From contig JAFQCK010000047.1 in the NCBI GenBank assembly GCA_017416465.1, forward strand, positions 1 through 64,000: DNA of 64,000 nucleotides, in the 5' to 3' direction. Source of the stretch: Lachnospiraceae bacterium (GTDB lineage Bacteria > Bacillota > Clostridia > Lachnospirales > Lachnospiraceae). Positions within the stretch are counted from its first letter, which is position 1. The number at the start of each line of letters is the position of its first letter. The notes beneath the pieces are model-generated. The model did no database searches and was not told where the DNA came from. It saw nothing but the letters and a program-made list of their open reading frames with translations. Positions 1-64,000 of the stretch are shown in pieces. The translations under genes and the position numbers were made by a program.

Positions 1-79
1 CAGAGATACGGACCTCAATGATTTAATGCCATGGTCTGAAAAAATCCCTGAAAACTGTAAAAATAAACTGCAAAAATAG
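1..79 (+). mobile_element. C-terminal end of an IS66-like transposase (partial)
   Basis: The frame open from the window edge encodes about 25 residues containing LNDLMPWSEKIPENC and stops with TAG. The D-x-L-M/L-P-W-S pattern resembles the C-terminus of IS66-family TnpC transposases. The rest of the gene lies outside the window, so it cannot be said whether it is intact. It converges on the glycan island, so an insertion sequence may bound the island. Confidence 0.5.
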
Positions 80-110
80 TAATTATACTATAATTGCAGT
101 TATATTTTTA
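61..110. terminator. Bidirectional terminator between transposase tail and methyltransferase gene
   Basis: Arms AACTGCAA and TTGCAGTT enclose a second inverted pair ATAGT/ACTAT. A-rich and T-rich tracts flank the structure, so it can end transcription from both converging genes. Confidence 0.55.
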
Positions 111-143
111 GGCGTGCTTGAATTAACTCTTTCAAATAAAATT

Positions 144-1085
144 TTATTTCTTTATTTTAGGATATCTACTATCCCCTACAACATCCTCTAAACGAATTTT
201 TTCCCACGATAAATTTTCCACTTCTCTTACCTTTTTTCCTAGAAAACCACTGTGACAATACATATCTTTTGCAATTTTTCCTTTTAATTCATTATTTGAT
301 ATTTCACTAAAATAACTCTCCAACAAATTTGAACATCCTTTTTTTATACACTCTATACCAAAGCATTCTGGAAACAATATTTCCAATGCACTCTCACTAA
401 ATTGAAAAAAATGCCATGGTCTCTCATGACTACTATAAGAATAATGAGTCTCTATGAACACATACCCTCCAACTTTTAACAATTTAATAATTTCCATAGA
501 AGCTTTCCAAGGCATAGCTAAATGTTCAAACACAGCACTTGAATATATCAAATCATATTTTTTATTAACCAATTTTTCACTCAACTTATGTACATCATAA
601 ACTATATCAACATTTTCTCCCGGATATATATCGACTCCTGTATATGTTGCTTTATTAAACATATTCCTATAGTTACGTCCTGTAACAACTCTAGAACCTA
701 TTTCCAACACTTCATATCCTTCTTTGTTAAAATTTTGCTGTAAATATAAAGGCCAATTTCCATGTGCAATATCATCATCTTTTAACACCTCATTTGTTTC
801 CCAGATACTGTAATGTTCAACATAATTATATATTCCAAGAAAATTAAGTTGTCTTATTGCCGCCTTCACTGAACTTATTGCAATATATATTTTATATTTA
901 TTATCATATTTTTCTTTATATTCTAACAAATCTATAATAGGAATTTTCTCAAAAAATAAACTTCCAATTTTTTTTCTGTCATTATCAATGACCATAATTA
1001 TATCTTTTTTTTCTTCTTTTAAAATTTTATATACCTTTTCTCCTATCAAGCCGGCACCAAATATAACTACCTTCTCATTTTCCAT
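144..1085 (-). CDS. SAM-dependent methyltransferase with N-terminal Rossmann-like module
   Basis: This 313-residue protein has two parts. Residues 5-100 start with VVIFGAG, a glycine-rich nucleotide-binding loop of the kind seen in sugar-epimerase or PglD-type Rossmann domains. Residues about 120-260 look like a class I methyltransferase of the Methyltransf_11 type: YEVLEIGSR is the SAM loop, GVDIYPGENVDIVYDVH follows, then YDLIYSSAVFEHL and LLKVGGYVFIETH. It lies last in a run of glycan genes and probably methylates a sugar or a glycan precursor. The acceptor is unknown. The N-terminal module recurs, at the C-terminus, in the next four genes. Confidence 0.75.
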   Translation of the reverse strand: MENEKVVIFGAGLIGEKVYKILKEEKKDIIMVIDNDRKKIGSLFFEKIPIIDLLEYKEKYDNKYKIYIAISSVKAAIRQLNFLGIYNYVEHYSIWETNEVLKDDDIAHGNWPLYLQQNFNKEGYEVLEIGSRVVTGRNYRNMFNKATYTGVDIYPGENVDIVYDVHKLSEKLVNKKYDLIYSSAVFEHLAMPWKASMEIIKLLKVGGYVFIETHYSYSSHERPWHFFQFSESALEILFPECFGIECIKKGCSNLLESYFSEISNNELKGKIAKDMYCHSGFLGKKVREVENLSWEKIRLEDVVGDSRYPKIKK

Positions 1086-1150
1086 AATTATTACTAACCT
1101 TTCTATATAAAATACAACACTTCAAAATTCCTAAATTTATCTTTTCATTA

Positions 1151-2260
1151 TCATTCTAAATAATCCGGTATAAAAAGTTGTTCCTCCTTACAATATCTTT
1201 TTATCTTATGATAAACTTCATCAAAGTTTTTCTTGCCAAGAGCCACAATCATTCCTTCATTATTATTTAACTTCAACTCTTCTAGCAAAATACACTCTCC
1301 ACTTTTATATTTTGAATCACTCACAACATAACATTTATATTTTAAATTATTATCCTCTAAAAAATGTACAACTGCATTTGCATATATACCTGTTCCAAAA
1401 ATATATACATATTTATATCTAATACAAAACTCTTGTAATTTAACAAAATTAAATGGTTTAACTCTATTTTCAGCACACATCCTTTTCACATCTTCCTCTA
1501 TAAGCCTAATATCATATAATGTATTATTTTTGATATAAATTATAACTTTTTTAACTTCATCATAATAATACATATTAAATAACTTTTTTTTCACCACTGG
1601 AAATCTAATTTCATTTATTAAACCATATGCATTATGCAAATAAGGATTTTCATTATAATTATACTTCCATAATTGCACATCGGTCCAAGACTTTCCTACA
1701 TATCCGTTTTTTCTACAAAAATTAGAAAAGCCAACTTCAAACCACTGTACTGCTTGTATGTAGTTCTCTGGGTACTCCATTTTTTCCCAAAATTCAAAAA
1801 ATTCTTCATCACTCAAAAGACTCTTTCGTATAGCCAAAAAATATCCTTGTATATGTTTTTCAATATTAATATCATAATATCCCTCAGGATGTGAACTTAG
1901 ACCCCAATAATCCACCTTTTCATTCTCAAAAAAATCAAAATATTCCTTCCAACTAAACAACGGACCATAAAAAGTATCATTAAATATTATTATCTCATCC
2001 CAATCATCAAAATTAATTGAAACTATATTGCTTAAAAAAAAATCTTTATATGCTCCAGCATCAAATCCACAATTACTTCTAAAAAATATTTTTTGTGAAT
2101 ATTTTTTTAACTTTTCTAATGATTCTTTGCATATATTTCCATTTACTATTACTATTAACTCTTTAACTTCAACTAATATACATTCTAATAAATAACATAC
2201 ATATTCGCTCACAATACCATTTACATCAAAAAAAACAAATACTGCCAATCTTTGCATCAT
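1151..2260 (-). CDS. RgpF-like rhamnan synthesis family glycosyltransferase with C-terminal Rossmann module
   Basis: This 369-residue protein starts with a segment typical of the rhamnan synthesis protein F family: NCGFDAGAYKDFF near residue 63, then IIIFNDTFYGPLFSW and a QGYFLAIRKSLL segment. Members build cell-surface rhamnose or related polysaccharides. From about residue 285 a second domain begins with YIFGTGIYANAV, the same glycine-rich module found in its neighbours. AGGG lies about 6 bases before the tandem ATG codons. The donor sugar cannot be told from sequence. No membrane segment is evident, so a cytoplasmic or membrane-surface enzyme is likely. Confidence 0.7.
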   Translation of the reverse strand: MMQRLAVFVFFDVNGIVSEYVCYLLECILVEVKELIVIVNGNICKESLEKLKKYSQKIFFRSNCGFDAGAYKDFFLSNIVSINFDDWDEIIIFNDTFYGPLFSWKEYFDFFENEKVDYWGLSSHPEGYYDINIEKHIQGYFLAIRKSLLSDEEFFEFWEKMEYPENYIQAVQWFEVGFSNFCRKNGYVGKSWTDVQLWKYNYNENPYLHNAYGLINEIRFPVVKKKLFNMYYYDEVKKVIIYIKNNTLYDIRLIEEDVKRMCAENRVKPFNFVKLQEFCIRYKYVYIFGTGIYANAVVHFLEDNNLKYKCYVVSDSKYKSGECILLEELKLNNNEGMIVALGKKNFDEVYHKIKRYCKEEQLFIPDYLE

Positions 2261-2288
2261 AATTTACCCTATATATCCCTAGATCATT

Positions 2289-3509
2289 CTACATTTCATA
2301 AATAAAAGTAATATTATTAATTTCTTTTACACTAGATTTAATTTCTAATGCCTGCTCTTTTGCAACTGCTAAAATCATATTAATTTCCTCATGTATCTCT
2401 CTACATATTTCAGCCACTTCATATACTTTATATCCATATAACTCATTTACATTTTTATGCTTATCACTAACTACAATTCCACCAATATTAATATCTAATT
2501 CTTCTAAAACTCTTATCCACCTTCGTCCCCACTCTCCAGCACCAAAAATATATATTTTTTCTTTACTCCTCATAAGTTTTAATTGAGCATAACTAATTGT
2601 AATCTCTTTATAAGAATTTGTAATAGTGTCAAAAATATGTTGTTGTATTCCATCACTCAAACACTCTCTACACATTATCTTTTGTTCACTATCACACATA
2701 TGATAATACTTTAATATATTATATCTAACATATTCCAATTGACTTCCCAATATATCTCTATCATGAAAATTTAATTTTGCAAATTGGATATATGACTGTT
2801 CATAAATTAAAACTAAATCTTCTATCCTTTTGTGTAACAATGATTTACTAGTAGTGATAGATTCTTTTCTAACCCTATACATATGAACTAACTCATTTAA
2901 AAACATTACCTTATTTGCATACATATAAGCAAAAAACGTAAATAATACATCTTCATGATATATACCTTCTACAAAATATAATTCATTTCTCTTTATAAAG
3001 TCTCTTCTATATAGATATTGCCAAACAGGAACCTTATAATCACCATTATGTCTCTGTTCAACAAATGCATCTCCTCCTCTTAAAACTTCATTTTTATATG
3101 TCTTTTTTCTTTTTCCATCATATGTTATACGAGAGCCTTCGTATATTGACTTACTATCAAAGGACAACATATCTACCGAAAGCTCATCAGCTTTTTGCAC
3201 AATAACTTTCAACGAATTATCAACCAAATAATCATCAGAATCCAAAAAAAGTAAATATTCTCCCCTAGCCATATCAATACCTATATTTCTACTCTTTGAT
3301 AGTCCACTGTTATTTTTATTTAAAAAAACTCGTACTCTGCAATCTTCTCGTGCGATAGACTCCAAAACTTTTTTTGAATTATCAGTGGAACAATCTTCAA
3401 TACAAATTACTTCTATATTTTTATATTCTTGTTGTAAAACACTTTCCAAACACTCTTTCAAATATAACTCAACATTATATACCGGTATAATTACAGATAT
3501 CTTACACAT
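2289..3509 (-). CDS. GT2 glycosyltransferase with C-terminal Rossmann module
   Basis: The 406-residue product opens with ISVIIPVYNVELYLKECLES, the classic GT-A family 2 start. It continues with CSTDNSKKVLE, SKSRNIGIDMARGEYLLFLDSDDYL (the DxD metal/nucleotide-sugar motif) and YHEDVLFTFFAYM. Residues about 310-406 form an added domain starting KIYIFGAGEWGRRW. Such GT2 enzymes transfer a sugar from a nucleotide donor to a growing surface or flagellar glycan. The gene is 3 bases from the sulfotransferase upstream, suggesting one operon. The acceptor is unknown. Confidence 0.8.
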   Translation of the reverse strand: MCKISVIIPVYNVELYLKECLESVLQQEYKNIEVICIEDCSTDNSKKVLESIAREDCRVRVFLNKNNSGLSKSRNIGIDMARGEYLLFLDSDDYLVDNSLKVIVQKADELSVDMLSFDSKSIYEGSRITYDGKRKKTYKNEVLRGGDAFVEQRHNGDYKVPVWQYLYRRDFIKRNELYFVEGIYHEDVLFTFFAYMYANKVMFLNELVHMYRVRKESITTSKSLLHKRIEDLVLIYEQSYIQFAKLNFHDRDILGSQLEYVRYNILKYYHMCDSEQKIMCRECLSDGIQQHIFDTITNSYKEITISYAQLKLMRSKEKIYIFGAGEWGRRWIRVLEELDINIGGIVVSDKHKNVNELYGYKVYEVAEICREIHEEINMILAVAKEQALEIKSSVKEINNITFIYEM

Positions 3510-3512
3510 TTT

Positions 3513-4715
3513 TTATTCTCCTAATATTGCAGATAAAAAAATTATTCTCTCTTTATCAACATACGTTATCAATTCATTATATATTTCATCTTTATCACTA
3601 CCATTTGGAGTAATAACATAATATAAATTATCGTTATTTTCTAGCAGTTTCATATCTTTATATTTATATACTTTCAGCATTCCTCTTTCATATTCTCTCT
3701 CTGATAAATTAAATTTATCAAGTATACACTTAACATTAATTCCACTTTTTTCAAATATAGGCAATACTCTAAGTAAATTTCTCCCATTTCCACATAATAC
3801 TATTTGAATATTATTATCAAAAAGCTTACGTTTTAAAGCACGTATCATATATCCACCAAAAAACTCAGATAACATATATATATGTAATCTACGTGCAAAA
3901 TCTTTTTCTATTATACTATATTCTATTTTTTCTTGCTCTTGTAATATCACCTTATAATTCATTAACTGTCTATCTATAACATCAAGTACTTGTTTTCTTC
4001 CCTCACTCAATGCAATTAGATCTTTATAAAAATCAACAACAATTTTTTGAATTTTGGTTTTCGCTTCAAAGCATTCTTCTTTATAATGACGGAATTTATT
4101 TACTACAACTTCATTATAACCATTATAATCTTGCAATTCATTTCCATACAAATATTTCCATATTTTATTACATTGCTTATCAAAAAAATCAAAAAATTCA
4201 TATTGCATCAAAAATAAATTATCATATTCTAACGAAAACTGTAAGCACTTCCAATTATAATAGTACCACAAACAATATGCATATTCTAAATCCATGTCAT
4301 CTCGTTGTTCTAATGATTTTGCTACTTCAAAAGGGTTTCTTACAACTGTAATTCCTCGTATATTATCCTCAATCAACTCTCCCCATTTTTTCCACAACAA
4401 TGATAATCTTGGATCCTTTATAGCCATATTATCATTATTCAAATAATCTTTTTTGAAATCATTAATCGATTCTTTAACTATAATAGATGTATTTTCAATT
4501 TTCCCTATGGATTTCCATGTTAAATTATTTTCAGCTAGCCATAAATCATTGATTTCAACCAATCTTTTTAATTCATAATATCCTCTTGGATTCCCCTTAT
4601 TGGCTGGTAACAGCCATTCTTCCTCTCCAAACCATACTCCCATTTTTTCCAATATTTGTGCTGTTAATGATGTTCCCGATCTATGCATTCCTAATATAAA
4701 ATAAATATTTTTCAT
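3513..4715 (-). CDS. PAPS-dependent sulfotransferase-like protein with C-terminal Rossmann-like module
   Basis: The 400-residue protein begins with ILGMHRSGTSL (GMHRSGTS at residues 9-16), matching the 5'-phosphosulfate-binding loop of sulfotransferases. AIKDPRLSLLW and TVVRNPFEVAKSL match the 3'-phosphate-binding strand and helix. It probably sulfates a glycan made by the surrounding transferases. The last ~100 residues (IVLCGNGRNLLRVLPIF onward) resemble the Rossmann module of the adjacent genes, though the glycine loop is less canonical. Genes for PAPS synthesis are not in this window. Confidence 0.7.
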   Translation of the reverse strand: MKNIYFILGMHRSGTSLTAQILEKMGVWFGEEEWLLPANKGNPRGYYELKRLVEINDLWLAENNLTWKSIGKIENTSIIVKESINDFKKDYLNNDNMAIKDPRLSLLWKKWGELIEDNIRGITVVRNPFEVAKSLEQRDDMDLEYAYCLWYYYNWKCLQFSLEYDNLFLMQYEFFDFFDKQCNKIWKYLYGNELQDYNGYNEVVVNKFRHYKEECFEAKTKIQKIVVDFYKDLIALSEGRKQVLDVIDRQLMNYKVILQEQEKIEYSIIEKDFARRLHIYMLSEFFGGYMIRALKRKLFDNNIQIVLCGNGRNLLRVLPIFEKSGINVKCILDKFNLSEREYERGMLKVYKYKDMKLLENNDNLYYVITPNGSDKDEIYNELITYVDKERIIFLSAILGE

Positions 4716-4776
4716 ATATACATTACTTCTTTCTCATTATTCATTCTTTAATAAATATTTTTAAATTTTTATCTCG

Positions 4777-5907
4777 TTAAAAATTCATTTCTAGAAAATC
4801 GTTCATAGCAATCCATATACCAGTACTATCCGACTTATATTTTGAAACAATTGTATCATATTCCATTATAGGTGTAACTATTACAATATCACATACAGGC
4901 AATAACTCATTTGGTTTATAAATCAACGTTTCTGTTGAAATATAATTATCTTTTTTTTCATCAATAGCATATAAAATCTCTATTGAATTTTCTCTCAAAA
5001 AACAATGTAATTTTTTCCCAAAATATCCATATCCATATATTGCAATATTTTTTATTTTCATTTTATTAATTTTATTTAATAATTGTTCTATTTGTTGCAT
5101 TCCTATATCCAATGATTTTTGTAACAATATATATGAACTATATCTCCTTAATTCATTTTTCTTAACAATTAAAAGTTCATCTTTTTTTAGGTTATTTAAA
5201 TCCTCTTTTTCCAAAAATGCACAGACTTCCTCAAACGATTCATACATTTTTAAAAAATCACAAGATGCATTGGTGTTATCAACTTCATTATGTATATACA
5301 AAACTTCTTGATTAATTTCAAACTTCATCTTATTTATCTTCATAAGATTCCATAAATATGCATCATCACACCCATTTACACTTATTACATTTTCTTTCCA
5401 CGTTATTGGAACATTATTTTTCATTAAAACTTGTCCTGGTGAAATAATATACGAAAAAAAATACTTTTCTAAAACTCCTTTTCTCTGCATTTCTTCATTC
5501 TCATATATTTTCTTGTTTTTTCTCCAAATACCATTACATACAACTGCATCAGCATCCTTCATCTTTTCCAACTGACTGATAAAATAGTTTTCTTTTATTT
5601 CATCATCTTGATCTAAAAATAAAATATAGTCACCATTTGCAATTTTCAATCCATTTATTCGACTTTGATGAATACCCACATTGATATCATTATTAATTAC
5701 AAATATATTACACTCTTTTTCTATATCCTCAATATATATTCTTTCTAAAGGATAGTCATTAACAAATATCAACTCAAAATCATAACTATTGTTACTTATT
5801 TTTACACACTTGTTAATCATACCCACGATTTTGGATACATACTTATTTCCACAATACAAAGGACATATTATACTTATTTTTCTTTTATTCATATATTCAT
5901 TATTCAA
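4777..5907 (-). CDS. Divergent GT2 glycosyltransferase with C-terminal Rossmann module
   Basis: The 376-residue protein starts ISIICPLYCGNKYVSKIVG and carries ELIFVNDYPLE, NVGIHQSRINGLKIANG and YILFLDQDDEI, a GT-A fold with a D-Q-D-D variant of the DxD motif. Residues about 290-376 begin with IAIYGYGYFGKKLHCFL, another copy of the glycine-rich module. ATG codons at 5907 and 5892 are both possible starts and neither has a strong ribosome binding site. It lies 7 bases downstream of the next GT2 gene and is probably co-transcribed. The sugar and acceptor are unknown. Confidence 0.7.
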   Translation of the reverse strand: MNNEYMNKRKISIICPLYCGNKYVSKIVGMINKCVKISNNSYDFELIFVNDYPLERIYIEDIEKECNIFVINNDINVGIHQSRINGLKIANGDYILFLDQDDEIKENYFISQLEKMKDADAVVCNGIWRKNKKIYENEEMQRKGVLEKYFFSYIISPGQVLMKNNVPITWKENVISVNGCDDAYLWNLMKINKMKFEINQEVLYIHNEVDNTNASCDFLKMYESFEEVCAFLEKEDLNNLKKDELLIVKKNELRRYSSYILLQKSLDIGMQQIEQLLNKINKMKIKNIAIYGYGYFGKKLHCFLRENSIEILYAIDEKKDNYISTETLIYKPNELLPVCDIVIVTPIMEYDTIVSKYKSDSTGIWIAMNDFLEMNF

Positions 5908-5914
5908 TTTCTAT

Positions 5915-6865
5915 TTATAGATTAATAAGAAATTCAAACTCCTTTATTCTTTTATCATTATTAAGATTTGTTTGTAAATACTCTTGTTTATATTTTTTCA
6001 TAACATCCTGTGCACATCTCATACACTGCATATCATCTTCAATCATTGCACTTTTCGCAACATTCATAGAATGATATACCAAAAATCTCTTTACAAATAT
6101 CAAAACATCCTTTGGTATATCTTGTTTCTCTAAAATATCAATAACATTTAAATATACCTTTATTAAATCAACTTTTTTTCTTGCATCTGCTGAATGCATA
6201 ACAGAATCTTCATTTTGTACATAATGATATAGAGTGTTATTAATATATTTAACCTTTTTTATATGTTGTGATATATTAACCAACCACAGAACATCTTCTC
6301 CTATCGAAATATTTTCGTTAAACTCGCAATATTTTGATAATCCTAGTAATTTCTTTTTTACAATTTTATTCCATGAATACGCTGCAAAAGCCCTATAATC
6401 TTCCCTATAAAATACATATTTAAGCATTTCCTCTCCTCCAAATACTTTTGACGAAATACTTTTATTATTCCTCACTTCTGATACATTCATCCCATTATCC
6501 TTAAAAAAACCACAAATAACCATATCTAACGACTCATATTTTATTTCATTAGCCATTTTTTCATACATATCTGCTTCTATCCAATCGTCACTATCCACAA
6601 ATCCAATATATTCACCAGTGGCTACTTTCATCCCAACATTTCTTGCACTGCTAACTCCACCATTTTTTTTATGTATAGGAATAACTCTTGAATCTTTTTT
6701 TGCGTATTCATCAATTATATGTCCACTACTATCATTCGAACCATCATTAACTAAAATTATTTCCAAATTATCGTAGGTTTGATTAATAATACTATCTATG
6801 CATCTATTCAAATACATTTCCGTATTATATATTGGTACAATAACAGATATTTTATACATGTTCAT
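5915..6865 (-). CDS. GT2 glycosyltransferase (intact copy of a duplicated gene)
   Basis: YKISVIVPIYNTEMYLNRC, LVNDGSNDSSG, GGVSSARNVGMKVATGEY and FVDSDDWIE identify a family 2 glycosyltransferase of about 316 residues. I chose the ATG at 6865 because GGGAG lies 5 bases upstream; an in-frame GTG sits just before it. Unlike its downstream neighbours it lacks the C-terminal Rossmann module. A decayed relative lies at 7661-8085, so this is the surviving member of a duplicated pair. It presumably adds a sugar to the surface or flagellar glycan. Confidence 0.82.
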   Translation of the reverse strand: MNMYKISVIVPIYNTEMYLNRCIDSIINQTYDNLEIILVNDGSNDSSGHIIDEYAKKDSRVIPIHKKNGGVSSARNVGMKVATGEYIGFVDSDDWIEADMYEKMANEIKYESLDMVICGFFKDNGMNVSEVRNNKSISSKVFGGEEMLKYVFYREDYRAFAAYSWNKIVKKKLLGLSKYCEFNENISIGEDVLWLVNISQHIKKVKYINNTLYHYVQNEDSVMHSADARKKVDLIKVYLNVIDILEKQDIPKDVLIFVKRFLVYHSMNVAKSAMIEDDMQCMRCAQDVMKKYKQEYLQTNLNNDKRIKEFEFLINL

Positions 6866-6875
6866 CACATCTCCC

Positions 6876-7664
6876 TTATTTCACGATCTCACAAAATAAT
6901 TTTTCTTTCTCGCTCCAAGCTTTTGCAAATGTATATGCACCACAATTGGCAGACGATAATAATTCATCACTTTTAGCAAATTCATCAACACAACATAATA
7001 TCTTTTCAAAAAATCAACAGTATCTTCTACACACAATTTTTCACTAATACTTTTTTCAGTATCCTCATCCACATTCCATCGTACTCTTTTTTGTTGTACA
7101 AATATTACCTTATCATCACCAAACTTATTAACTATTTTATCCAAATATCCTTCTCCCTCTGTCGCAACAAAAATATAATCAAATTGCTCTGATTTACACT
7201 TATCTGATATCTTTTTTATCATTTTTTCTACATCACATGTAGCAAACCATCTTTTTACACCACAATTTCTCTTTTTCATACTTTGAATACGAATATCACT
7301 TCCCCTCATATACCCATCCATCATTGTGTATTCCAAACATCCTATTTTGATGATATTCAAGTAAAAACATCAATTTTTCATTAGCATTACATACCGGTAC
7401 ACACGCATTTTCTATCAAACCACTCTCACCAAAATAAGCTATAGCCATCCTAAAATCTTCACAAGACGCATTGATACATTTTTCTTTAACAGTTCTATTA
7501 TTAAGTATATCATTGTACGATAATGCCCCAATAATATTACCATCCTTATACACAACAAATCTCAACTTTTCATAATCAGAATTTTCCTGACAAAATCTCA
7601 ATAGTTCTATCCTGTAATATTAATATTGAACACTTATTACATCTCCATCATATATCTTTATCAT
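6876..7664 (-). pseudogene. Decayed, internally deleted copy of the 535-residue glycan protein gene at 8103-9710
   Basis: The copy starts at ATG 7664 (MIKIYDGDVISVQY, like MITIYDKDVINLDY of the intact gene) but hits TAA after 14 codons. The frame around 7296-7601 encodes LRFVVYKDGNIIGALSY and VPVCNANEKLMFLLEYH, matching the intact N-terminal domain. It then jumps from YEGK (about residue 120) to the C-terminal RGSDIR segment, so roughly 280 codons are missing. A further frameshift near 6970-6985 separates the C-terminal piece from its proper ending (DELLSSANCGAY through CEIVK), which stops at 6876. No functional product is expected. Confidence 0.85.
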
Positions 7665-8085
7665 TTTAAACAACACGCATCCTTTTTATTCCACAAATAT
7701 GCTACAAACACCCTACAATTTTCCCTATAAAATATGTATCTAAGCATTTCTTCTTTTCCAAATATTTCCGGAGAAATACTTTTATTATTCTTTACTTCTG
7801 CTTCAATCGTTTCACTATATACGAATCGAATCTATTCACCAATAGCTACTTTCATCCCTCTTTTTCTAGCACTACTCACTCCACAATTTTTTTGATGTAT
7901 TGAAATAATTTTTGAATATCTTTTTACATATTCATCCACTATATATCCACTAACATCATTCAAGCCATCATTAATTAATATTATTTCTAAGTTTTTATAT
8001 GTTTGATTAATAATACTTTCTATACATCGCTTAAGATATTTTTCAATGTTATATATCGGAACTATCACAGATATCTTAACTTGTT
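7661..8085 (-). pseudogene. Decayed GT2 glycosyltransferase copy
   Basis: The translation KISVIVPIYNIEKYLKRC, LINDGLNDVSGYIVDEY and GVSSARKRGMKVAIGE is closely similar to the intact GT2 at 5915-6865. The ATG start is lost, TAG follows the GE residues, the DSDDW region is deleted, and only VKNNKSISPEIFGKEEMLRYIFYRE and a short tail remain before TGA at 7661-7663. That TGA overlaps the ATG of the adjoining pseudogene, preserving the ATGA coupling of the ancestral pair. The catalytic DxD motif is absent, so it should be inactive. Confidence 0.85.
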
Positions 8086-8102
8086 CGATAAAATCCCCCT
8101 AT

Positions 8103-9710
8103 TTAATATACTATTTCACTAAATAAATATTTTTCATCCATTATTGCATTTACATACAAATAAGCTCCACATGATGCTGAAGATAGCAACGCATCACATT
8201 CCATTAATGTACATAACACTGCATAATATTTCTTTAAAAACACTTTACGATCAACACCTAAATATTTATCATATAAACTTGTCTCTTTGTCTCGTTCTAT
8301 ATCCCATTCAATTCTTGGTTGATTTACAAAAACGACATTATCTTCTCCGTATACTTCCTGAAATTTTTTTAAATATAAAACCTCTTCTGTTGCCAAAAAA
8401 ATTTTATCAAATCCCCATATTCTACATTTATCATGTACTACTTTTATCATCTTATCAATTTCACAAGCAGCTCCCCAATTTTTGAGAACAACTCCACTAC
8501 TCTCCATCTGTTCTTTTCTCATATCGCTCCCACGCATAATAACACCCAATATTTTTTTATTTTCAAACATTTCTTTTGGAATTAATTGTTTTATTTCATT
8601 TTTTACCGTTTCTTTAATCTTCATTCTTTTTGCAATATATCTTAAATAATTTTTTTTTGAGTGTTCAAATGTATATGGATTAATTTGTACTGTTGATGCA
8701 TATATACCATTGGTCACCTCTCTGTTTTCCCATATACTTATAATGTTATATTCATTAAGATTTTTCGGCAAATCAACTATAGGTTCAAATAAATATTCCC
8801 ACATATTATCTTCTTCCGTTTCTAAATACTGATTAGGAAAATGACATAAATCAACATATGGTATCCAACCTCTTTTTTCAGCTATATATACCCAATTTGC
8901 GACACTACTTACAATATCTACCAGCCCAGCTTTATCTGCTGAGAAATCAATTTTCAAAATAATTTGCCTTTCACTTCCAATAATATTTCTATTAGCACAC
9001 CATAAAAAACTCACCATAACATTTACACTATTATATACTTTAAGGAATTTCTTACTGCCATTTATTTGCTCAAAGAACAACTTTGAAACTATATATATAG
9101 CATTTCTCTCGTCTATAATAAGATCTGCATCACATATATTATCTATTACAGTTACTTCACTATTTTCAAAAAATAGCTCTGCTTTTTTATCTATAAAAAT
9201 AATATTCATATCTTTATACTTATTCTTTAATAACTTTACAATAGCATATGTATACTCCTCAAGCTCCTCAATTACTACCATATGTATATTATTAAATAAT
9301 GTATAATCTAAAGTATCTATATCCTCATTAATAATATATTTCTCTAATCCTTCATAATTCCATCCGTTCTTGTTAATTCCTAACATTACATTCTTATGGT
9401 ATTCTAATATGTACATCAAATTACCCATATCGTTACATACTGGAACGCATCTATAATCATCTAAACCTTCTTCTAAAAAATATTTTCTCGACTCTATAAA
9501 TACGTTTCTTTCAAATTGTATGCATTTATCTCTCACATTTCTATCATATAATATGTCATAATAAGATAATGCTTTACATATCTTCCCCTCTTTATATACT
9601 ACAAATCGAAGTTTTTCACTATTTGTTATACTCCAACAGTATTTCAATATCTCATTTCTATCATATTCATAATCTAAATTAATAACATCTTTATCATATA
9701 TAGTTATCAT
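8103..9710 (-). CDS. Glycan-island protein: CBS-like N-terminus and O-fucosyltransferase-like C-terminus
   Basis: I do not recognise a named gene for this 535-residue protein. Residues 1-120 contain two similar halves (SEKLRFVVYKEGKICKAL and YRCVPVCNDMGNLMYILEY) that look like a CBS-type pair and are shared with the neighbouring 698-residue protein. The C-terminal half holds ILGVIMRGSDMR, DKIFLATEEVLYLKKF and a closing ALLSSASCGAY. The RGSD and ATEE segments recall the H-x-R-R-x-D and later loops of GT-B O-fucosyltransferase or NodZ-like enzymes, so a glycosyltransferase is my best guess. It lies upstream of the GT2 remnant, and the pair was once duplicated. Confidence 0.55.
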   Translation of the reverse strand: MITIYDKDVINLDYEYDRNEILKYCWSITNSEKLRFVVYKEGKICKALSYYDILYDRNVRDKCIQFERNVFIESRKYFLEEGLDDYRCVPVCNDMGNLMYILEYHKNVMLGINKNGWNYEGLEKYIINEDIDTLDYTLFNNIHMVVIEELEEYTYAIVKLLKNKYKDMNIIFIDKKAELFFENSEVTVIDNICDADLIIDERNAIYIVSKLFFEQINGSKKFLKVYNSVNVMVSFLWCANRNIIGSERQIILKIDFSADKAGLVDIVSSVANWVYIAEKRGWIPYVDLCHFPNQYLETEEDNMWEYLFEPIVDLPKNLNEYNIISIWENREVTNGIYASTVQINPYTFEHSKKNYLRYIAKRMKIKETVKNEIKQLIPKEMFENKKILGVIMRGSDMRKEQMESSGVVLKNWGAACEIDKMIKVVHDKCRIWGFDKIFLATEEVLYLKKFQEVYGEDNVVFVNQPRIEWDIERDKETSLYDKYLGVDRKVFLKKYYAVLCTLMECDALLSSASCGAYLYVNAIMDEKYLFSEIVY

Positions 9711-9765
9711 TTTTATCCTTTCTTAAAAACATAATTTCTGTACATTCTCATTTATTGCATAACTA

Positions 9766-11862
9766 CTATATTCTTCCCAATTCCCTCAATATCTGATATG
9801 TTGAATTAGGAACATACTCACTAATTTGTTCATACATACCATCATTTATATACTTTCTAACGAGCGATGCACTAATTGGATAGTTATTATATTCCTTTCT
9901 TTTTATCTCTATTACGTTAATTCCTAACTCTCCTAATATGTTTTTCATTTGCTCATTATATTGTCTTGTTATCCTATCATGTGGTTCTTCACCAACAAAT
10001 CTACAAGAAATATTAAGTTCCGGAGCAATATACCTTGCAAAAATTTCTAAATCTAATGTCGCATCTATTTCTTCTTCCTGATGTTCTGACTTTCCAAAAT
10101 ATAAAGGTAATGTGTCATATGATAGTACCCATTTGCCACTTGCAACTACCCTTACATTTCTTATATGTTTTGTTCCATCTTTTACCATCCTAAACCTATC
10201 TTTAAACTTAAATACAGATTTATCTTCTTCTACTACAAATACATACAAGTAATCTACTAAACTTGAGGCAAATTCTATAAGATATTGATGCCCCAAAGTA
10301 AAGGGATTACAATTCATAACAATTGCTCCAATCTTCCCTTCATCTCCTATACTACCATCTCTTATACTTTGTGCATAGGCTCTTATTTCGTTCCTTAATG
10401 CATAATCAACTATTTCACCTTTCTGTAAATATATGTTTTCCTTATCCGAAGATTCATTTAATTGTTTTATTTTATCCTTCAAATATTCATTATAGATATA
10501 TTCAGCTATTTCTTTTGAACCAATACCATTAACATGAAATGGATTCCCTCCAGAAAACCAACTTTTCCTACTTTCATTGTTGTAAATACTCTTTAATTTA
10601 CATTCATCGACTTTTGTTTTACCTAATCTATCTTTCGTATTAACAAATAGAATAATATCTCCTTTTTTTATAGGCAATTCTTGTAATATTTTCTTCGTTA
10701 GCATAACCTGACTATGTCCTAATCTCACTACAACATATCCTTCATCGCTAACCAAATCCTGAATTCTAGATACTAAAGTATCTTTTGTCAAGCATCCATA
10801 TCCTCCTACAATACACGGTCCTACAATATATATTCGCTTTTGTGCGATATTTTCATTTTCTAAATAGTCTCCCCCTATATTACTTAATAACATTTTCCAT
10901 CCCCTAGAGTCATTATCAGTTTCATTTAATAATAATTCTTTATATACGTCCTCCCCAAATTGAGAAATTAGAATATCAAGTTTTTCTTTTGGATATTTTC
11001 CCCTAAATAATAAATAATCCCCAATATCAGCTTTTAATAATATACTTTTTCTTTCATCTTTTGTAATAACTTCTACTTCTGACAATTTAGGAATAATACA
11101 CTTACACATTGTTACTCCTAAACATGATAATCGTTTTATTTCTTCTTCATAAATTTTATTTTGGATTTTCTCTAACCAATCAACAAAAAAATTAAATGCA
11201 TTAATTATCTCATCACTATTTATTCGATATAAATCATCCTCATATCCTCTAAAATATCCTGTACCCTCTGCATATATGTATAGCTTTGCATATTCTGGAT
11301 ATTCCATATATCCTTCCATTTGCTTTAAACCAAACCACTCCCACTTTTCACCAATAACACACACAGGATAGCCCATCTTCTTAAACAAAAGATAACTTCT
11401 CCATGCCCATTCATTCAAATCACTAATGCATATTAACTCAATTCTTTCATTCCAATCTCTTAAGGTAAATGGTATATTACTTAAGTCTGTATCTTCCAAT
11501 TCGGAAAGTGATCTGGCAAAAATATCAGGAAGTTTATTATCCTCCCAACAAAATCCTAATATTTCTCCTCTATTATTTATCACAGGATATAATTCTGAAT
11601 CCTTATTTTTTAAAAAATTTTTAGCGTTTATCCAAAAATTATCATCTATAATTAATATATCTTTACATATATATTTATCTTCATCCTCATTAGCCAATAC
11701 TCTTTTATAAGTAGTCATTCCTTCATATTTTTCTTTCTCATCAAAATATACAATAACAGAACTTCTATTAATATCACTTTTCAAAAAGAATGAAATCAGC
11801 TGTGAACGTGTCAATTCCCCTTTATGTATCACAAAAACTTCTTTATCACAAAATCGTATCAT
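9766..11862 (-). CDS. CBS-like protein with C-terminal CitC-type nucleotidyltransferase
   Basis: The 698-residue protein has at least three regions. Residues 1-110 (SSVIVYFDEKEKYEGMTTY, LYPVINNRGEILGFCWED) resemble the CBS-like N-terminus of the 535-residue neighbour. The middle contains IYIVGPCIVGGYGC and GDIILFVNTKDR, possibly an SGNH-like fold. From about residue 520, IGAIVMNCNPFTLGHQYLIE, FKDRFRMVKDGTKH, CRFVGEEPHDRITRQYN and YPISASLVRKYI match the nucleotidyltransferase domain of [citrate lyase] ligase (CitC). No citrate lyase genes are nearby, so activation of a glycan precursor is more likely. It overlaps the TagD fusion gene by 17 bases, indicating co-transcription. AAAGG lies 8 bases before the ATG. 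Confidence 0.6.
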   Translation of the reverse strand: MIRFCDKEVFVIHKGELTRSQLISFFLKSDINRSSVIVYFDEKEKYEGMTTYKRVLANEDEDKYICKDILIIDDNFWINAKNFLKNKDSELYPVINNRGEILGFCWEDNKLPDIFARSLSELEDTDLSNIPFTLRDWNERIELICISDLNEWAWRSYLLFKKMGYPVCVIGEKWEWFGLKQMEGYMEYPEYAKLYIYAEGTGYFRGYEDDLYRINSDEIINAFNFFVDWLEKIQNKIYEEEIKRLSCLGVTMCKCIIPKLSEVEVITKDERKSILLKADIGDYLLFRGKYPKEKLDILISQFGEDVYKELLLNETDNDSRGWKMLLSNIGGDYLENENIAQKRIYIVGPCIVGGYGCLTKDTLVSRIQDLVSDEGYVVVRLGHSQVMLTKKILQELPIKKGDIILFVNTKDRLGKTKVDECKLKSIYNNESRKSWFSGGNPFHVNGIGSKEIAEYIYNEYLKDKIKQLNESSDKENIYLQKGEIVDYALRNEIRAYAQSIRDGSIGDEGKIGAIVMNCNPFTLGHQYLIEFASSLVDYLYVFVVEEDKSVFKFKDRFRMVKDGTKHIRNVRVVASGKWVLSYDTLPLYFGKSEHQEEEIDATLDLEIFARYIAPELNISCRFVGEEPHDRITRQYNEQMKNILGELGINVIEIKRKEYNNYPISASLVRKYINDGMYEQISEYVPNSTYQILRELGRI

Positions 11863-13201
11863 TTTCTAATCCTTTCCTACTCAAAAAACATTCCATCAAC
11901 CTTGCTATCGCTATACTTTCCTCTCTCGTAAGTTTCCAACCATTCTTTTCATTTCCATTTACAGCCGATACAAAATCACTAATCTCATATCTAAGCCCAT
12001 CCCCCAAGAACTTCGAAAAGTATTTTTCATTATATGTTGAATCCTCATACCTTATCTCAAAAGAACTTGTTTTCCACCATGGAGCATCAACAATTACATA
12101 GCCTTTTGTACCTGATATTATCATCTGCCCCTCTGACTTAGCTTGTAAACCAACTTTCGCTGTTGCCATAGCCTTTTCATATTCAAAATGTACTTTTGTA
12201 TACATATCTATACCATTTTCAGCATAGATAGATTGAAAGAATACATTTTTATAATTTTTTCCCAAAATTTTTATAATAGGAAGTAATGCATAACTGCCAA
12301 GTTCCGTAAAGCTTCCTCCATATTTTACATCTGTTAATTCTCTACTCAATGGATTTTCAAGTTTCGTAAAGCACGCCTCTACATCACATACTTTTCCAAT
12401 AAGACCACTCCTTACAACTGACAATACTTGCTGAAATCCCGGGCAATATGCCGTCTTTATTCCTTCCATCAATATGCAATCATTATCTTTAGCTAATGCA
12501 TACAATTCCTTCGCTTCATTTTCATTCAGAACCATTGGTTTTTCACAAAGAACATGTTTATGCTCAGTTAAAGCTCGTTTAATATATTCATAATGAGTTT
12601 CATGTGGAGATGCTATATATATAGCATCTATTCCATCCATAAATTGCTCAAACTCCTCTGTAAATCGTTCTAATTCAAATTGTTCTGCAAAATTACGTGC
12701 ACTATCAATATTAGGATTATATACTGCCTCCACATTAATTCCACTAACATACTTAGCTTCAGGAATAAATCTTTTTGCAATTCTCCCGGTTCCAACTATC
12801 CCTAACCTAATGATTGAATAATTTTGGGCTCGTTTCATAGTACTAGACACCCCTCTAGTTCTTTCAAGGTATACAACCTCACAATATTCCTTCAGATAAT
12901 CAAATACACCTGTCCAATCAGAACCCACAGTAAACACATCAATATTGTATTTAATAATATCCTCTGTCTTCTGTCCAATATGGTCTTCAATGATAATCTC
13001 ATCCACTAGTCCGGTTTGTTTTACATGCTCTATTCTATCCATAAGAGAATCTACCACATTCAACTTACCGCGCTGGTTATCATACTGTTCTGTTGTTATA
13101 CCTACAATCAGATAATCTCCAAGCTCTTTTGCTCGTTTTAACAGCCTGTAATGACCTTCATGAAACAAATCAAACGAACCATATGTAATAACCTTCTTCA
13201 T
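11846..13201 (-). CDS. TagD-like cytidylyltransferase fused to a Gfo/Idh/MocA oxidoreductase
   Basis: Residues 1-130 begin MKKVITYGSFDLFHEGHYRLL and contain DYLIVGITTEQYD, VFTVGSDWTG and YLERTRGVSSTM, the HxGH and RTxGISTT-like signatures of glycerol-3-phosphate cytidylyltransferase. Residues about 135-451 begin IIRLGIVGTGRIAKRF and contain YIASPHETHYEYIKRAL and HVLCEKPMVLN, typical of the Gfo/Idh/MocA NAD(P)-dependent sugar oxidoreductase family. I set the start at 13201 because AGAGAGG lies 7 bases upstream; an earlier in-frame ATG would abut that site. The fusion suggests sequential reduction and CDP activation of a polyol phosphate used by the TagF-like protein. The exact polyol is not known. 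Confidence 0.8.
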   Translation of the reverse strand: MKKVITYGSFDLFHEGHYRLLKRAKELGDYLIVGITTEQYDNQRGKLNVVDSLMDRIEHVKQTGLVDEIIIEDHIGQKTEDIIKYNIDVFTVGSDWTGVFDYLKEYCEVVYLERTRGVSSTMKRAQNYSIIRLGIVGTGRIAKRFIPEAKYVSGINVEAVYNPNIDSARNFAEQFELERFTEEFEQFMDGIDAIYIASPHETHYEYIKRALTEHKHVLCEKPMVLNENEAKELYALAKDNDCILMEGIKTAYCPGFQQVLSVVRSGLIGKVCDVEACFTKLENPLSRELTDVKYGGSFTELGSYALLPIIKILGKNYKNVFFQSIYAENGIDMYTKVHFEYEKAMATAKVGLQAKSEGQMIISGTKGYVIVDAPWWKTSSFEIRYEDSTYNEKYFSKFLGDGLRYEISDFVSAVNGNEKNGWKLTREESIAIARLMECFLSRKGLENDTIL

Positions 13202-13315
13202 CTGCATACCTCTCTTCTTCAAACTAATTTAGTCATTCACCAAACTTGATTAATAGATTTTTGTATATAACGAATTTATATCAACCAACTTTCGCAATAC
13301 TACATTAAATTAATT

Positions 13316-14131
13316 TTACAACTTAAGTGTCGTTAAAGGATGACCTTTTCTTTGACTTTTTGGTGGCAGTTTCATATAATTACCAAATTTAAAAGTAAGA
13401 TAATCATCATAATTTTTTATCCCTACGAATTTATGTCCTTCAAACTCTATTTTAGCACTTTTTGTATACCATTCTCTTCTATATCCATATTCTTTATTAG
13501 GAGTCGGAAACATAAGTATTCTGACCCATCTTGATTTTTTATTGTTAAATCTCTTTACCATTTTTTCATAATAAGTAAAAATACTTTTAACCGGTATCAT
13601 ATTTATCAATTGGTAAATATTTCTCTTAAATATATTCTTTTCTGCAGACTTTCCAACCTCTGACCAAAGTACCTTCCTTACACAGAAACAATGAAAATTA
13701 TCAATATTTCTGCCTATTTTCCCATCAGAAACTTTATCTAAAGGAAAAACATCAATACATACACCTTGTTCATAAGGCATCTTTTCTCTATCCTTAATTA
13801 AAAATAATGTTCCCTTTTTTCTTAATTTTCCATAACCCCATCTGTACCCCTCTGTATTGGTATGATCCTGAAAATAATACTTTTCATGATTCAGCTCTGT
13901 TTTACACGCTTCTCTAAACCTCTCATATTCCGAACGTAACAATGCAATATCTGCATCATCATCCCATGGTATAAAACCTCCATGTCTGACTGCTCCTAAT
14001 AAAGTTCCTGCAATTATATTGTAATGAATATTACACTTTCTGCAAATACGATCTGCTTCTATTAACAGTTCTAACTCTATCATCTGAAGTCTTCTTAATT
14101 CTTCATTACTTAAGCATATAACTTCATTCAT
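13316..14131 (-). CDS. LicD family phosphotransferase
   Basis: The 271-residue protein shows the LicD signature: ELRRLQMIELELLIEADRICRKC, then YNIIAGTLLGAVRHGGFIPWDDDADIALLRSEYERF. The G-x(n)-H-G-G-F-I-P-W-D-D-D-x-D core binds metal and nucleotide in this nucleotidyltransferase-fold family. LicD proteins transfer phosphocholine or other phospho-substituents from CDP-linked donors to surface glycans. Together with the TagD fusion and the TagF-like gene it forms a phospho-decoration set. It sits 19 bases downstream of the TagF-like gene and is probably in the same transcript. Confidence 0.85.
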   Translation of the reverse strand: MNEVICLSNEELRRLQMIELELLIEADRICRKCNIHYNIIAGTLLGAVRHGGFIPWDDDADIALLRSEYERFREACKTELNHEKYYFQDHTNTEGYRWGYGKLRKKGTLFLIKDREKMPYEQGVCIDVFPLDKVSDGKIGRNIDNFHCFCVRKVLWSEVGKSAEKNIFKRNIYQLINMIPVKSIFTYYEKMVKRFNNKKSRWVRILMFPTPNKEYGYRREWYTKSAKIEFEGHKFVGIKNYDDYLTFKFGNYMKLPPKSQRKGHPLTTLKL

Positions 14132-14150
14132 GCCTATCCATTGACCTCCA

Positions 14151-16622
14151 TTATATCAATCCAACTATTTTCTTATAAATCATACTGCCTGCTGTCTCGT
14201 CACTCATATAAAATAGTTTCTGATATTTATTTTTATAATCTGACTGATTTTCTTCTGAATACATTTCAATAATCTCTAAAATGTCCGGTAATAAAAATGT
14301 TCTTTCTTCATAAAAATCCTTACCAAAACTATCTATTAAACTTAAATAATTTTTCTTTATCTTATCATTTAACTCAGATTTATTCATTCCTGTTAATACA
14401 TCATCATAATTATCCTCATATTTAATATTAACATTATTTTCACATATTCTCTTTATCTCACCATCATTAATGCTTACATAAAAGTCAACATCTCCACCTA
14501 ACGGACACACATATATCATATCTCTTTCCACGAACAATCTGGCTCTCTTATCACTTCTCTCAATATGCTCTGAGATATCATGATTTTTTAATATTCCCCT
14601 TTCAACATTCCATAATATCAACGAACTCTTTGTACCACTAAACCATTGTAACCACATTCCTTCAGTTATAGCCTCCATATAAAACAAATTCCCACCATTC
14701 ATGGGACTATATATATTTATCAGCTCCATATTCTTTAATGAAATACAACACACAACATCATCTTTATTACCTGATACTACAAAATATAAATATTCTCCCA
14801 CAATGCAAGCACTATAAATACGAATACAATTATATGCATTTCCATTACTTATTAGATTATTCTCTATCTGCTCATACCATTTCGTATAATAAGTAATTCT
14901 TTCTTCCTTTATTGAATACACACCTATCACAGATCTTCTATGTGGCACTGCTATAATATAATCATTATTTATAAAAAATTTACCTATTATTGGCATATCT
15001 CTCCAAAATATATTATCCATATCTTTTTCATACACTTCAAACTGTACTTTTTTAAAGACTTTGCTTGTAACATTGTAAATCATTACCACCCCCATAATCA
15101 TTGAACAAAAATATATATTTTCGCCATCAACATGCACTTCCCCTGTTTCCGAATTCATAACCATAAATTCAGGTGGTAACTCACACTCTATGGACCACTC
15201 AGTTTCATCCTTTTTTTTACTTATTAACATATTAGTGTGTTTTACCACCCCATATGTCCTATTATGACATTCTGTCTTAAATAATAATTCGTTTTCTATA
15301 ATTTCCTGATTCTTACCTATACACAAAATATTTTGAAGTATAACCGGCTTATCAGTAACTCCAAACATTGGAACTAAAGAACTAGCACTTCCATAATATA
15401 CATCCGCAATTCCTATTGCCCTATGTAAATCTTCAGTATCATCATAAATACCTATTTTCTTACGTTTATATTCTTCTACCAAACTCTTATATCTTTCAAT
15501 ATATTCTTTTGCCATTGATTTTACAGCCTGTTCACTTAGTGGATGTGGTCTCCACCAAAGAACATATTTATCATTATTTTCAAACCAACTGAAGACCCAC
15601 TCCAGTTTTTCAAAAAAAGACTCTACATATCTAGGCATATCTAATAAATGTGTATTATATAATACTATTTTCTTATCACCAATTATCTCTTTCCATTCTT
15701 TTGGCAACACACATTTACTCTTATCAAAAAATCGAACTTTATCAATTTTAGGTGAACCCAAAGCAATAAACTTTTCTTCTGCACTTCCTAATCTTCCCTC
15801 AATATTATACTCTTTTTCAAAAGCTTTATAATATTTTATATATTGTTTCCTAATATGCTCAGATTGTACAAATACATAATCTGCATACATTGTTCCGGGA
15901 TTTACACAAAAATGTTCCTGCACAGTTTCTTTTGATAAAAAGTACGGACAATATATCAACTTGCCAATATGCTCTTTCATTATTTTTGAATAAAATCTTG
16001 GATGAACGCTTGTAGCTCTGTTAGTATTATCATATGGATTATGTATTATAACTACTTCCGGATTACTTACCTCTACAATATAATTCTCCCATGGTTCAAC
16101 AGATACATATTCCGGAAATCTATCTCCTTCATAATGAATATCTCCAAGACTGCCATCCATATTCTTATCAAAATATGGAATAGGAATAACTCTACAATCA
16201 TATTCTCCATGTTCTTTAGCTGCCATCCATATACTTTCCATTGAATCCCACATAGATGCCTTATAAGGCAAAAATATCATTTCAGGCTTAGAATTAGGTA
16301 TGTCATCCTTTATACCTTTTTCTATCTTTATAACAGAGGCATTTAATAAATCTATTTGCTTTATTATATCCATATTCATCATCTGTTGACTAATAACATA
16401 TAGTCCTTCACAATACTCTTCTAAATAACCTACCGCTTTATTTCCTTCGCCAATCAGATTCTCAATATATCCTCCCATATTTATAGCTACTTGTTGACAA
16501 TCGATTAATATATTAGTAGCTAATTCGTATTGGTTATCCGTCAAATAGCCAAAATATGATTTATGTGCTTCAGATAAAACTTCTACACTCTCTAATAATT
16601 TTTCCTTTTGCTTTGCTTTCAT
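14151..16622 (-). CDS. TagF-like CDP-polyol phosphotransferase with long C-terminal domain
   Basis: The 823-residue protein has a central region (about residues 110-440) typical of CDP-glycerol glycerophosphotransferases: MIFLPYKASMWDSMESIW, YCPYFLSKE, FIALGSPKIDKVRF, VLYNTHLLDMPRYVESF, VLWWRPHPL and YYGSASSLVPMFGVTDKPVI. The N-terminal ~110 residues look helical. The C-terminal ~350 residues carry repeated strand-rich segments (YLYFVVSGNKDDVVCCI, MIYVCPLGGDVDFYVS) that could be a beta-propeller-like domain. It probably adds polyol-phosphate units to a surface or flagellar glycan. A candidate promoter lies at 16700-16729. Confidence 0.7.
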   Translation of the reverse strand: MKAKQKEKLLESVEVLSEAHKSYFGYLTDNQYELATNILIDCQQVAINMGGYIENLIGEGNKAVGYLEEYCEGLYVISQQMMNMDIIKQIDLLNASVIKIEKGIKDDIPNSKPEMIFLPYKASMWDSMESIWMAAKEHGEYDCRVIPIPYFDKNMDGSLGDIHYEGDRFPEYVSVEPWENYIVEVSNPEVVIIHNPYDNTNRATSVHPRFYSKIMKEHIGKLIYCPYFLSKETVQEHFCVNPGTMYADYVFVQSEHIRKQYIKYYKAFEKEYNIEGRLGSAEEKFIALGSPKIDKVRFFDKSKCVLPKEWKEIIGDKKIVLYNTHLLDMPRYVESFFEKLEWVFSWFENNDKYVLWWRPHPLSEQAVKSMAKEYIERYKSLVEEYKRKKIGIYDDTEDLHRAIGIADVYYGSASSLVPMFGVTDKPVILQNILCIGKNQEIIENELLFKTECHNRTYGVVKHTNMLISKKKDETEWSIECELPPEFMVMNSETGEVHVDGENIYFCSMIMGVVMIYNVTSKVFKKVQFEVYEKDMDNIFWRDMPIIGKFFINNDYIIAVPHRRSVIGVYSIKEERITYYTKWYEQIENNLISNGNAYNCIRIYSACIVGEYLYFVVSGNKDDVVCCISLKNMELINIYSPMNGGNLFYMEAITEGMWLQWFSGTKSSLILWNVERGILKNHDISEHIERSDKRARLFVERDMIYVCPLGGDVDFYVSINDGEIKRICENNVNIKYEDNYDDVLTGMNKSELNDKIKKNYLSLIDSFGKDFYEERTFLLPDILEIIEMYSEENQSDYKNKYQKLFYMSDETAGSMIYKKIVGLI

Positions 16623-16699
16623 TACTATATCTTTTCCTTTTTATTCTATATGTATATCGTCTAAAAACATGATAAATCTTACATTTTTACAATATAAAT

Positions 16700-16729
16700 A
16701 TCATATCATAACTTTACACTAAAATCCAA
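16700..16729 (-). promoter_or_regulatory. Candidate sigma-A promoter for the TagF-like/LicD/TagD gene run
   Basis: TTGGAT (16724-16729) and TATGAT (16700-16705) are separated by 18 bases. The site lies about 80 bases before the TagF-like ATG. The rest of the 365-base gap 16623-16987 holds the terminator at 16831-16879 and otherwise only A+T-rich sequence. Confidence 0.35.
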
Positions 16730-16830
16730 TGTTACATTGTTATTTTTATTCGAAATTTATTGAAATATTGAACATAACAAATACAACCATCAACACATTA
16801 AAAACATTTAACAAATATTGATTTGTATTC

Positions 16831-16879
16831 AAAAAGCTACCTCACATTGAATATATTTTTCAATGTGAGGTAGCTTTTT
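16831..16879. terminator. Strong bidirectional terminator after the pseudaminic acid genes
   Basis: A near-perfect inverted repeat with 21-base arms (core GCTACCTCACATTGAA) is bordered by A5 on one side and T5 on the other, with a 7-base loop. It separates the Pse operon from the phosphopolyol genes. Confidence 0.9.
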
Positions 16880-16987
16880 CTGACTAATTGGGTAAATATT
16901 TTTTTAATTTCTCTATTCTTTTAGTAATTAACTTACTATTCGTTGTGAAATAATACGTTCTTCAAACTTTTTCACACTATCCTCCAT

Positions 16988-18025
16988 CTATAAACTTTTT
17001 TGATTATATTTTAGCTTAATAATTAATTCAGCAATTCTTACCGCTCCTTTTCCATCAATTTTAGTCATTGATTTTAAAGATAATTCACTTCGATACGAAT
17101 CATTTGTAATCAACTTCTCAACATTATGTACTATATTACTAATTACTTCTCCCTTATTCTCTCTAACATCACCAGCATATATTATTATTCCGTCTTCACT
17201 ATACGCTTTTACACCTTCCATTTGATTATCTGCAATCGAAAATGCAATTGTTGGAATTCCAATAGAACATAATTCTGCAACAGTTGTCCCACCTGCAGAT
17301 ATTGCTATATCATTTTGTTTCATTATTTCATACATATTCGAAATATTCTGATATATTCTGATTGAATCACTTTCCATTTTTCTTAATTCATCAATCTTAT
17401 TATAAAACTTGCCTACTACTACATTTATATTAATATTATGCAATTCTTTCTTTCTCAATTGTTTCAATATTGAAATTATCATATCATAATTATCGGTTCC
17501 ACCTGTTGTTAAAAAAATATTGCTAACTTCATCATTAAAATCTATACATTCAAAACCAAACTCACTTCTCAATGGAATATATTTAATTCCGAAATAAAAT
17601 TGAGTTTCATTTGAATACTTCCATTTTTCATAAATAGAAGAATTGGCATTATATGTATAATTTACAATAACATCTGCTGAATATTTAAAAAGATTTAAAT
17701 CGTCTATATATACAATTTTAACACTTGTATAAAGCTTTTGCATATATAATTCAGTCACTTCATATGAATCTAATAAAATTATCTCTATTTTACTTAATCT
17801 TATTATCTCTAATAATTGTTCTATTTCTGATTCTTTATCATCATATCTGTTATTTAAAGCAATAAAATTAAAATTCTCTTTGCACACAACATCTTTAATA
17901 TTACTCTCTGATGAAATAAAAACTACTTCTTCACCTTTTTTTCTTAAACTTTTAGCAATTGATAAACATCTCATTAAATGTCCCATTGCAATCTTATCAT
18001 TAGCATCTACTCTAATTCCTATCAT
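16988..18025 (-). CDS. pseG: PseG-type UDP-sugar hydrolase of pseudaminic acid synthesis
   Basis: The 345-residue protein begins IGIRVDANDKIAMGHLMRCLSIAKSL, with the GH-x-x-R-C motif of PseG. It continues with IEIILLDSYEVTELYM, VNYTYNAN, IFLTTGGTDNYDMI and ISAGGTTVAELCSIGIPTIAFSIADNQ, the GT-B-like fold related to MurG. PseG removes UDP from UDP-2,4-diacetamido-2,4,6-trideoxy-L-altrose (or a variant with a different N-acyl group) in the cytoplasm. It is the last gene of the Pse run and is followed by a strong terminator. Here the 4-N substituent may differ because no PseH is present. Confidence 0.85.
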   Translation of the reverse strand: MIGIRVDANDKIAMGHLMRCLSIAKSLRKKGEEVVFISSESNIKDVVCKENFNFIALNNRYDDKESEIEQLLEIIRLSKIEIILLDSYEVTELYMQKLYTSVKIVYIDDLNLFKYSADVIVNYTYNANSSIYEKWKYSNETQFYFGIKYIPLRSEFGFECIDFNDEVSNIFLTTGGTDNYDMIISILKQLRKKELHNININVVVGKFYNKIDELRKMESDSIRIYQNISNMYEIMKQNDIAISAGGTTVAELCSIGIPTIAFSIADNQMEGVKAYSEDGIIIYAGDVRENKGEVISNIVHNVEKLITNDSYRSELSLKSMTKIDGKGAVRIAELIIKLKYNQKSL

Positions 18026-18034
18026 ATATTATGT

Positions 18035-19234
18035 TCAACTTTCTACACTTTCATATTGAAATTGTTGCAAAACCATATTGCTCTGTTTTATCAAATCCTC
18101 TTCATCCACCCCTTCTACAATAAAAAATCCTCTTCCCATTATAGATGCACCATTTGTAACTTTTCCCAAAATATCATTTGGAGCAATATTACAATTCCAT
18201 AAAATCAAATTTACTTTACTATTTAGTCTCACTTCTTCTTCAGTTGGAACTTTTAAAATTCTCACATTATTAAAATCAAAAAATTTTATTTGCATTTTTT
18301 TTATAGAATCGCTTTCAAAGCAACATTCTCTGTTTAGTAAAAATTTTATATATTCTCTTGCCATATCTATCCCACTGCATATTGGAATAAAAGCATTATG
18401 TAAATTATGTCCGCTAGGTCTAGGTGAAATTTCTATAACAAAAATTTCTTCATTAGTAATAATCAAATCTGCATGAATTAAGCAATTATTATACTCCATT
18501 ATTTCTAAAACTTTCTTAATTAAATTATTTATCCTAATATATATATCATTATCATATTCTTTTTTTTTAATTGAAATATATGCCACTGCTTGTCTTTCCG
18601 GCAAAGACGTTATAACTTTTTTTCTCAATATTATAGTTTTCAATTCATTATTTATAACAGCACCATCAAATCCATATTCTTCTCCTTGTACAGCCTGTTC
18701 AATAATAAAATCTTCTTTTAAAACTTTTATCTTATGAAAAGCTTCTTCTTTCTCCATATCATTATTCACATAATATACATCCCTACTTCCTGAACCATAT
18801 CTGGGTTTAATAATAGCAGGATACGGAATATTAATTTTATCTATTTCAGTATTTTCATTAATTAAAAATGCTTCAATATTTCTTAAACCATTATCTTTCA
18901 ATTTTTTATGGAAAAAATATTTATCAGTACTATTAACAGTTGCCTGATACTTTATTCCTTTTAATCCATACTTCTCATTAACATAACCTGTAGTTGTTAA
19001 ATATCTTCCTATTGGCACCGGAATAACAAAATCCGGCTTTATTTTTTCAATCTCTTCACATACCTTTTCAAGATTAGATATATCAACATTGATGGACTTA
19101 TCTGCATATTCAAATCCTGCAGCATTGGGATTTCCATCTAAAGCTACAACATATACGCCTTCATCTTTTGCTTGCTCTATTGTATGAATGGCATCTCTAC
19201 TAGCACCTATCACAACTCCAATTTTTTTTTCCAT
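18035..19234 (-). CDS. ATP-grasp ligase within the pseudaminic acid cluster
   Basis: The 399-residue protein starts KKIGVVIGASRDAIHTIEQAK and has the ATP-grasp signatures YPAIIKPRYGSGSRDVYYV, DFIIEQAVQGEEYGFDGAVI, LIHADLIITNEEIFVIEISPRPSG. Such enzymes couple a carboxylate to an amine through an acyl-phosphate. It lies between pseF (2 bases away) and pseG, so it belongs to the Pse pathway. The usual acetyltransferase PseH is missing from the run, so this enzyme may instead acylate the 4-amino sugar or otherwise attach an amino acid or hydroxy acid to the nonulosonate. The substrate is inferred only from context. Confidence 0.75.
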   Translation of the reverse strand: MEKKIGVVIGASRDAIHTIEQAKDEGVYVVALDGNPNAAGFEYADKSINVDISNLEKVCEEIEKIKPDFVIPVPIGRYLTTTGYVNEKYGLKGIKYQATVNSTDKYFFHKKLKDNGLRNIEAFLINENTEIDKINIPYPAIIKPRYGSGSRDVYYVNNDMEKEEAFHKIKVLKEDFIIEQAVQGEEYGFDGAVINNELKTIILRKKVITSLPERQAVAYISIKKKEYDNDIYIRINNLIKKVLEIMEYNNCLIHADLIITNEEIFVIEISPRPSGHNLHNAFIPICSGIDMAREYIKFLLNRECCFESDSIKKMQIKFFDFNNVRILKVPTEEEVRLNSKVNLILWNCNIAPNDILGKVTNGASIMGRGFFIVEGVDEEDLIKQSNMVLQQFQYESVES

Positions 19235-19236
19235 TC

Positions 19237-19935
19237 TTAATTCTCCTGCATAATTCTATATTTCAACTCTGCTATCTTCCAATCTTCCTCATTATCAATA
19301 TCTTGCACTTCCATTTCAGGTACAATTATTGGCATTATTCCATCAACAATATTCCCGTCCAATTCCAGATATTTTTTTGTATTATACACATAGAATTGTC
19401 CTGCGTCGTGATAGCATTTTTCTAAATCCTGTGATCTTGATTTTGCAAATTCTTTATATTTATAACTCATAAAATTATTCTCATCAATCACAAAACACCT
19501 TTGCGGTGGAAATGAAAACTGAACAACAGGAATTATTTCAATCGGCTGTTTTTCTTCCATTATTTTTGAAACTTTTATTAACTTTTCAGATGTAATAAAC
19601 GGAGCTGTTGGGTAAATACAGAAAATATATTCAAAAGTTCTTCCTAATGATTTATACTTATCAATAACCTCCATAATTACATCTCGTGTTGTTGCAAAAT
19701 CATTCGATGTTTCTTCACTTCTCATAAAAGGGACACTTGCCCCATAGTTTCTCGCTATTTTTGCAATTTCCTCACTGTCAGTTGAAACCATCACTTCATC
19801 AAAAATTCCACTATCTAATGCTGCTTCAATTGAATATGCAATAATCGGTTTCCCACAAAATTCTTTTATGTTTTTTTTAGGTATTCTTTTACTTCCACCT
19901 CGCGCTGTAATAATTGCAATTCTTTTTTCTAACAT
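19237..19935 (-). CDS. pseF: CMP-pseudaminic acid synthetase (cytidylyltransferase)
   Basis: IAIITARGGSKRIPKKNIKEFCGKPIIAYSIEAALDS is the nucleotide-binding start of acylneuraminate cytidylyltransferases. VSTDSEEIAKIARNYGASVPFMR, IYPTAPFI and YHDAGQFYVY follow the PseF pattern. The 232-residue length is normal. I placed the start at 19935, where AGAGG lies 8 bases upstream; longer starts would run into pseI. The enzyme activates the C9 nonulosonate with CTP, giving the donor for the Maf glycosyltransferase encoded upstream. Confidence 0.87.
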   Translation of the reverse strand: MLEKRIAIITARGGSKRIPKKNIKEFCGKPIIAYSIEAALDSGIFDEVMVSTDSEEIAKIARNYGASVPFMRSEETSNDFATTRDVIMEVIDKYKSLGRTFEYIFCIYPTAPFITSEKLIKVSKIMEEKQPIEIIPVVQFSFPPQRCFVIDENNFMSYKYKEFAKSRSQDLEKCYHDAGQFYVYNTKKYLELDGNIVDGIMPIIVPEMEVQDIDNEEDWKIAELKYRIMQEN

Positions 19936-19946
19936 ATCAAAATCCT

Positions 19947-20996
19947 CTACTCTACAAACTTCCAATCCATTGGCGTTCCTTTTTCCAAATCACATCTACA
20001 TTTTTTACCTAAAATGTCATTATAATACTTTGTATGCATTCCAATTCCCGGTCTTATAGATTTAACATTTTCTTCTGTAAATGTTTCCCCTTCAATCATA
20101 TCTTTTACAATAAACAATGACCTTGAACCTTCTCTACTAACAATCTGTTTTTCCGTAAGTTCAAAACTTGCCATACCTAATGCTTTTTCAACATTTCTAA
20201 TCTGATTAACCATATTCTTAAATTCACTTGGTTCCATAGAAAACGCAGAATCAACTCCTCCATCTTCTCTGCTAAGAGTAAAATGTTTCTCTATTACTTT
20301 TGCCCCCAATGCAACGCTTGCAATAGCAGTTTCCGAACCTAATGAATGATCTGATAAACCTACTAAACAATCAAATGTATTCTTCATATTTGGTATAACA
20401 TTTAAATTCATTTGCTCAAATGGTGTAGGATAAGCTGAAACACATTTTAGCAAAATAACATTATTATTGCCTTCTTCTTTACAAACTCTCATTGCTAAAT
20501 CAATATCTTCAAGATATGCAATCCCTGTAGATATAATTATTGGCTTTCCAGTTTTAGCTATTTTTCTAATAAATGGTATATCATTTATTTCAAAAGATGC
20601 AACCTTATATGCTGGCACATTTAATTTCTCCAAAAAATCAATTGAAGTCAAATCAAAAGGAGACGAAAAGAATTCTAAGCCTAAGCTTTCAGCATATTCT
20701 TTTAACTCCTTATGCCATTCCCAAGGAGTATATGCTTTGCTGTAAAGCTCATATAATGTCATTCCTTCCCATAATCCTTTTTGTGTTTTAAACCATTCCT
20801 TATCACAATCTATTGTTATCGTATCCGGTCTATATGTTTGTAACTTTATTGCATCTGCACCCGTATTAGCAACCTCATAAACAATTCTCTTTGCACGTTC
20901 AAAATCCATATTATGATTTGCAGACATTTCTGCGATGATAAAAACAGAACTATTATCTCCTACAATTCTATTTCCAATTTTTATTTTTTTATTCAT
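19947..20996 (-). CDS. pseI: Pseudaminic acid synthase
   Basis: The 349-residue protein contains VFIIAEMSANHNMDFERAKRIV, DAIKLQTYRPDTITID, LEFFSSPFDLTSIDFL, KVASFEINDIPFI, GLSDHSLG, KVIEKHFTLSREDGGVDSAFSMEP and a C-terminal SAF (antifreeze-like) domain from GSRSLFIVKDM. This is the NeuB/PseI family; the TYRPDTIT and SREDGGVDSAFS segments favour PseI over sialic or legionaminic synthases. It condenses the 6-deoxy-altrose precursor with phosphoenolpyruvate. Its product goes to PseF. Confidence 0.88.
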   Translation of the reverse strand: MNKKIKIGNRIVGDNSSVFIIAEMSANHNMDFERAKRIVYEVANTGADAIKLQTYRPDTITIDCDKEWFKTQKGLWEGMTLYELYSKAYTPWEWHKELKEYAESLGLEFFSSPFDLTSIDFLEKLNVPAYKVASFEINDIPFIRKIAKTGKPIIISTGIAYLEDIDLAMRVCKEEGNNNVILLKCVSAYPTPFEQMNLNVIPNMKNTFDCLVGLSDHSLGSETAIASVALGAKVIEKHFTLSREDGGVDSAFSMEPSEFKNMVNQIRNVEKALGMASFELTEKQIVSREGSRSLFIVKDMIEGETFTEENVKSIRPGIGMHTKYYNDILGKKCRCDLEKGTPMDWKFVE

Positions 20997-21088
20997 ATCT
21001 AAAATTCACTCTCCTAACATATAATTCATTCATAAAATATATATCAATTTATAAAACTCATTATATATTAATTATTAATCAACTTTCT

Positions 21089-22213
21089 TTATAAAAAAGA
21101 TTTTACTTTCTCTATTACATAATCCTGTTCTTCATCAGTTAATCCATAATACATTGGCAAACTAATAATAGACTCATATAACTCTTCAGCATTCTCACAT
21201 CTCACATCCTTATATCCATTTTCTCTATAATATGGAAATGTATATACAGGAATATAATGAACATTAACTCCAATATTATTTTCTCTCAAGAATTCAAATA
21301 ACTGTCTTCTTATACTCTTATCTACTTTTATTACATAAAGATGATATGCACTATTAGTACCTTCCATTTGTGCCGGAATAGTAATTCCATCAACTTTTTC
21401 AAATGCTTCATTATATTTTTTGGCAATTTCTCTACGTCTTTTTAAAAATTTATCAATTCTTTTTAACTGACTCATTCCAAGTGCACACTGAAAATCCGTA
21501 ATTCTATAATTATATCCGAGCCCAATCTGTTCATAATACCAAGGACCATCATACTTACTCATTTCATCTGGATTTCTAGTAATTCCATGAGTTCTATATA
21601 GCTTTAATTTCTCATATAATTTTTCGTCATTAGTGGTTACAATGCCACCCTCACCACTCGTAATATGTTTCACCGGATGAAAACTAAACTCTGTCATATC
21701 TGATAGTGCACCAATCTTTTTTCCTTTATATTCTGCTCCAACAGCATGTGCAGCATCTTCAATTACTATGAGATTATATTTTTTTGCAATCCTATGTATT
21801 TCATCCATATCACAAGGTTGTCCTGTATAATGAACAGGAATAATAGCTTTAGTCTTATCAGTAATCAAACTTTCAACAGATTTGCAATCAATATTATACG
21901 TAATAGGGTCAATATCAGCAAACACCGGTTTAGCACCACAATATAATACACAATTTGCCGAAGCAGCAAAAGTAATTGGTGAAGTTATTACTTCATCCCC
22001 CTCTTTAATCCCTGCTGCAAGACATGCAATATGAAGGGCAGCCGTTCCGTTAGCCATAGCAACTGCATATTTTGCACCAACATACTTAGCAAATTTCTCC
22101 TCAAATTCCAAAACTTTTGGTCCTGTTGTTAAAAAGTCTGACTTTAAGACTTCTATAACAGCATTTATATCATCTTCATTTATATCCTGTCTTCCATATG
22201 GTATATAATGCAT
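21089..22213 (-). CDS. pseC: UDP-4-amino-4,6-dideoxy-N-acetyl-L-altrosamine transaminase
   Basis: The 374-residue protein is a DegT/DnrJ/EryC1/StrS-type PLP aminotransferase: IPYGRQDINEDDINAVIEVLKSDFLTTGP at the start, ANGTAALHIACLA, ITSPITFAASANCVLY, IEDAAHAVGAEYKGKKIG and FSFHPVKHITSGEGG with the PLP lysine. This set matches PseC. It converts the 4-keto intermediate made by PseB into a 4-amino sugar. It lies 15 bases after pseB and about 90 bases before pseI. Confidence 0.88.
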   Translation of the reverse strand: MHYIPYGRQDINEDDINAVIEVLKSDFLTTGPKVLEFEEKFAKYVGAKYAVAMANGTAALHIACLAAGIKEGDEVITSPITFAASANCVLYCGAKPVFADIDPITYNIDCKSVESLITDKTKAIIPVHYTGQPCDMDEIHRIAKKYNLIVIEDAAHAVGAEYKGKKIGALSDMTEFSFHPVKHITSGEGGIVTTNDEKLYEKLKLYRTHGITRNPDEMSKYDGPWYYEQIGLGYNYRITDFQCALGMSQLKRIDKFLKRRREIAKKYNEAFEKVDGITIPAQMEGTNSAYHLYVIKVDKSIRRQLFEFLRENNIGVNVHYIPVYTFPYYRENGYKDVRCENAEELYESIISLPMYYGLTDEEQDYVIEKVKSFL

Positions 22214-22228
22214 ACTTCCTCCACCTAA

Positions 22229-23230
22229 TTATTTCTCTTTATTATAATATTGTTCATCAAGTAATTTCTTCAAATCTTCAACCAAATACCATTCTGTATT
22301 ATTATCAGAACTATACATAAATCCGTCCTCTATTCTCTTTCCACCCGGAATTACCTTACTTTCATTCCACCAATTCACTTGTGGATATATAATAAAATGA
22401 TTCTCATATTCATATGTATTTAATGAATCTTCTCTTGTAACCATTATCTCATGAAGTTTTTCTCCCGGTCTTATTCCAACTTCATCTAATTCACAATCCG
22501 GTAACATAGCTTTAGCCAAATCAGTAACTTTAAATGAAGGAATCTTAGAAATAAACGTTTCTCCTCCTCTTGCCTCTTCTAAAGCCTTAATTACAAGTTT
22601 TACCCCTTCTTCCAAGCTTATCCAAAATCTTGTCATTCTAAAATCTGTAATTGGAAGCTTAGTTTCTCCTTTATTAATTAAATTGTCAAAAAATGGAATT
22701 ACAGACCCTCTACTTCCTGCAACATTTCCATACCTTACAATTGAAAAATTAATGTCCTGAGTTCCTGCGTATGCGTTAGCTGATATAAATAATTTATCAG
22801 AAACTAATTTTGTTCCACCATAAAGGTTAACCGGATTAACCGCTTTATCTGTAGAAAGTGCAACTACCTTTTTTACTCCCTTATTCAATGCTGCATTAAT
22901 AATATTAGTCGCACCATCAATATTAGTCTTAATAGCTTCAATAGGATTATATTCACACGCCGGAACCTGTTTCATAGCAGCAGCATGAATAACATAATCA
23001 ATCCCATTAAAAGCTCTCTCTAATCTATTCTCATCCCTTACATCACCAATAAAAAATCTCAATTTATCAGAGTATTCTTTAAATTTTTCAGCCATTAAAA
23101 ACTGTTTATACTCATCTCTTGAATAAATTACTATTTTCTTCGGATTATAATTCTCTAATACATATTTTGTAAATGCATTTCCAAATGAACCTGTTCCACC
23201 TGTAATTAATATTGATTTATTATTTAACAT
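22229..23230 (-). CDS. pseB: UDP-GlcNAc 4,6-dehydratase (5-inverting)
   Basis: NKSILITGGTGSFGNAFTKYVL is the NADP-binding start, and YSRDEYKQFLMAEKF, RFFIGDVRDENRLERAF, HAAAMKQVPACEYNP and NLYGGTKLVSDKLF are typical of PseB/FlaA1. The extended SDR enzyme removes water from UDP-GlcNAc and inverts C5, the first Pse step. I use the ATG at 23230; an in-frame TTG at 23239 is closer to an AAAGGA site, so the start is uncertain by three codons. A candidate promoter lies at 23290-23317. Confidence 0.88.
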   Translation of the reverse strand: MLNNKSILITGGTGSFGNAFTKYVLENYNPKKIVIYSRDEYKQFLMAEKFKEYSDKLRFFIGDVRDENRLERAFNGIDYVIHAAAMKQVPACEYNPIEAIKTNIDGATNIINAALNKGVKKVVALSTDKAVNPVNLYGGTKLVSDKLFISANAYAGTQDINFSIVRYGNVAGSRGSVIPFFDNLINKGETKLPITDFRMTRFWISLEEGVKLVIKALEEARGGETFISKIPSFKVTDLAKAMLPDCELDEVGIRPGEKLHEIMVTREDSLNTYEYENHFIIYPQVNWWNESKVIPGGKRIEDGFMYSSDNNTEWYLVEDLKKLLDEQYYNKEK

Positions 23231-23289
23231 ATTTATCAAAAATCCTTTCGTATGTAATTAACATAAATTCTTATTTAAAATCCTACTAT

Positions 23290-23317
23290 ATTATAGCATA
23301 ATATTTTCTTTTTCCAA
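23290..23317 (-). promoter_or_regulatory. Candidate sigma-A promoter for the pse operon
   Basis: TATAAT at 23290-23295 lies 16 bases from TTGGAA at 23312-23317, overlapping the 3' end of the small upstream gene. It would start a transcript about 60 bases before pseB. Read-through from the Maf gene is also possible. Confidence 0.45.
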
Positions 23318-23632
23318 CTGTTCTAATATCTCTAAATATACTTGCAAGCTATCATTAATCTCATATCTTAAAGTATCTGCTAAAAGCATACTATCTCGAT
23401 ATTCATAAGCATCAACCAGATTTTTTAATTGTTGCAAAATAACCTCTATAGGAATATCTACTCCTAATTGTTGTAATTTAGGTATCATTTCAATAAACTC
23501 CGTAAAAACAATATTATTGTTTATGGTTTCCTGACTTTCTGAGAAAGCCTTACTATCCTCACCTTTATATATCTTCTCACATATACCTAGATTATCTTCC
23601 ATTAATTTTATAACTTTATTTTTGTCATACAT
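23291..23632 (-). CDS. Small hypothetical protein between Maf and PseB genes
   Basis: I do not recognise this 113-residue acidic, helical protein (starts MYDKNKVIKLMEDNLG; contains YEYRDSMLLADTLRYEINDSLQVYLEILEQLEKE). It has no signal peptide or membrane segment. It lies about 20 bases downstream of the Maf glycosyltransferase gene and just before pseB, so a role in flagellin glycosylation, for instance as a partner of Maf or a flagellar chaperone-like protein, is plausible. That role is inferred from position only. Confidence 0.6.
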   Translation of the reverse strand: MYDKNKVIKLMEDNLGICEKIYKGEDSKAFSESQETINNNIVFTEFIEMIPKLQQLGVDIPIEVILQQLKNLVDAYEYRDSMLLADTLRYEINDSLQVYLEILEQLEKENIML

Positions 23633-23651
23633 GTCTTAATACCTCAATATT

Positions 23652-25793
23652 TTATTCCTTAGATAAATTTGATACTACTTCCATAAAATCTGTTTTCATT
23701 ATATTTATCATACTGTTATATTCTTTATCAGAAAACTTGACAATAATCTTCTTTAAAATTTTTACTGACTCATAATAGTTCTCTGAATTTATTTTATATA
23801 AAATATCTATTAAATCTAATGCCAATACCATAAATTCTTTCATTAATGCATTTACATTTATTATATTTTCTTCAAAGTTTTCTTTTTCCATATTCATTAT
23901 ATTATTTTTGAGTTTTTCAAATAAATCTGCAAATTCCTCTTTATTTAATTTTTTTCTATTTATTAAATCCTTCTCAAAAGACTCAATTCCTTTTTTATGA
24001 GCATTAAACATCTTTATCCCATTTTTTACAACTTCTTCTATTTCTTGTTTAAGATCATCTTTTACATCATTAACAACGCCTAATACTTCATATTCTTCCG
24101 TTTTATTATACAGAGAAACAATGGCCATTATTTTTCCCTCTTCTGTTTCTTTTACAATTTCATCAATTTCTCCCATAACTTTTTTAAATTCATTTGATTG
24201 TATCTTACCTTTTCTTGCCAACTCAGACAATTTTTCATATTTTCTTATTCCTTTTTGCATCATTCTCTTGAAATTTTCTAACTTGAAAGTTATTTCATTC
24301 AATTCTTTTTCAAGAAATCTCATTTCATCTTCATCAAATGTTTTACTAATATTATCAATTATGTTTTTGTCTACATTTATTGCACATTCTCTCTCTATAG
24401 CCTCTCGTAATGTCATTATTTCCGTTCCCTTTATTTTTGCACCTCCCTCTGTTGCATCTATCACATTCAAATATGTATATCGCTCTAATTGATTTTCAAA
24501 CCATATTCTGTATATATTCATATTAGTTTCTGTAAGTACCTTATTCCCATATACATCTTCAACTTCAAAATATTTATTCTCTTCCTTTACTATGTCCTTT
24601 TCAGTTCCTGCGTAAGCATCCGAAACATGTTCTTTATTATTTGGATAAGCTAAATCTTGTCCTACAAGAATAATATTTTTAAAACCTAATACCTGGGCTA
24701 AAGAAAAAGCATCATTTGCAACAGAACCACCACTTTCTAATATCTGCATATCTTCATTCTTTACTTTATCATATAAATAAGGCATATATGAACTACCACC
24801 GTAAAAATAAAATCTTTTTCCACTATGAATATGCAAAAGTTTACTATTAGAAATACCACATACTACTAAAGGTATTTCAAAAAAATCTTTATGTGCAAAT
24901 AATATAGGAGGTTTATGTCCGTCAATTGTTACCACTAAATCCGGCTTAATATTATGATTAAGCAATGCCGTCAATGCTGTATCAACAGCAATTATATATG
25001 CTTTTTTTTCACCTAACTTTATATCATCTATATTTTTATTTAAAGATGGTCCGGCAGCAACAACTATTGCAGGAATTGATTGTATTTGTTCATTTCTTCT
25101 AAAGTCATCTCTTAATTGATTAAGAACATATTGTGAAATCATATCCTTACAATTATCCAATTCATTATTTATGAATTCTTCAGAATATTTTATATATGTA
25201 TTTCTTGATGCTATTAATCCTTCATACCTTGATTTTATCGTATTAATTACTTCTTTCCATTCATTAACATACAATACTCCATAATTAGGCATACAGAAAT
25301 AATTTAACAATCTCATATTAGAGTATTCCATAACGAAAAGTAAAAACTCCTGAAAACATCCGTCATTTATACCCTTTATACACAATAAAACGTTCTTTTG
25401 TAAAAGTATGTCTGATAAATCCACTATATGTAAAGCATTATAAAATACTTCAACATCCGGTTCATATAATAATATAATATTTTTCCCTTCAACAACTTCT
25501 ACTAATCTTTTTGCACAAGAAAAATTCGATAAACCAAATAATAAAAAAACTTCTTTGTATTTTATCTTTTCAAAATCTTTTACCCATACATCAGCAAATT
25601 CCATATCACTGTATCTACTATTTAAATAATATAAATGTTCATTAGACTTTATAGCTAATATTTTCTCTCCATTAATTGATTCATCTATTAAGACTCTATC
25701 AGTTTCTGATTTATAATCTAATAATTCGTTATAGATATCTATATGTTCTTTTTTAAGCACACTCATATTTTTTTTAAATATATTATTATCCAC
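23652..25793 (-). CDS. Maf-family flagellin glycosyltransferase (DUF115)
   Basis: The 713-residue protein carries the MAF_flag10/DUF115 core at about residues 240-410: IPAIVVAAGPSLNKNIDDIK, AYIIAVDTALTALLNHNIKPDLVVTIDGHKPP, LVVCGISNSKLLHI, ESGGSVANDAFSLAQVLGFKNIILVGQDLAYPNN and HVSDAYAG. Maf proteins transfer nonulosonates from CMP donors to serine or threonine of flagellin in the cytoplasm. The C-terminal ~250 residues are charged and helical. It lies between the flagellin gene and the Pse cluster, exactly where such an enzyme is expected. Confidence 0.87.
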   Translation of the reverse strand: MDNNIFKKNMSVLKKEHIDIYNELLDYKSETDRVLIDESINGEKILAIKSNEHLYYLNSRYSDMEFADVWVKDFEKIKYKEVFLLFGLSNFSCAKRLVEVVEGKNIILLYEPDVEVFYNALHIVDLSDILLQKNVLLCIKGINDGCFQEFLLFVMEYSNMRLLNYFCMPNYGVLYVNEWKEVINTIKSRYEGLIASRNTYIKYSEEFINNELDNCKDMISQYVLNQLRDDFRRNEQIQSIPAIVVAAGPSLNKNIDDIKLGEKKAYIIAVDTALTALLNHNIKPDLVVTIDGHKPPILFAHKDFFEIPLVVCGISNSKLLHIHSGKRFYFYGGSSYMPYLYDKVKNEDMQILESGGSVANDAFSLAQVLGFKNIILVGQDLAYPNNKEHVSDAYAGTEKDIVKEENKYFEVEDVYGNKVLTETNMNIYRIWFENQLERYTYLNVIDATEGGAKIKGTEIMTLREAIERECAINVDKNIIDNISKTFDEDEMRFLEKELNEITFKLENFKRMMQKGIRKYEKLSELARKGKIQSNEFKKVMGEIDEIVKETEEGKIMAIVSLYNKTEEYEVLGVVNDVKDDLKQEIEEVVKNGIKMFNAHKKGIESFEKDLINRKKLNKEEFADLFEKLKNNIMNMEKENFEENIINVNALMKEFMVLALDLIDILYKINSENYYESVKILKKIIVKFSDKEYNSMINIMKTDFMEVVSNLSKE

Positions 25794-25861
25794 TTAACCT
25801 TCCTCCAAAAACTTTCTCATATATTTATCGGTTTTTTTTTAATATATATAATATTTAACAA

Positions 25862-25896
25862 CAAAAAAAGAATCACCACAGAAATCTGTGATGATC
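25862..25896 (-). terminator. Flagellin gene terminator
   Basis: On the minus strand GATCATCACAGA and TCTGTGGTGATT form a hairpin followed by CTTTTTTTG. It lies about 20 bases after the flagellin stop codon. The 124-base gap to the Maf gene otherwise holds only A+T-rich sequence. Confidence 0.88.
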
Positions 25897-25917
25897 CTTA
25901 AATACGATAGTATTAAA

Positions 25918-26730
25918 TTACTGTAATAATGAAAGAACACCCTGTGTAGACTGGTTAGCCTGAGCAAGCATTGACTGTCCTGCCTGTGCAAGAATGTTGT
26001 TCTTGCTGTATTCTACCATTGTAGCTGCCATATCTGTATCACGGATACGAGATTCAGCTGCACTTGTATTCTCAGATGTTGTATCTAAGTTAGCAATTGT
26101 ATGCTCTAATCTGTTCTGGATAGCACCAAGTGTTGAACGCTGAGTTGACACTTTATCAATAGCTGCCTGAACTTTTGACATTGTTGTACCAGCTGATGCA
26201 TTACTAGAAACCTTCAAACCTGATACTCCAAGAGTTCCAGCATTCATTGAACCAATAGAAATTGTAATTGTCTGTCCATTAAGTGCACCTACCTGAAGCT
26301 GTTTTCCTGAGAAAGTACCATCAAGTAAGTTCATTGTATTGAACTGTGTTGTACTTGCAATTCTGTTAAGCTCTGTTGTAAGCTGATCAACTTCTGCCTG
26401 AAGAGCATTTCTATCTACTGATGTATTAGTATCGTTTGCTGCCTGTGTAGCAAGTTCGTTCATTCTCTGAAGAATTGAATGAGCTTCATTTAAAGCACCT
26501 TCAGCTGTCTGAATTAAAGATACACCATCTTCTGCGTTTGTAGAAGCTTTGTTAAGACCTCTAATCTGGCTTCTCATCTTCTCTGAAATTGATAAACCAG
26601 CTGCATCATCACCTGCACGGTTGATTCTGTAACCTGAAGCTAACTTCTCTGTAACTTTACCCTGAGAACCTGTAATAATTCCTAACTGTCTGTTAGTGTT
26701 CATTGCTGAAAGATTGTGTTGTACTATCAT
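25918..26730 (-). CDS. Flagellin
   Basis: The 270-residue protein starts MIVQHNLSAMNTNRQLG and has the conserved D0/D1 motifs EKLASGYRINRAGDDAAGLSISEKM and SQIRGLNKASTNAEDGVSLI. The C-terminal D0 ends AQANQSTQGVLSLLQ. It is short: little is left between the N- and C-terminal conserved parts, so domains D2/D3 are essentially absent. It assembles outside the cell as the filament and is the likely Maf target. AGGAGG lies 7 bases before the ATG at 26730; a longer reading from 26769 would run through the leader hairpin and is not used. A sigma-28 promoter lies at 26865-26891. Confidence 0.95.
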   Translation of the reverse strand: MIVQHNLSAMNTNRQLGIITGSQGKVTEKLASGYRINRAGDDAAGLSISEKMRSQIRGLNKASTNAEDGVSLIQTAEGALNEAHSILQRMNELATQAANDTNTSVDRNALQAEVDQLTTELNRIASTTQFNTMNLLDGTFSGKQLQVGALNGQTITISIGSMNAGTLGVSGLKVSSNASAGTTMSKVQAAIDKVSTQRSTLGAIQNRLEHTIANLDTTSENTSAAESRIRDTDMAATMVEYSKNNILAQAGQSMLAQANQSTQGVLSLLQ

Positions 26731-26733
26731 AAT

Positions 26734-26771
26734 AATTCCTCCTTGAATATACAATGGCATCCTTGCCATTG
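26734..26771 (-). promoter_or_regulatory. CsrA-type translational control leader of flagellin mRNA
   Basis: A perfect 7-bp stem (CAATGGC/GCCATTG, 26752-26758 with 26765-26771) presents the loop AAGGAT, giving CAAGGATG as in the CsrA consensus. A second CAAGGA overlaps the AGGAGG ribosome site (26738-26745). This two-site design mirrors the hag leader of Bacillus subtilis. csrA and fliW lie at 32.3-33.0 kb. Confidence 0.75.
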
Positions 26772-26864
26772 GTGATTAAATTTATTAGTTGCAACTGTGA
26801 CCGACCGTACGCTTCAGTCATCCGTTACTATGTAAGTAAATTACATTTGTTTTACTTGTATATA

Positions 26865-26891
26865 TTATCGGCTCTTATTTTAAATACTTTA
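26865..26891 (-). promoter_or_regulatory. Sigma-28 (SigD) promoter of flagellin
   Basis: TAAA (26888-26891), a 15-base spacer and GCCGATAA (26865-26872) match the sigma-28 consensus exactly. The transcript would have a leader of about 125 bases that contains the CsrA sites. Confidence 0.92.
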
Positions 26892-27007
26892 TACCTAAAT
26901 TTAAATTTTTTTAATTTTTTTAGGACCATTTTTTAGGACCATAGGATGAACATCCTAACGCAAGAAAATTTATAGAATTTTCGAGCTTAGTCCCAAAAAC
27001 TCACTTA

Positions 27008-27140
27008 TCACTTTTTCTTATCCAAAAACTGAGGTTCCACCACATTTACCTTACTCATATTTTTATAATAATCAGTAGCCACCCTGTTAGCATTCTTTGA
27101 CTGTCTTACTATATTTCTTTCTTCAGATAATCTCCCTCTC
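27008..27140 (-). pseudogene. Duplicated 3' end of the FliT-like gene
   Basis: The segment encodes LSEERNIVRQSKNANRVATD and continues to FLDKKK and a TGA stop, matching the end of the gene at 28289-28771. The 71 bases at 27015-27085 are identical to 28296-28366; divergence rises further upstream. No start codon or upstream part is present. Together the two copies bracket the DUF1016 gene. The remaining part of the gap (26892-27007) holds small AT-rich inverted repeats only. Confidence 0.88.
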
Positions 27141-27146
27141 GAAGCT

Positions 27147-27177
27147 TCAATATTGCAGATACCATCTGCAATATTGA
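27147..27177. repeat. Perfect 14-bp palindrome after the DUF1016 gene
   Basis: Arms TCAATATTGCAGAT and ATCTGCAATATTGA surround the triplet ACC and begin right after the stop codon of the DUF1016 gene. No T-run follows on the minus strand, so it is not a typical terminator. A related palindrome lies inside the gene at 27913-27935. Confidence 0.8.
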
Positions 27178-28212
27178 TTACTCTTCATCTGTACCATCTT
27201 CAATAGGCAACTTAATATGTTTTTCCCATGCCTCTGCGTCTGGAAGAGCTTTCTTAAATGCTTCCGGTATTTCTTGAGTAAGCTTGTATTCACTAACACC
27301 AATAGGTTTACTCATATCCTTCAATGAATACTCTGCAACCACTTTGTTCTTGTCTCTACACAAAATTAAACCTATTGACGGATTATCTCCTTCTGTTTTC
27401 AACTGCTCATCCACAATTGATAAATAGAAATTCATTTTTCCAGCATATTCCGGCCTAAATTTCTTCATTTTTAAATCAATCACTACATAACAATGAAGAA
27501 TTGTATTATAAAACAGTAAATCCGGAAAAAACTCTTCATCTTCTACCCTCAGTAATTTTTGATGCCCCATATATGCAAAACCAGACCCCATCTCGAGCAA
27601 AAAATTGGTTATATGATTAATCAATTCATTCTCAACATCGCGTTCTAACATTCCTTCGCGAACTTCAACAAAATCAAAAATATATGGGTCTTTCATTGTT
27701 TGAATTGCCAATTCACTCTGTGGTTTCGGAAGTCTCAACTCAAAATTCTGCACTTTATTAAGATTATTTTGTCGTTCCATGAGCCTTCCAGCTATCTGAA
27801 ACTCTAATACATCTACCGACCAAGCATTTTCAATAGTTTTTAAACCATACCAAAATCTCTCATCCATAGTATGCAATTTTTCCAAAAGAACCAAATTATG
27901 AGACCAAGTTAATTTTGCAGACACCGTCTGCAAAAAGTTTAAATCGGTTATTTCCTTTGCAAATTTTTTCATATAACGAAGATTCCTTGCAGAAAAACCC
28001 TTTACTTTAGGCGACTCTAACTTAATTTCCTTAGCCAATGTATCAATAAATGCATTACCATATTGCACTTTTTCATTTAATTCTCTTCCAATACTCCAAT
28101 ATAGTTGAATCATTTCACCATTAGCTTTAACCATAGCTCGATATTGAGCCTCTCGAACTTTACTCTTTATTTCTTCAATCAGATCTTTGTACTCATTATT
28201 GTCCGGCAACAT
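27178..28212 (-). CDS. DUF1016/YhcG-like PDDEXK nuclease-family protein
   Basis: The 344-residue protein has the DUF1016 N-terminal domain (MIQLYWSIGRELNEKVQYG, FSARNLRYMKKFAKEI, LQTVSAKLTWSHNLVLLEKL) and a C-terminal PDDEXK-type nuclease fold with FFPDLLFYNTILHCYVVIDLKMKKFRPEYAGKMNFYL. Related YhcG-family proteins occur as stand-alone accessory genes, sometimes near restriction or mobile loci; their cellular role is not firmly known. The gene interrupts an otherwise flagellar neighbourhood and is bracketed by a duplicated end of the FliT-like gene. AAGGAAG lies 5 bases upstream of its ATG. It is probably a late acquisition. Confidence 0.8.
   Translation of the reverse strand: MLPDNNEYKDLIEEIKSKVREAQYRAMVKANGEMIQLYWSIGRELNEKVQYGNAFIDTLAKEIKLESPKVKGFSARNLRYMKKFAKEITDLNFLQTVSAKLTWSHNLVLLEKLHTMDERFWYGLKTIENAWSVDVLEFQIAGRLMERQNNLNKVQNFELRLPKPQSELAIQTMKDPYIFDFVEVREGMLERDVENELINHITNFLLEMGSGFAYMGHQKLLRVEDEEFFPDLLFYNTILHCYVVIDLKMKKFRPEYAGKMNFYLSIVDEQLKTEGDNPSIGLILCRDKNKVVAEYSLKDMSKPIGVSEYKLTQEIPEAFKKALPDAEAWEKHIKLPIEDGTDEE
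27913..27935. repeat. Palindrome inside the DUF1016 gene
   Basis: Arms TTTTGCAGAC and GTCTGCAAAA surround ACC within codons for LQTVSAKL. Both loop and core resemble the palindrome at 27147-27177. Confidence 0.65.
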
Positions 28213-28288
28213 ATTTACTTCCTTTCCGAGAGTAACCTTATAACACCACTCCCATGATTAGTGCTTTTTCATAGCCTTCTCTACATCT

Positions 28289-28771
28289 CTACTTCTTCTT
28301 ATCCAAAAACTGAGGTTCCACCACATTTACCTTACTCATATTTTTATAATAATCAGTAGCCACCCTATTAGCATTCTTTGATTGTCTTATCTTAGTTCTC
28401 TCTTCAGATAATTTCCCAAACACCAACTTTTCATTTCTTTTTTCTGACAACTGTACTTCCATAGATTTTTCCGTTATCTCAGATATAAGTTTTTGAAACT
28501 CCTCTACATCCTTCTTATACAATTCCGGATTCTCATCTATTTTTTCCTTGACATGTTTAAATACTGATTCAAAACCACTGTCTAATTTATTAAGTTCTGC
28601 TATACATACATCCTTTTTCTCAATAGATTCCTCAAATTTATCCTCATTAAATTTATCTTCTGATACACTTTCCTTTTGAAGCTCATTAAGTCTTAATATT
28701 TCATCAAGAACTTCTACTTTTTTATAAAGACTCTCTTTTAAAATAGATATATAATTAACAGTGTTATCCAT
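28289..28771 (-). CDS. FliT/FlgN-like flagellar export chaperone
   Basis: The ~160-residue acidic, helical protein starts MDNTVNYISILKESLYKKVEVLDEIL and carries heptad-rich segments through IRQSKNANRVATDYYKNM. Its position after fliS, length and coiled-coil character fit the FlgN/FliT-type chaperones that hold filament-cap or hook-associated proteins before export; the exact client is not certain. I use the ATG at 28771 instead of an upstream TTG at 28801. Its last ~40 codons are duplicated at 27008-27140. Confidence 0.65.
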   Translation of the reverse strand: MDNTVNYISILKESLYKKVEVLDEILRLNELQKESVSEDKFNEDKFEESIEKKDVCIAELNKLDSGFESVFKHVKEKIDENPELYKKDVEEFQKLISEITEKSMEVQLSEKRNEKLVFGKLSEERTKIRQSKNANRVATDYYKNMSKVNVVEPQFLDKKK

Positions 28772-28865
28772 TAATTCACCAGTCCTTTCTTTACTTAACA
28801 AAATAATTAATAAAAATAATTAACAAAAAACTACTTATATTATTTTTACCAACTTCTTTATATTA

Positions 28866-28908
28866 AATTAAAAGCTCGAAAATCATCAAAATTTTCAAGC
28901 TTTTAATT
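28866..28908 (-). terminator. Terminator-like hairpin between fliS and the FliT-like gene
   Basis: Arms AAAAGCTTGAAAAT and ATTTTCGAGCTTTT (one G-U pair) lie 12 bases after the fliS stop, followed by an AT-rich tail. It may attenuate rather than end the operon transcript. Confidence 0.6.
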
Positions 28909-28920
28909 CTTAATCAGATA

Positions 28921-29298
28921 CTATTTCTGTTTTGAAAGTCTCATTACTTCCTTCCATGTATCTCTTAGTACACGAAGATGTTCATTAACTTCCTCCAGTA
29001 TCTCTTTATCCTTTTTTAAATTTGCTTCAACGAGCCTTCTTGCAATATATTCATATACGTTTTCAAAATCCTGTGCTACCGGATACTTAAAATTAAGTGT
29101 TGCTCTAAATTCCTCAATAATCTTTTCAACTTTTCTTATATTCAAATGTGCTTTTTCAATATCATTCGCATCAATTGCTTCAATTGCAAGATTACAGAAC
29201 TTTATCGCACCATCATATAACATAAGAGTAAGTTGTGCCGGAGTAGCTGTCTGAATTTTGGTATTAGCATAATTTGCATATGGATTACCTATTGCCAT
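28921..29298 (-). CDS. fliS: Flagellin export chaperone FliS
   Basis: The 125-residue protein begins MAIGNPYANYANTKIQTATPAQLTLMLYDGAIKFCNLA, the FliS signature, and continues as a four-helix bundle. FliS binds the C-terminus of flagellin in the cytoplasm and delivers it to the export gate. In Bacillus it also releases flagellin-bound FliW, so it feeds the FliW-CsrA control circuit whose genes lie upstream. It is downstream of fliD in the usual order. Confidence 0.93.
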   Translation of the reverse strand: MAIGNPYANYANTKIQTATPAQLTLMLYDGAIKFCNLAIEAIDANDIEKAHLNIRKVEKIIEEFRATLNFKYPVAQDFENVYEYIARRLVEANLKKDKEILEEVNEHLRVLRDTWKEVMRLSKQK

Positions 29299-29353
29299 TC
29301 CTTATTGCTCCTTCTAAATACTTTATTAACTGCATAAATCTTTGTTTATAACT

Positions 29354-31588
29354 TTACATTCCTGTCATTCCCGAAAAATATGAAGACTGTGAATTAAGTG
29401 TAGCTAATGCTTTCTCCATAGCTGTAAACTGTTTTCTGTATTTTTCTTCATAAGCTTCTATTCTTTCTTCCCATTTCTTAATAGTCTTAGTATACTCATT
29501 ATAATCATTCTTCATCTTCTTATCATTATATACTGTATATGCACTACTAAGCGTTGTACCTCTCATCTTACCACTAAGCTTTTCATATACACCTTGAGCA
29601 AGTTGATTAAAGAAACTACATACAGCTTCAGGGTCTGATGCTATAGCAGCTCTAAGCTTATCAATATTACCTGAAGATATATCATCATCTTTATTACCAT
29701 CTACATGATATAATGACTTCTCATTATCTCCTGAAGAGAAATATCCTGCTGTCTTTATTCCAAAACTTGATAATGAATAACTCTTTCCATCAATAACATA
29801 AGATTTCTGAAATGCTGTCTTAATTGCGTCTGATACACCTTGTAATGTACCATCTCTTCTAAGGAGTGAATCTTTAACTTTCTTCTCCCATTTATCTATC
29901 TCATCATCTGTCATTTCCTCTTTTTCTTCATCTATAAGAGGCTCATAACCTTTAGCTGATGGTGCATTATATAACGAATCCATCTCTTTAATAAGTTCAT
30001 TGTATTTATCAAAGAAACCTACTATCATATCATAGATTCCATCAACATCAGTCTCAGTCGTGATAGAGATAGTCTCATCGCCCACTGTTTCTGCATTAGC
30101 AGTAATTGTAAGACCATTAATTTGGAAGTTATTCGTATTAGATGTGAATGTTGCTCCATTTAACTCAATTACAGCATCTTCTCCTACAATTCTTACTGCT
30201 CCATCTCCACCTGTAGATGTTGCACCTACTACACTAACAGCATCCAAATATTCCTGACTGGTCTTATCTGCATTCTTATCATTCACAATATCATATGCCT
30301 TAACATACTTATCTGCATATGCTCTCTGCTCATTATAGAACTCTGTAATTTCTGCTAATAACTCTTCATTTTGTGTAGTAATTTTGGCATTCTCTTCATT
30401 TATGTATGCCGCAAAACCTGCATCATCCGCTAATGCTGCAGAATTTTTATCTATTATCGCCTGATTCTCAGCAATTTTTTCATTATTAGTTTCTTTAGTA
30501 TCATTTAATTCTGTAAGATATCCTTCTTCACTAAATGTACCATTAGTTGATGCAAGATATACTTCTCTCTTAAGCTTTAATTCTTCTAATTCTGCTTTCT
30601 CTTCTTCTGTAGGTTCTTTTATCTCACCAAGTTCCTTGATTCTTGCATCTGCTGCTTCAAGAAGTGCAGATTTTTCTTCAAATGTTTTCCCTGAAACTTC
30701 TGACAACGCACCAAGTTTAACATCTATATCAGCATTTGACTTATTCAATGCTTCATTAGACTTCTCAGCATTTTCTTTAGCACTTGTTAAAGACTGCTTA
30801 ACCTTATCCATAGCTGTCGAATCAGTAATATCATACAAAGCTTTCTTTTTCTTTGTATACTCTGTCTGAATCAAAGAATTAATTTCATCATCTGTTAATG
30901 CTGCTTTCTTTCTTAAATCAGCAACATCTGCCACTGTAGTTGTATTAAGCTTTAAATTCTGTAAAAGTGTATTACCTGCTGCATTGTTAGCTTTCAAAGA
31001 GAAATCTCCTGCTGCGCCACTTTTTTTAGAACTTACAAAGAATCTCTGATTAGCTTCATCAAAACTTGCATTAACTCCTGCTTCTTTTAACTTAACTACA
31101 AACTGATTAATTGTTGTATCTCCATCAACTGTAAAGTTAGTCTCTTTACCATCTACAGTTAATGATAAACTACTTCCATCAGTTATACCAAGTTCAGAAA
31201 GTTTAGTACTTCCTTTTATCTTATCACCTGATGTCGTTTTAACCACACCACCTGTAAGATATCCTGATGTAGCAAGATTCTTAATCTTTAAAGACTGTGT
31301 TCCTGATACTGCATCACTACTTGCAGATACAGTAGCTTTTGAACTAGCCGACTGTGCCTTCTTTACAGAAAATGCACTTGAAAATCTCATTGGAGATAAT
31401 GTCGAACTGTAAAAACCATATATTTTTGAATTCAAATCTTTCCATGCATCCTGAGTCCACTCTAACTTAGTCTGCGCTTTAACATAATTATCTTTCTTAG
31501 CTTTATATCCTGATACAAGCGCAGTTACGATAGAATCAGTATCAAGACCGGAATTCATACCTGATAATGCTACTCTATTACTAGCCAT
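29354..31588 (-). CDS. fliD: Filament cap protein FliD, with a long charged insertion
   Basis: The start MASNRVALSGMNSGLDTDSIVTALV and the C-terminal YEEKYRKQFTAMEKALATLNSQSSYFSGMTGM are typical of FliD. The 744-residue length is above the common 450-600. Residues about 230-440 are an insertion rich in E, K, N and A (SAKENAEKSNEALNKSN, EPTEEEKAELEELK, ENAKITTQNEELLAEITEF) that should form coiled coil. FliD caps the filament tip and places flagellin subunits. It lies downstream of flaG with a structured 190-base gap between them. Confidence 0.92.
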   Translation of the reverse strand: MASNRVALSGMNSGLDTDSIVTALVSGYKAKKDNYVKAQTKLEWTQDAWKDLNSKIYGFYSSTLSPMRFSSAFSVKKAQSASSKATVSASSDAVSGTQSLKIKNLATSGYLTGGVVKTTSGDKIKGSTKLSELGITDGSSLSLTVDGKETNFTVDGDTTINQFVVKLKEAGVNASFDEANQRFFVSSKKSGAAGDFSLKANNAAGNTLLQNLKLNTTTVADVADLRKKAALTDDEINSLIQTEYTKKKKALYDITDSTAMDKVKQSLTSAKENAEKSNEALNKSNADIDVKLGALSEVSGKTFEEKSALLEAADARIKELGEIKEPTEEEKAELEELKLKREVYLASTNGTFSEEGYLTELNDTKETNNEKIAENQAIIDKNSAALADDAGFAAYINEENAKITTQNEELLAEITEFYNEQRAYADKYVKAYDIVNDKNADKTSQEYLDAVSVVGATSTGGDGAVRIVGEDAVIELNGATFTSNTNNFQINGLTITANAETVGDETISITTETDVDGIYDMIVGFFDKYNELIKEMDSLYNAPSAKGYEPLIDEEKEEMTDDEIDKWEKKVKDSLLRRDGTLQGVSDAIKTAFQKSYVIDGKSYSLSSFGIKTAGYFSSGDNEKSLYHVDGNKDDDISSGNIDKLRAAIASDPEAVCSFFNQLAQGVYEKLSGKMRGTTLSSAYTVYNDKKMKNDYNEYTKTIKKWEERIEAYEEKYRKQFTAMEKALATLNSQSSYFSGMTGM

Positions 31589-31634
31589 AATCTTTCCTCC
31601 ATTCCGCAGGCATCATAAATGCCGAAGGAACCGC

Positions 31635-31735
31635 GAGTTGAATTTCAGATTCAGCTCTGCGATAATATCTATTTGTACCACCTGCTGTACAAATAGTCGT
31701 GTTAAAAATAAGGTCATCAGACTTATTTTTAACAC
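31635..31735. repeat. Three-hairpin ladder element, copy 1 (flaG-fliD gap)
   Basis: Three stems stand in order: 9 bp at 31635-31657 (GAGTTGAAT/ATTCAGCTC), 10 bp at 31669-31696 (CTATTTGTAC/GTACAAATAG) and 14 bp at 31699-31735 (GTGTTAAAAATAAG/CTTATTTTTAACAC, loop GTCATCAGA). The same order, spacing and last loop recur at 33003-33098. The 193-base gap holds nothing else I can name. Confidence 0.85.
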
Positions 31736-31781
31736 TGTCCTCCTTCTCTGAATAATTTTACCGTGAAGAATTCATCAATTA

Positions 31782-32204
31782 TTACAATTTCTCATCCACT
31801 AAGAGTCCTGCAAGTTCCCAAACCTTAGCTATCATATCTAATGTCTTTTCCGGTGGAAGCTCTTTAATAACTTCTTTTGAACTCTTATCAACGATTCTAA
31901 TAGTTACTCTGTTAGTTGCTTCATGTACGCCAAACACGCATTCTGTATTACTAAGCTGTTTGTTAATATCACTGATTGCCTGCTTCATTGTCTCTTCAGA
32001 TGGCTGTCTACCGTTCTGATTCTGATTACTGTCTCCCTGTGAGGCATTAGCTCCATTCACTATCCTTGTGTCCATGCTAATATCACTTACTACCTGTGCT
32101 GAACTTGTCTCAGTTGCTACAGGTGCCTCTACCTTTCTGGCCGTCTTTGTCTGTACCGGAGCCTGATATGTTCCTACTGCTCCTGTAATTCCTTCTATTG
32201 CCAT
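31782..32204 (-). CDS. flaG: FlaG family protein
   Basis: The 140-residue protein has a disordered N-terminal half rich in T, Q and S and a conserved C-terminal half: MKQAISDINKQLSNTECVFGVHEATNRVTIRIVDKSSKEVIKELPPEKTLDMIAKVWELAGLLVDEKL. This is the FlaG domain, linked to filament length or export in several species but of poorly defined function. I use the ATG at 32204, with AGGTGG 5-6 bases upstream, over one at 32219. A sigma-28-type promoter lies directly upstream. Confidence 0.85.
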   Translation of the reverse strand: MAIEGITGAVGTYQAPVQTKTARKVEAPVATETSSAQVVSDISMDTRIVNGANASQGDSNQNQNGRQPSEETMKQAISDINKQLSNTECVFGVHEATNRVTIRIVDKSSKEVIKELPPEKTLDMIAKVWELAGLLVDEKL

Positions 32205-32247
32205 ATTTTCCACCTCCATGTGTATTTACATATTTTTTTATACCTTT

Positions 32248-32275
32248 TTATCGGCAATTTTTCTCAAAATGTTTA
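32248..32275 (-). promoter_or_regulatory. Sigma-28-type promoter of the flaG-fliD-fliS run
   Basis: GCCGATAA (32248-32255) and TAAA (32272-32275) are separated by 16 bases, one more than ideal. The site lies between csrA and flaG, giving a short leader of about 35 bases. Confidence 0.75.
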
Positions 32276-32278
32276 TAG

Positions 32279-32497
32279 TTAACCAAGTAAATTCTTAAGT
32301 GCTTCTACATTTTCTAAATTAGTTGCATCTTTATTAGATTCCTGTATCTGTAAGAATACTTCTTTTCTGTATACAGGAACTGATTTTGGTGCTGTAATAC
32401 CAATCTTTACATGGTCACCTTTTACTTCTAAAATTGTAACTTCTATATTATTATTAATAACAATTGCTTCATCTTTTTTTCTTGATAATGCTAACAT
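32279..32497 (-). CDS. csrA: Carbon storage/flagellar translation regulator CsrA
   Basis: The 72-residue protein starts MLALSRKKDEAIVINNNIEVTILEV and contains GDHVKIGITAPKSVPVYRKEVF, the RNA-binding core of CsrA. It represses translation of flagellin by binding GGA motifs in the leader, and two such motifs are present at 26734-26771. Its gene lies 6 bases after fliW, the antagonist, matching the Bacillus arrangement. Confidence 0.95.
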   Translation of the reverse strand: MLALSRKKDEAIVINNNIEVTILEVKGDHVKIGITAPKSVPVYRKEVFLQIQESNKDATNLENVEALKNLLG

Positions 32498-32503
32498 AGT
32501 ATA

Positions 32504-32956
32504 CTACGCTCCTTTCCCAGCCTTAAGAATATCATACACATAGTATTTAACAGGATAATCTTCATTATCCACAATTATCTGGCAACCTTTCATAGTACCC
32601 GAATTAATAACTATAGGTGCTTTTAGGTTCACGCTCATTTTTTCAATATCCGAAGGAACTGTAACTGTAGTAAGCACTAACATTTCTTCCCCTTCAATTT
32701 CACCAATATTTTTAAATAATTCATCCTCTACTATAGGGTCATAATCCTCTTTAAAAAGAAGTGGGTCCGCAACCGGAAATGCTATATCAGTATCATCAAT
32801 TGACTGAAGCCACATAATCTTAGGACTTTCGTCCTCCACATCATGCATAAGCATAAACTGTTTAAGATTATCAAAACCAATCATACCACTGCTAAAATTA
32901 ATGATTTTACTTGTGTCTATGTCTATCTCACCAAAAATTCTTGTTTTAATTGTCAT
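32504..32956 (-). CDS. fliW: Flagellar assembly factor FliW
   Basis: The 150-residue protein begins MTIKTRIFGEIDIDTSKIINFSSGMIGFDNLKQFML and contains IMWLQSIDDTDIAFPVADPLLFKEDYDP, typical of FliW. FliW binds and inhibits CsrA allosterically, and is itself titrated by flagellin. I place the start at 32956, with AGGTGG 6 bases upstream; the open frame extends further only through the hairpin element. It precedes csrA by 6 bases. Confidence 0.93.
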   Translation of the reverse strand: MTIKTRIFGEIDIDTSKIINFSSGMIGFDNLKQFMLMHDVEDESPKIMWLQSIDDTDIAFPVADPLLFKEDYDPIVEDELFKNIGEIEGEEMLVLTTVTVPSDIEKMSVNLKAPIVINSGTMKGCQIIVDNEDYPVKYYVYDILKAGKGA

Positions 32957-33002
32957 AGTTTTCCACCTTTCCTTTCTACCGAAGCTTTTGCGTAGGTACT
33001 GC

Positions 33003-33098
33003 GTGGCAAATCTCAAATTTGCCACTGCAATTATTAGAATTTGTGCTCCGTCACAAATTCTTGTATGAAAAATAAGGTCATCAGACTTATTTTTCATA
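33003..33098. repeat. Three-hairpin ladder element, copy 2 (flgL-fliW gap)
   Basis: Stems in order: 9 bp at 33003-33025 (GTGGCAAAT/ATTTGCCAC), 10 bp at 33036-33061 (AGAATTTGTG/CACAAATTCT) and 13 bp at 33064-33098 (TATGAAAAATAAG/CTTATTTTTCATA, loop GTCATCAGA). The copy is bracketed by the direct repeat TTCTACCGAAGCTT near 32975 and 33109. Confidence 0.85.
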
Positions 33099-33189
33099 TT
33101 GTCCCTTTTCTACCGAAGCTTCCATCTCCATATTTTTAATTTGGCGGGAATAAAAATTCCCGCCTAAACTAATTTTCACATTATAAATC

Positions 33190-34659
33190 CTATAAGAAAT
33201 CCAACAATTTCTTCTGTACTACCTTTGAAGCTGCTGCCAATGATGCATCATATATCGCACTTGCTTCGTCAAGCTCAACTGCCACTTCTGTAAGGTTAAC
33301 ATCTTCATTAGTACTCTTAAGATTATCAACCGTAACCTTCTGTGCCTGTAATCTGCTTTCATTTAAATCAAGTCTGTTAAGCTTAGTACCAACCTCTGCT
33401 CTTGCAAGACTCACTCTGTCCTGATGAGCTGTAAACTTATCAAGACCTGACGCAAATGCATCTTCCATATTAGCTTTAGCAAAATCTATCTCTCTTTCAC
33501 ATAAATCTAAGAGCTGTTTGTATTTCTTCTGGGCATCACTGCCATCAACAGCTGATGCATACATCTTTTCAAGTTTATCTTTCTTTTCACCTGCATGTAT
33601 TGCAACATTTACAACATCAATAATATCATCAATATCTCTTGTCATATCAGGTGTAAATATGTCTTTTCCCTGTGTGTTAATAGTCATTGTCTGATTGAAA
33701 TTAATCTCATAATTAATCTCCTGTTTTCTATTAACATATTCTATCCACTCAGAAGAATCATCACTTGTCTTATCAATACAGTCAAAGAACTGTGTAGGGT
33801 CTAACTCACCTTTATCAAATCCTGTCTTTGTATATGTTATATTATATTCTTCTGCTTTCATCATCTTAGCATATACATTCTTTCCAAGAACCAACTCACC
33901 TGTGTCTGCAATAAAATAAACTTCATCATCTCCAGGTACATATGCATCTGTATCTTTAGACTCTTTTACCATTGAAGTAATTGCTTCACCATCAACATCA
34001 ATAGAAATACCTTTATCAGCATCAAGTTCTGTATACGCAAGTCTTAATCTGTATACATTCTCCTGTGTAGGTAATTTTATGGAATTAATATCTACACTGT
34101 CTATTGTTGCATCATTTACAGTCGAAATATCAAGAGAATTAACTACCTTCTTTAGTGTCTCAATATTATCAGGAGTCATCTTCTGTGTTATCTCATATGT
34201 TTTATCACATTCCTCTGTATATGTAAGCATTCCGTCTGTCTTAAATCCTGTGAAAATTGTTCTTCCTGCACAGTCAGAATTAGCATTATGATATACTTGG
34301 TCTCTTAACGCCTTTAACTCATCAACGATTGTCTTTTTATTTGTTTCATCATAGTAACCATTTACTGCCTGGTTGCAATATGTAGTCACATCACCTACGA
34401 TACCTACAATACTTCCAAGTACTTCTTCCGTTGTCTCCATCCATGACCTTGCATCCTGTATATTCTTATTAAGATACTGGTCTATTTCAGAAAGTGTTGA
34501 ACGAAATCTTAATGCTCTGATTGCAATAATCGGATCATCTGACGGACGTTGTATATTCTTCTCTGATGCAAGCTGAGTATTAAGCTTATCCATACTTGCT
34601 TTATTCGAGTTAATACTATACAAAGAATTATTAATTAACATTCTATTCGTTACTCTCAT
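33190..34659 (-). CDS. flgL: Hook-filament junction protein FlgL
   Basis: The start MRVTNRMLINNSLYSINSNKASMDKLNTQLASEKNIQRPSDDP is the flagellin-like N-terminus of FlgL, and the C-terminus ESRLQAQKVTVDNLKSTNEDVNLTEVAVELDEASAIYDASLAAASKVVQKKLLDFL closes the D0/D1 coiled coil. The 489-residue length is normal. I use the ATG at 34659. It forms the junction between hook and filament with FlgK and lies downstream of two flgK genes. Confidence 0.9.
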   Translation of the reverse strand: MRVTNRMLINNSLYSINSNKASMDKLNTQLASEKNIQRPSDDPIIAIRALRFRSTLSEIDQYLNKNIQDARSWMETTEEVLGSIVGIVGDVTTYCNQAVNGYYDETNKKTIVDELKALRDQVYHNANSDCAGRTIFTGFKTDGMLTYTEECDKTYEITQKMTPDNIETLKKVVNSLDISTVNDATIDSVDINSIKLPTQENVYRLRLAYTELDADKGISIDVDGEAITSMVKESKDTDAYVPGDDEVYFIADTGELVLGKNVYAKMMKAEEYNITYTKTGFDKGELDPTQFFDCIDKTSDDSSEWIEYVNRKQEINYEINFNQTMTINTQGKDIFTPDMTRDIDDIIDVVNVAIHAGEKKDKLEKMYASAVDGSDAQKKYKQLLDLCEREIDFAKANMEDAFASGLDKFTAHQDRVSLARAEVGTKLNRLDLNESRLQAQKVTVDNLKSTNEDVNLTEVAVELDEASAIYDASLAAASKVVQKKLLDFL

Positions 34660-34770
34660 AATCCACTTTTCCTTTCTTTTCTTTAGTAACAGTTCAAATC
34701 TATTTAACAAATACACTACTGTTTAGAAGTTCCTAATATTTCAGTGTTTAACATTGAACTATTACATCAT

Positions 34771-34911
34771 TTGTATAAAATAGTCGTTCGTGATATCCTT
34801 ATTAACATTTTCCTTGTTTATTGCGTATTGCGCCTTTAGGCGCACAACGGAGTGCTAGCAATAAAAAGGAAAATGTTAATAGGGATTATCACTTCAACTC
34901 ATTTTATACAA
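34771..34911. repeat. Long intergenic palindrome between flgK and flgL
   Basis: Arms of 54 bases (34771-34824 and 34858-34911) pair nearly throughout, with long perfect stretches such as ATTAACATTTTCCTT. The 33-base centre contains GCGCC-TTTA-GGCGC and ends with CAACGGAGTG. The outer arm overlaps the stop codon of the downstream-lying flgK (34904). A related core occurs at 40.4 kb. Confidence 0.85.
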
Positions 34912-36448
34912 CACCCATTTCATTAATGAGCTTATTATAAATCTGCTGCATTACCGATATCATCTTAGATGACAATTCAAACGCTTCCTGATATTTCACA
35001 AGGTTCATCGCCTCTTCATCACCATCTACGCCTGAATACGATAATTTCTGATTAGTTATACTTGTCTTAATATTCTGATAATTAAGTTCAAACATCTCTG
35101 ACTTCTTAACGTCTATAGAAATCTCTGTAACAATACTGTTAAGATATTCTTTTGCATTAGCGCCTCTGAATGCCTCTTCATCCTCTATTGCAATGAACTT
35201 CTCGATTACGCCTGCATCATCCACACCATCATGTATAGGATACGAAGATGCTGCAAGTAGTGATGGGTCGTAAATCAAATCTTTGTTTACATACATTCTT
35301 CCAACTGAATCAAACATAAATATAGGGATATCTTCTGTAGTATCACCATATAAATTGTAGTTAGCCGGAACTTCGTTACCATCTTCATCAATTCTTGTTG
35401 CCTTCTGATGAATATCATTAAACAACTGTGCAATAGTTTCCTTAAAATCCTGTATCTTTTCTACATAGAATGGAACTCCCTTGTAATCAACAGCTTTTGC
35501 ATATGCACTGTCTTCATCCGGCATTCCGTTATTACCATCTCTTACATCCAATGTAGCTCTTAACGAACCGGTAAGTCCCATACTCTGTACATCAAACTTT
35601 GTACCTTTCTGACCTTTACCATCATAGTAGTAATAAATATCGTATAAACCGACTACGTCCATATCATTAACGCGATTTTCTCTTTCAACCAATACTAAAC
35701 TCGAAGCATTGTATGTATCAACTAAAGAAAATCCCTGAACACTTACATTAAAAGTTGTACTTCCGTTTCTACCAATATTCTCTTTTACTGTAATAGGTAT
35801 AATTCCTGAAAGTTCATCAAGCATTAACTCTCTTTTATCTCTTAAGTCATTCGCTTTAACACCTGTCTGCTCAACAGTGTTAATCTGCTTAGTTACAGAA
35901 GCAATCTGTTCCGATAAAACATTGATTCGTTCTACCATGTTACTGACTTCTGTATTACACTGCTGTTGTAAACCTGATAATTTTGTCTGTATATCATTAA
36001 AATAATCCGATATACTCTGACCAAAGTTAAGAAATTCTGCTCTGTATGTGAGCTCTGACGGATTACCCTGCATTGATTTTAAAATATCAAACATATTCGC
36101 ATATTCTTTTGCAAATCCGTCTGTATCAATCTCATTAAAATAATCTTCTATCTGAATATTGTAGGTGTATTTAATATTGTTTTCACCTAATTTTCCTTCA
36201 TTCAATCTATACTTTACATCGTAATAAGAATCTCTAATCTGTTCAATCGATGTAACTGTAACACCTGTACCAATCTGACCATATGGAGCAAAGAATTTAA
36301 GTGGTTCACTGGCCGACTGATTAGTAACCTGCCTTGTATAGCCTTCTGTATTCTCATTAGCAATATTATGACCTGTTGTAGTAAGTGCTGCCTGAGACGC
36401 ATATATTCCTGATGTAGCTATATTAAGTCCAAAAAATGTTGATGCCAT
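34904..36448 (-). CDS. flgK: Flagellar hook-associated protein FlgK (second copy)
   Basis: The 514-residue protein begins STFFGLNIATSGIYASQAALTTTGHNIANENTEGYTRQV, the conserved rod/hook/HAP1 N-terminus, and ends with GDEEAMNLVKYQEAFELSSKMISVMQQIYNKLINEMGV. It follows another FlgK-like gene by 18 bases. FlgK is the first junction protein on the hook. The two copies differ in length and sequence, so they are not a recent duplication and may play distinct junction roles. Confidence 0.87.
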   Translation of the reverse strand: MASTFFGLNIATSGIYASQAALTTTGHNIANENTEGYTRQVTNQSASEPLKFFAPYGQIGTGVTVTSIEQIRDSYYDVKYRLNEGKLGENNIKYTYNIQIEDYFNEIDTDGFAKEYANMFDILKSMQGNPSELTYRAEFLNFGQSISDYFNDIQTKLSGLQQQCNTEVSNMVERINVLSEQIASVTKQINTVEQTGVKANDLRDKRELMLDELSGIIPITVKENIGRNGSTTFNVSVQGFSLVDTYNASSLVLVERENRVNDMDVVGLYDIYYYYDGKGQKGTKFDVQSMGLTGSLRATLDVRDGNNGMPDEDSAYAKAVDYKGVPFYVEKIQDFKETIAQLFNDIHQKATRIDEDGNEVPANYNLYGDTTEDIPIFMFDSVGRMYVNKDLIYDPSLLAASSYPIHDGVDDAGVIEKFIAIEDEEAFRGANAKEYLNSIVTEISIDVKKSEMFELNYQNIKTSITNQKLSYSGVDGDEEAMNLVKYQEAFELSSKMISVMQQIYNKLINEMGVV

Positions 36449-36466
36449 CTATTCTTCTACTCCTTT

Positions 36467-38221
36467 CTATCCTAATTTCTCTATAACGTACTGTAACATA
36501 TCTGCTATAGTTGTAACATATCTGGATGCTGCATTATAAGCACTTTGATATTTTATCATATTGGTTAATTCATCTTCCGAAGATACACCTGTAATCTCTG
36601 TTCTTCTATCATCAATCTGGTCTCTTGCAATCTTTTGGTTACTTGCAATTGAATTATGTAAATCACCTTCATTACCGATTACATATACCAACTGTGCATA
36701 GAACTGTTTAAATGTGTATCTTGACATGTTATTAGGGTCAAGTGTCATTCCCTGTTTGCCCCATAATGCCACAAGTTCTTCACCCTTTGCCAAATCATTA
36801 TCCTGCTGTTTTGTCTTAAACGGCAACTTCGAATAATCTTCAAGAATTACCTGATTCATCTCAATATTATTAAGAGTATATAATGATTCATCGTCTAAAG
36901 TGTTGGTATTATTAAACATATAATATGTATTGCCATCATCACCTGTTACTTCTATATAACGTTCTGTATATTTTCTTGAAAATAATTCTTCAGGCGGCAT
37001 CTTGCCATCATTACCTGTAGATGTAGTCATATCAAGTATCTTTACATCTGAGGCATTATACACATTACCATTAGCATCTGTATACTGTGTAACTCCGGCC
37101 GGTACTTCACTTGTAGTAGGGCTAAGTACATCATTAATTGCAGTTACAACATTATGAATTAATTTGTCAAACAATGCCTGCGTCTTCACTATCGAACAAC
37201 ATTCAACTGTCTTGTTATATGTAGCAACCGCTTCCATATATTCATTATATCCTTCAGGTGTAGACACATCATAATCTGATACTTCCGGCACATCTGTATA
37301 AGAACCTACAAAATCACCTCTCGCAAGAAGATATCCTTTTATATTACCTATATCATTCTTATTATCTGTGGTGATTGGTTCTTCTAAATGAAATACTTCC
37401 TGATTGTCAAGATACGGCCATACACATGTAGAATAAACCGAACCTTTGTCACCATCAAGTTCCTGAATTCCCATATGGAATACACCACCATCAGTAATAA
37501 ACGGTACACCTTCTACCATTACTGATACATAGCTGTTCTCATCTTCATTGTAATTAATCTTAACCATTCCCGAAAGTTCATCTAATAATAAATCTCTTCT
37601 GTCTCTAAGGTCATTCGCATCTTCAATATTTGGTGCTTCTATACCCGAAATCTTTAAGTTAAGAGCATTAATCTCGTCACCGAGCGAATTAATTTTATTA
37701 ACAATATTCACAATCTTAGTATCAATATTCTTTTGATAATCAATTAATTCCGTATAAATATTCTTAGCTCTGTCAATGAATAATTCCGCATTCATTACAA
37801 GCTCCGACCTTGAAACAGTACTGTCCGGAGTCTTAGCCATCTCATTAATAGATGTCCACACATCTTCTAATGTCTGTTGAAATCTTACTCCTTCTGTTTC
37901 ACCAATTATGGTCTGAATCTCTAACGCAACCTCATATTCTGCTTCATAGAATCCCTGTCTGCCATTCTCTGTTCTGTATGACTTATCAAGTAATATATCT
38001 CTTACTCTGCTAGTCTCTACCATTGATACACCAAGACCAACCTGCATTGCACTTGTATAACTCTGTCCAATAGTGTTATATGTCTTATCAGCTGTAAATG
38101 AAAGCTGTCTTGTATATCCCGGTGTATAAACATTCGCTAAATTATGTGTTGTAGTATTGAGAGCTGTCTGAGCTGAATTAAGTCCTGACACTCCAATATA
38201 TATACTCGTCATCTTAGCCAT
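36467..38221 (-). CDS. flgK: Flagellar hook-associated protein FlgK (first copy)
   Basis: The 584-residue protein begins MTSIYIGVSGLNSAQTALNTTTHNLANVYTPGYTRQLSF and ends with SSEDELTNMIKYQSAYNAASRYVTTIADMLQYVIEKLG, the FlgK ends. The middle (FLARGDFVGSYTDVPEV and following) is longer than in the second copy. GGAGG lies 10 bases before the ATG. It is downstream of flgN, its presumed export chaperone. Both FlgK proteins are exported through the flagellum. Confidence 0.87.
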   Translation of the reverse strand: MAKMTSIYIGVSGLNSAQTALNTTTHNLANVYTPGYTRQLSFTADKTYNTIGQSYTSAMQVGLGVSMVETSRVRDILLDKSYRTENGRQGFYEAEYEVALEIQTIIGETEGVRFQQTLEDVWTSINEMAKTPDSTVSRSELVMNAELFIDRAKNIYTELIDYQKNIDTKIVNIVNKINSLGDEINALNLKISGIEAPNIEDANDLRDRRDLLLDELSGMVKINYNEDENSYVSVMVEGVPFITDGGVFHMGIQELDGDKGSVYSTCVWPYLDNQEVFHLEEPITTDNKNDIGNIKGYLLARGDFVGSYTDVPEVSDYDVSTPEGYNEYMEAVATYNKTVECCSIVKTQALFDKLIHNVVTAINDVLSPTTSEVPAGVTQYTDANGNVYNASDVKILDMTTSTGNDGKMPPEELFSRKYTERYIEVTGDDGNTYYMFNNTNTLDDESLYTLNNIEMNQVILEDYSKLPFKTKQQDNDLAKGEELVALWGKQGMTLDPNNMSRYTFKQFYAQLVYVIGNEGDLHNSIASNQKIARDQIDDRRTEITGVSSEDELTNMIKYQSAYNAASRYVTTIADMLQYVIEKLG

Positions 38222-38253
38222 GTCGTCCTGCCTCCATCTGTCATTAATCTGAC

Positions 38254-38766
38254 CTAGTTCTTCGCATCAAACCTTGAATTAATAACGCCTGAACTGCTAT
38301 TATACGCACCTCTTGTATAATTAGCTGTTTCAGGCATTTGATTAAGTCCATTAATATAATTAATGTTAAAGTCAACTAATTCAAGTGATTCTTCTAATAA
38401 CTGCTTATTTATATTGTTTACGACCACCATGTCATTAAGTGTAAGCTTTAACCTATCGTGTACTTCAGCAAGCTTCTGCTGTTCCTTGTCTTGTCCTTTT
38501 AACAAATCGATTATGTGCCTAACTGTTAAAGTATTAACGTCCCTGTTCAATACTGTTGATATATCATTAATTACTTCAATCCTCTTATTCTCCAATGCTG
38601 TAAGCTTATCTGTATGAATCTGTTCCATCGCAACCATCTCATTAAGCCTCTTAACATCACCTTTAATAATAACTGAAGTTTTCTCCTTAGAAATCTTAAC
38701 AAGTTCTACATATTCCGTATTCTCTGATTCTAAGGTATTAATTAATTCTTCTATTAAACTTGCCAA
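38254..38766 (-). CDS. flgN: FlgN-type chaperone for hook-associated proteins
   Basis: The 170-residue helical protein begins MASLIEELINTLESENTEYVELVKISKEKTSVIIKGDVKRLNEMVAMEQ and matches the FlgN family pattern. It lies between flgM and two flgK genes, the standard position. FlgN binds FlgK and FlgL in the cytoplasm and carries them to the export apparatus. No membrane segment is present. Confidence 0.85.
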   Translation of the reverse strand: MASLIEELINTLESENTEYVELVKISKEKTSVIIKGDVKRLNEMVAMEQIHTDKLTALENKRIEVINDISTVLNRDVNTLTVRHIIDLLKGQDKEQQKLAEVHDRLKLTLNDMVVVNNINKQLLEESLELVDFNINYINGLNQMPETANYTRGAYNSSSGVINSRFDAKN

Positions 38767-38808
38767 TTTAATTTCCTTTCTTATATTAGTTAACTCATCC
38801 TAAGTTAA

Positions 38809-39084
38809 TTAATATAATGCTCCATAGCTCTCGAGTAATTTATTAGCAAAATCTTCGTTACTTACTTCGTAACTTCCGTTATCGATTCTGCTCTTAATAT
38901 CAGCAACCTTATCTTCTCTTACATCAGAGGCTTCATTAACAGCCTTTTTAGTTGTCTGATATACCTTACCAAAATCAGATATCTCAACCTTATCTCGCAT
39001 ACTTGCTTTTTCTGTCTTCTGCGTTTTCATCCTAGTATTTGTCTTATAAATCTGCGCAACCTGATTATATGCATCTATTCTCAT
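38809..39084 (-). CDS. flgM: Anti-sigma-28 factor FlgM
   Basis: The 91-residue protein starts MRIDAYNQVAQIYKTN and contains KASMRDKVEISDFGKVYQTTKKAV and VREDKVADIKSRIDNGSYEVSNEDFANKLLESY, the FlgM C-terminal sigma-binding region. It holds SigD inactive until the hook is complete. A sigma-28-type promoter at 39134-39160 precedes it, so it controls its own gene run. Confidence 0.92.
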   Translation of the reverse strand: MRIDAYNQVAQIYKTNTRMKTQKTEKASMRDKVEISDFGKVYQTTKKAVNEASDVREDKVADIKSRIDNGSYEVSNEDFANKLLESYGALY

Positions 39085-39133
39085 AGCAATTCGCCTCCCT
39101 GCTTTAATTCAAATCTTATATGTTATATCAAAA

Positions 39134-39160
39134 ATATCGGCATTCTTTTTATTTTCATTA
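39134..39160 (-). promoter_or_regulatory. Sigma-28-type promoter of the flgM-flgN-flgK run
   Basis: TAAT (39157-39160), a 15-base spacer and GCCGATAT (39134-39141) match the sigma-28 pattern with two mismatches. The flgM ATG lies 50 bases downstream, with GGGAGG before it. Confidence 0.75.
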
Positions 39161-39170
39161 GAGTATTTTT

Positions 39171-39578
39171 CTAATTATCAAAAAATCTCATTCTTGCACC
39201 CGCATCTTTTCTAAGTGAATTTCCAGAATTAGACTTCTTTTCTGTCCTGTAAACATCTCCTAATTTGTTAGCCATATTTCTCTTACAATCCACACAAAAT
39301 CTTCCGGTCACAATAGCTTTTCCACAAGAATCACAAACAATTTCACCCCAAGCATCTGATAAAATAAGTCGTTCTTCTCTTATCCAATCTTTAAGCTGTC
39401 TAACAGGAACATCCATCTCTTCTGCAACCTGAGAAAGTGTTGCATTCTTATTCTCTTCAACGTACTTTTTAACTTCTTGAAACTTCTCTTCAAGTTGTGC
39501 TCTGCATGCCGGACACATCTGTCTTCCACTTATATAATTAAATAATCTTCCACAAGTTCTACAATTCTTTACATCCAT
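39171..39578 (-). CDS. YvyF-like flagellar operon protein with zinc-binding cysteines
   Basis: The 135-residue protein has CRTCGRLFNYISGRQMCPACRAQLEE at the start and CDSCGKAIVTGRFCVDCKRNM near residue 90, two C-x2-C pairs each. Between them, LSQVAEEMDVPVRQLKDWIREERL is a MerR/HTH-like helix-turn-helix. This matches the YvyF/TIGR03826 family that sits between comF and flgM in Bacillus, where it is thought to act in flagellar gene control. The same context holds here. Confidence 0.85.
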   Translation of the reverse strand: MDVKNCRTCGRLFNYISGRQMCPACRAQLEEKFQEVKKYVEENKNATLSQVAEEMDVPVRQLKDWIREERLILSDAWGEIVCDSCGKAIVTGRFCVDCKRNMANKLGDVYRTEKKSNSGNSLRKDAGARMRFFDN

Positions 39579-39661
39579 TATTATCAGCCCTTTCTGTCAG
39601 TTTCCTTCTTATGTATAAGGATATATCTCAAACATATGCACATACATTTATATACGTAGAT

Positions 39662-40378
39662 TTAATATCCCATTCCGATACTAATGCTTATATAATATAC
39701 TTCTTTCACACCATTATTAAGCAATATCTTAGCACACTCATCTATTGTGCTACCCGTTGTATATATATCGTCAATTAATATAATTTTCTTAAACTTTTCT
39801 CTATCTTTTTGAATTTTATCTGCTCGTACAAAGAAAGCGTCTTTTAAATTTTTCTTTCTTCCAATGTCATTAAACTCCTTTTGTGGTCTTGTATTCTTAA
39901 CTCTAATCAGAGTATTTGTATCCATAGGAATATTTAAACCTTTTGACAATCTCTTTGCTATTATTTCCGCCTGATTAAAACCTCTTTTTATTTTTTTCTT
40001 TTTATGAAGTGGTACAGGAATTATCACACTGCAATTCCATGAATCAATTTCATTTTTATATCTCTTTATTAATTCTTCAACATAAAAATCCACATACTCC
40101 CTTTTATTATTATATTTAATGGAATATATGGATTTTCTTACTATACTTGTATGAGATAATAGCGCTATCCCCTTTTTATAAAAATGTTTTTTATTTCTGC
40201 AATCAAAACAATATTCTTCTTCAAATTTTTCAATCTGTTTACCACATTTTTTACATCTTGGCTCAGATATGAAGTCTAATTTATTTTTACACAAATCACA
40301 TATTTTCCCCTTATTAAATTTCAATACCTCATCACAGACAGGACACCGTCTGGGGTATAAAATACTTATTAAATCCAT
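39662..40378 (-). CDS. comF: ComF family phosphoribosyltransferase-like protein
   Basis: The 238-residue protein starts MDLISILYPRRCPVCDEVL and has CDLCKNKLDF, CKKCGKQIEKF and YCFDCRN, two zinc-ribbon-like units. A PRTase motif follows: KIILIDDIYTTGSTIDECAKIL. ComF is a cytoplasmic partner in DNA uptake in naturally competent bacteria. GGGGAG lies about 6 bases before the ATG at 40378, so I discard the longer frame. Its position before yvyF and flgM is conserved in Bacillota. Confidence 0.9.
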   Translation of the reverse strand: MDLISILYPRRCPVCDEVLKFNKGKICDLCKNKLDFISEPRCKKCGKQIEKFEEEYCFDCRNKKHFYKKGIALLSHTSIVRKSIYSIKYNNKREYVDFYVEELIKRYKNEIDSWNCSVIIPVPLHKKKKIKRGFNQAEIIAKRLSKGLNIPMDTNTLIRVKNTRPQKEFNDIGRKKNLKDAFFVRADKIQKDREKFKKIILIDDIYTTGSTIDECAKILLNNGVKEVYYISISIGMGY

Positions 40379-40415
40379 ACATATCTCCCCTTTATAAATA
40401 TTCTTATAGACTTCA

Positions 40416-40550
40416 TAAATAATAACCTTGTGATTTGCATATTGCGACTTTTGGCGAACAATTTTTCTATTTTGTACGTAGCATACGAACAAAATAGTAT
40501 AAATTGTACGAACAACGGAGTGAAAGCAATCACAAAGTGTTATTTATTTA
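40416..40550. repeat. Long intergenic palindrome between recD2 and comF
   Basis: Outer arms at 40416-40438 and 40526-40550 pair (core TTGTGATT..GC with GCAATCACAA). The interior carries ACAATTT/AAATTGT and CTATTTTGT/ACAAAATAG stems. ATTGCG near the left and CGGAGTGAAAGCAAT near the right match the centre of the 34.8-kb palindrome. The right arm overlaps the recD2 stop codon. Confidence 0.8.
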
Positions 40551-42755
40551 GTTTTCAAAAATTTCACTAATTCGCTTCTTAAGTCCCGAATATCTTTCTT
40601 GTTCTTTATCGTTTTCTTCCATCATGAAGAAGATTTCAGGATTTCCCACCATACATACGCATTTTTTAGCTCTTGTTACTGCTGTATATAACAAGTTTCT
40701 GTTCATTAACATTCGAGGTCCCGAAAACATCGGCATTATCACAGCAGGATATTCACTTCCCTGAGATTTATGTATTGTTATCGCATAAGCAAGTTCAAGC
40801 TCATCTAACTGTTTAAACGTGTATGTAACGAATTTTCTATCTTCAAATTCAACTTCCATGTATTCTGTATAGGTATTAATTCGCCTTATTATTCCAACAT
40901 CTCCATTGAATACACCCATTCCCTTATCTATGGCTATTCCGTATTTTCCTCTTGTTTCCCATTCTATCTGATAATCATTTTTTATCTGCATAACTTTATC
41001 TCCTTCTCTAAAGATTCCGTTTGCAGTTTCTTTTTCTATTTTATTTTTATCTTTCGGATTAAGATATTGTTGTAAAATAGTATTTAATCTTTCTACACCA
41101 AGCAGACCTTTTCTTGCCGGTGTAAGTATCTGAATTTCATTCATATCAGCATTTACATAGTTAGGTAATTTTTCTTTAATCAATGTAAGCATTGCAGATA
41201 TGATTGCATCTGCATCATCTCTTCTGATAAATAAGAAATCAAAACTTTTTTTAGCCAAATCTATCTTTTCACCATTATTTATCTTATGTGCGTTGATGAC
41301 AATATCACTTGTAGCCGCCTGTCTGAAAATCTTTTCTAACTTAACTACATTAAATGATGCACTTGAAATAATATCTCTTAACACATTTCCCGGACCAACT
41401 GATGGAAGCTGATTAGTATCACCTACCAGTATAAGTCTTGTTCCCGGGACTATAGCTTTAAGTAGTGCATGCATAAGGAAAATATCAACCATCGACATTT
41501 CATCTATTATAATAACATCTGCTTCAAGTGGATTTTGCTCATTTCTTTCAAACTGTGACAGCTTATTATCACTTTCAGGATTGCCATTAAGTTCAAGCAT
41601 TCTATGAATTGTCTGTGCATCACAGCCTGTTGCTTCCTGCATTCTTTTAGCCGCTCTCCCTGTTGGCGCTGCAAGTCTTAATTCAAGACCTTCATTTTCA
41701 AAATATTTTATTATGGTCTTAATAGTTGTTGTCTTTCCTGTACCTGGTCCTCCTGTAATTATAAGCAAACCGCTTTTAACAGCTTCTATTACTGCACGTT
41801 CCTGCATTTCATCAAGAATAATCCCTTCATCATCCTGAACTTTATTTAACTTATCAAGTATTTTTTTCTCATCTATATTAATTCTTTCGTTTAAATCTAT
41901 TAATTTTCTGGCTATATATAATTCTGTATAATAAAAATTACTTGCGTACACTTCATCATCTTTTATTATTACCCTTTTATCAATCGCCAAATCCATAAGA
42001 TGTTTATCCACATCCGCATCTATAAGAGTAAGCAATTCTAAAGCTTGTCTTTTAAGTAATTCTTTAGGCAGATATACATATCCATTGAGTGCGCCCTGTT
42101 GTAGAGCATACAATATTCCACTTTTTATTCTAAAATCCGAATCCGGACTTATCCCAACAGATGTAGCTATCTCATCAGCTATTTTAAATCCGATTCCATC
42201 AATATCATCCGCCAGCTTATACGGATTAACCTTTATCAGCTCATATATTCCCGGCCCGTAATAGTTATATATCTTAACAGCCAAATTCATTGAAATTCCA
42301 TAGCCTGCGAGAAAAATCATAGCTTTCCTCATATCCTTTTTTTCTTCAACCTGCGCAGAAATCTCCATTGCTTTTTTCATACTGATTCCTTTAATCTCTG
42401 CAAGTCGTTCAGGTTCTTCTTCCATTATTCGGAAAGTATCCTTTTTAAATCGGTTTACTATCTTAGTAGCTGTTGCTTCTTTTATTCCTTTGATTGCACC
42501 CGAACCTAAATATCTTATTATTGCAAGTTCATCTTCCGGTTCTACCACTTCATAGTCACTTACTTTTAATTGTTCTCCATATGTAGGGTGTTCTATAAAC
42601 TCTCCTCTTAACTCTACATATTCTCCTTCATCAATAAAATGAAAAATGCCTACACAGGCTATGTCATCACCATCGGCGTTAATTGACATAACTGTGTAGC
42701 CATTTTCTGAATTTCTGTATACAATTTTCTCTATGTATCCCTTAATAATTTCCAT
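40548..42755 (-). CDS. recD2: RecD2-type DNA helicase
   Basis: The 735-residue protein begins MEIIKGYIEKIVYRNSENGYTVMSI (an OB-like N-terminus), followed by helix-hairpin-helix segments (RYLGSGAIKGI, LAEIKGISMKKA). GLLIITGGPGTGKTTTIKTI is the Walker A motif, VIIIDEMSMVD Walker B and VGDTNQLPSVGPG motif III. YAITIHKSQGSEYPAVI and YTAVTRAKK are superfamily 1B motifs. RecD2 is a 5'-3' helicase for repair, acting without RecBC. I choose the ATG at 42755, with GGAG 8 bases upstream, over a GTG at 42764. Confidence 0.92.
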   Translation of the reverse strand: MEIIKGYIEKIVYRNSENGYTVMSINADGDDIACVGIFHFIDEGEYVELRGEFIEHPTYGEQLKVSDYEVVEPEDELAIIRYLGSGAIKGIKEATATKIVNRFKKDTFRIMEEEPERLAEIKGISMKKAMEISAQVEEKKDMRKAMIFLAGYGISMNLAVKIYNYYGPGIYELIKVNPYKLADDIDGIGFKIADEIATSVGISPDSDFRIKSGILYALQQGALNGYVYLPKELLKRQALELLTLIDADVDKHLMDLAIDKRVIIKDDEVYASNFYYTELYIARKLIDLNERINIDEKKILDKLNKVQDDEGIILDEMQERAVIEAVKSGLLIITGGPGTGKTTTIKTIIKYFENEGLELRLAAPTGRAAKRMQEATGCDAQTIHRMLELNGNPESDNKLSQFERNEQNPLEADVIIIDEMSMVDIFLMHALLKAIVPGTRLILVGDTNQLPSVGPGNVLRDIISSASFNVVKLEKIFRQAATSDIVINAHKINNGEKIDLAKKSFDFLFIRRDDADAIISAMLTLIKEKLPNYVNADMNEIQILTPARKGLLGVERLNTILQQYLNPKDKNKIEKETANGIFREGDKVMQIKNDYQIEWETRGKYGIAIDKGMGVFNGDVGIIRRINTYTEYMEVEFEDRKFVTYTFKQLDELELAYAITIHKSQGSEYPAVIMPMFSGPRMLMNRNLLYTAVTRAKKCVCMVGNPEIFFMMEENDKEQERYSGLKKRISEIFEN

Positions 42756-42793
42756 GTATCTCACTCCAAATATATTTTACTTGTAACTTATAT

Positions 42794-43147
42794 CTATATC
42801 TGATAATCTCGTTTCATTGATTCGTACAACATCTGTGCAAGACCTAAACCTTGAGTCTCTGTTGACTGCGCTGCCAATTCCTGCACCATCGTATCTTTAA
42901 AGTAATCTACAGTCTTAGATGCCGTAGAATCTTTATCATCACTTTTAGGAATCATAGCTTCCATCCCTTTAAATACCTGTTCTAAAAAATACGCTTCAAA
43001 TTCCTTACAGACCTCCATTAATTCTTCATCTGTCGCTTTAGTATAATCTGTATTCGAAATCTTATCTGAAATCTTAGAACCATTCTGAGAGCTTTGACCG
43101 TACAAATCTGCAATACTTCCTGCATATCCGTCAAGAGAAATATCCAT
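42794..43147 (-). CDS. flgJ: FlgJ-like rod-binding protein
   Basis: The 117-residue protein contains LMEVCKEFEAYFLEQVFKGMEAMIP and TVDYFKDTMVQELAAQSTETQGLGLAQMLYESMKRDYQI, the rod-binding FlgJ N-terminal domain. It lacks the peptidoglycan hydrolase domain seen in enterobacteria, which is common in Bacillota. It lies 14 bases downstream of flgG and caps rod assembly. Confidence 0.87.
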   Translation of the reverse strand: MDISLDGYAGSIADLYGQSSQNGSKISDKISNTDYTKATDEELMEVCKEFEAYFLEQVFKGMEAMIPKSDDKDSTASKTVDYFKDTMVQELAAQSTETQGLGLAQMLYESMKRDYQI

Positions 43148-43161
43148 AATCTAATCCTCCT

Positions 43162-43977
43162 TTAGCTCTTAAGCTGGTTAGCCTGTTTCATCATCTCATC
43201 TGTTGTTGTTATAGCTTTTGAATTCATCTCATAAGCTCTCTGTGCAACGATAAGATTAACCATTTCATCTACAACCTGAACATTTGAATTTTCAATAAAT
43301 CCCTGTTTAATAACACTTTGCTTTACAACGCCATCAATTTCATATACAGGTTCGCCTGAAGCATCTGTCATTTTATATAATGAACCACCCTGTTTTTCAA
43401 GTCCTGATGGATTAGCAAACTGTACAAGTCCTATCTGAATACCTAAAGGCTTTGGATTATTAGTTTCATCAGGATAACATACCTGTCCGTTTGCATCTAT
43501 TGTAATTTTTGACACATCATATTCTTCTGTATCAAATTCTATTGAGCTACCATTTGTATCCAATACTGGAAGACCATTAGAATTAGCAAGCATTACTCCG
43601 CCTTCCGAAGTTGTCCATAAAAACTGTCCATTTCTTGAATAAACAGTTTCTCCGTCTATGTCCATTAAGGTGAAAAATCCATCACCCTGAATAGCAAAAT
43701 CTGTATCATTCTCTGTCTGATTGATGTTACCCTGAGTAAATATTGATGTTATTGATGCATTCTTAACACCAAGACCAATCTGTGCTCCAACCGGCTTTGT
43801 ATCACCATTTGCACTTGTTGTTTTTGCCTGTATTGTCTGATATAAAAGTGACTTAAATTCTGTTGTTTCTTTTTTATATCCTATTGTATTAACATTTGCT
43901 AAATTGTTTGAAATTGTATCCACATTAGTCTGCTGTGCTCTCATTCCTGATGCCGCAGTCCATAAAGATCTCATCAT
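43162..43977 (-). CDS. flgG: Flagellar distal rod protein FlgG-like
   Basis: The 271-residue protein begins MRSLWTAASGMRAQQTNVDTISNNLANVNTIGYKKETTEFKSLLY, the rod/hook signature, and ends VQVVDEMVNLIVAQRAYEMNSKAITTTDEMMKQANQLKS. Length and ends fit FlgG. In this genus neighbourhood it is paired with a second basal-body rod gene at 44093-44872. GGGTG lies 7 bases before the ATG. Confidence 0.87.
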   Translation of the reverse strand: MMRSLWTAASGMRAQQTNVDTISNNLANVNTIGYKKETTEFKSLLYQTIQAKTTSANGDTKPVGAQIGLGVKNASITSIFTQGNINQTENDTDFAIQGDGFFTLMDIDGETVYSRNGQFLWTTSEGGVMLANSNGLPVLDTNGSSIEFDTEEYDVSKITIDANGQVCYPDETNNPKPLGIQIGLVQFANPSGLEKQGGSLYKMTDASGEPVYEIDGVVKQSVIKQGFIENSNVQVVDEMVNLIVAQRAYEMNSKAITTTDEMMKQANQLKS

Positions 43978-44092
43978 ATGCCTACACCCTTTCCGTTCCT
44001 TCTTTTTAATATTATTTATTATTCGAAATTTCCTATCAAAAGCTTATGTTTTGAATTCTTATTTTTCAACTATGATAATTAATTGAATAGAA

Positions 44093-44872
44093 TTATACTT
44101 TTCCTATTCTGTTTACAGACTTATCAAGCATTGAATCAACTGTCTGAACCATCTTTTGATTAGCTTCATATGTTCTTTGAATTTCTATCATCTCTACCAT
44201 CTCTGTTACTACATTAATGTTAGACATTTCAAGATATCCCTGATTAACCTTGCCTGACCATTCAGTTTCAACTGCACCATCTACTGTTACATAATAGTTC
44301 TCGCCTGTATCTTTTTTCAAATAGTTATAATCTTCAAAATCTATGATTCCGAGAGTATCAATATATTCCTCATCTGCATATATATTACCCAATTCATCTA
44401 CCAATACCTTAGATGCATCTGTCGGAATATAAATCTCACTTCCGCCTTCACCTAAAACATAATCTCCATCTTTTGTTCTAAGCGCACCTTCTGCGTCCGT
44501 AATAAAACTTCCGTCTCTTGTATATTTAGTTGTTGTTTCACCGTTTTTATTCGTAAACGATATAGCAAAGAAACCTTTTCCTGCTATTGCCAAATCATAA
44601 GTATTCTCAGTTTCTTTAAAACCACCCTGTGAGTAATCAATATAATTCTCACCTATCTTAACACCAAGTGTCATATCTCCAATCACCTGATTAAGGTATC
44701 CTACTGAACTGTCTTTTACCTTTACAGCCAAAACATCATCGAATGATTTTGCTGTAGCACCCTCTCGCTTGTATCCTACTGTAGATGCATTAGCAAGATT
44801 GTTAGTAATGGTATCAAGTCTGTTCTGCTGATTCAACATTCCGGTATACGCTGTGTAAAGTCCTCTTACCAT
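44093..44872 (-). CDS. flgF: Flagellar basal-body rod protein FlgF/FlgG-like
   Basis: The 259-residue protein starts MVRGLYTAYTGMLNQQNRLDTITNNLANASTVGYKREGATAKSF and ends NINVVTEMVEMIEIQRTYEANQKMVQTVDSMLDKSVNRIGKV, again the basal-body rod family. It resembles FlgF/FlhO more than hook proteins by length. It lies between the MreB-like gene and flgG. The 115-base gap to flgG contains no clear motif. Confidence 0.8.
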   Translation of the reverse strand: MVRGLYTAYTGMLNQQNRLDTITNNLANASTVGYKREGATAKSFDDVLAVKVKDSSVGYLNQVIGDMTLGVKIGENYIDYSQGGFKETENTYDLAIAGKGFFAISFTNKNGETTTKYTRDGSFITDAEGALRTKDGDYVLGEGGSEIYIPTDASKVLVDELGNIYADEEYIDTLGIIDFEDYNYLKKDTGENYYVTVDGAVETEWSGKVNQGYLEMSNINVVTEMVEMIEIQRTYEANQKMVQTVDSMLDKSVNRIGKV

Positions 44873-44910
44873 TTCCTTCTCCTTCTGCCTTAAAGGCTAT
44901 ACATTTATTA

Positions 44911-45903
44911 TTAATCCATTGTTCCGTCGCTAAGGAATTCAATGAACTTGCCTGTTCCGATAGCAACTGCTGTCATTGGGTCTTCAGCTGTCATTGTGTT
45001 AATTCCTGTTTTCTCTTCAATAAGTTCCTCAAGTCCCTGCAATAAACATCCTCCACCTGTAAGAACTATTCCTCTGTCTGCAATATCTGCTGCAAGTTCA
45101 GGTGGTGTCTTTTCAAGAACACTGTGTACTGCTTCAACAATCTGTGAAGTTGTTTCTTTTAAAGCTTCTTCTGTCTCATCGGAAGTAACTGTAATAGTCT
45201 TTGGAAGACCTGTAACTAAGTTTCTTCCTCTGACATCTAATGTAACTACTTCCGGTCTCTTAAATGCCGAACCAATCTTAATCTTAATCTCTTCAGCAGT
45301 TCTTTCACCGATAAGTAAATTATGTTTCTTTCTCATATATCTTACGATAGCTTCGTCAAAATCATCTCCTGCAATCTTAACAGATGTACTTACAACCGTT
45401 CCTCCAAGAGAAATAACTGCGATATCAGTAGTACCACCACCTATATCTACTATCATATTTCCACAAGGTCTTGTAATATCAATACCTGCACCAATAGCTG
45501 CAGCGATTGGTTCTTCAATAATAGCAACCTCTCTTGCTCCTGCCTGTAATGTAGCATCTTCTACAGCCTTTTTCTCAACTTCAGTAACTCCACTTGGCAC
45601 ACATACACTTATTCTTGGTTTTTTGAAAGTTCTTCTTCCCATTGCCTTCTGAATAAAATGCTTAAGCATCTTCTCTGTTACCGTATAATCCGAAATAACA
45701 CCTTGTCTCAAAGGTCTTACCGCAATAATGTTACCCGGTGTTCTACCTATCATAAGTCTTGCTTCTTCACCGATAGCTTTAATCTTATTAGTATCTCTAT
45801 CAAAAGCTACTACTGAAGGCTCCTTTAACACTACACCTTTTCCTTTAATATATACTAAAATACTTGCAGTTCCTAAATCAATTCCGATATCTGTTGTTAA
45901 CAT
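44911..45903 (-). CDS. MreB/Mbl family actin-like rod-shape protein
   Basis: The 330-residue protein starts MLTTDIGIDLGTASILVYIKGKGVVLKEPSVVAFD and carries IIEEPIAAAIGAGIDITRPCGNMIVDIGGGTTDIAVISLGG, the actin phosphate loops. IVLTGGGCLLQGLEELIEEKTG follows. It polymerises under the membrane and guides wall synthesis. AAGGTG lies 6 bases before the ATG at 45903. It heads a run with flgF, flgG and flgJ, as mbl does in Bacillus with flhO and flhP. Confidence 0.9.
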   Translation of the reverse strand: MLTTDIGIDLGTASILVYIKGKGVVLKEPSVVAFDRDTNKIKAIGEEARLMIGRTPGNIIAVRPLRQGVISDYTVTEKMLKHFIQKAMGRRTFKKPRISVCVPSGVTEVEKKAVEDATLQAGAREVAIIEEPIAAAIGAGIDITRPCGNMIVDIGGGTTDIAVISLGGTVVSTSVKIAGDDFDEAIVRYMRKKHNLLIGERTAEEIKIKIGSAFKRPEVVTLDVRGRNLVTGLPKTITVTSDETEEALKETTSQIVEAVHSVLEKTPPELAADIADRGIVLTGGGCLLQGLEELIEEKTGINTMTAEDPMTAVAIGTGKFIEFLSDGTMD

Positions 45904-46247
45904 ACAATACACCTTGCATCGCATTTCTTATCTTTATATAAATAAGATTACGAACCGCCCCACTAACGACTGAAAGACCGGGCGCTTGCATTTTCCTTTC
46001 TTTAATGTATATCTTTCAATCTATATATATATAATTATTCAAGTTATTCTTCTAAGCAAACTATACCATTTCTCATTATATACAATATCGATTAAATATA
46101 AAAGAACTTTTTTAGGAAAATCTGATTTTTTTACAATTAGCATAAATATTTATCGGTAAATCGGTTAAAAATTATTATTATTTTTAAAAATTTATTTCCT
46201 TTTTATATTTTTTTCATATTAAGGACAAATTTTAGACACATTTAACT

Positions 46248-46276
46248 TCTATAATAACAGCATACTACTTAATCAA
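46248..46276 (-). promoter_or_regulatory. Candidate sigma-A promoter of the MreB-flgF-flgG run
   Basis: TTGATT (46271-46276), a 17-base spacer and TATAGA (46248-46253) give a long leader of about 340 bases. A weak sigma-28-like ACCGATAA lies at 46150-46157 without a good -35. Near the gene, CGCCC/GGGCG (45956-45960 with 45980-45984) could form a hairpin; I could not assign the leader to a known riboswitch. Confidence 0.45.
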
Positions 46277-46307
46277 GTAGTTAACAACTTAACATTTTCA
46301 TAACTCA

Positions 46308-46390
46308 GCCTAGTGGTCTTTGCCACTAGGCATCCCCCCAAAAAAAGTTAACTCAAGGATTGTAACATTGCAATCCTTGAGTTTTTTATT
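46308..46390. terminator. Double terminator after spoIIID
   Basis: GCCTAGTGG/CCACTAGGC (46308-46331) and AACTCAAGGATTG/CAATCCTTGAGTT (46350-46383) form two hairpins. The second is flanked by T-runs on both strands, so it can act both ways. Confidence 0.85.
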
Positions 46391-46409
46391 GAGTAAATAT
46401 GAATAATTT

Positions 46410-46661
46410 TTACTTATTTGATAAATATTTTTCCCTTGTTGCCATCCCCCCTCTTATATGTCGTTCAGATTTGTTAACATTTAATACTTTTCTTGTTTCT
46501 GCCGCAAGAGCACTGTTGATGTGTTCAAGCCTTTCGGTTACGTCTTTATGTACGGTTGATTTGCTAACTCCAAACTGTTTTGCTGCCTGCCGTACTGTCG
46601 CATTATTATTAATTATGTAATTTGCGATTTCTATTGTTCGCTCCTCTATATATTGTTTCAT
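46410..46661 (-). CDS. spoIIID: Sporulation transcription regulator SpoIIID
   Basis: The 83-residue protein starts MKQYIEERTIEIANYIINNNATVRQAAKQFGVSKSTVHKDVTERL, the helix-turn-helix of SpoIIID, and ends with NVNKSERHIRGGMATREKYL. It is a mother-cell regulator in spore formers and is retained by many Lachnospiraceae. I use the ATG at 46661, as in the family; the frame upstream only reads through a hairpin. The ribosome site AAGGTA lies in the 3' arm of that hairpin. Confidence 0.92.
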   Translation of the reverse strand: MKQYIEERTIEIANYIINNNATVRQAAKQFGVSKSTVHKDVTERLEHINSALAAETRKVLNVNKSERHIRGGMATREKYLSNK

Positions 46662-46666
46662 TAAAA

Positions 46667-46696
46667 ATACCTTGTATAGTTGTTTATACAAGGTAT
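46667..46696 (-). promoter_or_regulatory. Perfect hairpin covering the spoIIID ribosome binding site
   Basis: Arms of 12 bp (ATACCTTGTATA/TATACAAGGTAT) with a 6-base loop end 5 bases before the spoIIID ATG. The 3' arm contains AAGGT and is followed by TTTTTA, so it could hide the ribosome site or attenuate transcription. Confidence 0.75.
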
Positions 46697-46749
46697 GCTA
46701 AACTTACAGAAGTTATTACCACATTTTTTACTTCCTATTAATATAATTT

Positions 46750-47409
46750 CTATTCTATGTATTGTAAGAATTGAGGGTACTTTTGCTTATTCTCTCTTAT
46801 ATAATTTCTCTTAAATGCAGCAAACCTAGATTCTTTTCTCAATAAAGCCTTTAACTTCTTCATAGCAAATTTCGATTCCGGATTATCTTGCAATTCTTCT
46901 ATTGAATCATATAATTTGTTCATCTCCTGATTCAACTCTCTAAATCTCATATCACACTTATATATGCGCATAGCTGTATTTCTCTTGTCAAATACTTCCA
47001 TTATCAATTCAGCTGTCAAAACAGCTCGAGCATCTTTTTCATCCTTAGCCAAAATCTGCACCATTTCTTCTTTCAATCTAAAAAACATTACTTTCTCCGG
47101 ATCTATTTTACAACAATCCACTATCCCCGTATCATATTTTTCTTGATTTTTTATTCCGTTACAATGTCCACATGACCAAAAAAGATTATTCCAATCAAAT
47201 TTTCTATCAGGATATTTATTACCTTTATGTGGTAATAAATGTTCTACTTGTGGATCTTGCAATTTATCCATTTCACAAATATAGCATTTATTATGAAAAT
47301 CTTTTATCAACCTTTCTACAACATCTTCTTTTTCATAACTTCCAAATGCTTTATTTGCCTCAATTGCTAATGATTTGGGTGCAGGAAAAGATCTTTCTAT
47401 CTTTACCAT
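46750..47409 (-). CDS. HNH endonuclease, PtuB-like (Septu-type defence)
   Basis: The 219-residue protein starts MVKIERSFPAPKSLAIEANK and has CYICE (C42, C45), VEHLLPHKGNKYPDRKFDWNNLFWSCGHCNGIKNQEKYD with H57, N74/N75, C80 and C83, an HNH fold with zinc ligands. This matches the TIGR02646 family, named PtuB in Septu and in retron Ec78-type systems. Its ATG overlaps the last base of the ATPase stop codon (TAATG), implying translational coupling. No reverse transcriptase is nearby, so a stand-alone Septu pair is the better reading. Confidence 0.82.
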   Translation of the reverse strand: MVKIERSFPAPKSLAIEANKAFGSYEKEDVVERLIKDFHNKCYICEMDKLQDPQVEHLLPHKGNKYPDRKFDWNNLFWSCGHCNGIKNQEKYDTGIVDCCKIDPEKVMFFRLKEEMVQILAKDEKDARAVLTAELIMEVFDKRNTAMRIYKCDMRFRELNQEMNKLYDSIEELQDNPESKFAMKKLKALLRKESRFAAFKRNYIRENKQKYPQFLQYIE

Positions 47410-48659
47410 TAGATATCCTCCCTATACCTTAACTCAGTTTTTAAACGTTGATATTCTGTTGTAATATTTAACGCCAAATAATCAGGTATTTCATTTAAAT
47501 ACAACTCTAAATCTGCAATTTCTTCTAAATCATCCTCTGTTATGTCATTTTTATTTGCCAATACCTTATATCTTTCATACTTTTCCCTTAACATCTTTGA
47601 CAACTCATCTGCATTAAAATATCCTTCTACAATTCCACTGTATGGAACATCTGACAACCCATCTTTTACAAGCAATTGTTTCTCTAAATCATATATTATC
47701 GAATTTTCGAGACTATTTATTATAAATGGCGAATGCGTTGAAACGATAAATTGAATATTAGGAAAAAACGTTGTTAATAAATCTAACACTTTCCTTTGTA
47801 ATGTCAAATGCAGATGTGTCTCAATTTCATCTATTAGCACGATTCCTGAAGTAGAGAAATCAAATACTCTCTCTGTGTGCTTTTCCATTCTTATCATAAG
47901 ATCCACAACAATATCCAAAACCGCAGCATATCCACTTGAAAGAGTATTGAATTCAAACGGTTCTCTTCCATCCATTAAAATATGGAACTTAAAAGTATCC
48001 TCGTCAAATACCAACCTTACGGAATCATTTTCAAATATTTCTTTTAATAGATTCTGAAATTTTTCAAACCAAAGTGTAATTTTTTGAGCTTTTTCTTTGT
48101 TATTATTTGACGCTGCTAACGCTTGAGTCATTTTCAAATCTAACAAGTATTTAATAAAATCCTTACGCGGAGACTCTGTAATTGTGTAATCTTTCTTCAA
48201 TGTAACTTTTTCAACATATTTAGGGATTTGTGCTTCAAAAACCCTATCTGCGCGATAATAAGCCACCACAAAATTCCCTTGTTTAAATTCCGGAAGCACA
48301 TCATTTAGCAAACAGTTCATTTCTAACATCACACCACCTGTTGATGCAGAAATTCTTTTTTCATAATATGATATACGCTCCTTTGTTTCTCTAACTTTTA
48401 TTTCAGCGTCCTCTTGATTCTCAAAACTTAACAAATTTTTCTTGTCCACTTCTAAATTACGTATCGCCTCCATCGGGTCTTTAGAATTTGTTATAGAATT
48501 CAAAAATACTGCTATAGCATCTAACAAACTGGTTTTTCCACTACCATTTTTCCCAGTTATAACTAAATGTTTTCTTTCCATCTTTGATAATTCTATGACT
48601 ACATTATTCAAATGTCGTACTTTATTTATTTTAATATTTGAAACGAATAATTGCTCCAT
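47409..48659 (-). CDS. AAA/ABC-type ATPase, PtuA-like (Septu-type defence)
   Basis: The 416-residue protein starts MEQLFVSNIKINKVRHLNNVVIELS. It has Walker A GKNGSGKT at residues 36-43, LSSGYAAVLDIVVDLMIRME as a signature region, GIVLIDEIETHLHLTLQRKVL as Walker B near residue 275 and IQFIVSTHSPFIINSLEN as the H-loop. This OLD/SMC-like ATPase type is PtuA of Septu, which forms a complex with the HNH nuclease PtuB and degrades nucleic acid on phage infection. The gene pair order is PtuA then PtuB. The pair sits in an accessory block between flagellar and lipid genes. Confidence 0.8.
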   Translation of the reverse strand: MEQLFVSNIKINKVRHLNNVVIELSKMERKHLVITGKNGSGKTSLLDAIAVFLNSITNSKDPMEAIRNLEVDKKNLLSFENQEDAEIKVRETKERISYYEKRISASTGGVMLEMNCLLNDVLPEFKQGNFVVAYYRADRVFEAQIPKYVEKVTLKKDYTITESPRKDFIKYLLDLKMTQALAASNNNKEKAQKITLWFEKFQNLLKEIFENDSVRLVFDEDTFKFHILMDGREPFEFNTLSSGYAAVLDIVVDLMIRMEKHTERVFDFSTSGIVLIDEIETHLHLTLQRKVLDLLTTFFPNIQFIVSTHSPFIINSLENSIIYDLEKQLLVKDGLSDVPYSGIVEGYFNADELSKMLREKYERYKVLANKNDITEDDLEEIADLELYLNEIPDYLALNITTEYQRLKTELRYREDI

Positions 48660-48781
48660 TTCATTCCTCCGCTCTTATTATGAACTCTTTATATTATAGA
48701 TTATACCACACTGCATAGAATAATTAAACATATCTTTTCCAACATCTCTAATGCATGTTTCAGAATAAACCACTCTAAACA

Positions 48782-51700
48782 CTACCCCAGTAATTCCATC
48801 AACTCATCCTTGGTCATACTTGTTAAGTTCCCGTTTTCACCACTTAATATTTCATCTGCCAAATTTTTCTTCATATCCTGCATTTTTACAATTTTTTCTT
48901 CAATACTATTCTTAACAATAAGTTTATAAACTGTTACAACCTTTTTCTGACCAATTCTGTGTGCTCTATCGGTCGCCTGATTCTGAGCCGCCTGATTCCA
49001 CCATGGGTCATAATGAATAACCATATCTGCTCCTGTAAGATTTAATCCCGTTCCACCTGCTTTTAATGATATTAAGAATACCGGTATATTTCCTTCATTA
49101 AATTTCTTTACAAGATTAATTCTTTCTTCTTTTTTTGTTGCTCCTGTTATTTTATAAAACTCTATACCTTCACTCATCAAATCCTTTTCTAACATTGACA
49201 ACATTGATGTAAATTGTGAAAAGATAAGTATTCTGTGTTCTCCTTCTATTGCTCGTTTGACCAAATCAACGCACATACTTCTCTTTGCCGATTCTCCATC
49301 ATAATTTTCATATAAAAGTGACGGATCACAACAGATTTCTCTAAGTTTTGTAAGCTCTGCCAATATCTGAAGTTTTTTCTGTAAAAATTCCTCATCACTT
49401 TGTCTCGATAATATTTCTCGCATATGTACAACCTGTGCATCATACAAGTGCTGTTGCTTCTCATCAAACACCGTATATTGAATCTCCTCTAATTTTTCAG
49501 GAAGTTCCTTTAATACATCATATTTTAAACGACGTATAATAAATGGAGATACCATGCGTTTAAGGCGAAGCATTGCATCTTCATCCTTAACCTTCATTAT
49601 AGGTGTTTCCAATTCCTTACGAAAGGTTTCATAGCCATATAAAAAACCAGGCATCAAATAGTCAAAAATGCTCCATAATTCACTTAAACGATTTTCTATA
49701 GGTGTTCCTGTTAGTGCATATTTTGTTACGCTTTGAATACATTTAACTGTTTTTGCAGCTACAGTTGTATGATTCTTAATATACTGTGCCTCATCAATAA
49801 TCTGATATAGAAATTTCTTATCTTCATATTCTGCAATATCTCTTTTTAATAAATCGTAAGAAGTGATAAGAACATCATAATCCTCATAATGTTCAATAAT
49901 ATTCTTCCTTTCAACCTGTCCACCGCTTATTACTTCCGTTTTTAATACCGGTGCAAATCGTAAAAATTCTTCTCGCCAATTATATATAAGTGATGCAGGT
50001 GCAATAATCAAAGATGTTCCTTCCTTTTTCTCTTCCTTACTATGTAACAATACTGTTATAACCTGTAAAGTTTTACCCAGACCCATATCATCTGCCAAAA
50101 TACCACCAAAACCATAATTATCTAATGTTTTAAGCCATTTAAATCCTGTTAACTGATATGGTCTTAAAATTTTATTTAATGATGTAGGTGCTTCAAAATC
50201 AGAATCCTCCATAGTTTTAAATTCTTTAATGAGATTTTTAAAATGTTTGTCTCTTTCTACATATAAATTTTCTTTTTTCTCAAGAATTTTATCAAGGTAT
50301 AAAGCACGATATCCCGGTAATTTGATTTTTCCTTTTAATATCTCCTTATCAGTGATATGCAAATTATCAATAACGTTCGATAATATTTCTAAATTCTCAT
50401 CATCTGTATTTACAAAATTACCATTTGTAAGTCTATGATATTTCTTCTTTCTTCTATAGCTTGCAAGTAAGTCTAACAATTCCTTTTGTGACAAATCATC
50501 AGATGAAATGTCAAGCTCCATAATACCACTTTCTAAAGATACTCCTACTGTCACCTTAGTATACTTTCTGATATTTATTCTCTTAACATTATCTGTACAT
50601 AAAACCTCTCCATATGTCATCAACTCATCAATACCGTTTTCAAGCATTTCACAAACGTTATCGTCACCTTCACAAACAAATACATTCCTTTTATCATCTT
50701 CACTCGGACAATACTGTAACACTTTATCCAGTACTATTCTTTCCGAATAGACATCTCTTTTAGAATCTAAACTATAATCGTAAGACCCAATATCCATCAA
50801 AGAAAATTCTTCTTCTCCATATACTGCTTTTGCATTACATAAAAGTTCACCTTTTTCTGAATCCAAATAAAACCTAAAACCGGCTTTAGGCGGAAGATAG
50901 TTTTCTACAACCTCGCTTGCATTATCTATCACACAAATATTTTCACTAAGAATCGGTAATGTATGATAGTAAAAATCAACCAAAGATTTTCTTCCTATTC
51001 TAAATTCAAGCTCTCCACCATATGACCTATTTAATAACGGCATAATAAACTTTGCATTTTCTTCTTCCATTCGATAAAGCCCCGAATCTTCTAACCAATA
51101 AAGATATTTTTCACCCTTTATTATTTCAGGTAATTCACAAAATACAGTAATTCCTTTAAATAATTCATTATCATACTCAGAATTTATTACAAGCTTTAAA
51201 TCCGGATTCTTTTCTTCAAATACGAGTTCTCTTTCTTTTTTCCCATACTCTCTGTATGCAATCGTCTTTTTATTATTTTTAACTATATCAAAGAATTCAT
51301 CAAGTCTGCTTCCGTATAATAAAATTTTGTTTTTAACAGTATATTCTGCCGGGTAATAATCATTTCTTTCATATCTTAATTCTTCATCAGTAATAATTTT
51401 ATTAATGAAATCAAAATATGATTTCGATTCCTCACACACTTGATGTTTTCCAAAATCTATTTCTGCTTTAGAACCAAATTTTTGTTTCTCTCCACTTTCT
51501 ACATTCCAGATAAATGTACTAAGTTCTTTTACTATATATAGCTTCTGTGTTCCTGTTTTAAAGGATACTTCAATACCATATTCTGTAGACTCCATACGTG
51601 CTTCTATTTTTAAGTCAAACTCTACTATATTCCCTTTCTTTTGCAAATCACCTTTATGTAGCATTTGATAATCTTCTATTAAATCAAAGGCTTTCATATC

Positions 51701-52432
51701 CGTTGTATCACCCGGATTATATTTGTCAATGAATCCTTCTAATAAAAGTAAGGTTGCTATCTGATGTTTGCACAATTTCACATTATATCCATAATAAGAG
51801 TTATAAAAGAAATTCGTACACCCTATCACTCTACACGAAGTATCTATAATCTCATCTGTGCCAAGTCTCATTTCAATCAAATACGTCTTCTCTTTATCTT
51901 CATAATAGCCTTCAACATCCATAACAGGCATAGACTCTCCATAATGGTCACAAGTAAATCCTGTTCTTACAGATTGTAATCTAACACTGTTTTTCTTGAC
52001 TAAATTCTGAGCTTCTTTAAACTCTTTTGACATTATTTTTACATTTTCAGTTATAGTGGCTAAATCAAAACATGTGTAGTTTTCTGCCCCCGGAACATTT
52101 CGACTGATAAATGGAGTTACCTGTAAATTAGGATTCTTGGCAGCCTTTTTTTGAAGTTCTTGCAATTCATATTCTCTTCCTTCTTTTTCTATCTTTACAA
52201 ATACAGCTGCCATATGTTTACATTTATTTCCCTCGTATGCATACATGCAATCACATGACATTCCAAATTGCCCATTTGCCTTCTTCCAAATAGCTACATT
52301 ATATGGTAAAGTTCCCATTACTGTTGCAAAATAATCACAATCTACTTTTCTAAAATCTGTAACTTTTCCTTTTTTATAGTACGATTCACCTCTCTGTATT
52401 ATAGCATCGGTAAAATAATATCTCCAATTCAT
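48782..52432 (-). CDS. SNF2-family helicase with SWIM zinc finger
   Basis: The 1216-residue protein has an N-terminal SWIM finger (FGMSCDCMYAYEGNKCKHMAAVF, residues about 53-75), a long SNF2-associated middle region and a C-terminal SNF2 motor. FGGILADDMGLGKTLQVI is Walker A near residue 782, LYQIIDEAQYIKN motif II near 878, FLISLKAGGTGLNLTGAD and WWNQAAQNQATDRAHRIGQKK motifs V-VI. Bacterial members are probable DNA translocases of uncertain role, sometimes next to defence genes. It is an apparently intact single gene with its own neighbourhood gap on both sides. Confidence 0.9.
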   Translation of the reverse strand: MNWRYYFTDAIIQRGESYYKKGKVTDFRKVDCDYFATVMGTLPYNVAIWKKANGQFGMSCDCMYAYEGNKCKHMAAVFVKIEKEGREYELQELQKKAAKNPNLQVTPFISRNVPGAENYTCFDLATITENVKIMSKEFKEAQNLVKKNSVRLQSVRTGFTCDHYGESMPVMDVEGYYEDKEKTYLIEMRLGTDEIIDTSCRVIGCTNFFYNSYYGYNVKLCKHQIATLLLLEGFIDKYNPGDTTDMKAFDLIEDYQMLHKGDLQKKGNIVEFDLKIEARMESTEYGIEVSFKTGTQKLYIVKELSTFIWNVESGEKQKFGSKAEIDFGKHQVCEESKSYFDFINKIITDEELRYERNDYYPAEYTVKNKILLYGSRLDEFFDIVKNNKKTIAYREYGKKERELVFEEKNPDLKLVINSEYDNELFKGITVFCELPEIIKGEKYLYWLEDSGLYRMEEENAKFIMPLLNRSYGGELEFRIGRKSLVDFYYHTLPILSENICVIDNASEVVENYLPPKAGFRFYLDSEKGELLCNAKAVYGEEEFSLMDIGSYDYSLDSKRDVYSERIVLDKVLQYCPSEDDKRNVFVCEGDDNVCEMLENGIDELMTYGEVLCTDNVKRINIRKYTKVTVGVSLESGIMELDISSDDLSQKELLDLLASYRRKKKYHRLTNGNFVNTDDENLEILSNVIDNLHITDKEILKGKIKLPGYRALYLDKILEKKENLYVERDKHFKNLIKEFKTMEDSDFEAPTSLNKILRPYQLTGFKWLKTLDNYGFGGILADDMGLGKTLQVITVLLHSKEEKKEGTSLIIAPASLIYNWREEFLRFAPVLKTEVISGGQVERKNIIEHYEDYDVLITSYDLLKRDIAEYEDKKFLYQIIDEAQYIKNHTTVAAKTVKCIQSVTKYALTGTPIENRLSELWSIFDYLMPGFLYGYETFRKELETPIMKVKDEDAMLRLKRMVSPFIIRRLKYDVLKELPEKLEEIQYTVFDEKQQHLYDAQVVHMREILSRQSDEEFLQKKLQILAELTKLREICCDPSLLYENYDGESAKRSMCVDLVKRAIEGEHRILIFSQFTSMLSMLEKDLMSEGIEFYKITGATKKEERINLVKKFNEGNIPVFLISLKAGGTGLNLTGADMVIHYDPWWNQAAQNQATDRAHRIGQKKVVTVYKLIVKNSIEEKIVKMQDMKKNLADEILSGENGNLTSMTKDELMELLG

Positions 52433-52511
52433 CTGTTAATTTCTCCGTCCTTCTTATCATTGTATTTTATCAAGCAAATTTTCTTTCCAAAATCAATAAT
52501 TTTTCCTATAT

Positions 52512-52707
52512 TCAAGTATACAAAGTATTCATTTCCTTCGCAATAGCAAGTCCTAATCCTGTTGATGTCTGACTACGGGATTTATCTACTTTATAAAATC
52601 TGTCAAACACCTTATCTGCATTTATCTCTTCTATATTTTCAGCATCATTTTTCACTATAATTTCAACAATTTTTTTATTATCTGAATTTTCCACGATGTG
52701 CTTATAA
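52512..52707 (-). pseudogene. Remnant of a sensor histidine kinase ATPase domain
   Basis: The frame encodes NSDNKKIVEIIVKNDAENIEEI and VFDRFYKVDKSRSQTSTGLGLAIAKEMN, the D-x-G-like and G-x-G-L-G-L (G1/G2) parts of a HATPase_c domain. The dimerisation helix, phospho-histidine and N box are absent, and the upstream end stops at the DUF4143 ATPase gene. It is a fragment left after insertion or deletion. No response regulator is adjacent. Confidence 0.75.
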
Positions 52708-53985
52708 TTATTCCCTAAGTGCAGTAATCGGAACAACATAAACACCATCTTCTCTTTGATATGCCGCACTTGACATACCACAAATGACACAAAGCACTTT
52801 TGGAGCTTTCCCATTTTCGTCTTTTTCTATATCTTTTTTTATTGATAAAAGATTTTCAGCGGCTACATCTATTTGATTTGCCCCTAGTTTAATTTCAAAC
52901 GCACACCATTCACCATCCGGCAACTCAATAACCGCATCTATCTCTTTATTTTGATAATCCTGATAATGATACAATGTTGCTCCAAATGAATCTGCATAAA
53001 TTCTTAAATCCCTCTCACACAAAGCTTCAAACAAAAAGCCTAATGTTTCTAAATCTCCTAACAACATATCCGGTGTAGCCTTTAATAATGCACATGCCAG
53101 CGATGGATCTGAAAAATGTCGTTTCTCAGCTTGTTTCACTCGCACTGATGAACGAATTTTTGTAGAAAATGGTTGCTGATTATCTGTAATAAATAATCTG
53201 TCAAAAATATCCAGATATGAAGCAATTGTATCAACGTCTATATCTTCATCATCTATTGATTTAACATCATTCTTCAAAGATTTATTTGTAACTGTTGTAC
53301 TTTCATTTCTTGCAAGTGGGCGAAGCAACAGTTTCATCTTTTTAGTATCCCTTTTTATTCCATCAATTCTATATACATCATCATCAATTACCGCATTTAA
53401 ATACTCCATCGGTAAAAGTGCTGCTTTTTCAAGTTCCATATCAATATTAGCCGGCCATCCCCCTCTAATGATATATGAAATGATTTTTTTTAGTTCTACT
53501 TCTCCTGTCATAGCCTGTTTAAAATTATTATAACATAAGTCTTTCAACGAAATTTTTCCACTTGAATCACCCGATTCATATAATGACATAGGTCGCATTC
53601 TTATTTTTGCAATTCTTCCGGCTCCACTATGCAATATCCCTTTATGATTTTGCGTAGCAGAACCTGTCATAATATACTTTCCTTTTTTATTATCTTTATC
53701 AACCTCAAATCTAATTGCGTCCCATAACTGCGGAACTTCTTGCCACTCATCTATCAAACGAGGTTGTGTACCTTCTAATATAAGTAAAGGACTCAATTCA
53801 GCTAATCTTCTGTTTTGAAAATTTCCTTCAGGACTTCCAATATATATTTCACTATTACTGTGAAAAGAAGATGTCCAAGTTTTTCCACACCATTTCGGAC
53901 CTTCAATACAAATTGCTCCAAAAGCTGATAAATAATCTTTAATTTTGCTGTCTACAATACGAAAACGATATTCTGATTTATCCAT
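52708..53985 (-). CDS. AAA ATPase with DUF4143 domain
   Basis: The 425-residue protein starts MDKSEYRFRIVDSKIKDYLSAFGAICIEGPKWCGKTWTS with Walker A GPKWCGKT, then LILEGTQPRLIDEWQEVPQLWDAIRFEVD (Walker B-like) and KYIMTGSATQN. The C-terminal DUF4143 nuclease-like half has LGFLFEALCERDLRIYA and NKEIDAVIELPDGEWCAFEIKLG, a D-x-E-x-K pattern. These proteins are widespread accessory genes of unknown role. I use the ATG at 53985, with AAAGG 8 bases upstream. Seven repeats at 23-bp spacing lie 36 bases before it. Confidence 0.85.
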   Translation of the reverse strand: MDKSEYRFRIVDSKIKDYLSAFGAICIEGPKWCGKTWTSSFHSNSEIYIGSPEGNFQNRRLAELSPLLILEGTQPRLIDEWQEVPQLWDAIRFEVDKDNKKGKYIMTGSATQNHKGILHSGAGRIAKIRMRPMSLYESGDSSGKISLKDLCYNNFKQAMTGEVELKKIISYIIRGGWPANIDMELEKAALLPMEYLNAVIDDDVYRIDGIKRDTKKMKLLLRPLARNESTTVTNKSLKNDVKSIDDEDIDVDTIASYLDIFDRLFITDNQQPFSTKIRSSVRVKQAEKRHFSDPSLACALLKATPDMLLGDLETLGFLFEALCERDLRIYADSFGATLYHYQDYQNKEIDAVIELPDGEWCAFEIKLGANQIDVAAENLLSIKKDIEKDENGKAPKVLCVICGMSSAAYQREDGVYVVPITALRE

Positions 53986-54020
53986 TCCAACCATCCTTTC
54001 AATTAGTTATATAATAACTC

Positions 54021-54181
54021 ATTCCGTATGATTTTACAATCATATTCCGTATGATTTTAATTTTCTATTCCGTATGATTTTGATTTTCCATTCCGTATAA
54101 TTTAATTATTCCAGTCCGTATAATTCAAGTCTTTTATTCCGTGTGAATTTATTTTCTTATTCCGTATTATTTATATTATAA
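54021..54181. repeat. Seven-unit 23-bp iteron array upstream of the DUF4143 ATPase
   Basis: Units begin at 54021, 54044, 54067, 54090, 54113, 54136 and 54159, exactly 23 bp apart. The conserved part is ATTCCGTATGATTTT (minus strand AAAATCATACGGAAT); the other 8 bp are AT-rich and vary. Units become less perfect toward the right. The region 54182-54260 holds nothing I can name. Confidence 0.92.
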
Positions 54182-54265
54182 TTCATTTTATATTGGATTA
54201 TTCAGATATTAATCACCCAATAATCGTCCACACATATATCTATTAACATTTTTTTCCACAAAAAT

Positions 54266-54318
54266 CCCCCTTGGAAACTGTAGTTCAAACTCACTTGAAC
54301 ATACCATTTCCAAGGGGG
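54266..54318 (-). terminator. Terminator after the MarR regulator gene
   Basis: CCCCCTTGGAAA/TTTCCAAGGGGG arms with an inner GTTCAA/TTGAAC stem are followed on the minus strand by ATTTTTG. It ends the fatty-acid regulator transcript. Confidence 0.85.
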
Positions 54319-54364
54319 GTATCGTATATTTTTATTATTCATCAAATAATGCGAATCAACTATT

Positions 54365-54820
54365 CTAAACCTTTATCTCTGATATTTCATCAAGTTCTGT
54401 CATAAGCTCTTTAGCTGTAATGCTTAAAACATCTTCAAACACCTTAAGTTGCTCATCATCAAATCTATCTTTCATTCTGTTAACAACATTAGTTACATAT
54501 GATGAACTTATATTATAATAATTTAAATACTTTTCAGTAACTTCTAAGTGATATTCTCTCTTATCACTTTCTGACTGTACCTTTCTCAAATAACCTTTTT
54601 TGATGAGTGAATTAACCTTATATGCAGCATTAGGTGATGAAATCTGTATAAACTGTGCAAACTCACTCACTGTTGGATTATTCATTGCATATATTATCTC
54701 TATACAAAATGTCTCTACTGTAGTAAGAGATGTTTCTCTATTCTGAATTTTTTCAAATAACGATTTATAAAAATGAAGTTTAAACTTCATATATACCTCA
54801 CTAAAAGACTTTTCTAACAT
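54365..54820 (-). CDS. MarR family regulator, FabT-like by context
   Basis: The 151-residue protein starts MLEKSFSEVYMKFKLHFYKSLFEKI and has a winged helix NPTVSEFAQFIQISSPNAAYKVNSLIKKGYLRKVQSESDKREYHLEVT. It lies immediately beyond fabZ, where FabT-type repressors of fatty-acid synthesis are often found in Bacillota. I use the ATG at 54820, with AGGGA 6 bases upstream; the upstream TTG is unlikely. It has its own promoter at 54873-54902. I could not identify its operators. Confidence 0.75.
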   Translation of the reverse strand: MLEKSFSEVYMKFKLHFYKSLFEKIQNRETSLTTVETFCIEIIYAMNNPTVSEFAQFIQISSPNAAYKVNSLIKKGYLRKVQSESDKREYHLEVTEKYLNYYNISSSYVTNVVNRMKDRFDDEQLKVFEDVLSITAKELMTELDEISEIKV

Positions 54821-54872
54821 TTTCAATCCCTACCATTTCATTTCTTTAATATTTATTAATATTATTCTTTCT

Positions 54873-54902
54873 AGTATAACAACAGTTAATCAAAAATGTC
54901 AA
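54873..54902 (-). promoter_or_regulatory. Sigma-A promoter of the MarR regulator
   Basis: TTGACA (54897-54902) and TATACT (54873-54878) are separated by 18 bases, placing the start about 45 bases before the gene. The regulator can thus be made apart from the fab operon. Confidence 0.65.
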
Positions 54903-54917
54903 CCACTCAATATTTTT

Positions 54918-55343
54918 TTATGATATAGCAAAAGATATTTCTGCACTGACTGCAACTTCACCATTTACAGTTGCCACTGCATTACCAATTCCAACAGGAC
55001 CTTTTCTGCTTATAATCTCACATGATAATTCAAGTACATCACCAGGTACAACCTGTTTACGAAATCTTGCTTTCTTAATTCCTCCAAAGAATGCAATCTT
55101 TCCTTTATTCTCTTCTTCTACTAAAATGGCAACTGCCCCTGTCTGAGCAAGAGCTTCAATAATAAGCACGCCCGGCATAACATGCTTTTTCGGAAAATGT
55201 CCCAAAAACTGCATCTCATTAGCACTCACACACTTAATACCTTTAGCCCACTTACCAGCTTCAAAATCCACAATCTTATCCACCATCAAAAATGGATACC
55301 TGTGTGGTAAAATTTCCTGTATCTGATTAGAATTCAATTCCAT
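54918..55343 (-). CDS. fabZ: 3-hydroxyacyl-ACP dehydratase FabZ
   Basis: The 141-residue protein contains ILPHRYPFLMVDKIVDFE and LGHFPKKHVMPGVLIIEALAQTGAVAIL with the catalytic His and Glu of the hot-dog fold. It removes water from 3-hydroxyacyl-ACP in each elongation cycle. It is the last fab gene of the run, separated from fabF by a 243-base gap holding a large palindrome. Confidence 0.94.
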   Translation of the reverse strand: MELNSNQIQEILPHRYPFLMVDKIVDFEAGKWAKGIKCVSANEMQFLGHFPKKHVMPGVLIIEALAQTGAVAILVEEENKGKIAFFGGIKKARFRKQVVPGDVLELSCEIISRKGPVGIGNAVATVNGEVAVSAEISFAIS

Positions 55344-55433
55344 AACTTTTATCCTACTTTCCTAACATTTTTATATTTACTACTTTTCGTTTCTATTGCC
55401 TCATGAAATATTTTGATTATGTATTATATACAG

Positions 55434-55576
55434 AAATCAGACAAATTAACAACTCAACCTACAGGTGCTTATGCTCCCGTCACTACTTAGGCGCTGTATT
55501 TTAGCGCCTTATGTAGTGCTACGAGGAGCATGCAGTGCAAACGTGCCTGTGTTGAGTTGTTAATTTTGTTTGATTT
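55434..55576. repeat. Large nested palindrome between fabF and fabZ
   Basis: The sequence folds almost end to end. Outer arms ATTAACAACTCAAC/GTTGAGTTGTTAAT lead to ATGCTCC/GGAGCAT, CACTAC/GTAGTG and AGGCGCT/AGCGCCT around the loop GTATTTT. It begins about 10 bases after the fabF stop. Confidence 0.85.
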
Positions 55577-55586
55577 TTATTATCTA

Positions 55587-56819
55587 TTAATCAAAATATT
55601 TTTTGAAAATCACACTTGCATTATGTCCACCAAATCCAAGTGAATTTGACATTGCATACTTAATCTCTTTTTCTCTTCCAACATTTGCAACTATATCCAA
55701 ATCACAGTTTTCATCTGCTTCTTTATAATTAATTGTTGCAGGAACAAATCCATCTTTAACAGCCATCGCTGTAATAATACCTTCAACTGCTCCACTTGCA
55801 CCTAACAAATGTCCTGTCATTGATTTTGTAGAACTCATCATAAGATTACCTGCATTCTCACCAAAAGCCTTCTTAACTGCCATTGTCTCACACTTATCAT
55901 TCATAGGTGTAGAAGTTCCATGAGCATTGATATACTCAACTTCCTTAGCTGTAATGCCTGCATCTTTCATAGCTTTTTGCATACATTTAGCTGCTCCGCT
56001 TCCATCTTCTGATGGTGCTGTGATATGATAAGCGTCACAGTTTGCACCATAACCTACTACTTCTGCATAAATTTTAGCATTTCTGTTAAGAGCATGTTCT
56101 AACTCTTCCAATACAAGAATTCCTGCACCTTCGCCCATTACAAATCCACTTCTTTCTTTGTCAAACGGAATTGATGCACGATTTGGGTCCTCAACTTGAG
56201 CTAATGCTTTGAGTGAAGTAAATCCACCGATACCAAATTCTGTTATACAGCTTTCACTACCACCACATAACATTACATCTGAATATCCGTCTCTGATATG
56301 TCTGAATGCATCACCAATCGCATTTGTACCACCTGCACACGCTGTTACCACCGAGCTGCACATTCCATGTATTCCATGTTCAATAGCAATTCTTCCTGCT
56401 GCCATATTAACAATAGCTGAAGGTATAAAGTAAGGCGAAATTCTGTCAAATCCTTTATGTTCACCTCTTGTATGCTCTTCCTCAATAGTTCCAAGACCGC
56501 CAATACCACTTGCAACAATTACTCCACAGTCTTCTGATTCATTAGAAAAATCTATCTTAGAATCTTTTACTGCTTCATCAGCTGCAATAAGAGCAAGTGC
56601 TACGAATCTATCCATTTTTCTTAATTCTTTTTTATCAATATGCTCTTCAAGATTAAGATTTTTAACTTCGCCTGCTACCTTAACCTTTCTATCTGTTGTA
56701 TCATAATGTGTTATGTAATCAATACCACATTTTCCTTCTTTTACACTTCTCCATGTCTCTTCTACGTTATTTCCAATAGGAGTTACTGCTCCCATTCCTG
56801 TAATTACAACTCTTCTCAT
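55587..56819 (-). CDS. fabF: 3-oxoacyl-ACP synthase II FabF
   Basis: The 410-residue protein starts MRRVVITGMGAVTPIGNNVEETW and has CSSVVTACAGGTNAIGDAF with the active-site Cys, YINAHGTSTPMNDKCE and MMSSTKSMTGHLLGASGAVEGI with the two His. It condenses malonyl-ACP with acyl-ACP. I use the ATG at 56819, with GGAG 6 bases upstream; the frame extends further but without homology. It follows fabG with a 112-base gap in which no special structure stands out. Confidence 0.94.
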   Translation of the reverse strand: MRRVVITGMGAVTPIGNNVEETWRSVKEGKCGIDYITHYDTTDRKVKVAGEVKNLNLEEHIDKKELRKMDRFVALALIAADEAVKDSKIDFSNESEDCGVIVASGIGGLGTIEEEHTRGEHKGFDRISPYFIPSAIVNMAAGRIAIEHGIHGMCSSVVTACAGGTNAIGDAFRHIRDGYSDVMLCGGSESCITEFGIGGFTSLKALAQVEDPNRASIPFDKERSGFVMGEGAGILVLEELEHALNRNAKIYAEVVGYGANCDAYHITAPSEDGSGAAKCMQKAMKDAGITAKEVEYINAHGTSTPMNDKCETMAVKKAFGENAGNLMMSSTKSMTGHLLGASGAVEGIITAMAVKDGFVPATINYKEADENCDLDIVANVGREKEIKYAMSNSLGFGGHNASVIFKKYFD

Positions 56820-56931
56820 ACTAATCTCCATTTCTATCAAAACAAATTTATTTCCGAAGACAATACAATTAACAATATTTGTACTCCGTTTCAAATTCAC
56901 ATACGAATTCTCAACACTTAATCGTTATTTT

Positions 56932-57675
56932 TTATATCATACCACCATCAACACATATAACCTGGCCTGTTACATAAGCTGATTCCTTCATAGCAAAAAA
57001 TGCCACTGTGTTCGCTACTTCCTCAGGTTTTCCAGTCCTTTTTGCAGGTATTTGATTAAGCATTGCTTCCTTAACTTTTTCATTTAAAACATCTGTCATA
57101 TCAGTTTCTATCATTCCCGGTGCCACTGCATTTACAGTAATATTTCTTGATGCAAGCTCTTTGGCTGCCGACTTTGTAAGTCCGATAATTCCTGCTTTCG
57201 AAGCACTGTAATTTGCCTGTCCTGCATTACCGCTTACCCCAACAACACTGCTTATATTAATAATTCTTCCATACCTCTGTTTCATCATCATCTTTGTTAC
57301 AAGCTTCATACAGTTAAATGCACCTTTTAAATTAACACTTATAACATCATCAAAATCCTGCTCACTCATAGCCATAATGAGTTTATCTTTTGTTATACCT
57401 GCATTATTTACTAATATATCAACTTTTCCAAATTCTTTTACAGCTTCATCAATCATTACCTGGCACTCATCTAATTTAGCCACATTAGCCTTCACCGCAA
57501 TTGCTTTTACTCCTGCCTCTTCGCAAATCTTAACAGTTTCATCTGCTAACGCCTGATTTCCGGAATAATTTACAACAACATCCGCACCTCTTTTTGCAAG
57601 TTCTAGCGCAATAGCTCTACCAATTCCACGACTTGCACCGGTAACCACTGCAACCTGTCCACTTAATCCTTCCAT
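56932..57675 (-). CDS. fabG: 3-oxoacyl-ACP reductase FabG
   Basis: The 247-residue protein has VAVVTGASRGIGRAIALELAKRGADVVVNYSGN, LVNNAGITKD, IINISSVVGVSGNAGQANYSASKAGIIG with the Ser-Tyr-Lys triad, and ITVNAVAPGMIETDMT. It reduces 3-oxoacyl-ACP with NADPH. It is 3 bases downstream of fabD. The length and motifs are standard. Confidence 0.95.
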   Translation of the reverse strand: MEGLSGQVAVVTGASRGIGRAIALELAKRGADVVVNYSGNQALADETVKICEEAGVKAIAVKANVAKLDECQVMIDEAVKEFGKVDILVNNAGITKDKLIMAMSEQDFDDVISVNLKGAFNCMKLVTKMMMKQRYGRIINISSVVGVSGNAGQANYSASKAGIIGLTKSAAKELASRNITVNAVAPGMIETDMTDVLNEKVKEAMLNQIPAKRTGKPEEVANTVAFFAMKESAYVTGQVICVDGGMI

Positions 57676-57678
57676 ATC

Positions 57679-58608
57679 TTATATCCTTTCCAAAACCTGT
57701 TCTAAGCCACTTAAATCTTCAATTACATATGTATTAATTGAAGGCGCTGTCTTTTTCACAAATCCACTTAACGCTTTACCCGGTCCGATTTCGATAATTG
57801 TATCTACACCGTTTTTTTCAAGCAACTCTATTGTATTTTCCATATAGATACTGCTCTGTACCTGTTTTTCAAGTAATTCTTTAATATTTTCATCTGATTG
57901 TAATTCATTAGCTGTAGTATTAAAGATTACAGGCACTTTCATCTCGCCAAAATTAATATTTTCAAAATATTCTTTAAGTTTATCGCCTGCCGGTTTCATA
58001 AATTTTGTATGGAAAGGTCCACTAACCTTTAACGCAATACATCTCTTAGCACCTGCCTCTTTAGCCTTAACTTCTGCCTCCTCTACAGCACTTATATCGC
58101 CACAGATTACATACTGACCTTTGCAGTTAAAGTTAGAAACTGTTACATATTTTTCATCTGATGAACCTGTAACCTCTTTACAAATTTCATCTAATACCTG
58201 ACTTTCAAGACCCATTACAGCACTCATTTTACAATTTATTCCTTCTGCTGCCTCTTCCATCGCTTTTCCTCTAAAAGAAACCAAATCAAGTAACTGTTGT
58301 GAACCGAAAACACCTGATGCATGGAGTGCACTATATTCTCCGAGACTAAGTCCTGCCACATAATCCGGCACAATTCCTTTTTCATTTAACACCCCAATAA
58401 CACCTGCCGCAAAAGCCGCCATACAAGGCTGTGTATATCTCGTCTGCGACAACTGCTCCATTGGACCTTCAAACATTAATTTCTTTATATCAAAATCCGC
58501 TTTAAGAGAATCGATTATATTTCTGAACGTTTCATTGTTATCATATAAATCTTTTCCCATTCCAACTTTCTGACTTCCCTGTCCTGCAAATAAAAATGCT
58601 AATTTCAA
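57679..58608 (-). CDS. fabD: Malonyl-CoA:ACP transacylase FabD, probable TTG start
   Basis: The protein (about 309 residues) has LAFLFAGQGSQKVGMGKDLYDN, YVAGLSLGEYSALHASGVF with the catalytic Ser in GLSLGE, and VSGPFHTKFMKPA with the His. I choose the TTG at 58608 (product MKLAFLFAG..., the usual FabD start) because GGAGGG lies 7 bases upstream; the ATG at 58623 would lack a site. The TTG overlaps the upstream gene's TGA as TTGA, implying coupling. It loads malonate onto ACP. Confidence 0.88.
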   Translation of the reverse strand: MKLAFLFAGQGSQKVGMGKDLYDNNETFRNIIDSLKADFDIKKLMFEGPMEQLSQTRYTQPCMAAFAAGVIGVLNEKGIVPDYVAGLSLGEYSALHASGVFGSQQLLDLVSFRGKAMEEAAEGINCKMSAVMGLESQVLDEICKEVTGSSDEKYVTVSNFNCKGQYVICGDISAVEEAEVKAKEAGAKRCIALKVSGPFHTKFMKPAGDKLKEYFENINFGEMKVPVIFNTTANELQSDENIKELLEKQVQSSIYMENTIELLEKNGVDTIIEIGPGKALSGFVKKTAPSINTYVIEDLSGLEQVLERI

Positions 58609-59675
58609 GAGTTTTCCCTCCATTCAATTTCTATTTCTTTCATAAGTTCTTCTACTGACACTATTTTATCTATTCTTGGGGCATTTGCTCCACAAAAGAA
58701 CAAGCCGTCTTCTTTATTTCCTTTTACCGCTTCTATTAATGCTCTGCTTATACAATACGGTGTAAGATTTCCATGAGGACATGCTGTAAGACATTGATTA
58801 CATCTGTCCGGTGTAAACTTTTCACCTGCATTTAGCCTTTTAATTAATGGTGTGAGCAATGCTCTTCCGGGCATTCCAACCGGACTTTTTACTATAGTGA
58901 TATCTTCTTCCTTTGCTTCTACCACCATATTTTTGTATTCTAACGAAGCATCACATTCCTCTGTAGCTATAAATCTTGTGGCAATCTGTACTCCACTTGC
59001 ACCCAGCTTAGTAAATTTTGCCATATCTTTTCCATCGAAGACTCCTCCTGCTACAAATACGGGAATTTTTCTACCATATTTCTGCTCGTATGGTTCAATC
59101 GCTGTTAATACTTCCGGTAAAATCTGTTCAAGTGCAGGAGCAGTTCCATCAATTATCTCTTCTTTTTTAAAACCTAAATGTCCACCTGCTTTTGAGCCTT
59201 CTATAATCATAAAGTCCGGCACAACATTACACTTTGTATCCCACCTTTTACAAATGAGTGCTGCCGCCTTTGCACTTGATACAATAGGTGCCGCTGCTGT
59301 AGCAGTTCCTTTTGTAAGATTAGGAAGTGTAAGCGGAAGTCCTGCACCTGATATTACCGCATCTATCCCTGATTCTATGGCAGCCTTTATAGTTTCTTCA
59401 TAATGACTTACTGCTACCATTGCATTTATTGCCACCATTCCTTTTCCTTTAGCAATATTAAAAGCTCTTTTTATTTCATCTTTTAATGCTCGTATATTTG
59501 CTTCAAAAGGATTTTTCATAAAATCTTTTTCTCTATATCCTGCATTTACAGTACTTATAACACCCATTCCACCACATGCAGCTACATTACCTGCAAGATT
59601 TCCAAGTGATACTCCTACTCCCATTCCGCCTTGAATAATTGGAATATTTAAGGTCTTATTTAAGATTTCAACCAT
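58605..59675 (-). CDS. FabK-like flavoprotein (nitronate monooxygenase family) with C-terminal cysteine cluster
   Basis: The 356-residue protein starts VEILNKTLNIPIIQGGMGVGVSLGNLAGNVAACGGMGVIST, the FMN-binding TIM barrel family of FabK and nitronate monooxygenases. It has MIIEGSKAGGHLGF and FVAGGVFDGKDMAKFTKLGASGVQIATRF. Unlike the adjacent FabK it adds CNQCLTACPHGNLTPYC near residue 300, four cysteines that could bind a metal or Fe-S cluster. It overlaps the true FabK gene by 16 bases. It may be a second enoyl-ACP reductase or a lipid-related oxidoreductase. Confidence 0.7.
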   Translation of the reverse strand: MVEILNKTLNIPIIQGGMGVGVSLGNLAGNVAACGGMGVISTVNAGYREKDFMKNPFEANIRALKDEIKRAFNIAKGKGMVAINAMVAVSHYEETIKAAIESGIDAVISGAGLPLTLPNLTKGTATAAAPIVSSAKAAALICKRWDTKCNVVPDFMIIEGSKAGGHLGFKKEEIIDGTAPALEQILPEVLTAIEPYEQKYGRKIPVFVAGGVFDGKDMAKFTKLGASGVQIATRFIATEECDASLEYKNMVVEAKEEDITIVKSPVGMPGRALLTPLIKRLNAGEKFTPDRCNQCLTACPHGNLTPYCISRALIEAVKGNKEDGLFFCGANAPRIDKIVSVEELMKEIEIEWRENS

Positions 59676-60604
59676 AATTTAAGATTATCTCCTTCCATTG
59701 TTTTAAAAGCACCTTCATAAAGTTCTTCGAAAATCTTCGCAATCGGTTTAATCTCTTTAATCTGTCCTGCTACCTGTCCTGCCATTAATGAACCTGTAGC
59801 TGTATCTCCATCAAATACTGCTCTTCTAAGAGAACCTAATGTAAACTTTTCAAGTTCCATCTTATCTGCGCCCTCTTTTTCTCTACGCACATATTCTCTG
59901 GCCATCTGATTTTTAAGTATTCTTACAGGTGTTCCACCAATTCTTCCTGTTACGATTGTGTCATTGTCTTTAGCTTTAATAACTGCCTGCTTGTAGTTAT
60001 CATGAATTGGACACTCCTCACTAGCAAGTAAACATGTTCCAAGCTGTATTCCACTTGCTCCAAGTGCAAATGCTGCAAGCAACTGTCTTCCGTCTGCAAT
60101 ACCACCTGCTGCAATTACAGGAATATTTAAGTTATCTACCATCTGTGGAACTATCGACATTGTTGTCATTTCACCGATATGTCCACCGCTTTCAGTACCT
60201 TCGGCAATAATATAATCTGCTCCTGCTTTCTCGAGCTTCTTTGCAATAAGTACACTTGACATAACAGGCATAACTACTGTCCCATTTTCCTTCCACTTAT
60301 CAATATATTTAGAAGGATTTCCTGCACCGGTTGTTATAACTGTTATTTTTTCTCTATACACAAGTTCTGCCATCTCAGGTGCCTCCGGGTTCATAAGCAT
60401 AATGTTTACACCGAAAGGCTTATCAGTAAGTTGTCTGCATTTATGAATATTTTCCTCTAACATCGCAACATTCATTCCACCGGCACCAATAAGACCAAGT
60501 CCGCCGGCATTTGAAACTGCTGCTGCAAATTCTCCTGTTGCTATATTAGCCATTCCACCTTGAATAAATGGATATTTTATACCTAACTTTTTATCTATTC
60601 TCAT
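59660..60604 (-). CDS. fabK: Enoyl-ACP reductase FabK
   Basis: The 314-residue protein starts MRIDKKLGIKYPFIQGGMANIATGEFAAAVSNAGGLGLIGAGG and has PFGVNIMLM, YIIAEGTESGGHIGEMTTM, PVIAAGGIADGRQLLAAFALGASGIQLGTCLLASEEC, the FabK pattern with FMN-binding glycine loops. FabK makes the last reduction of the elongation cycle and replaces FabI. Length is typical. It follows fabH with a structured 110-base gap. Confidence 0.9.
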   Translation of the reverse strand: MRIDKKLGIKYPFIQGGMANIATGEFAAAVSNAGGLGLIGAGGMNVAMLEENIHKCRQLTDKPFGVNIMLMNPEAPEMAELVYREKITVITTGAGNPSKYIDKWKENGTVVMPVMSSVLIAKKLEKAGADYIIAEGTESGGHIGEMTTMSIVPQMVDNLNIPVIAAGGIADGRQLLAAFALGASGIQLGTCLLASEECPIHDNYKQAVIKAKDNDTIVTGRIGGTPVRILKNQMAREYVRREKEGADKMELEKFTLGSLRRAVFDGDTATGSLMAGQVAGQIKEIKPIAKIFEELYEGAFKTMEGDNLKLWLKS

Positions 60605-60632
60605 AATTTATCCTTTCCTACAGTTTATTTTT

Positions 60633-60705
60633 AACGGTTCAGAGCTAAGCAGATTTGGATAACTTAGGAAACACGTAGTGTTTTCACGCTTGGCTCTGAG
60701 TTGTT
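60633..60705. repeat. Palindromic element between fabH and fabK
   Basis: Arms near 60633-60650 and 60688-60705 (core TTCAGAGC.AAG against CTTGGCTCTGAG) pair with a few mismatches, and AAACAC/GTGTTT forms an inner hairpin with a 3-base loop. It begins 8 bases after the fabH stop codon. Confidence 0.7.
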
Positions 60706-60713
60706 ACTTTTTA

Positions 60714-61652
60714 CTATACCTCTAACAACACACCACCCCATGTAAATCCTGCACCGAAACCTACGCATAATACTTTAGCTCTTGCTTTTAACAAACCTTT
60801 TTCATTCATTTCATCTAAAACGATTGGAATACTTGCCGCTGATGTATTACCATAATTATAAATGTTTATGTATAACTTTTCTTCCGGAATATCTAAGAAT
60901 TTCTGAACACTTCTTATTATTCTTTCATTTGCCTGATGGCAAACAACATAATCTATATCATTTACTGTTAAGTCAGCTTCCTCTAAAACCTGCTTTGCCA
61001 CTTTTGTAATATTTTGCACCGCAAATTTGAACACTTTTTTTCCATCCATATATACATATGGTTTGTCTGAGCCATGCCCTTCACAACCAAGTGCCTCTAC
61101 ATTTCCTTCGCTACCTAATATTCCAACAAATTTCTTGTTGTCATTTTTCTTAATTATAGCTGCTCCTGCACCGTCACCAAATAATACACAAGTATTTCTG
61201 TCTGTCATATCAAGTCTGGTGGATATCTGTTCACTACCAATGACTAATGCATAAGGCTTATCTTGTCCTTCAATTAGCGAAGCTGCAACCTTTAATCCAT
61301 ACAAGAAACCTGAACAAGCCGCATTTATATCAAATGCTACTATCCCGGAAGGTAGTCCCAATTTTTCTTGTAATACACAAGATACAGATGGTGTCTGGTA
61401 ATCCGGTGTAAATGTCGCAACAATTAAAAGACCGATTTCTTCCTTAGCTATTCCTGCTTTTTCAATAGCTTTACTTGCTGCCTCATACGCAAGATTCCAG
61501 TTTTTTTCTTCCTTACAGAAATTTCTTTGCCTAATCCCTGTCCTTGATGTAATCCATTCGTCATTCGTATCTACTATTTTACTTAAATCATCATTTGTTA
61601 TAATGTTTCCCGGTATCGCTCGTCCCGTAGAAACTAAATCTATACCTATCAT
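60714..61652 (-). CDS. fabH: 3-oxoacyl-ACP synthase III FabH
   Basis: The 312-residue protein has the thiolase-fold motifs ITSRTGIRQRNF, FDINAACSGFLYGLKVAASLI with the active Cys, YVVCHQANERII with His and YNYGNTSAASIP with Asn. It starts fatty-acid synthesis by joining acyl-CoA and malonyl-ACP. It lies 5 bases downstream of accA and is thus in the same transcript. Confidence 0.94.
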   Translation of the reverse strand: MIGIDLVSTGRAIPGNIITNDDLSKIVDTNDEWITSRTGIRQRNFCKEEKNWNLAYEAASKAIEKAGIAKEEIGLLIVATFTPDYQTPSVSCVLQEKLGLPSGIVAFDINAACSGFLYGLKVAASLIEGQDKPYALVIGSEQISTRLDMTDRNTCVLFGDGAGAAIIKKNDNKKFVGILGSEGNVEALGCEGHGSDKPYVYMDGKKVFKFAVQNITKVAKQVLEEADLTVNDIDYVVCHQANERIIRSVQKFLDIPEEKLYINIYNYGNTSAASIPIVLDEMNEKGLLKARAKVLCVGFGAGFTWGGVLLEV

Positions 61653-61657
61653 AGAGG

Positions 61658-62542
61658 TTACCTCGCTTCTTTTCTTACCATGCCATGTATGCTATCCATT
61701 TTCCTAAACTTATGATATCTTGATTTAGCTATAGCATCACTTGTCATTTTCCCATATTTTTTTAATTCTTTACAAAGAATTTTATCTAATTCATCATACA
61801 CTTCAAATGGATTAGCCTGCATTCCGCCTTCCGGCTCTGAAACAATCTCATCTATTAATTCATAATTTTTCAAATCTCTCGCTGTTATCTTCATCAAATC
61901 ACAAGCCTTTGCACTCTTACTTGAATCTTTCCATAAGATTGATGCAAATCCTTCCGGTGAAAGTATTGAATATACCGCATTTTCAAGCATTATAATACTA
62001 TTTGCAACAGATATTGCAAGAGCACCACCACTACTTCCTTCTCCCGTAATAACTGTAATAACAGGTACTTTTAATGTACTCATCTTAGCAATCGAATCCG
62101 CTATCGCTATTGCCTGACCGTTTTCTTCTGCCTTTATTCCCGGATATGCCCCCGGTGTATCAACAAATGTAATAATTGGTCTACCAAATTTCTCAGCTTG
62201 TTTCATAAGTCTTAAGGCCTTACGATATCCTTCAGGTCCCGGCATCCCAAAATTACATGCCATATTTTCTTCAAGAGTCTTTCCTTTTCTATGACCAATA
62301 ACTGTCACAGGAATATTATGAAATAATGCAATACCACCAAGAATTGCATTATCCTCTTTTCCAAGTCTGTCGCCCTTTAATTCTACAAATTCATCAAATA
62401 ATGCTGTTATAAAGTCAATTACCTTAGGTCTTTTTGTATCTCTTGCCAAATGAACTCTATCATATGCTGTTAACTCTTTTTTTCCTTCTGTATTAGTGAT
62501 AATACTATTATCATTCACATTATTTTCCATAACTTCGCTCAA
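61658..62542 (-). CDS. accA: Acetyl-CoA carboxylase carboxyltransferase subunit alpha
   Basis: The 294-residue protein contains VHLARDTKRPKVIDFITALFDEFVELKGDR, VIGHRKGKTLEENMACNFGMPGPEGYRKALRLMKQAEKFGRPIITFVDTPGAYPG and ITGEGSSGGALAISVANSI, the crotonase-fold signatures of AccA. It forms the carboxyltransferase with AccD, encoded 12 bases upstream. The biotin carboxylase (AccC) and carrier (AccB) genes are not in the window. Confidence 0.95.
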   Translation of the reverse strand: MSEVMENNVNDNSIITNTEGKKELTAYDRVHLARDTKRPKVIDFITALFDEFVELKGDRLGKEDNAILGGIALFHNIPVTVIGHRKGKTLEENMACNFGMPGPEGYRKALRLMKQAEKFGRPIITFVDTPGAYPGIKAEENGQAIAIADSIAKMSTLKVPVITVITGEGSSGGALAISVANSIIMLENAVYSILSPEGFASILWKDSSKSAKACDLMKITARDLKNYELIDEIVSEPEGGMQANPFEVYDELDKILCKELKKYGKMTSDAIAKSRYHKFRKMDSIHGMVRKEAR

Positions 62543-62554
62543 CCTAATTACCTC

Positions 62555-63418
62555 CTATTTAATTTTTTTGTGTACATATAATAATTTTCCTATAACTTCT
62601 TTTAACTCACTTCTATGTACAACCTTGTCTACAAAACCATGTTCTTCCTGAAATTCTGATTTCTGAAATCCTTCCGGTAACTTTTCATTAATAGTCTGCT
62701 CTATTACTCTAGGTCCTGCAAATCCTATAAGTGCATCAGGCTCAGCCAAAATAACATCACCAAGCATTGCAAAGCTCGCACTTACACCACCTGTAGTCGG
62801 ATTAGTAAGAACTGATATATAAAAGCCTCCATTTTCTGAAAACTTTTCAATTGCAGCACTCGTCTTAGCCATCTGCATAAGCGAGAATAAACCTTCCTGC
62901 ATTCTTGCTCCACCGCTCGCTGAAACTATTACTAACGGAAGGGTATTTTTCATAGCATACTCAACTGCTAGTGTAAGTTTTTCTCCTACAACAGTTCCCA
63001 TGCTTCCCATCATAAATGTAGAGTCCAAAACAACTATCTCAGCTCTTTGTCCGTTTATATTACCTTCACCTGTTATAATTGCATCTCTTTTTCCTGTTGT
63101 TTCCTTTAATTCTTTAAGTTTTGTTCTATAGCCTGGAAATTTAAGCGGATTACCCGAAATCATATTTGCATTTTGTTCTTTAAATGTCCCCTTATCCGCA
63201 AGCTGTCTTACTCTGTCTCTGGCTGACACTGTAAGATGCTTTCCACAATTCGGACAAATAAATAACTTTGCTTTAAGAAGTGCTTTGCTATATTCATTTT
63301 TACATCCGGAACAAGTCATCTCACCAAGTTCTTCTGTTTTCTTAACACTAAATGTCTCTTCTTTTATATTTTTAACTGAAAAATATTCTTTTTTCTTTAC
63401 TCCAAACAAAGTACCCAT
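62555..63418 (-). CDS. accD: Acetyl-CoA carboxylase carboxyltransferase subunit beta
   Basis: The 287-residue protein has a zinc ribbon CSGCKNEYSKALLKAKLFICPNCGKH near residues 35-60, then GKRDAIITGEGNINGQRAEIVVLDSTFMMGSMGTVVGEKL, IVSASGGARMQEGLFSLMQMAKTSAAI and LTNPTTGGVSASFAMLGDVILAEPDALIGFAGPRVIEQT. These are AccD motifs. It transfers carboxyl from biotin to acetyl-CoA with AccA. A 232-base gap separates it from acpP and holds a terminator at 63586-63626; no clear promoter was found in the rest. Confidence 0.95.
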   Translation of the reverse strand: MGTLFGVKKKEYFSVKNIKEETFSVKKTEELGEMTCSGCKNEYSKALLKAKLFICPNCGKHLTVSARDRVRQLADKGTFKEQNANMISGNPLKFPGYRTKLKELKETTGKRDAIITGEGNINGQRAEIVVLDSTFMMGSMGTVVGEKLTLAVEYAMKNTLPLVIVSASGGARMQEGLFSLMQMAKTSAAIEKFSENGGFYISVLTNPTTGGVSASFAMLGDVILAEPDALIGFAGPRVIEQTINEKLPEGFQKSEFQEEHGFVDKVVHRSELKEVIGKLLYVHKKIK

Positions 63419-63585
63419 GGTATCATTTTCACCCTTTCTTAAACAATATTTTTTATAGTTTTATTACCTCTATATAAACATTTTTGTTTAATCTCTTTAA
63501 AAACCAAAAATGTATTTTTCAACTTTTATTAACTAATTTTTTAAATAAATATTTTTAAATACTCTAACCTTATCTCTTAAAATCA

Positions 63586-63626
63586 GAAGCTATTTCAGAC
63601 ACCTTTATTTGTCTAAAATAGCCTTC
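63586..63626 (-). terminator. Terminator or attenuator between acpP and accD
   Basis: GAAGCTATTTCAGACA and TGTCTAAAATAGCCTTC pair with one bulge and one G-U pair. The minus-strand tail ATTTTAAG is only weakly T-rich, so read-through into accD is likely. Confidence 0.6.
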
Positions 63627-63650
63627 CTAAATTTCATCTTATCTTATCAA

Positions 63651-63893
63651 TTATTTTGTATTCTCATCAATATATGTAACAATATCATTAACAGTTACGA
63701 ACTTTGCAAGATCTTCATCAGCAATTGTAATATCAAATGCTTCTTCTAATGCCATACTAAGTTCTGCAGCATCTAATGAATCCGCTCCAATGTCATCCAT
63801 CAAACTAGCTTCCATTGTAATCTTATCTTCTCCACAACTAAGAGTTTCCATAATAATTTCTTTAACTTTATCAAATGTCATTGTTTTACCCAT
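63651..63893 (-). CDS. acpP: Acyl carrier protein
   Basis: The 80-residue acidic protein contains MDDIGADSLDAAELSMALEEAFDITIADEDLAKFVTVNDIVTYIDENTK; the Ser in ADSLD carries the phosphopantetheine arm. It shuttles acyl chains among the Fab enzymes encoded downstream. The ATG at 63893 lacks a close ribosome site: AAGAGG lies more than 20 bases upstream, with a small TCACT/AGTGA hairpin between. An internal ATG four codons on is an alternative start. Confidence 0.93.
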   Translation of the reverse strand: MGKTMTFDKVKEIIMETLSCGEDKITMEASLMDDIGADSLDAAELSMALEEAFDITIADEDLAKFVTVNDIVTYIDENTK

Positions 63894-63913
63894 GCATTCA
63901 CTAAAAAGTGATA

Positions 63914-63946
63914 CTACCTCTTAACAGGTCGTGTAGGTAGTTGCAT
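63914..63946 (-). other. Possible 10-codon leader ORF before acpP
   Basis: ATG at 63946 follows AAAGGA closely and opens MQLPTRPVKR before TAG at 63914. The AAGAGG possibly used by acpP lies in its last codons, which would couple the two. It is short and the ribosome spacing is tight, so it may be chance. Confidence 0.25.
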
Positions 63947-64000
63947 AATCCTTTCTTTATAAAATTAATGATGCTATAATCAACCTGTCGAAATTTAAAT

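Follow-up and report, generated by a model that had tools for sequence, protein, structure and literature searches.

A pseudoknotted repeat found between Shine-Dalgarno-like motifs and start codons of Lachnospiraceae genes, probably a small mobile element

Why does the same ladder of hairpins stand in two gaps of one flagellar operon? In the window, the 64,000 nt of contig JAFQCK010000047.1 (Lachnospiraceae bacterium, GCA_017416465.1) analyzed here, the flaG-fliD and flgL-fliW gaps share one such ladder, and both copies were seen in the sequence and by a repeat finder. An earlier note, made from the sequence alone, had described a 9-bp, a 10-bp, and a 13–14-bp stem in the same plus-strand order in both gaps, separated by 11/10 and 2/2 bases; sequence inspection gave the same order and an independent recount the same spacing, with one non-Watson-Crick pair included in the 9-bp stem of copy 1. 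The outer pairs of the last stem have indeed changed on both sides (GTGTTA/TAACAC versus TATGA/TCATA) beneath an apex common to both copies, and positions 31689–31747 and 33053–33111 form a 59-nt block of 81% identity with perfect outer stems of 14 bp and 13 bp. The ladder is not a chance occurrence; with up to three mismatches allowed, a 21-nt core is found at two places in the window and in 0 of 100 dinucleotide shuffles, and the RNA folding z-scores of the two copies are −6.9 and −6.5. The ladder had been counted as three hairpins, and while the three stems stand, the count does not, as a fourth hairpin lies at 31602–31630 and 32977–32998. Because the flagellar genes (Pfam: FlaG, CsrA, FliW, FliD, flagellin domains, and FlgK) are encoded by the minus strand, the element is read on that strand, which makes the AAAATAAG stem the 5′ hairpin; hairpin 1 (AAAAATAAG...CTTATTTTT) thus comes first. 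The earlier note had given neither strand, fourth hairpin, pseudoknot, nor the position relative to the Shine-Dalgarno (SD) motif and start codon, the last being the most unusual feature of the element.

In both copies an SD-like motif precedes the element and the start codon of the next gene follows it; all features of the copies given here are on the minus strand. Copy 1 occupies the flaG-fliD junction (31591–31737; covariance model R1, 119.5 bits, E 6.6e-35). Its putative 5′ SD (AAGGAGGA, SD1, 31738–31745) is followed by hairpin 1 with a GTC-TGAT-GAC apex (31699–31735, from the repeat finder and folding), hairpins 2 (31669–31696) and 3 (31633–31660), both from folding, hairpin 4 with a TTCC..GGAA base (31602–31630, from folding and family covariation), and a putative 3′ SD (TGGAGGA, SD2, 31595–31601) before the ATG at 31588 of fliD (29354–31588; Pfam FliD_N and FliD_C). 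Part of the hairpin 2 loop, GCAGGTG (31679–31685), is complementary, with one G-U pair, to TGCCTGC within hairpin 4 (31606–31612), its pseudoknot partner by family covariation. Copy 2 occupies the flgL-fliW junction (32966–33101; 125.6 bits, E 9.3e-37) and shows the same succession: a putative 5′ SD (AAAAGGGA, SD1, 33102–33109), hairpin 1 holding an in-frame ATG (33064–33098, from the repeat finder and folding), hairpin 2 with the loop ACGGAG (33036–33061) and hairpin 3 (33001–33028), both from folding, and hairpin 4 (TACC..GGTA, 32977–32998), whose 3′ strand includes GCTTCG, the pairing partner (one G-U pair) of CGGAGC in hairpin 2, ahead of a putative 3′ SD region (GAAAGGAAAGGTGG, 32963–32976) and the fliW ATG at 32956. 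Both copies were among the 41 sequences from which the model was built.

A direct repeat, TTCTACCGAAGCTT, had been said to bracket copy 2. It is present at 32974 and 33108, but its occurrence at 32974 takes in the 3′ portion of hairpin 4 and a further three bases, and what lies in the 5′ flank of copy 2 (33108–33121, minus strand) is a likeness of 32974–32987, possibly, judging from the sequence, a remnant of the 3′ end of an older element or a target duplication. A 197-aa ORF (32504–33097, minus strand; Pfam FliW at residues 66–186) is fliW in frame with the translated element; its first 47 residues stem from the element and come ahead of the ATG at 32956. Automatic annotation may wrongly extend FliW through copy 2, and read-through of the element can lengthen gene models in this way.

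The element is about 140 nt long. Its four hairpins covary, as does the pseudoknot that the loop of hairpin 2 forms with the 3′ strand of hairpin 4. In a MAFFT alignment of 41 full-length copies, the two window copies included, RNAalifold returned 28 pairs, of which 13 showed changes in both partners; once hairpin 4 was included, 95.2% of cells were paired (slid controls 38–49%) and 17 of 33 helix pairs had changed on both sides, which bears out the earlier view that paired changes conserve a structure. The pseudoknot had 91.3% of cells paired (slid controls 26–42%) and 28 doubly changed cells, and the base of hairpin 4 had 83.9% paired (slid controls 31–52%). In the pseudoknot, and in hairpin 4 taken by itself, 0 of 500 shuffles reached the cells paired and the covariation score; the number of doubly changed pairs was not above shuffles (94 and 98 of 500, respectively, reached the observed value), nor were the further pair types of hairpin 4 (142 of 500), in controls that related sequences inflate, relatedness being kept in the sliding controls. 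Complementarity between loop and tail scored 19.9 for 55 of 57 full-length copies of the first set, compared with 15.1 for permuted partners (sd 0.49). For model matches that were not part of the alignment (68 of 79), it scored 20.3, and permuted partners 14.9 (sd 0.47, highest 16.1). Within single genomes it was clear in the congener G005 (19.6 versus 15.7, highest permuted 17.8), marginal in G042 and in the element's own genome (G000), and uninformative in G020 because the copies there are alike. Hairpin 4 and the pseudoknot both draw on one 3′ strand. The ratio of G-T to A-C mismatches, which serves as a test for RNA-strand selection, was 18:21 in hairpins 1–3 of the MAFFT alignment but 60:30 in the model-fitted alignment. 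Inspection by eye revealed no terminal inverted repeats. Hammerhead- or box C-like words in the apex of hairpin 1 were considered but dropped as unsupported.

The two copies belong to a dispersed family. In the own genome, the 21-nt core with up to three mismatches matched 15 times against 0 for reversed-pattern controls, and 13 of the 15 matches are elements (eight exact, five with one mismatch); at the other two (L014 and L015, three mismatches) the rest of the element is missing. The exact core pattern with one N retrieved 54 further GTDB stretches, titled Lachnospiraceae or unnamed bacteria. A covariance-model search, the check that had been proposed for the ladder, found matches in 15 of 60 genomes of relatives. 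The counts were at least 53 for G005, 30 for G022, 26 for the own genome, 16 for G020, 14 (of weaker scores) for G032, 13 for G042, which belongs to another family, and 8 for G014; eight more genomes had one to three each. These further copies, with their covariation in related genomes, support the earlier suggestion of a structured RNA or a mobile palindromic element. Under stricter filters, four of eight congeners (G002, G003, G007, and G008) gave no match, and in a class-wide sample of 291 genomes, with 11 candidates scored per genome, the own genome alone matched at E 1e-6. Tandem pairs of elements occur in G000, G005, and G022. Among 64 pattern copies, seven are shortened, with no hairpin 3 and hairpin 2 not intact; these (L013, L032, L037, L040, L053, L066, and L074) retain hairpin 1 as well as the SD-bearing 3′ end. 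At L118:833-953 a stub without hairpin 1 lies ahead of an intact copy. Carriage by phages or plasmids was considered and rejected: three viral-contig matches to the 21-mer share one sequence context and come without the rest of the element; by BLAST, copy 1 had no match in plasmids and copy 2 none in phages.

The placement of the window copies is that of the family. Among 79 model matches (35 in G005), lying in stretches fetched for the top-scoring or tandem hits, 74 had an SD-like motif, a start codon, and an ORF within 60 nt 3′, as compared with 139 of 1580 random positions (8.8%), and the start codon mostly stood directly at the model end. These 79 come from a list of 104 matches; the copies in the window (two) were set aside, as were 23 rows scoring no more than 27.4 bits, most of them on the opposite strand of copies and three of them viral. 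Among the five exceptions, L106_1251 and L118_833 each open a tandem, the SD and ATG of L123_3425 come about 80 nt downstream, and at L112 the start codon, at +8, breaks the SD-spacing rule. L086 is the only one left unexplained. On the 5′ side, GGAG or GAGG was found in the 14 nt preceding 98 of 120 copies (56 model matches and 64 pattern copies) versus 234 of 4000 random sites (5.9%); the copy-finding model takes in some flank positions. An automatic rule found a downstream SD, start codon, and ORF for 61 of 67 pattern copies, with three of the 67 (L005, L027, and L033) assigned by motif and three (L042, L068, and L071) not judgeable at locus ends or Ns. Orientation is nearly always that of the downstream gene. 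The downstream proteins are unrelated; Pfam backs fliW and fliD only, and from their sequences we take others to be MurC, MurF, FolC, DnaX, DnaE, ClpX, PrmA, Hsp33, shikimate kinase, TrkA, RecN, and FliS, among others. Survivorship could account for part of this site preference.

Homologous sites can lack the element. The element precedes dnaX in G000 and murC, trkA, hslO, and folC in G005, and by eye none of 36 homologous congener sites (dnaX 7, murC 8, trkA 5, hslO 8, and folC 8) held it in the 200 nt upstream. Applied to those 43 loci, the model scored 98–112 bits at the five occupied genes and picked up another G005 copy close to hslO, and it did not exceed 16 bits in the other genomes. 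Among the trkA homologues, three are just 38–42% identical and may be paralogues. In closer relatives of UBA7196, ten alignments at four loci contained no intact element. L261 has a stub that keeps the 3′ SD with its 5′ SD gone, L262 may hold a 5′ remnant, and L247 (14.5 bits) is perhaps a 3′ remnant. At gpsA, sites L276 and L278 hold other sequence, a motif search found no match at L277 and L279, and the model matched none of the four. In two genomes (L041 and L045), what is apparently one DJ-1/PfpI-like gene has an element, with different 5′ flanks and a different hairpin 3, and in a third relative the gene has none; the two copies are possibly independent insertions at one site. Occupied and empty homologous sites together lend support to mobility.

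Because copies are many, their distribution patchy, and homologous sites empty, we favor a mobile element: the repeat is probably a small non-autonomous element of about 140 nt that inserts in one orientation just 3′ of a gene's SD and before its start codon. A trans-acting mobilizing activity would recognize the folded strand, as single-stranded DNA or RNA, and the choice of target would read the SD motif on the sense strand. The 3′ end would carry or duplicate an SD; because it would thereby supply one, the downstream gene would keep its SD-spacer-ATG arrangement and the insertion would be tolerated even before essential-looking genes. New copies could also insert behind the 3′ SD of an older copy, which would produce tandems and leave 3′ ends behind. 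In G005, strings common to the 5′ and 3′ SD regions are longer than those of permuted pairs (n = 33, 8.6 versus 6.2, 0 of 500); the sharing is weaker in the own genome (n = 18, p 0.008) and in GTDB copies (n = 51, p 0.004), with no clear excess in a mixed group (n = 18, p 0.10). Either target duplication or 3′ ends remaining from earlier elements could explain such strings. At L023 the 3′ SD differs from that of the empty site, and the element therefore seems to have brought it there.

More tentatively, and with rather less confidence than doubt, we propose that the SD itself is the target, found on the sense strand of mRNA or exposed single-stranded DNA through pairing by the hairpin 2 loop and hairpin 4 strands and re-created at the 3′ end, so that any gene, including an essential one, could be invaded without loss, by a mover outside the families tested. 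If the SD is truly targeted, this would be a novel means by which mobile elements locate safe sites, and a 140-nt pseudoknotted structure in the initiation region of essential-looking genes would constitute a natural experiment on translation initiation.

The alternative that survives best, although we think it unlikely, is a regulatory RNA in which the hairpin 2 loop and the 5′ strand of hairpin 4 compete for the SD-adjoining 3′ strand, a switch that would control translation of a dispersed regulon in response to some signal. Both alternative pairings of that strand covary and the leader position is constant, and because an ilvB pair (L059/L065), taken from flanks and gene as apparently one site, shows a compensatory C-G/T-A change in hairpin 2, constraint in place is possible. 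However, the functions of the downstream genes look unrelated, congeners differ in presence at the same genes, and the seven shortened copies have no hairpin 3 and no intact hairpin 2. A test for an SD-sequestering switch gave no signal: the predicted accessibility of SD2, from a fold without the pseudoknot, equaled that of shuffled-body controls (n = 126, Wilcoxon p 0.98). Less probable still is an inserter with no target preference, whose surviving copies would be those that leave an SD before a start codon. There is little intergenic space, and an SD-ended element would presumably be best tolerated there, but neutral places, such as the gaps behind genes, should then hold copies too, and 74 of the 79 model copies lie 5′ of a gene start, with L086 alone unexplained. 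Finally, a translated leader or in-frame N-terminal module, comparable to the RPE-like protein-coding palindromic elements that insert in frame in ORFs, is very improbable: an NTG-AA start stands at the base of hairpin 1 in 104 of 137 copies and copy 2 is open into fliW, but the other 33 are without such a start, hairpin lengths shift the frame, five translations had no Pfam match and three no NCBIfam match, and the element is not a protein module because the frame from hairpin 1 runs into the gene in just 6 of the 137 copies, copy 2 with fliW among the six.

For the preferred reading of a mobile element, a mover was sought among three families, none of which is common to all many-copy genomes, and this poses a concrete question. 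Y1 transposase (PF01797) is present in G000, G022, G032, and G042 and weakly in G020, and was rejected as the common mover with 0 matches in G005, which is 99% complete and holds at least 53 copies, and in G014; at the five Y1 loci of the own genome there was no convincing match to the element model (best E 0.29). The IS110 DEDD transposase (PF01548) scored over the curated cut-off in G000, G020, G022, G032, and G042 and below it in G005 and G014, and reverse transcriptase (RVT_1, PF00078) was found in G000, G005, G020, and G032 and not in G014, G022, or G042, so both were likewise rejected. Absences from G014 are weak because that genome is just 67% complete. At one locus of the own genome (G000:C151:16507-19527), an element lies directly 5′ of a reverse transcriptase gene (RVT_1, G000:C151:17061-17690).

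Small dispersed palindromic elements are common; we know of none, however, that is placed systematically between SD and start codon, in sense orientation, before dozens of unrelated genes, and searches of the open-access literature, several of them many-termed, returned no description of this family. REP/RAYT and IS200/IS605-type elements have strand-specific hairpin ends and insert beside short motifs such as GGAG. The present element resembles them in its strand-specific hairpins and adjoining GGAG-type motif, but G005, the genome richest in copies, has no Y1 transposase, and the Y1 genes of the own genome have no element nearby. The pneumococcal BOX, RUP, and SPRITE repeats are described in PMC3049150 as small, folded, dispersed, and less mobile than IS elements, with BOX being modular and able to be transcribed in 5′ leaders; the table there gives 70 BOX upstream of at least one CDS and an over-representation of these repeats between convergently transcribed genes (16 BOX, P 0.0017). 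As far as that account goes, our element is likewise small, folded, and dispersed but is set apart by its position, between SD and start codon on the strand of the gene (74 of 79 copies are directly 5′ of a same-strand start codon, not between convergent genes), and by its conserved pseudoknot. The TAACTGA repeats of Beggiatoaceae (PMC4679880) are also dispersed at the start codons of genes without common function; they are sets of a 7-nt direct repeat, with an SD also present in only about 10% of regions, whereas our element is folded and lies between two SD-like motifs.

Rfam returned nothing at gathering score within the window and only sub-threshold matches in the further scanned loci. One likeness considered was to TD-2 RNA (RF03162) of Treponema denticola. 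In 3 of 10 scanned loci (L062, L047, and L035; reverse strand, 34–37 bits), the three hairpins of TD-2 can be aligned over their full length with hairpins 3-2-1 in reverse complement, with GAGUUU/AAACUC and UGAAAA/UUUUCA words and a 2-nt spacer in common. Its sole match in nine genomes at E 0.1 fell on the reverse strand of an element (G000:C99:3260-3355; 40.6 bits, E 1.7e-4). However, all scores are under the gathering score of 48.7, the strand is the opposite one, and the TD-2 model is without hairpin 4. On another element, a microRNA family came out with a comparable E (0.03). Scores of this kind can thus arise from hairpin-rich sequence alone, and we treat the match as a lead only, to a possible Treponema relative and not to membership. 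A term search of the main text of Weinberg 2010 shows no TD-1 or TD-2. In viral contigs, a search for TD-2-like hairpins yielded 46 stretches, three with an adjoining hairpin by script and none TD-2-like.

The window holds other inverted repeats as well. The flgK-flgL gap contains a 24-nt inverted repeat (34795–34886; 92% complementary, 44 nt between arms), at which the element model had no match, and a palindrome with 18-nt arms (94% complementary) and a 7-nt loop lies at 28866–28908, between ORFs at 28801 and 28921.
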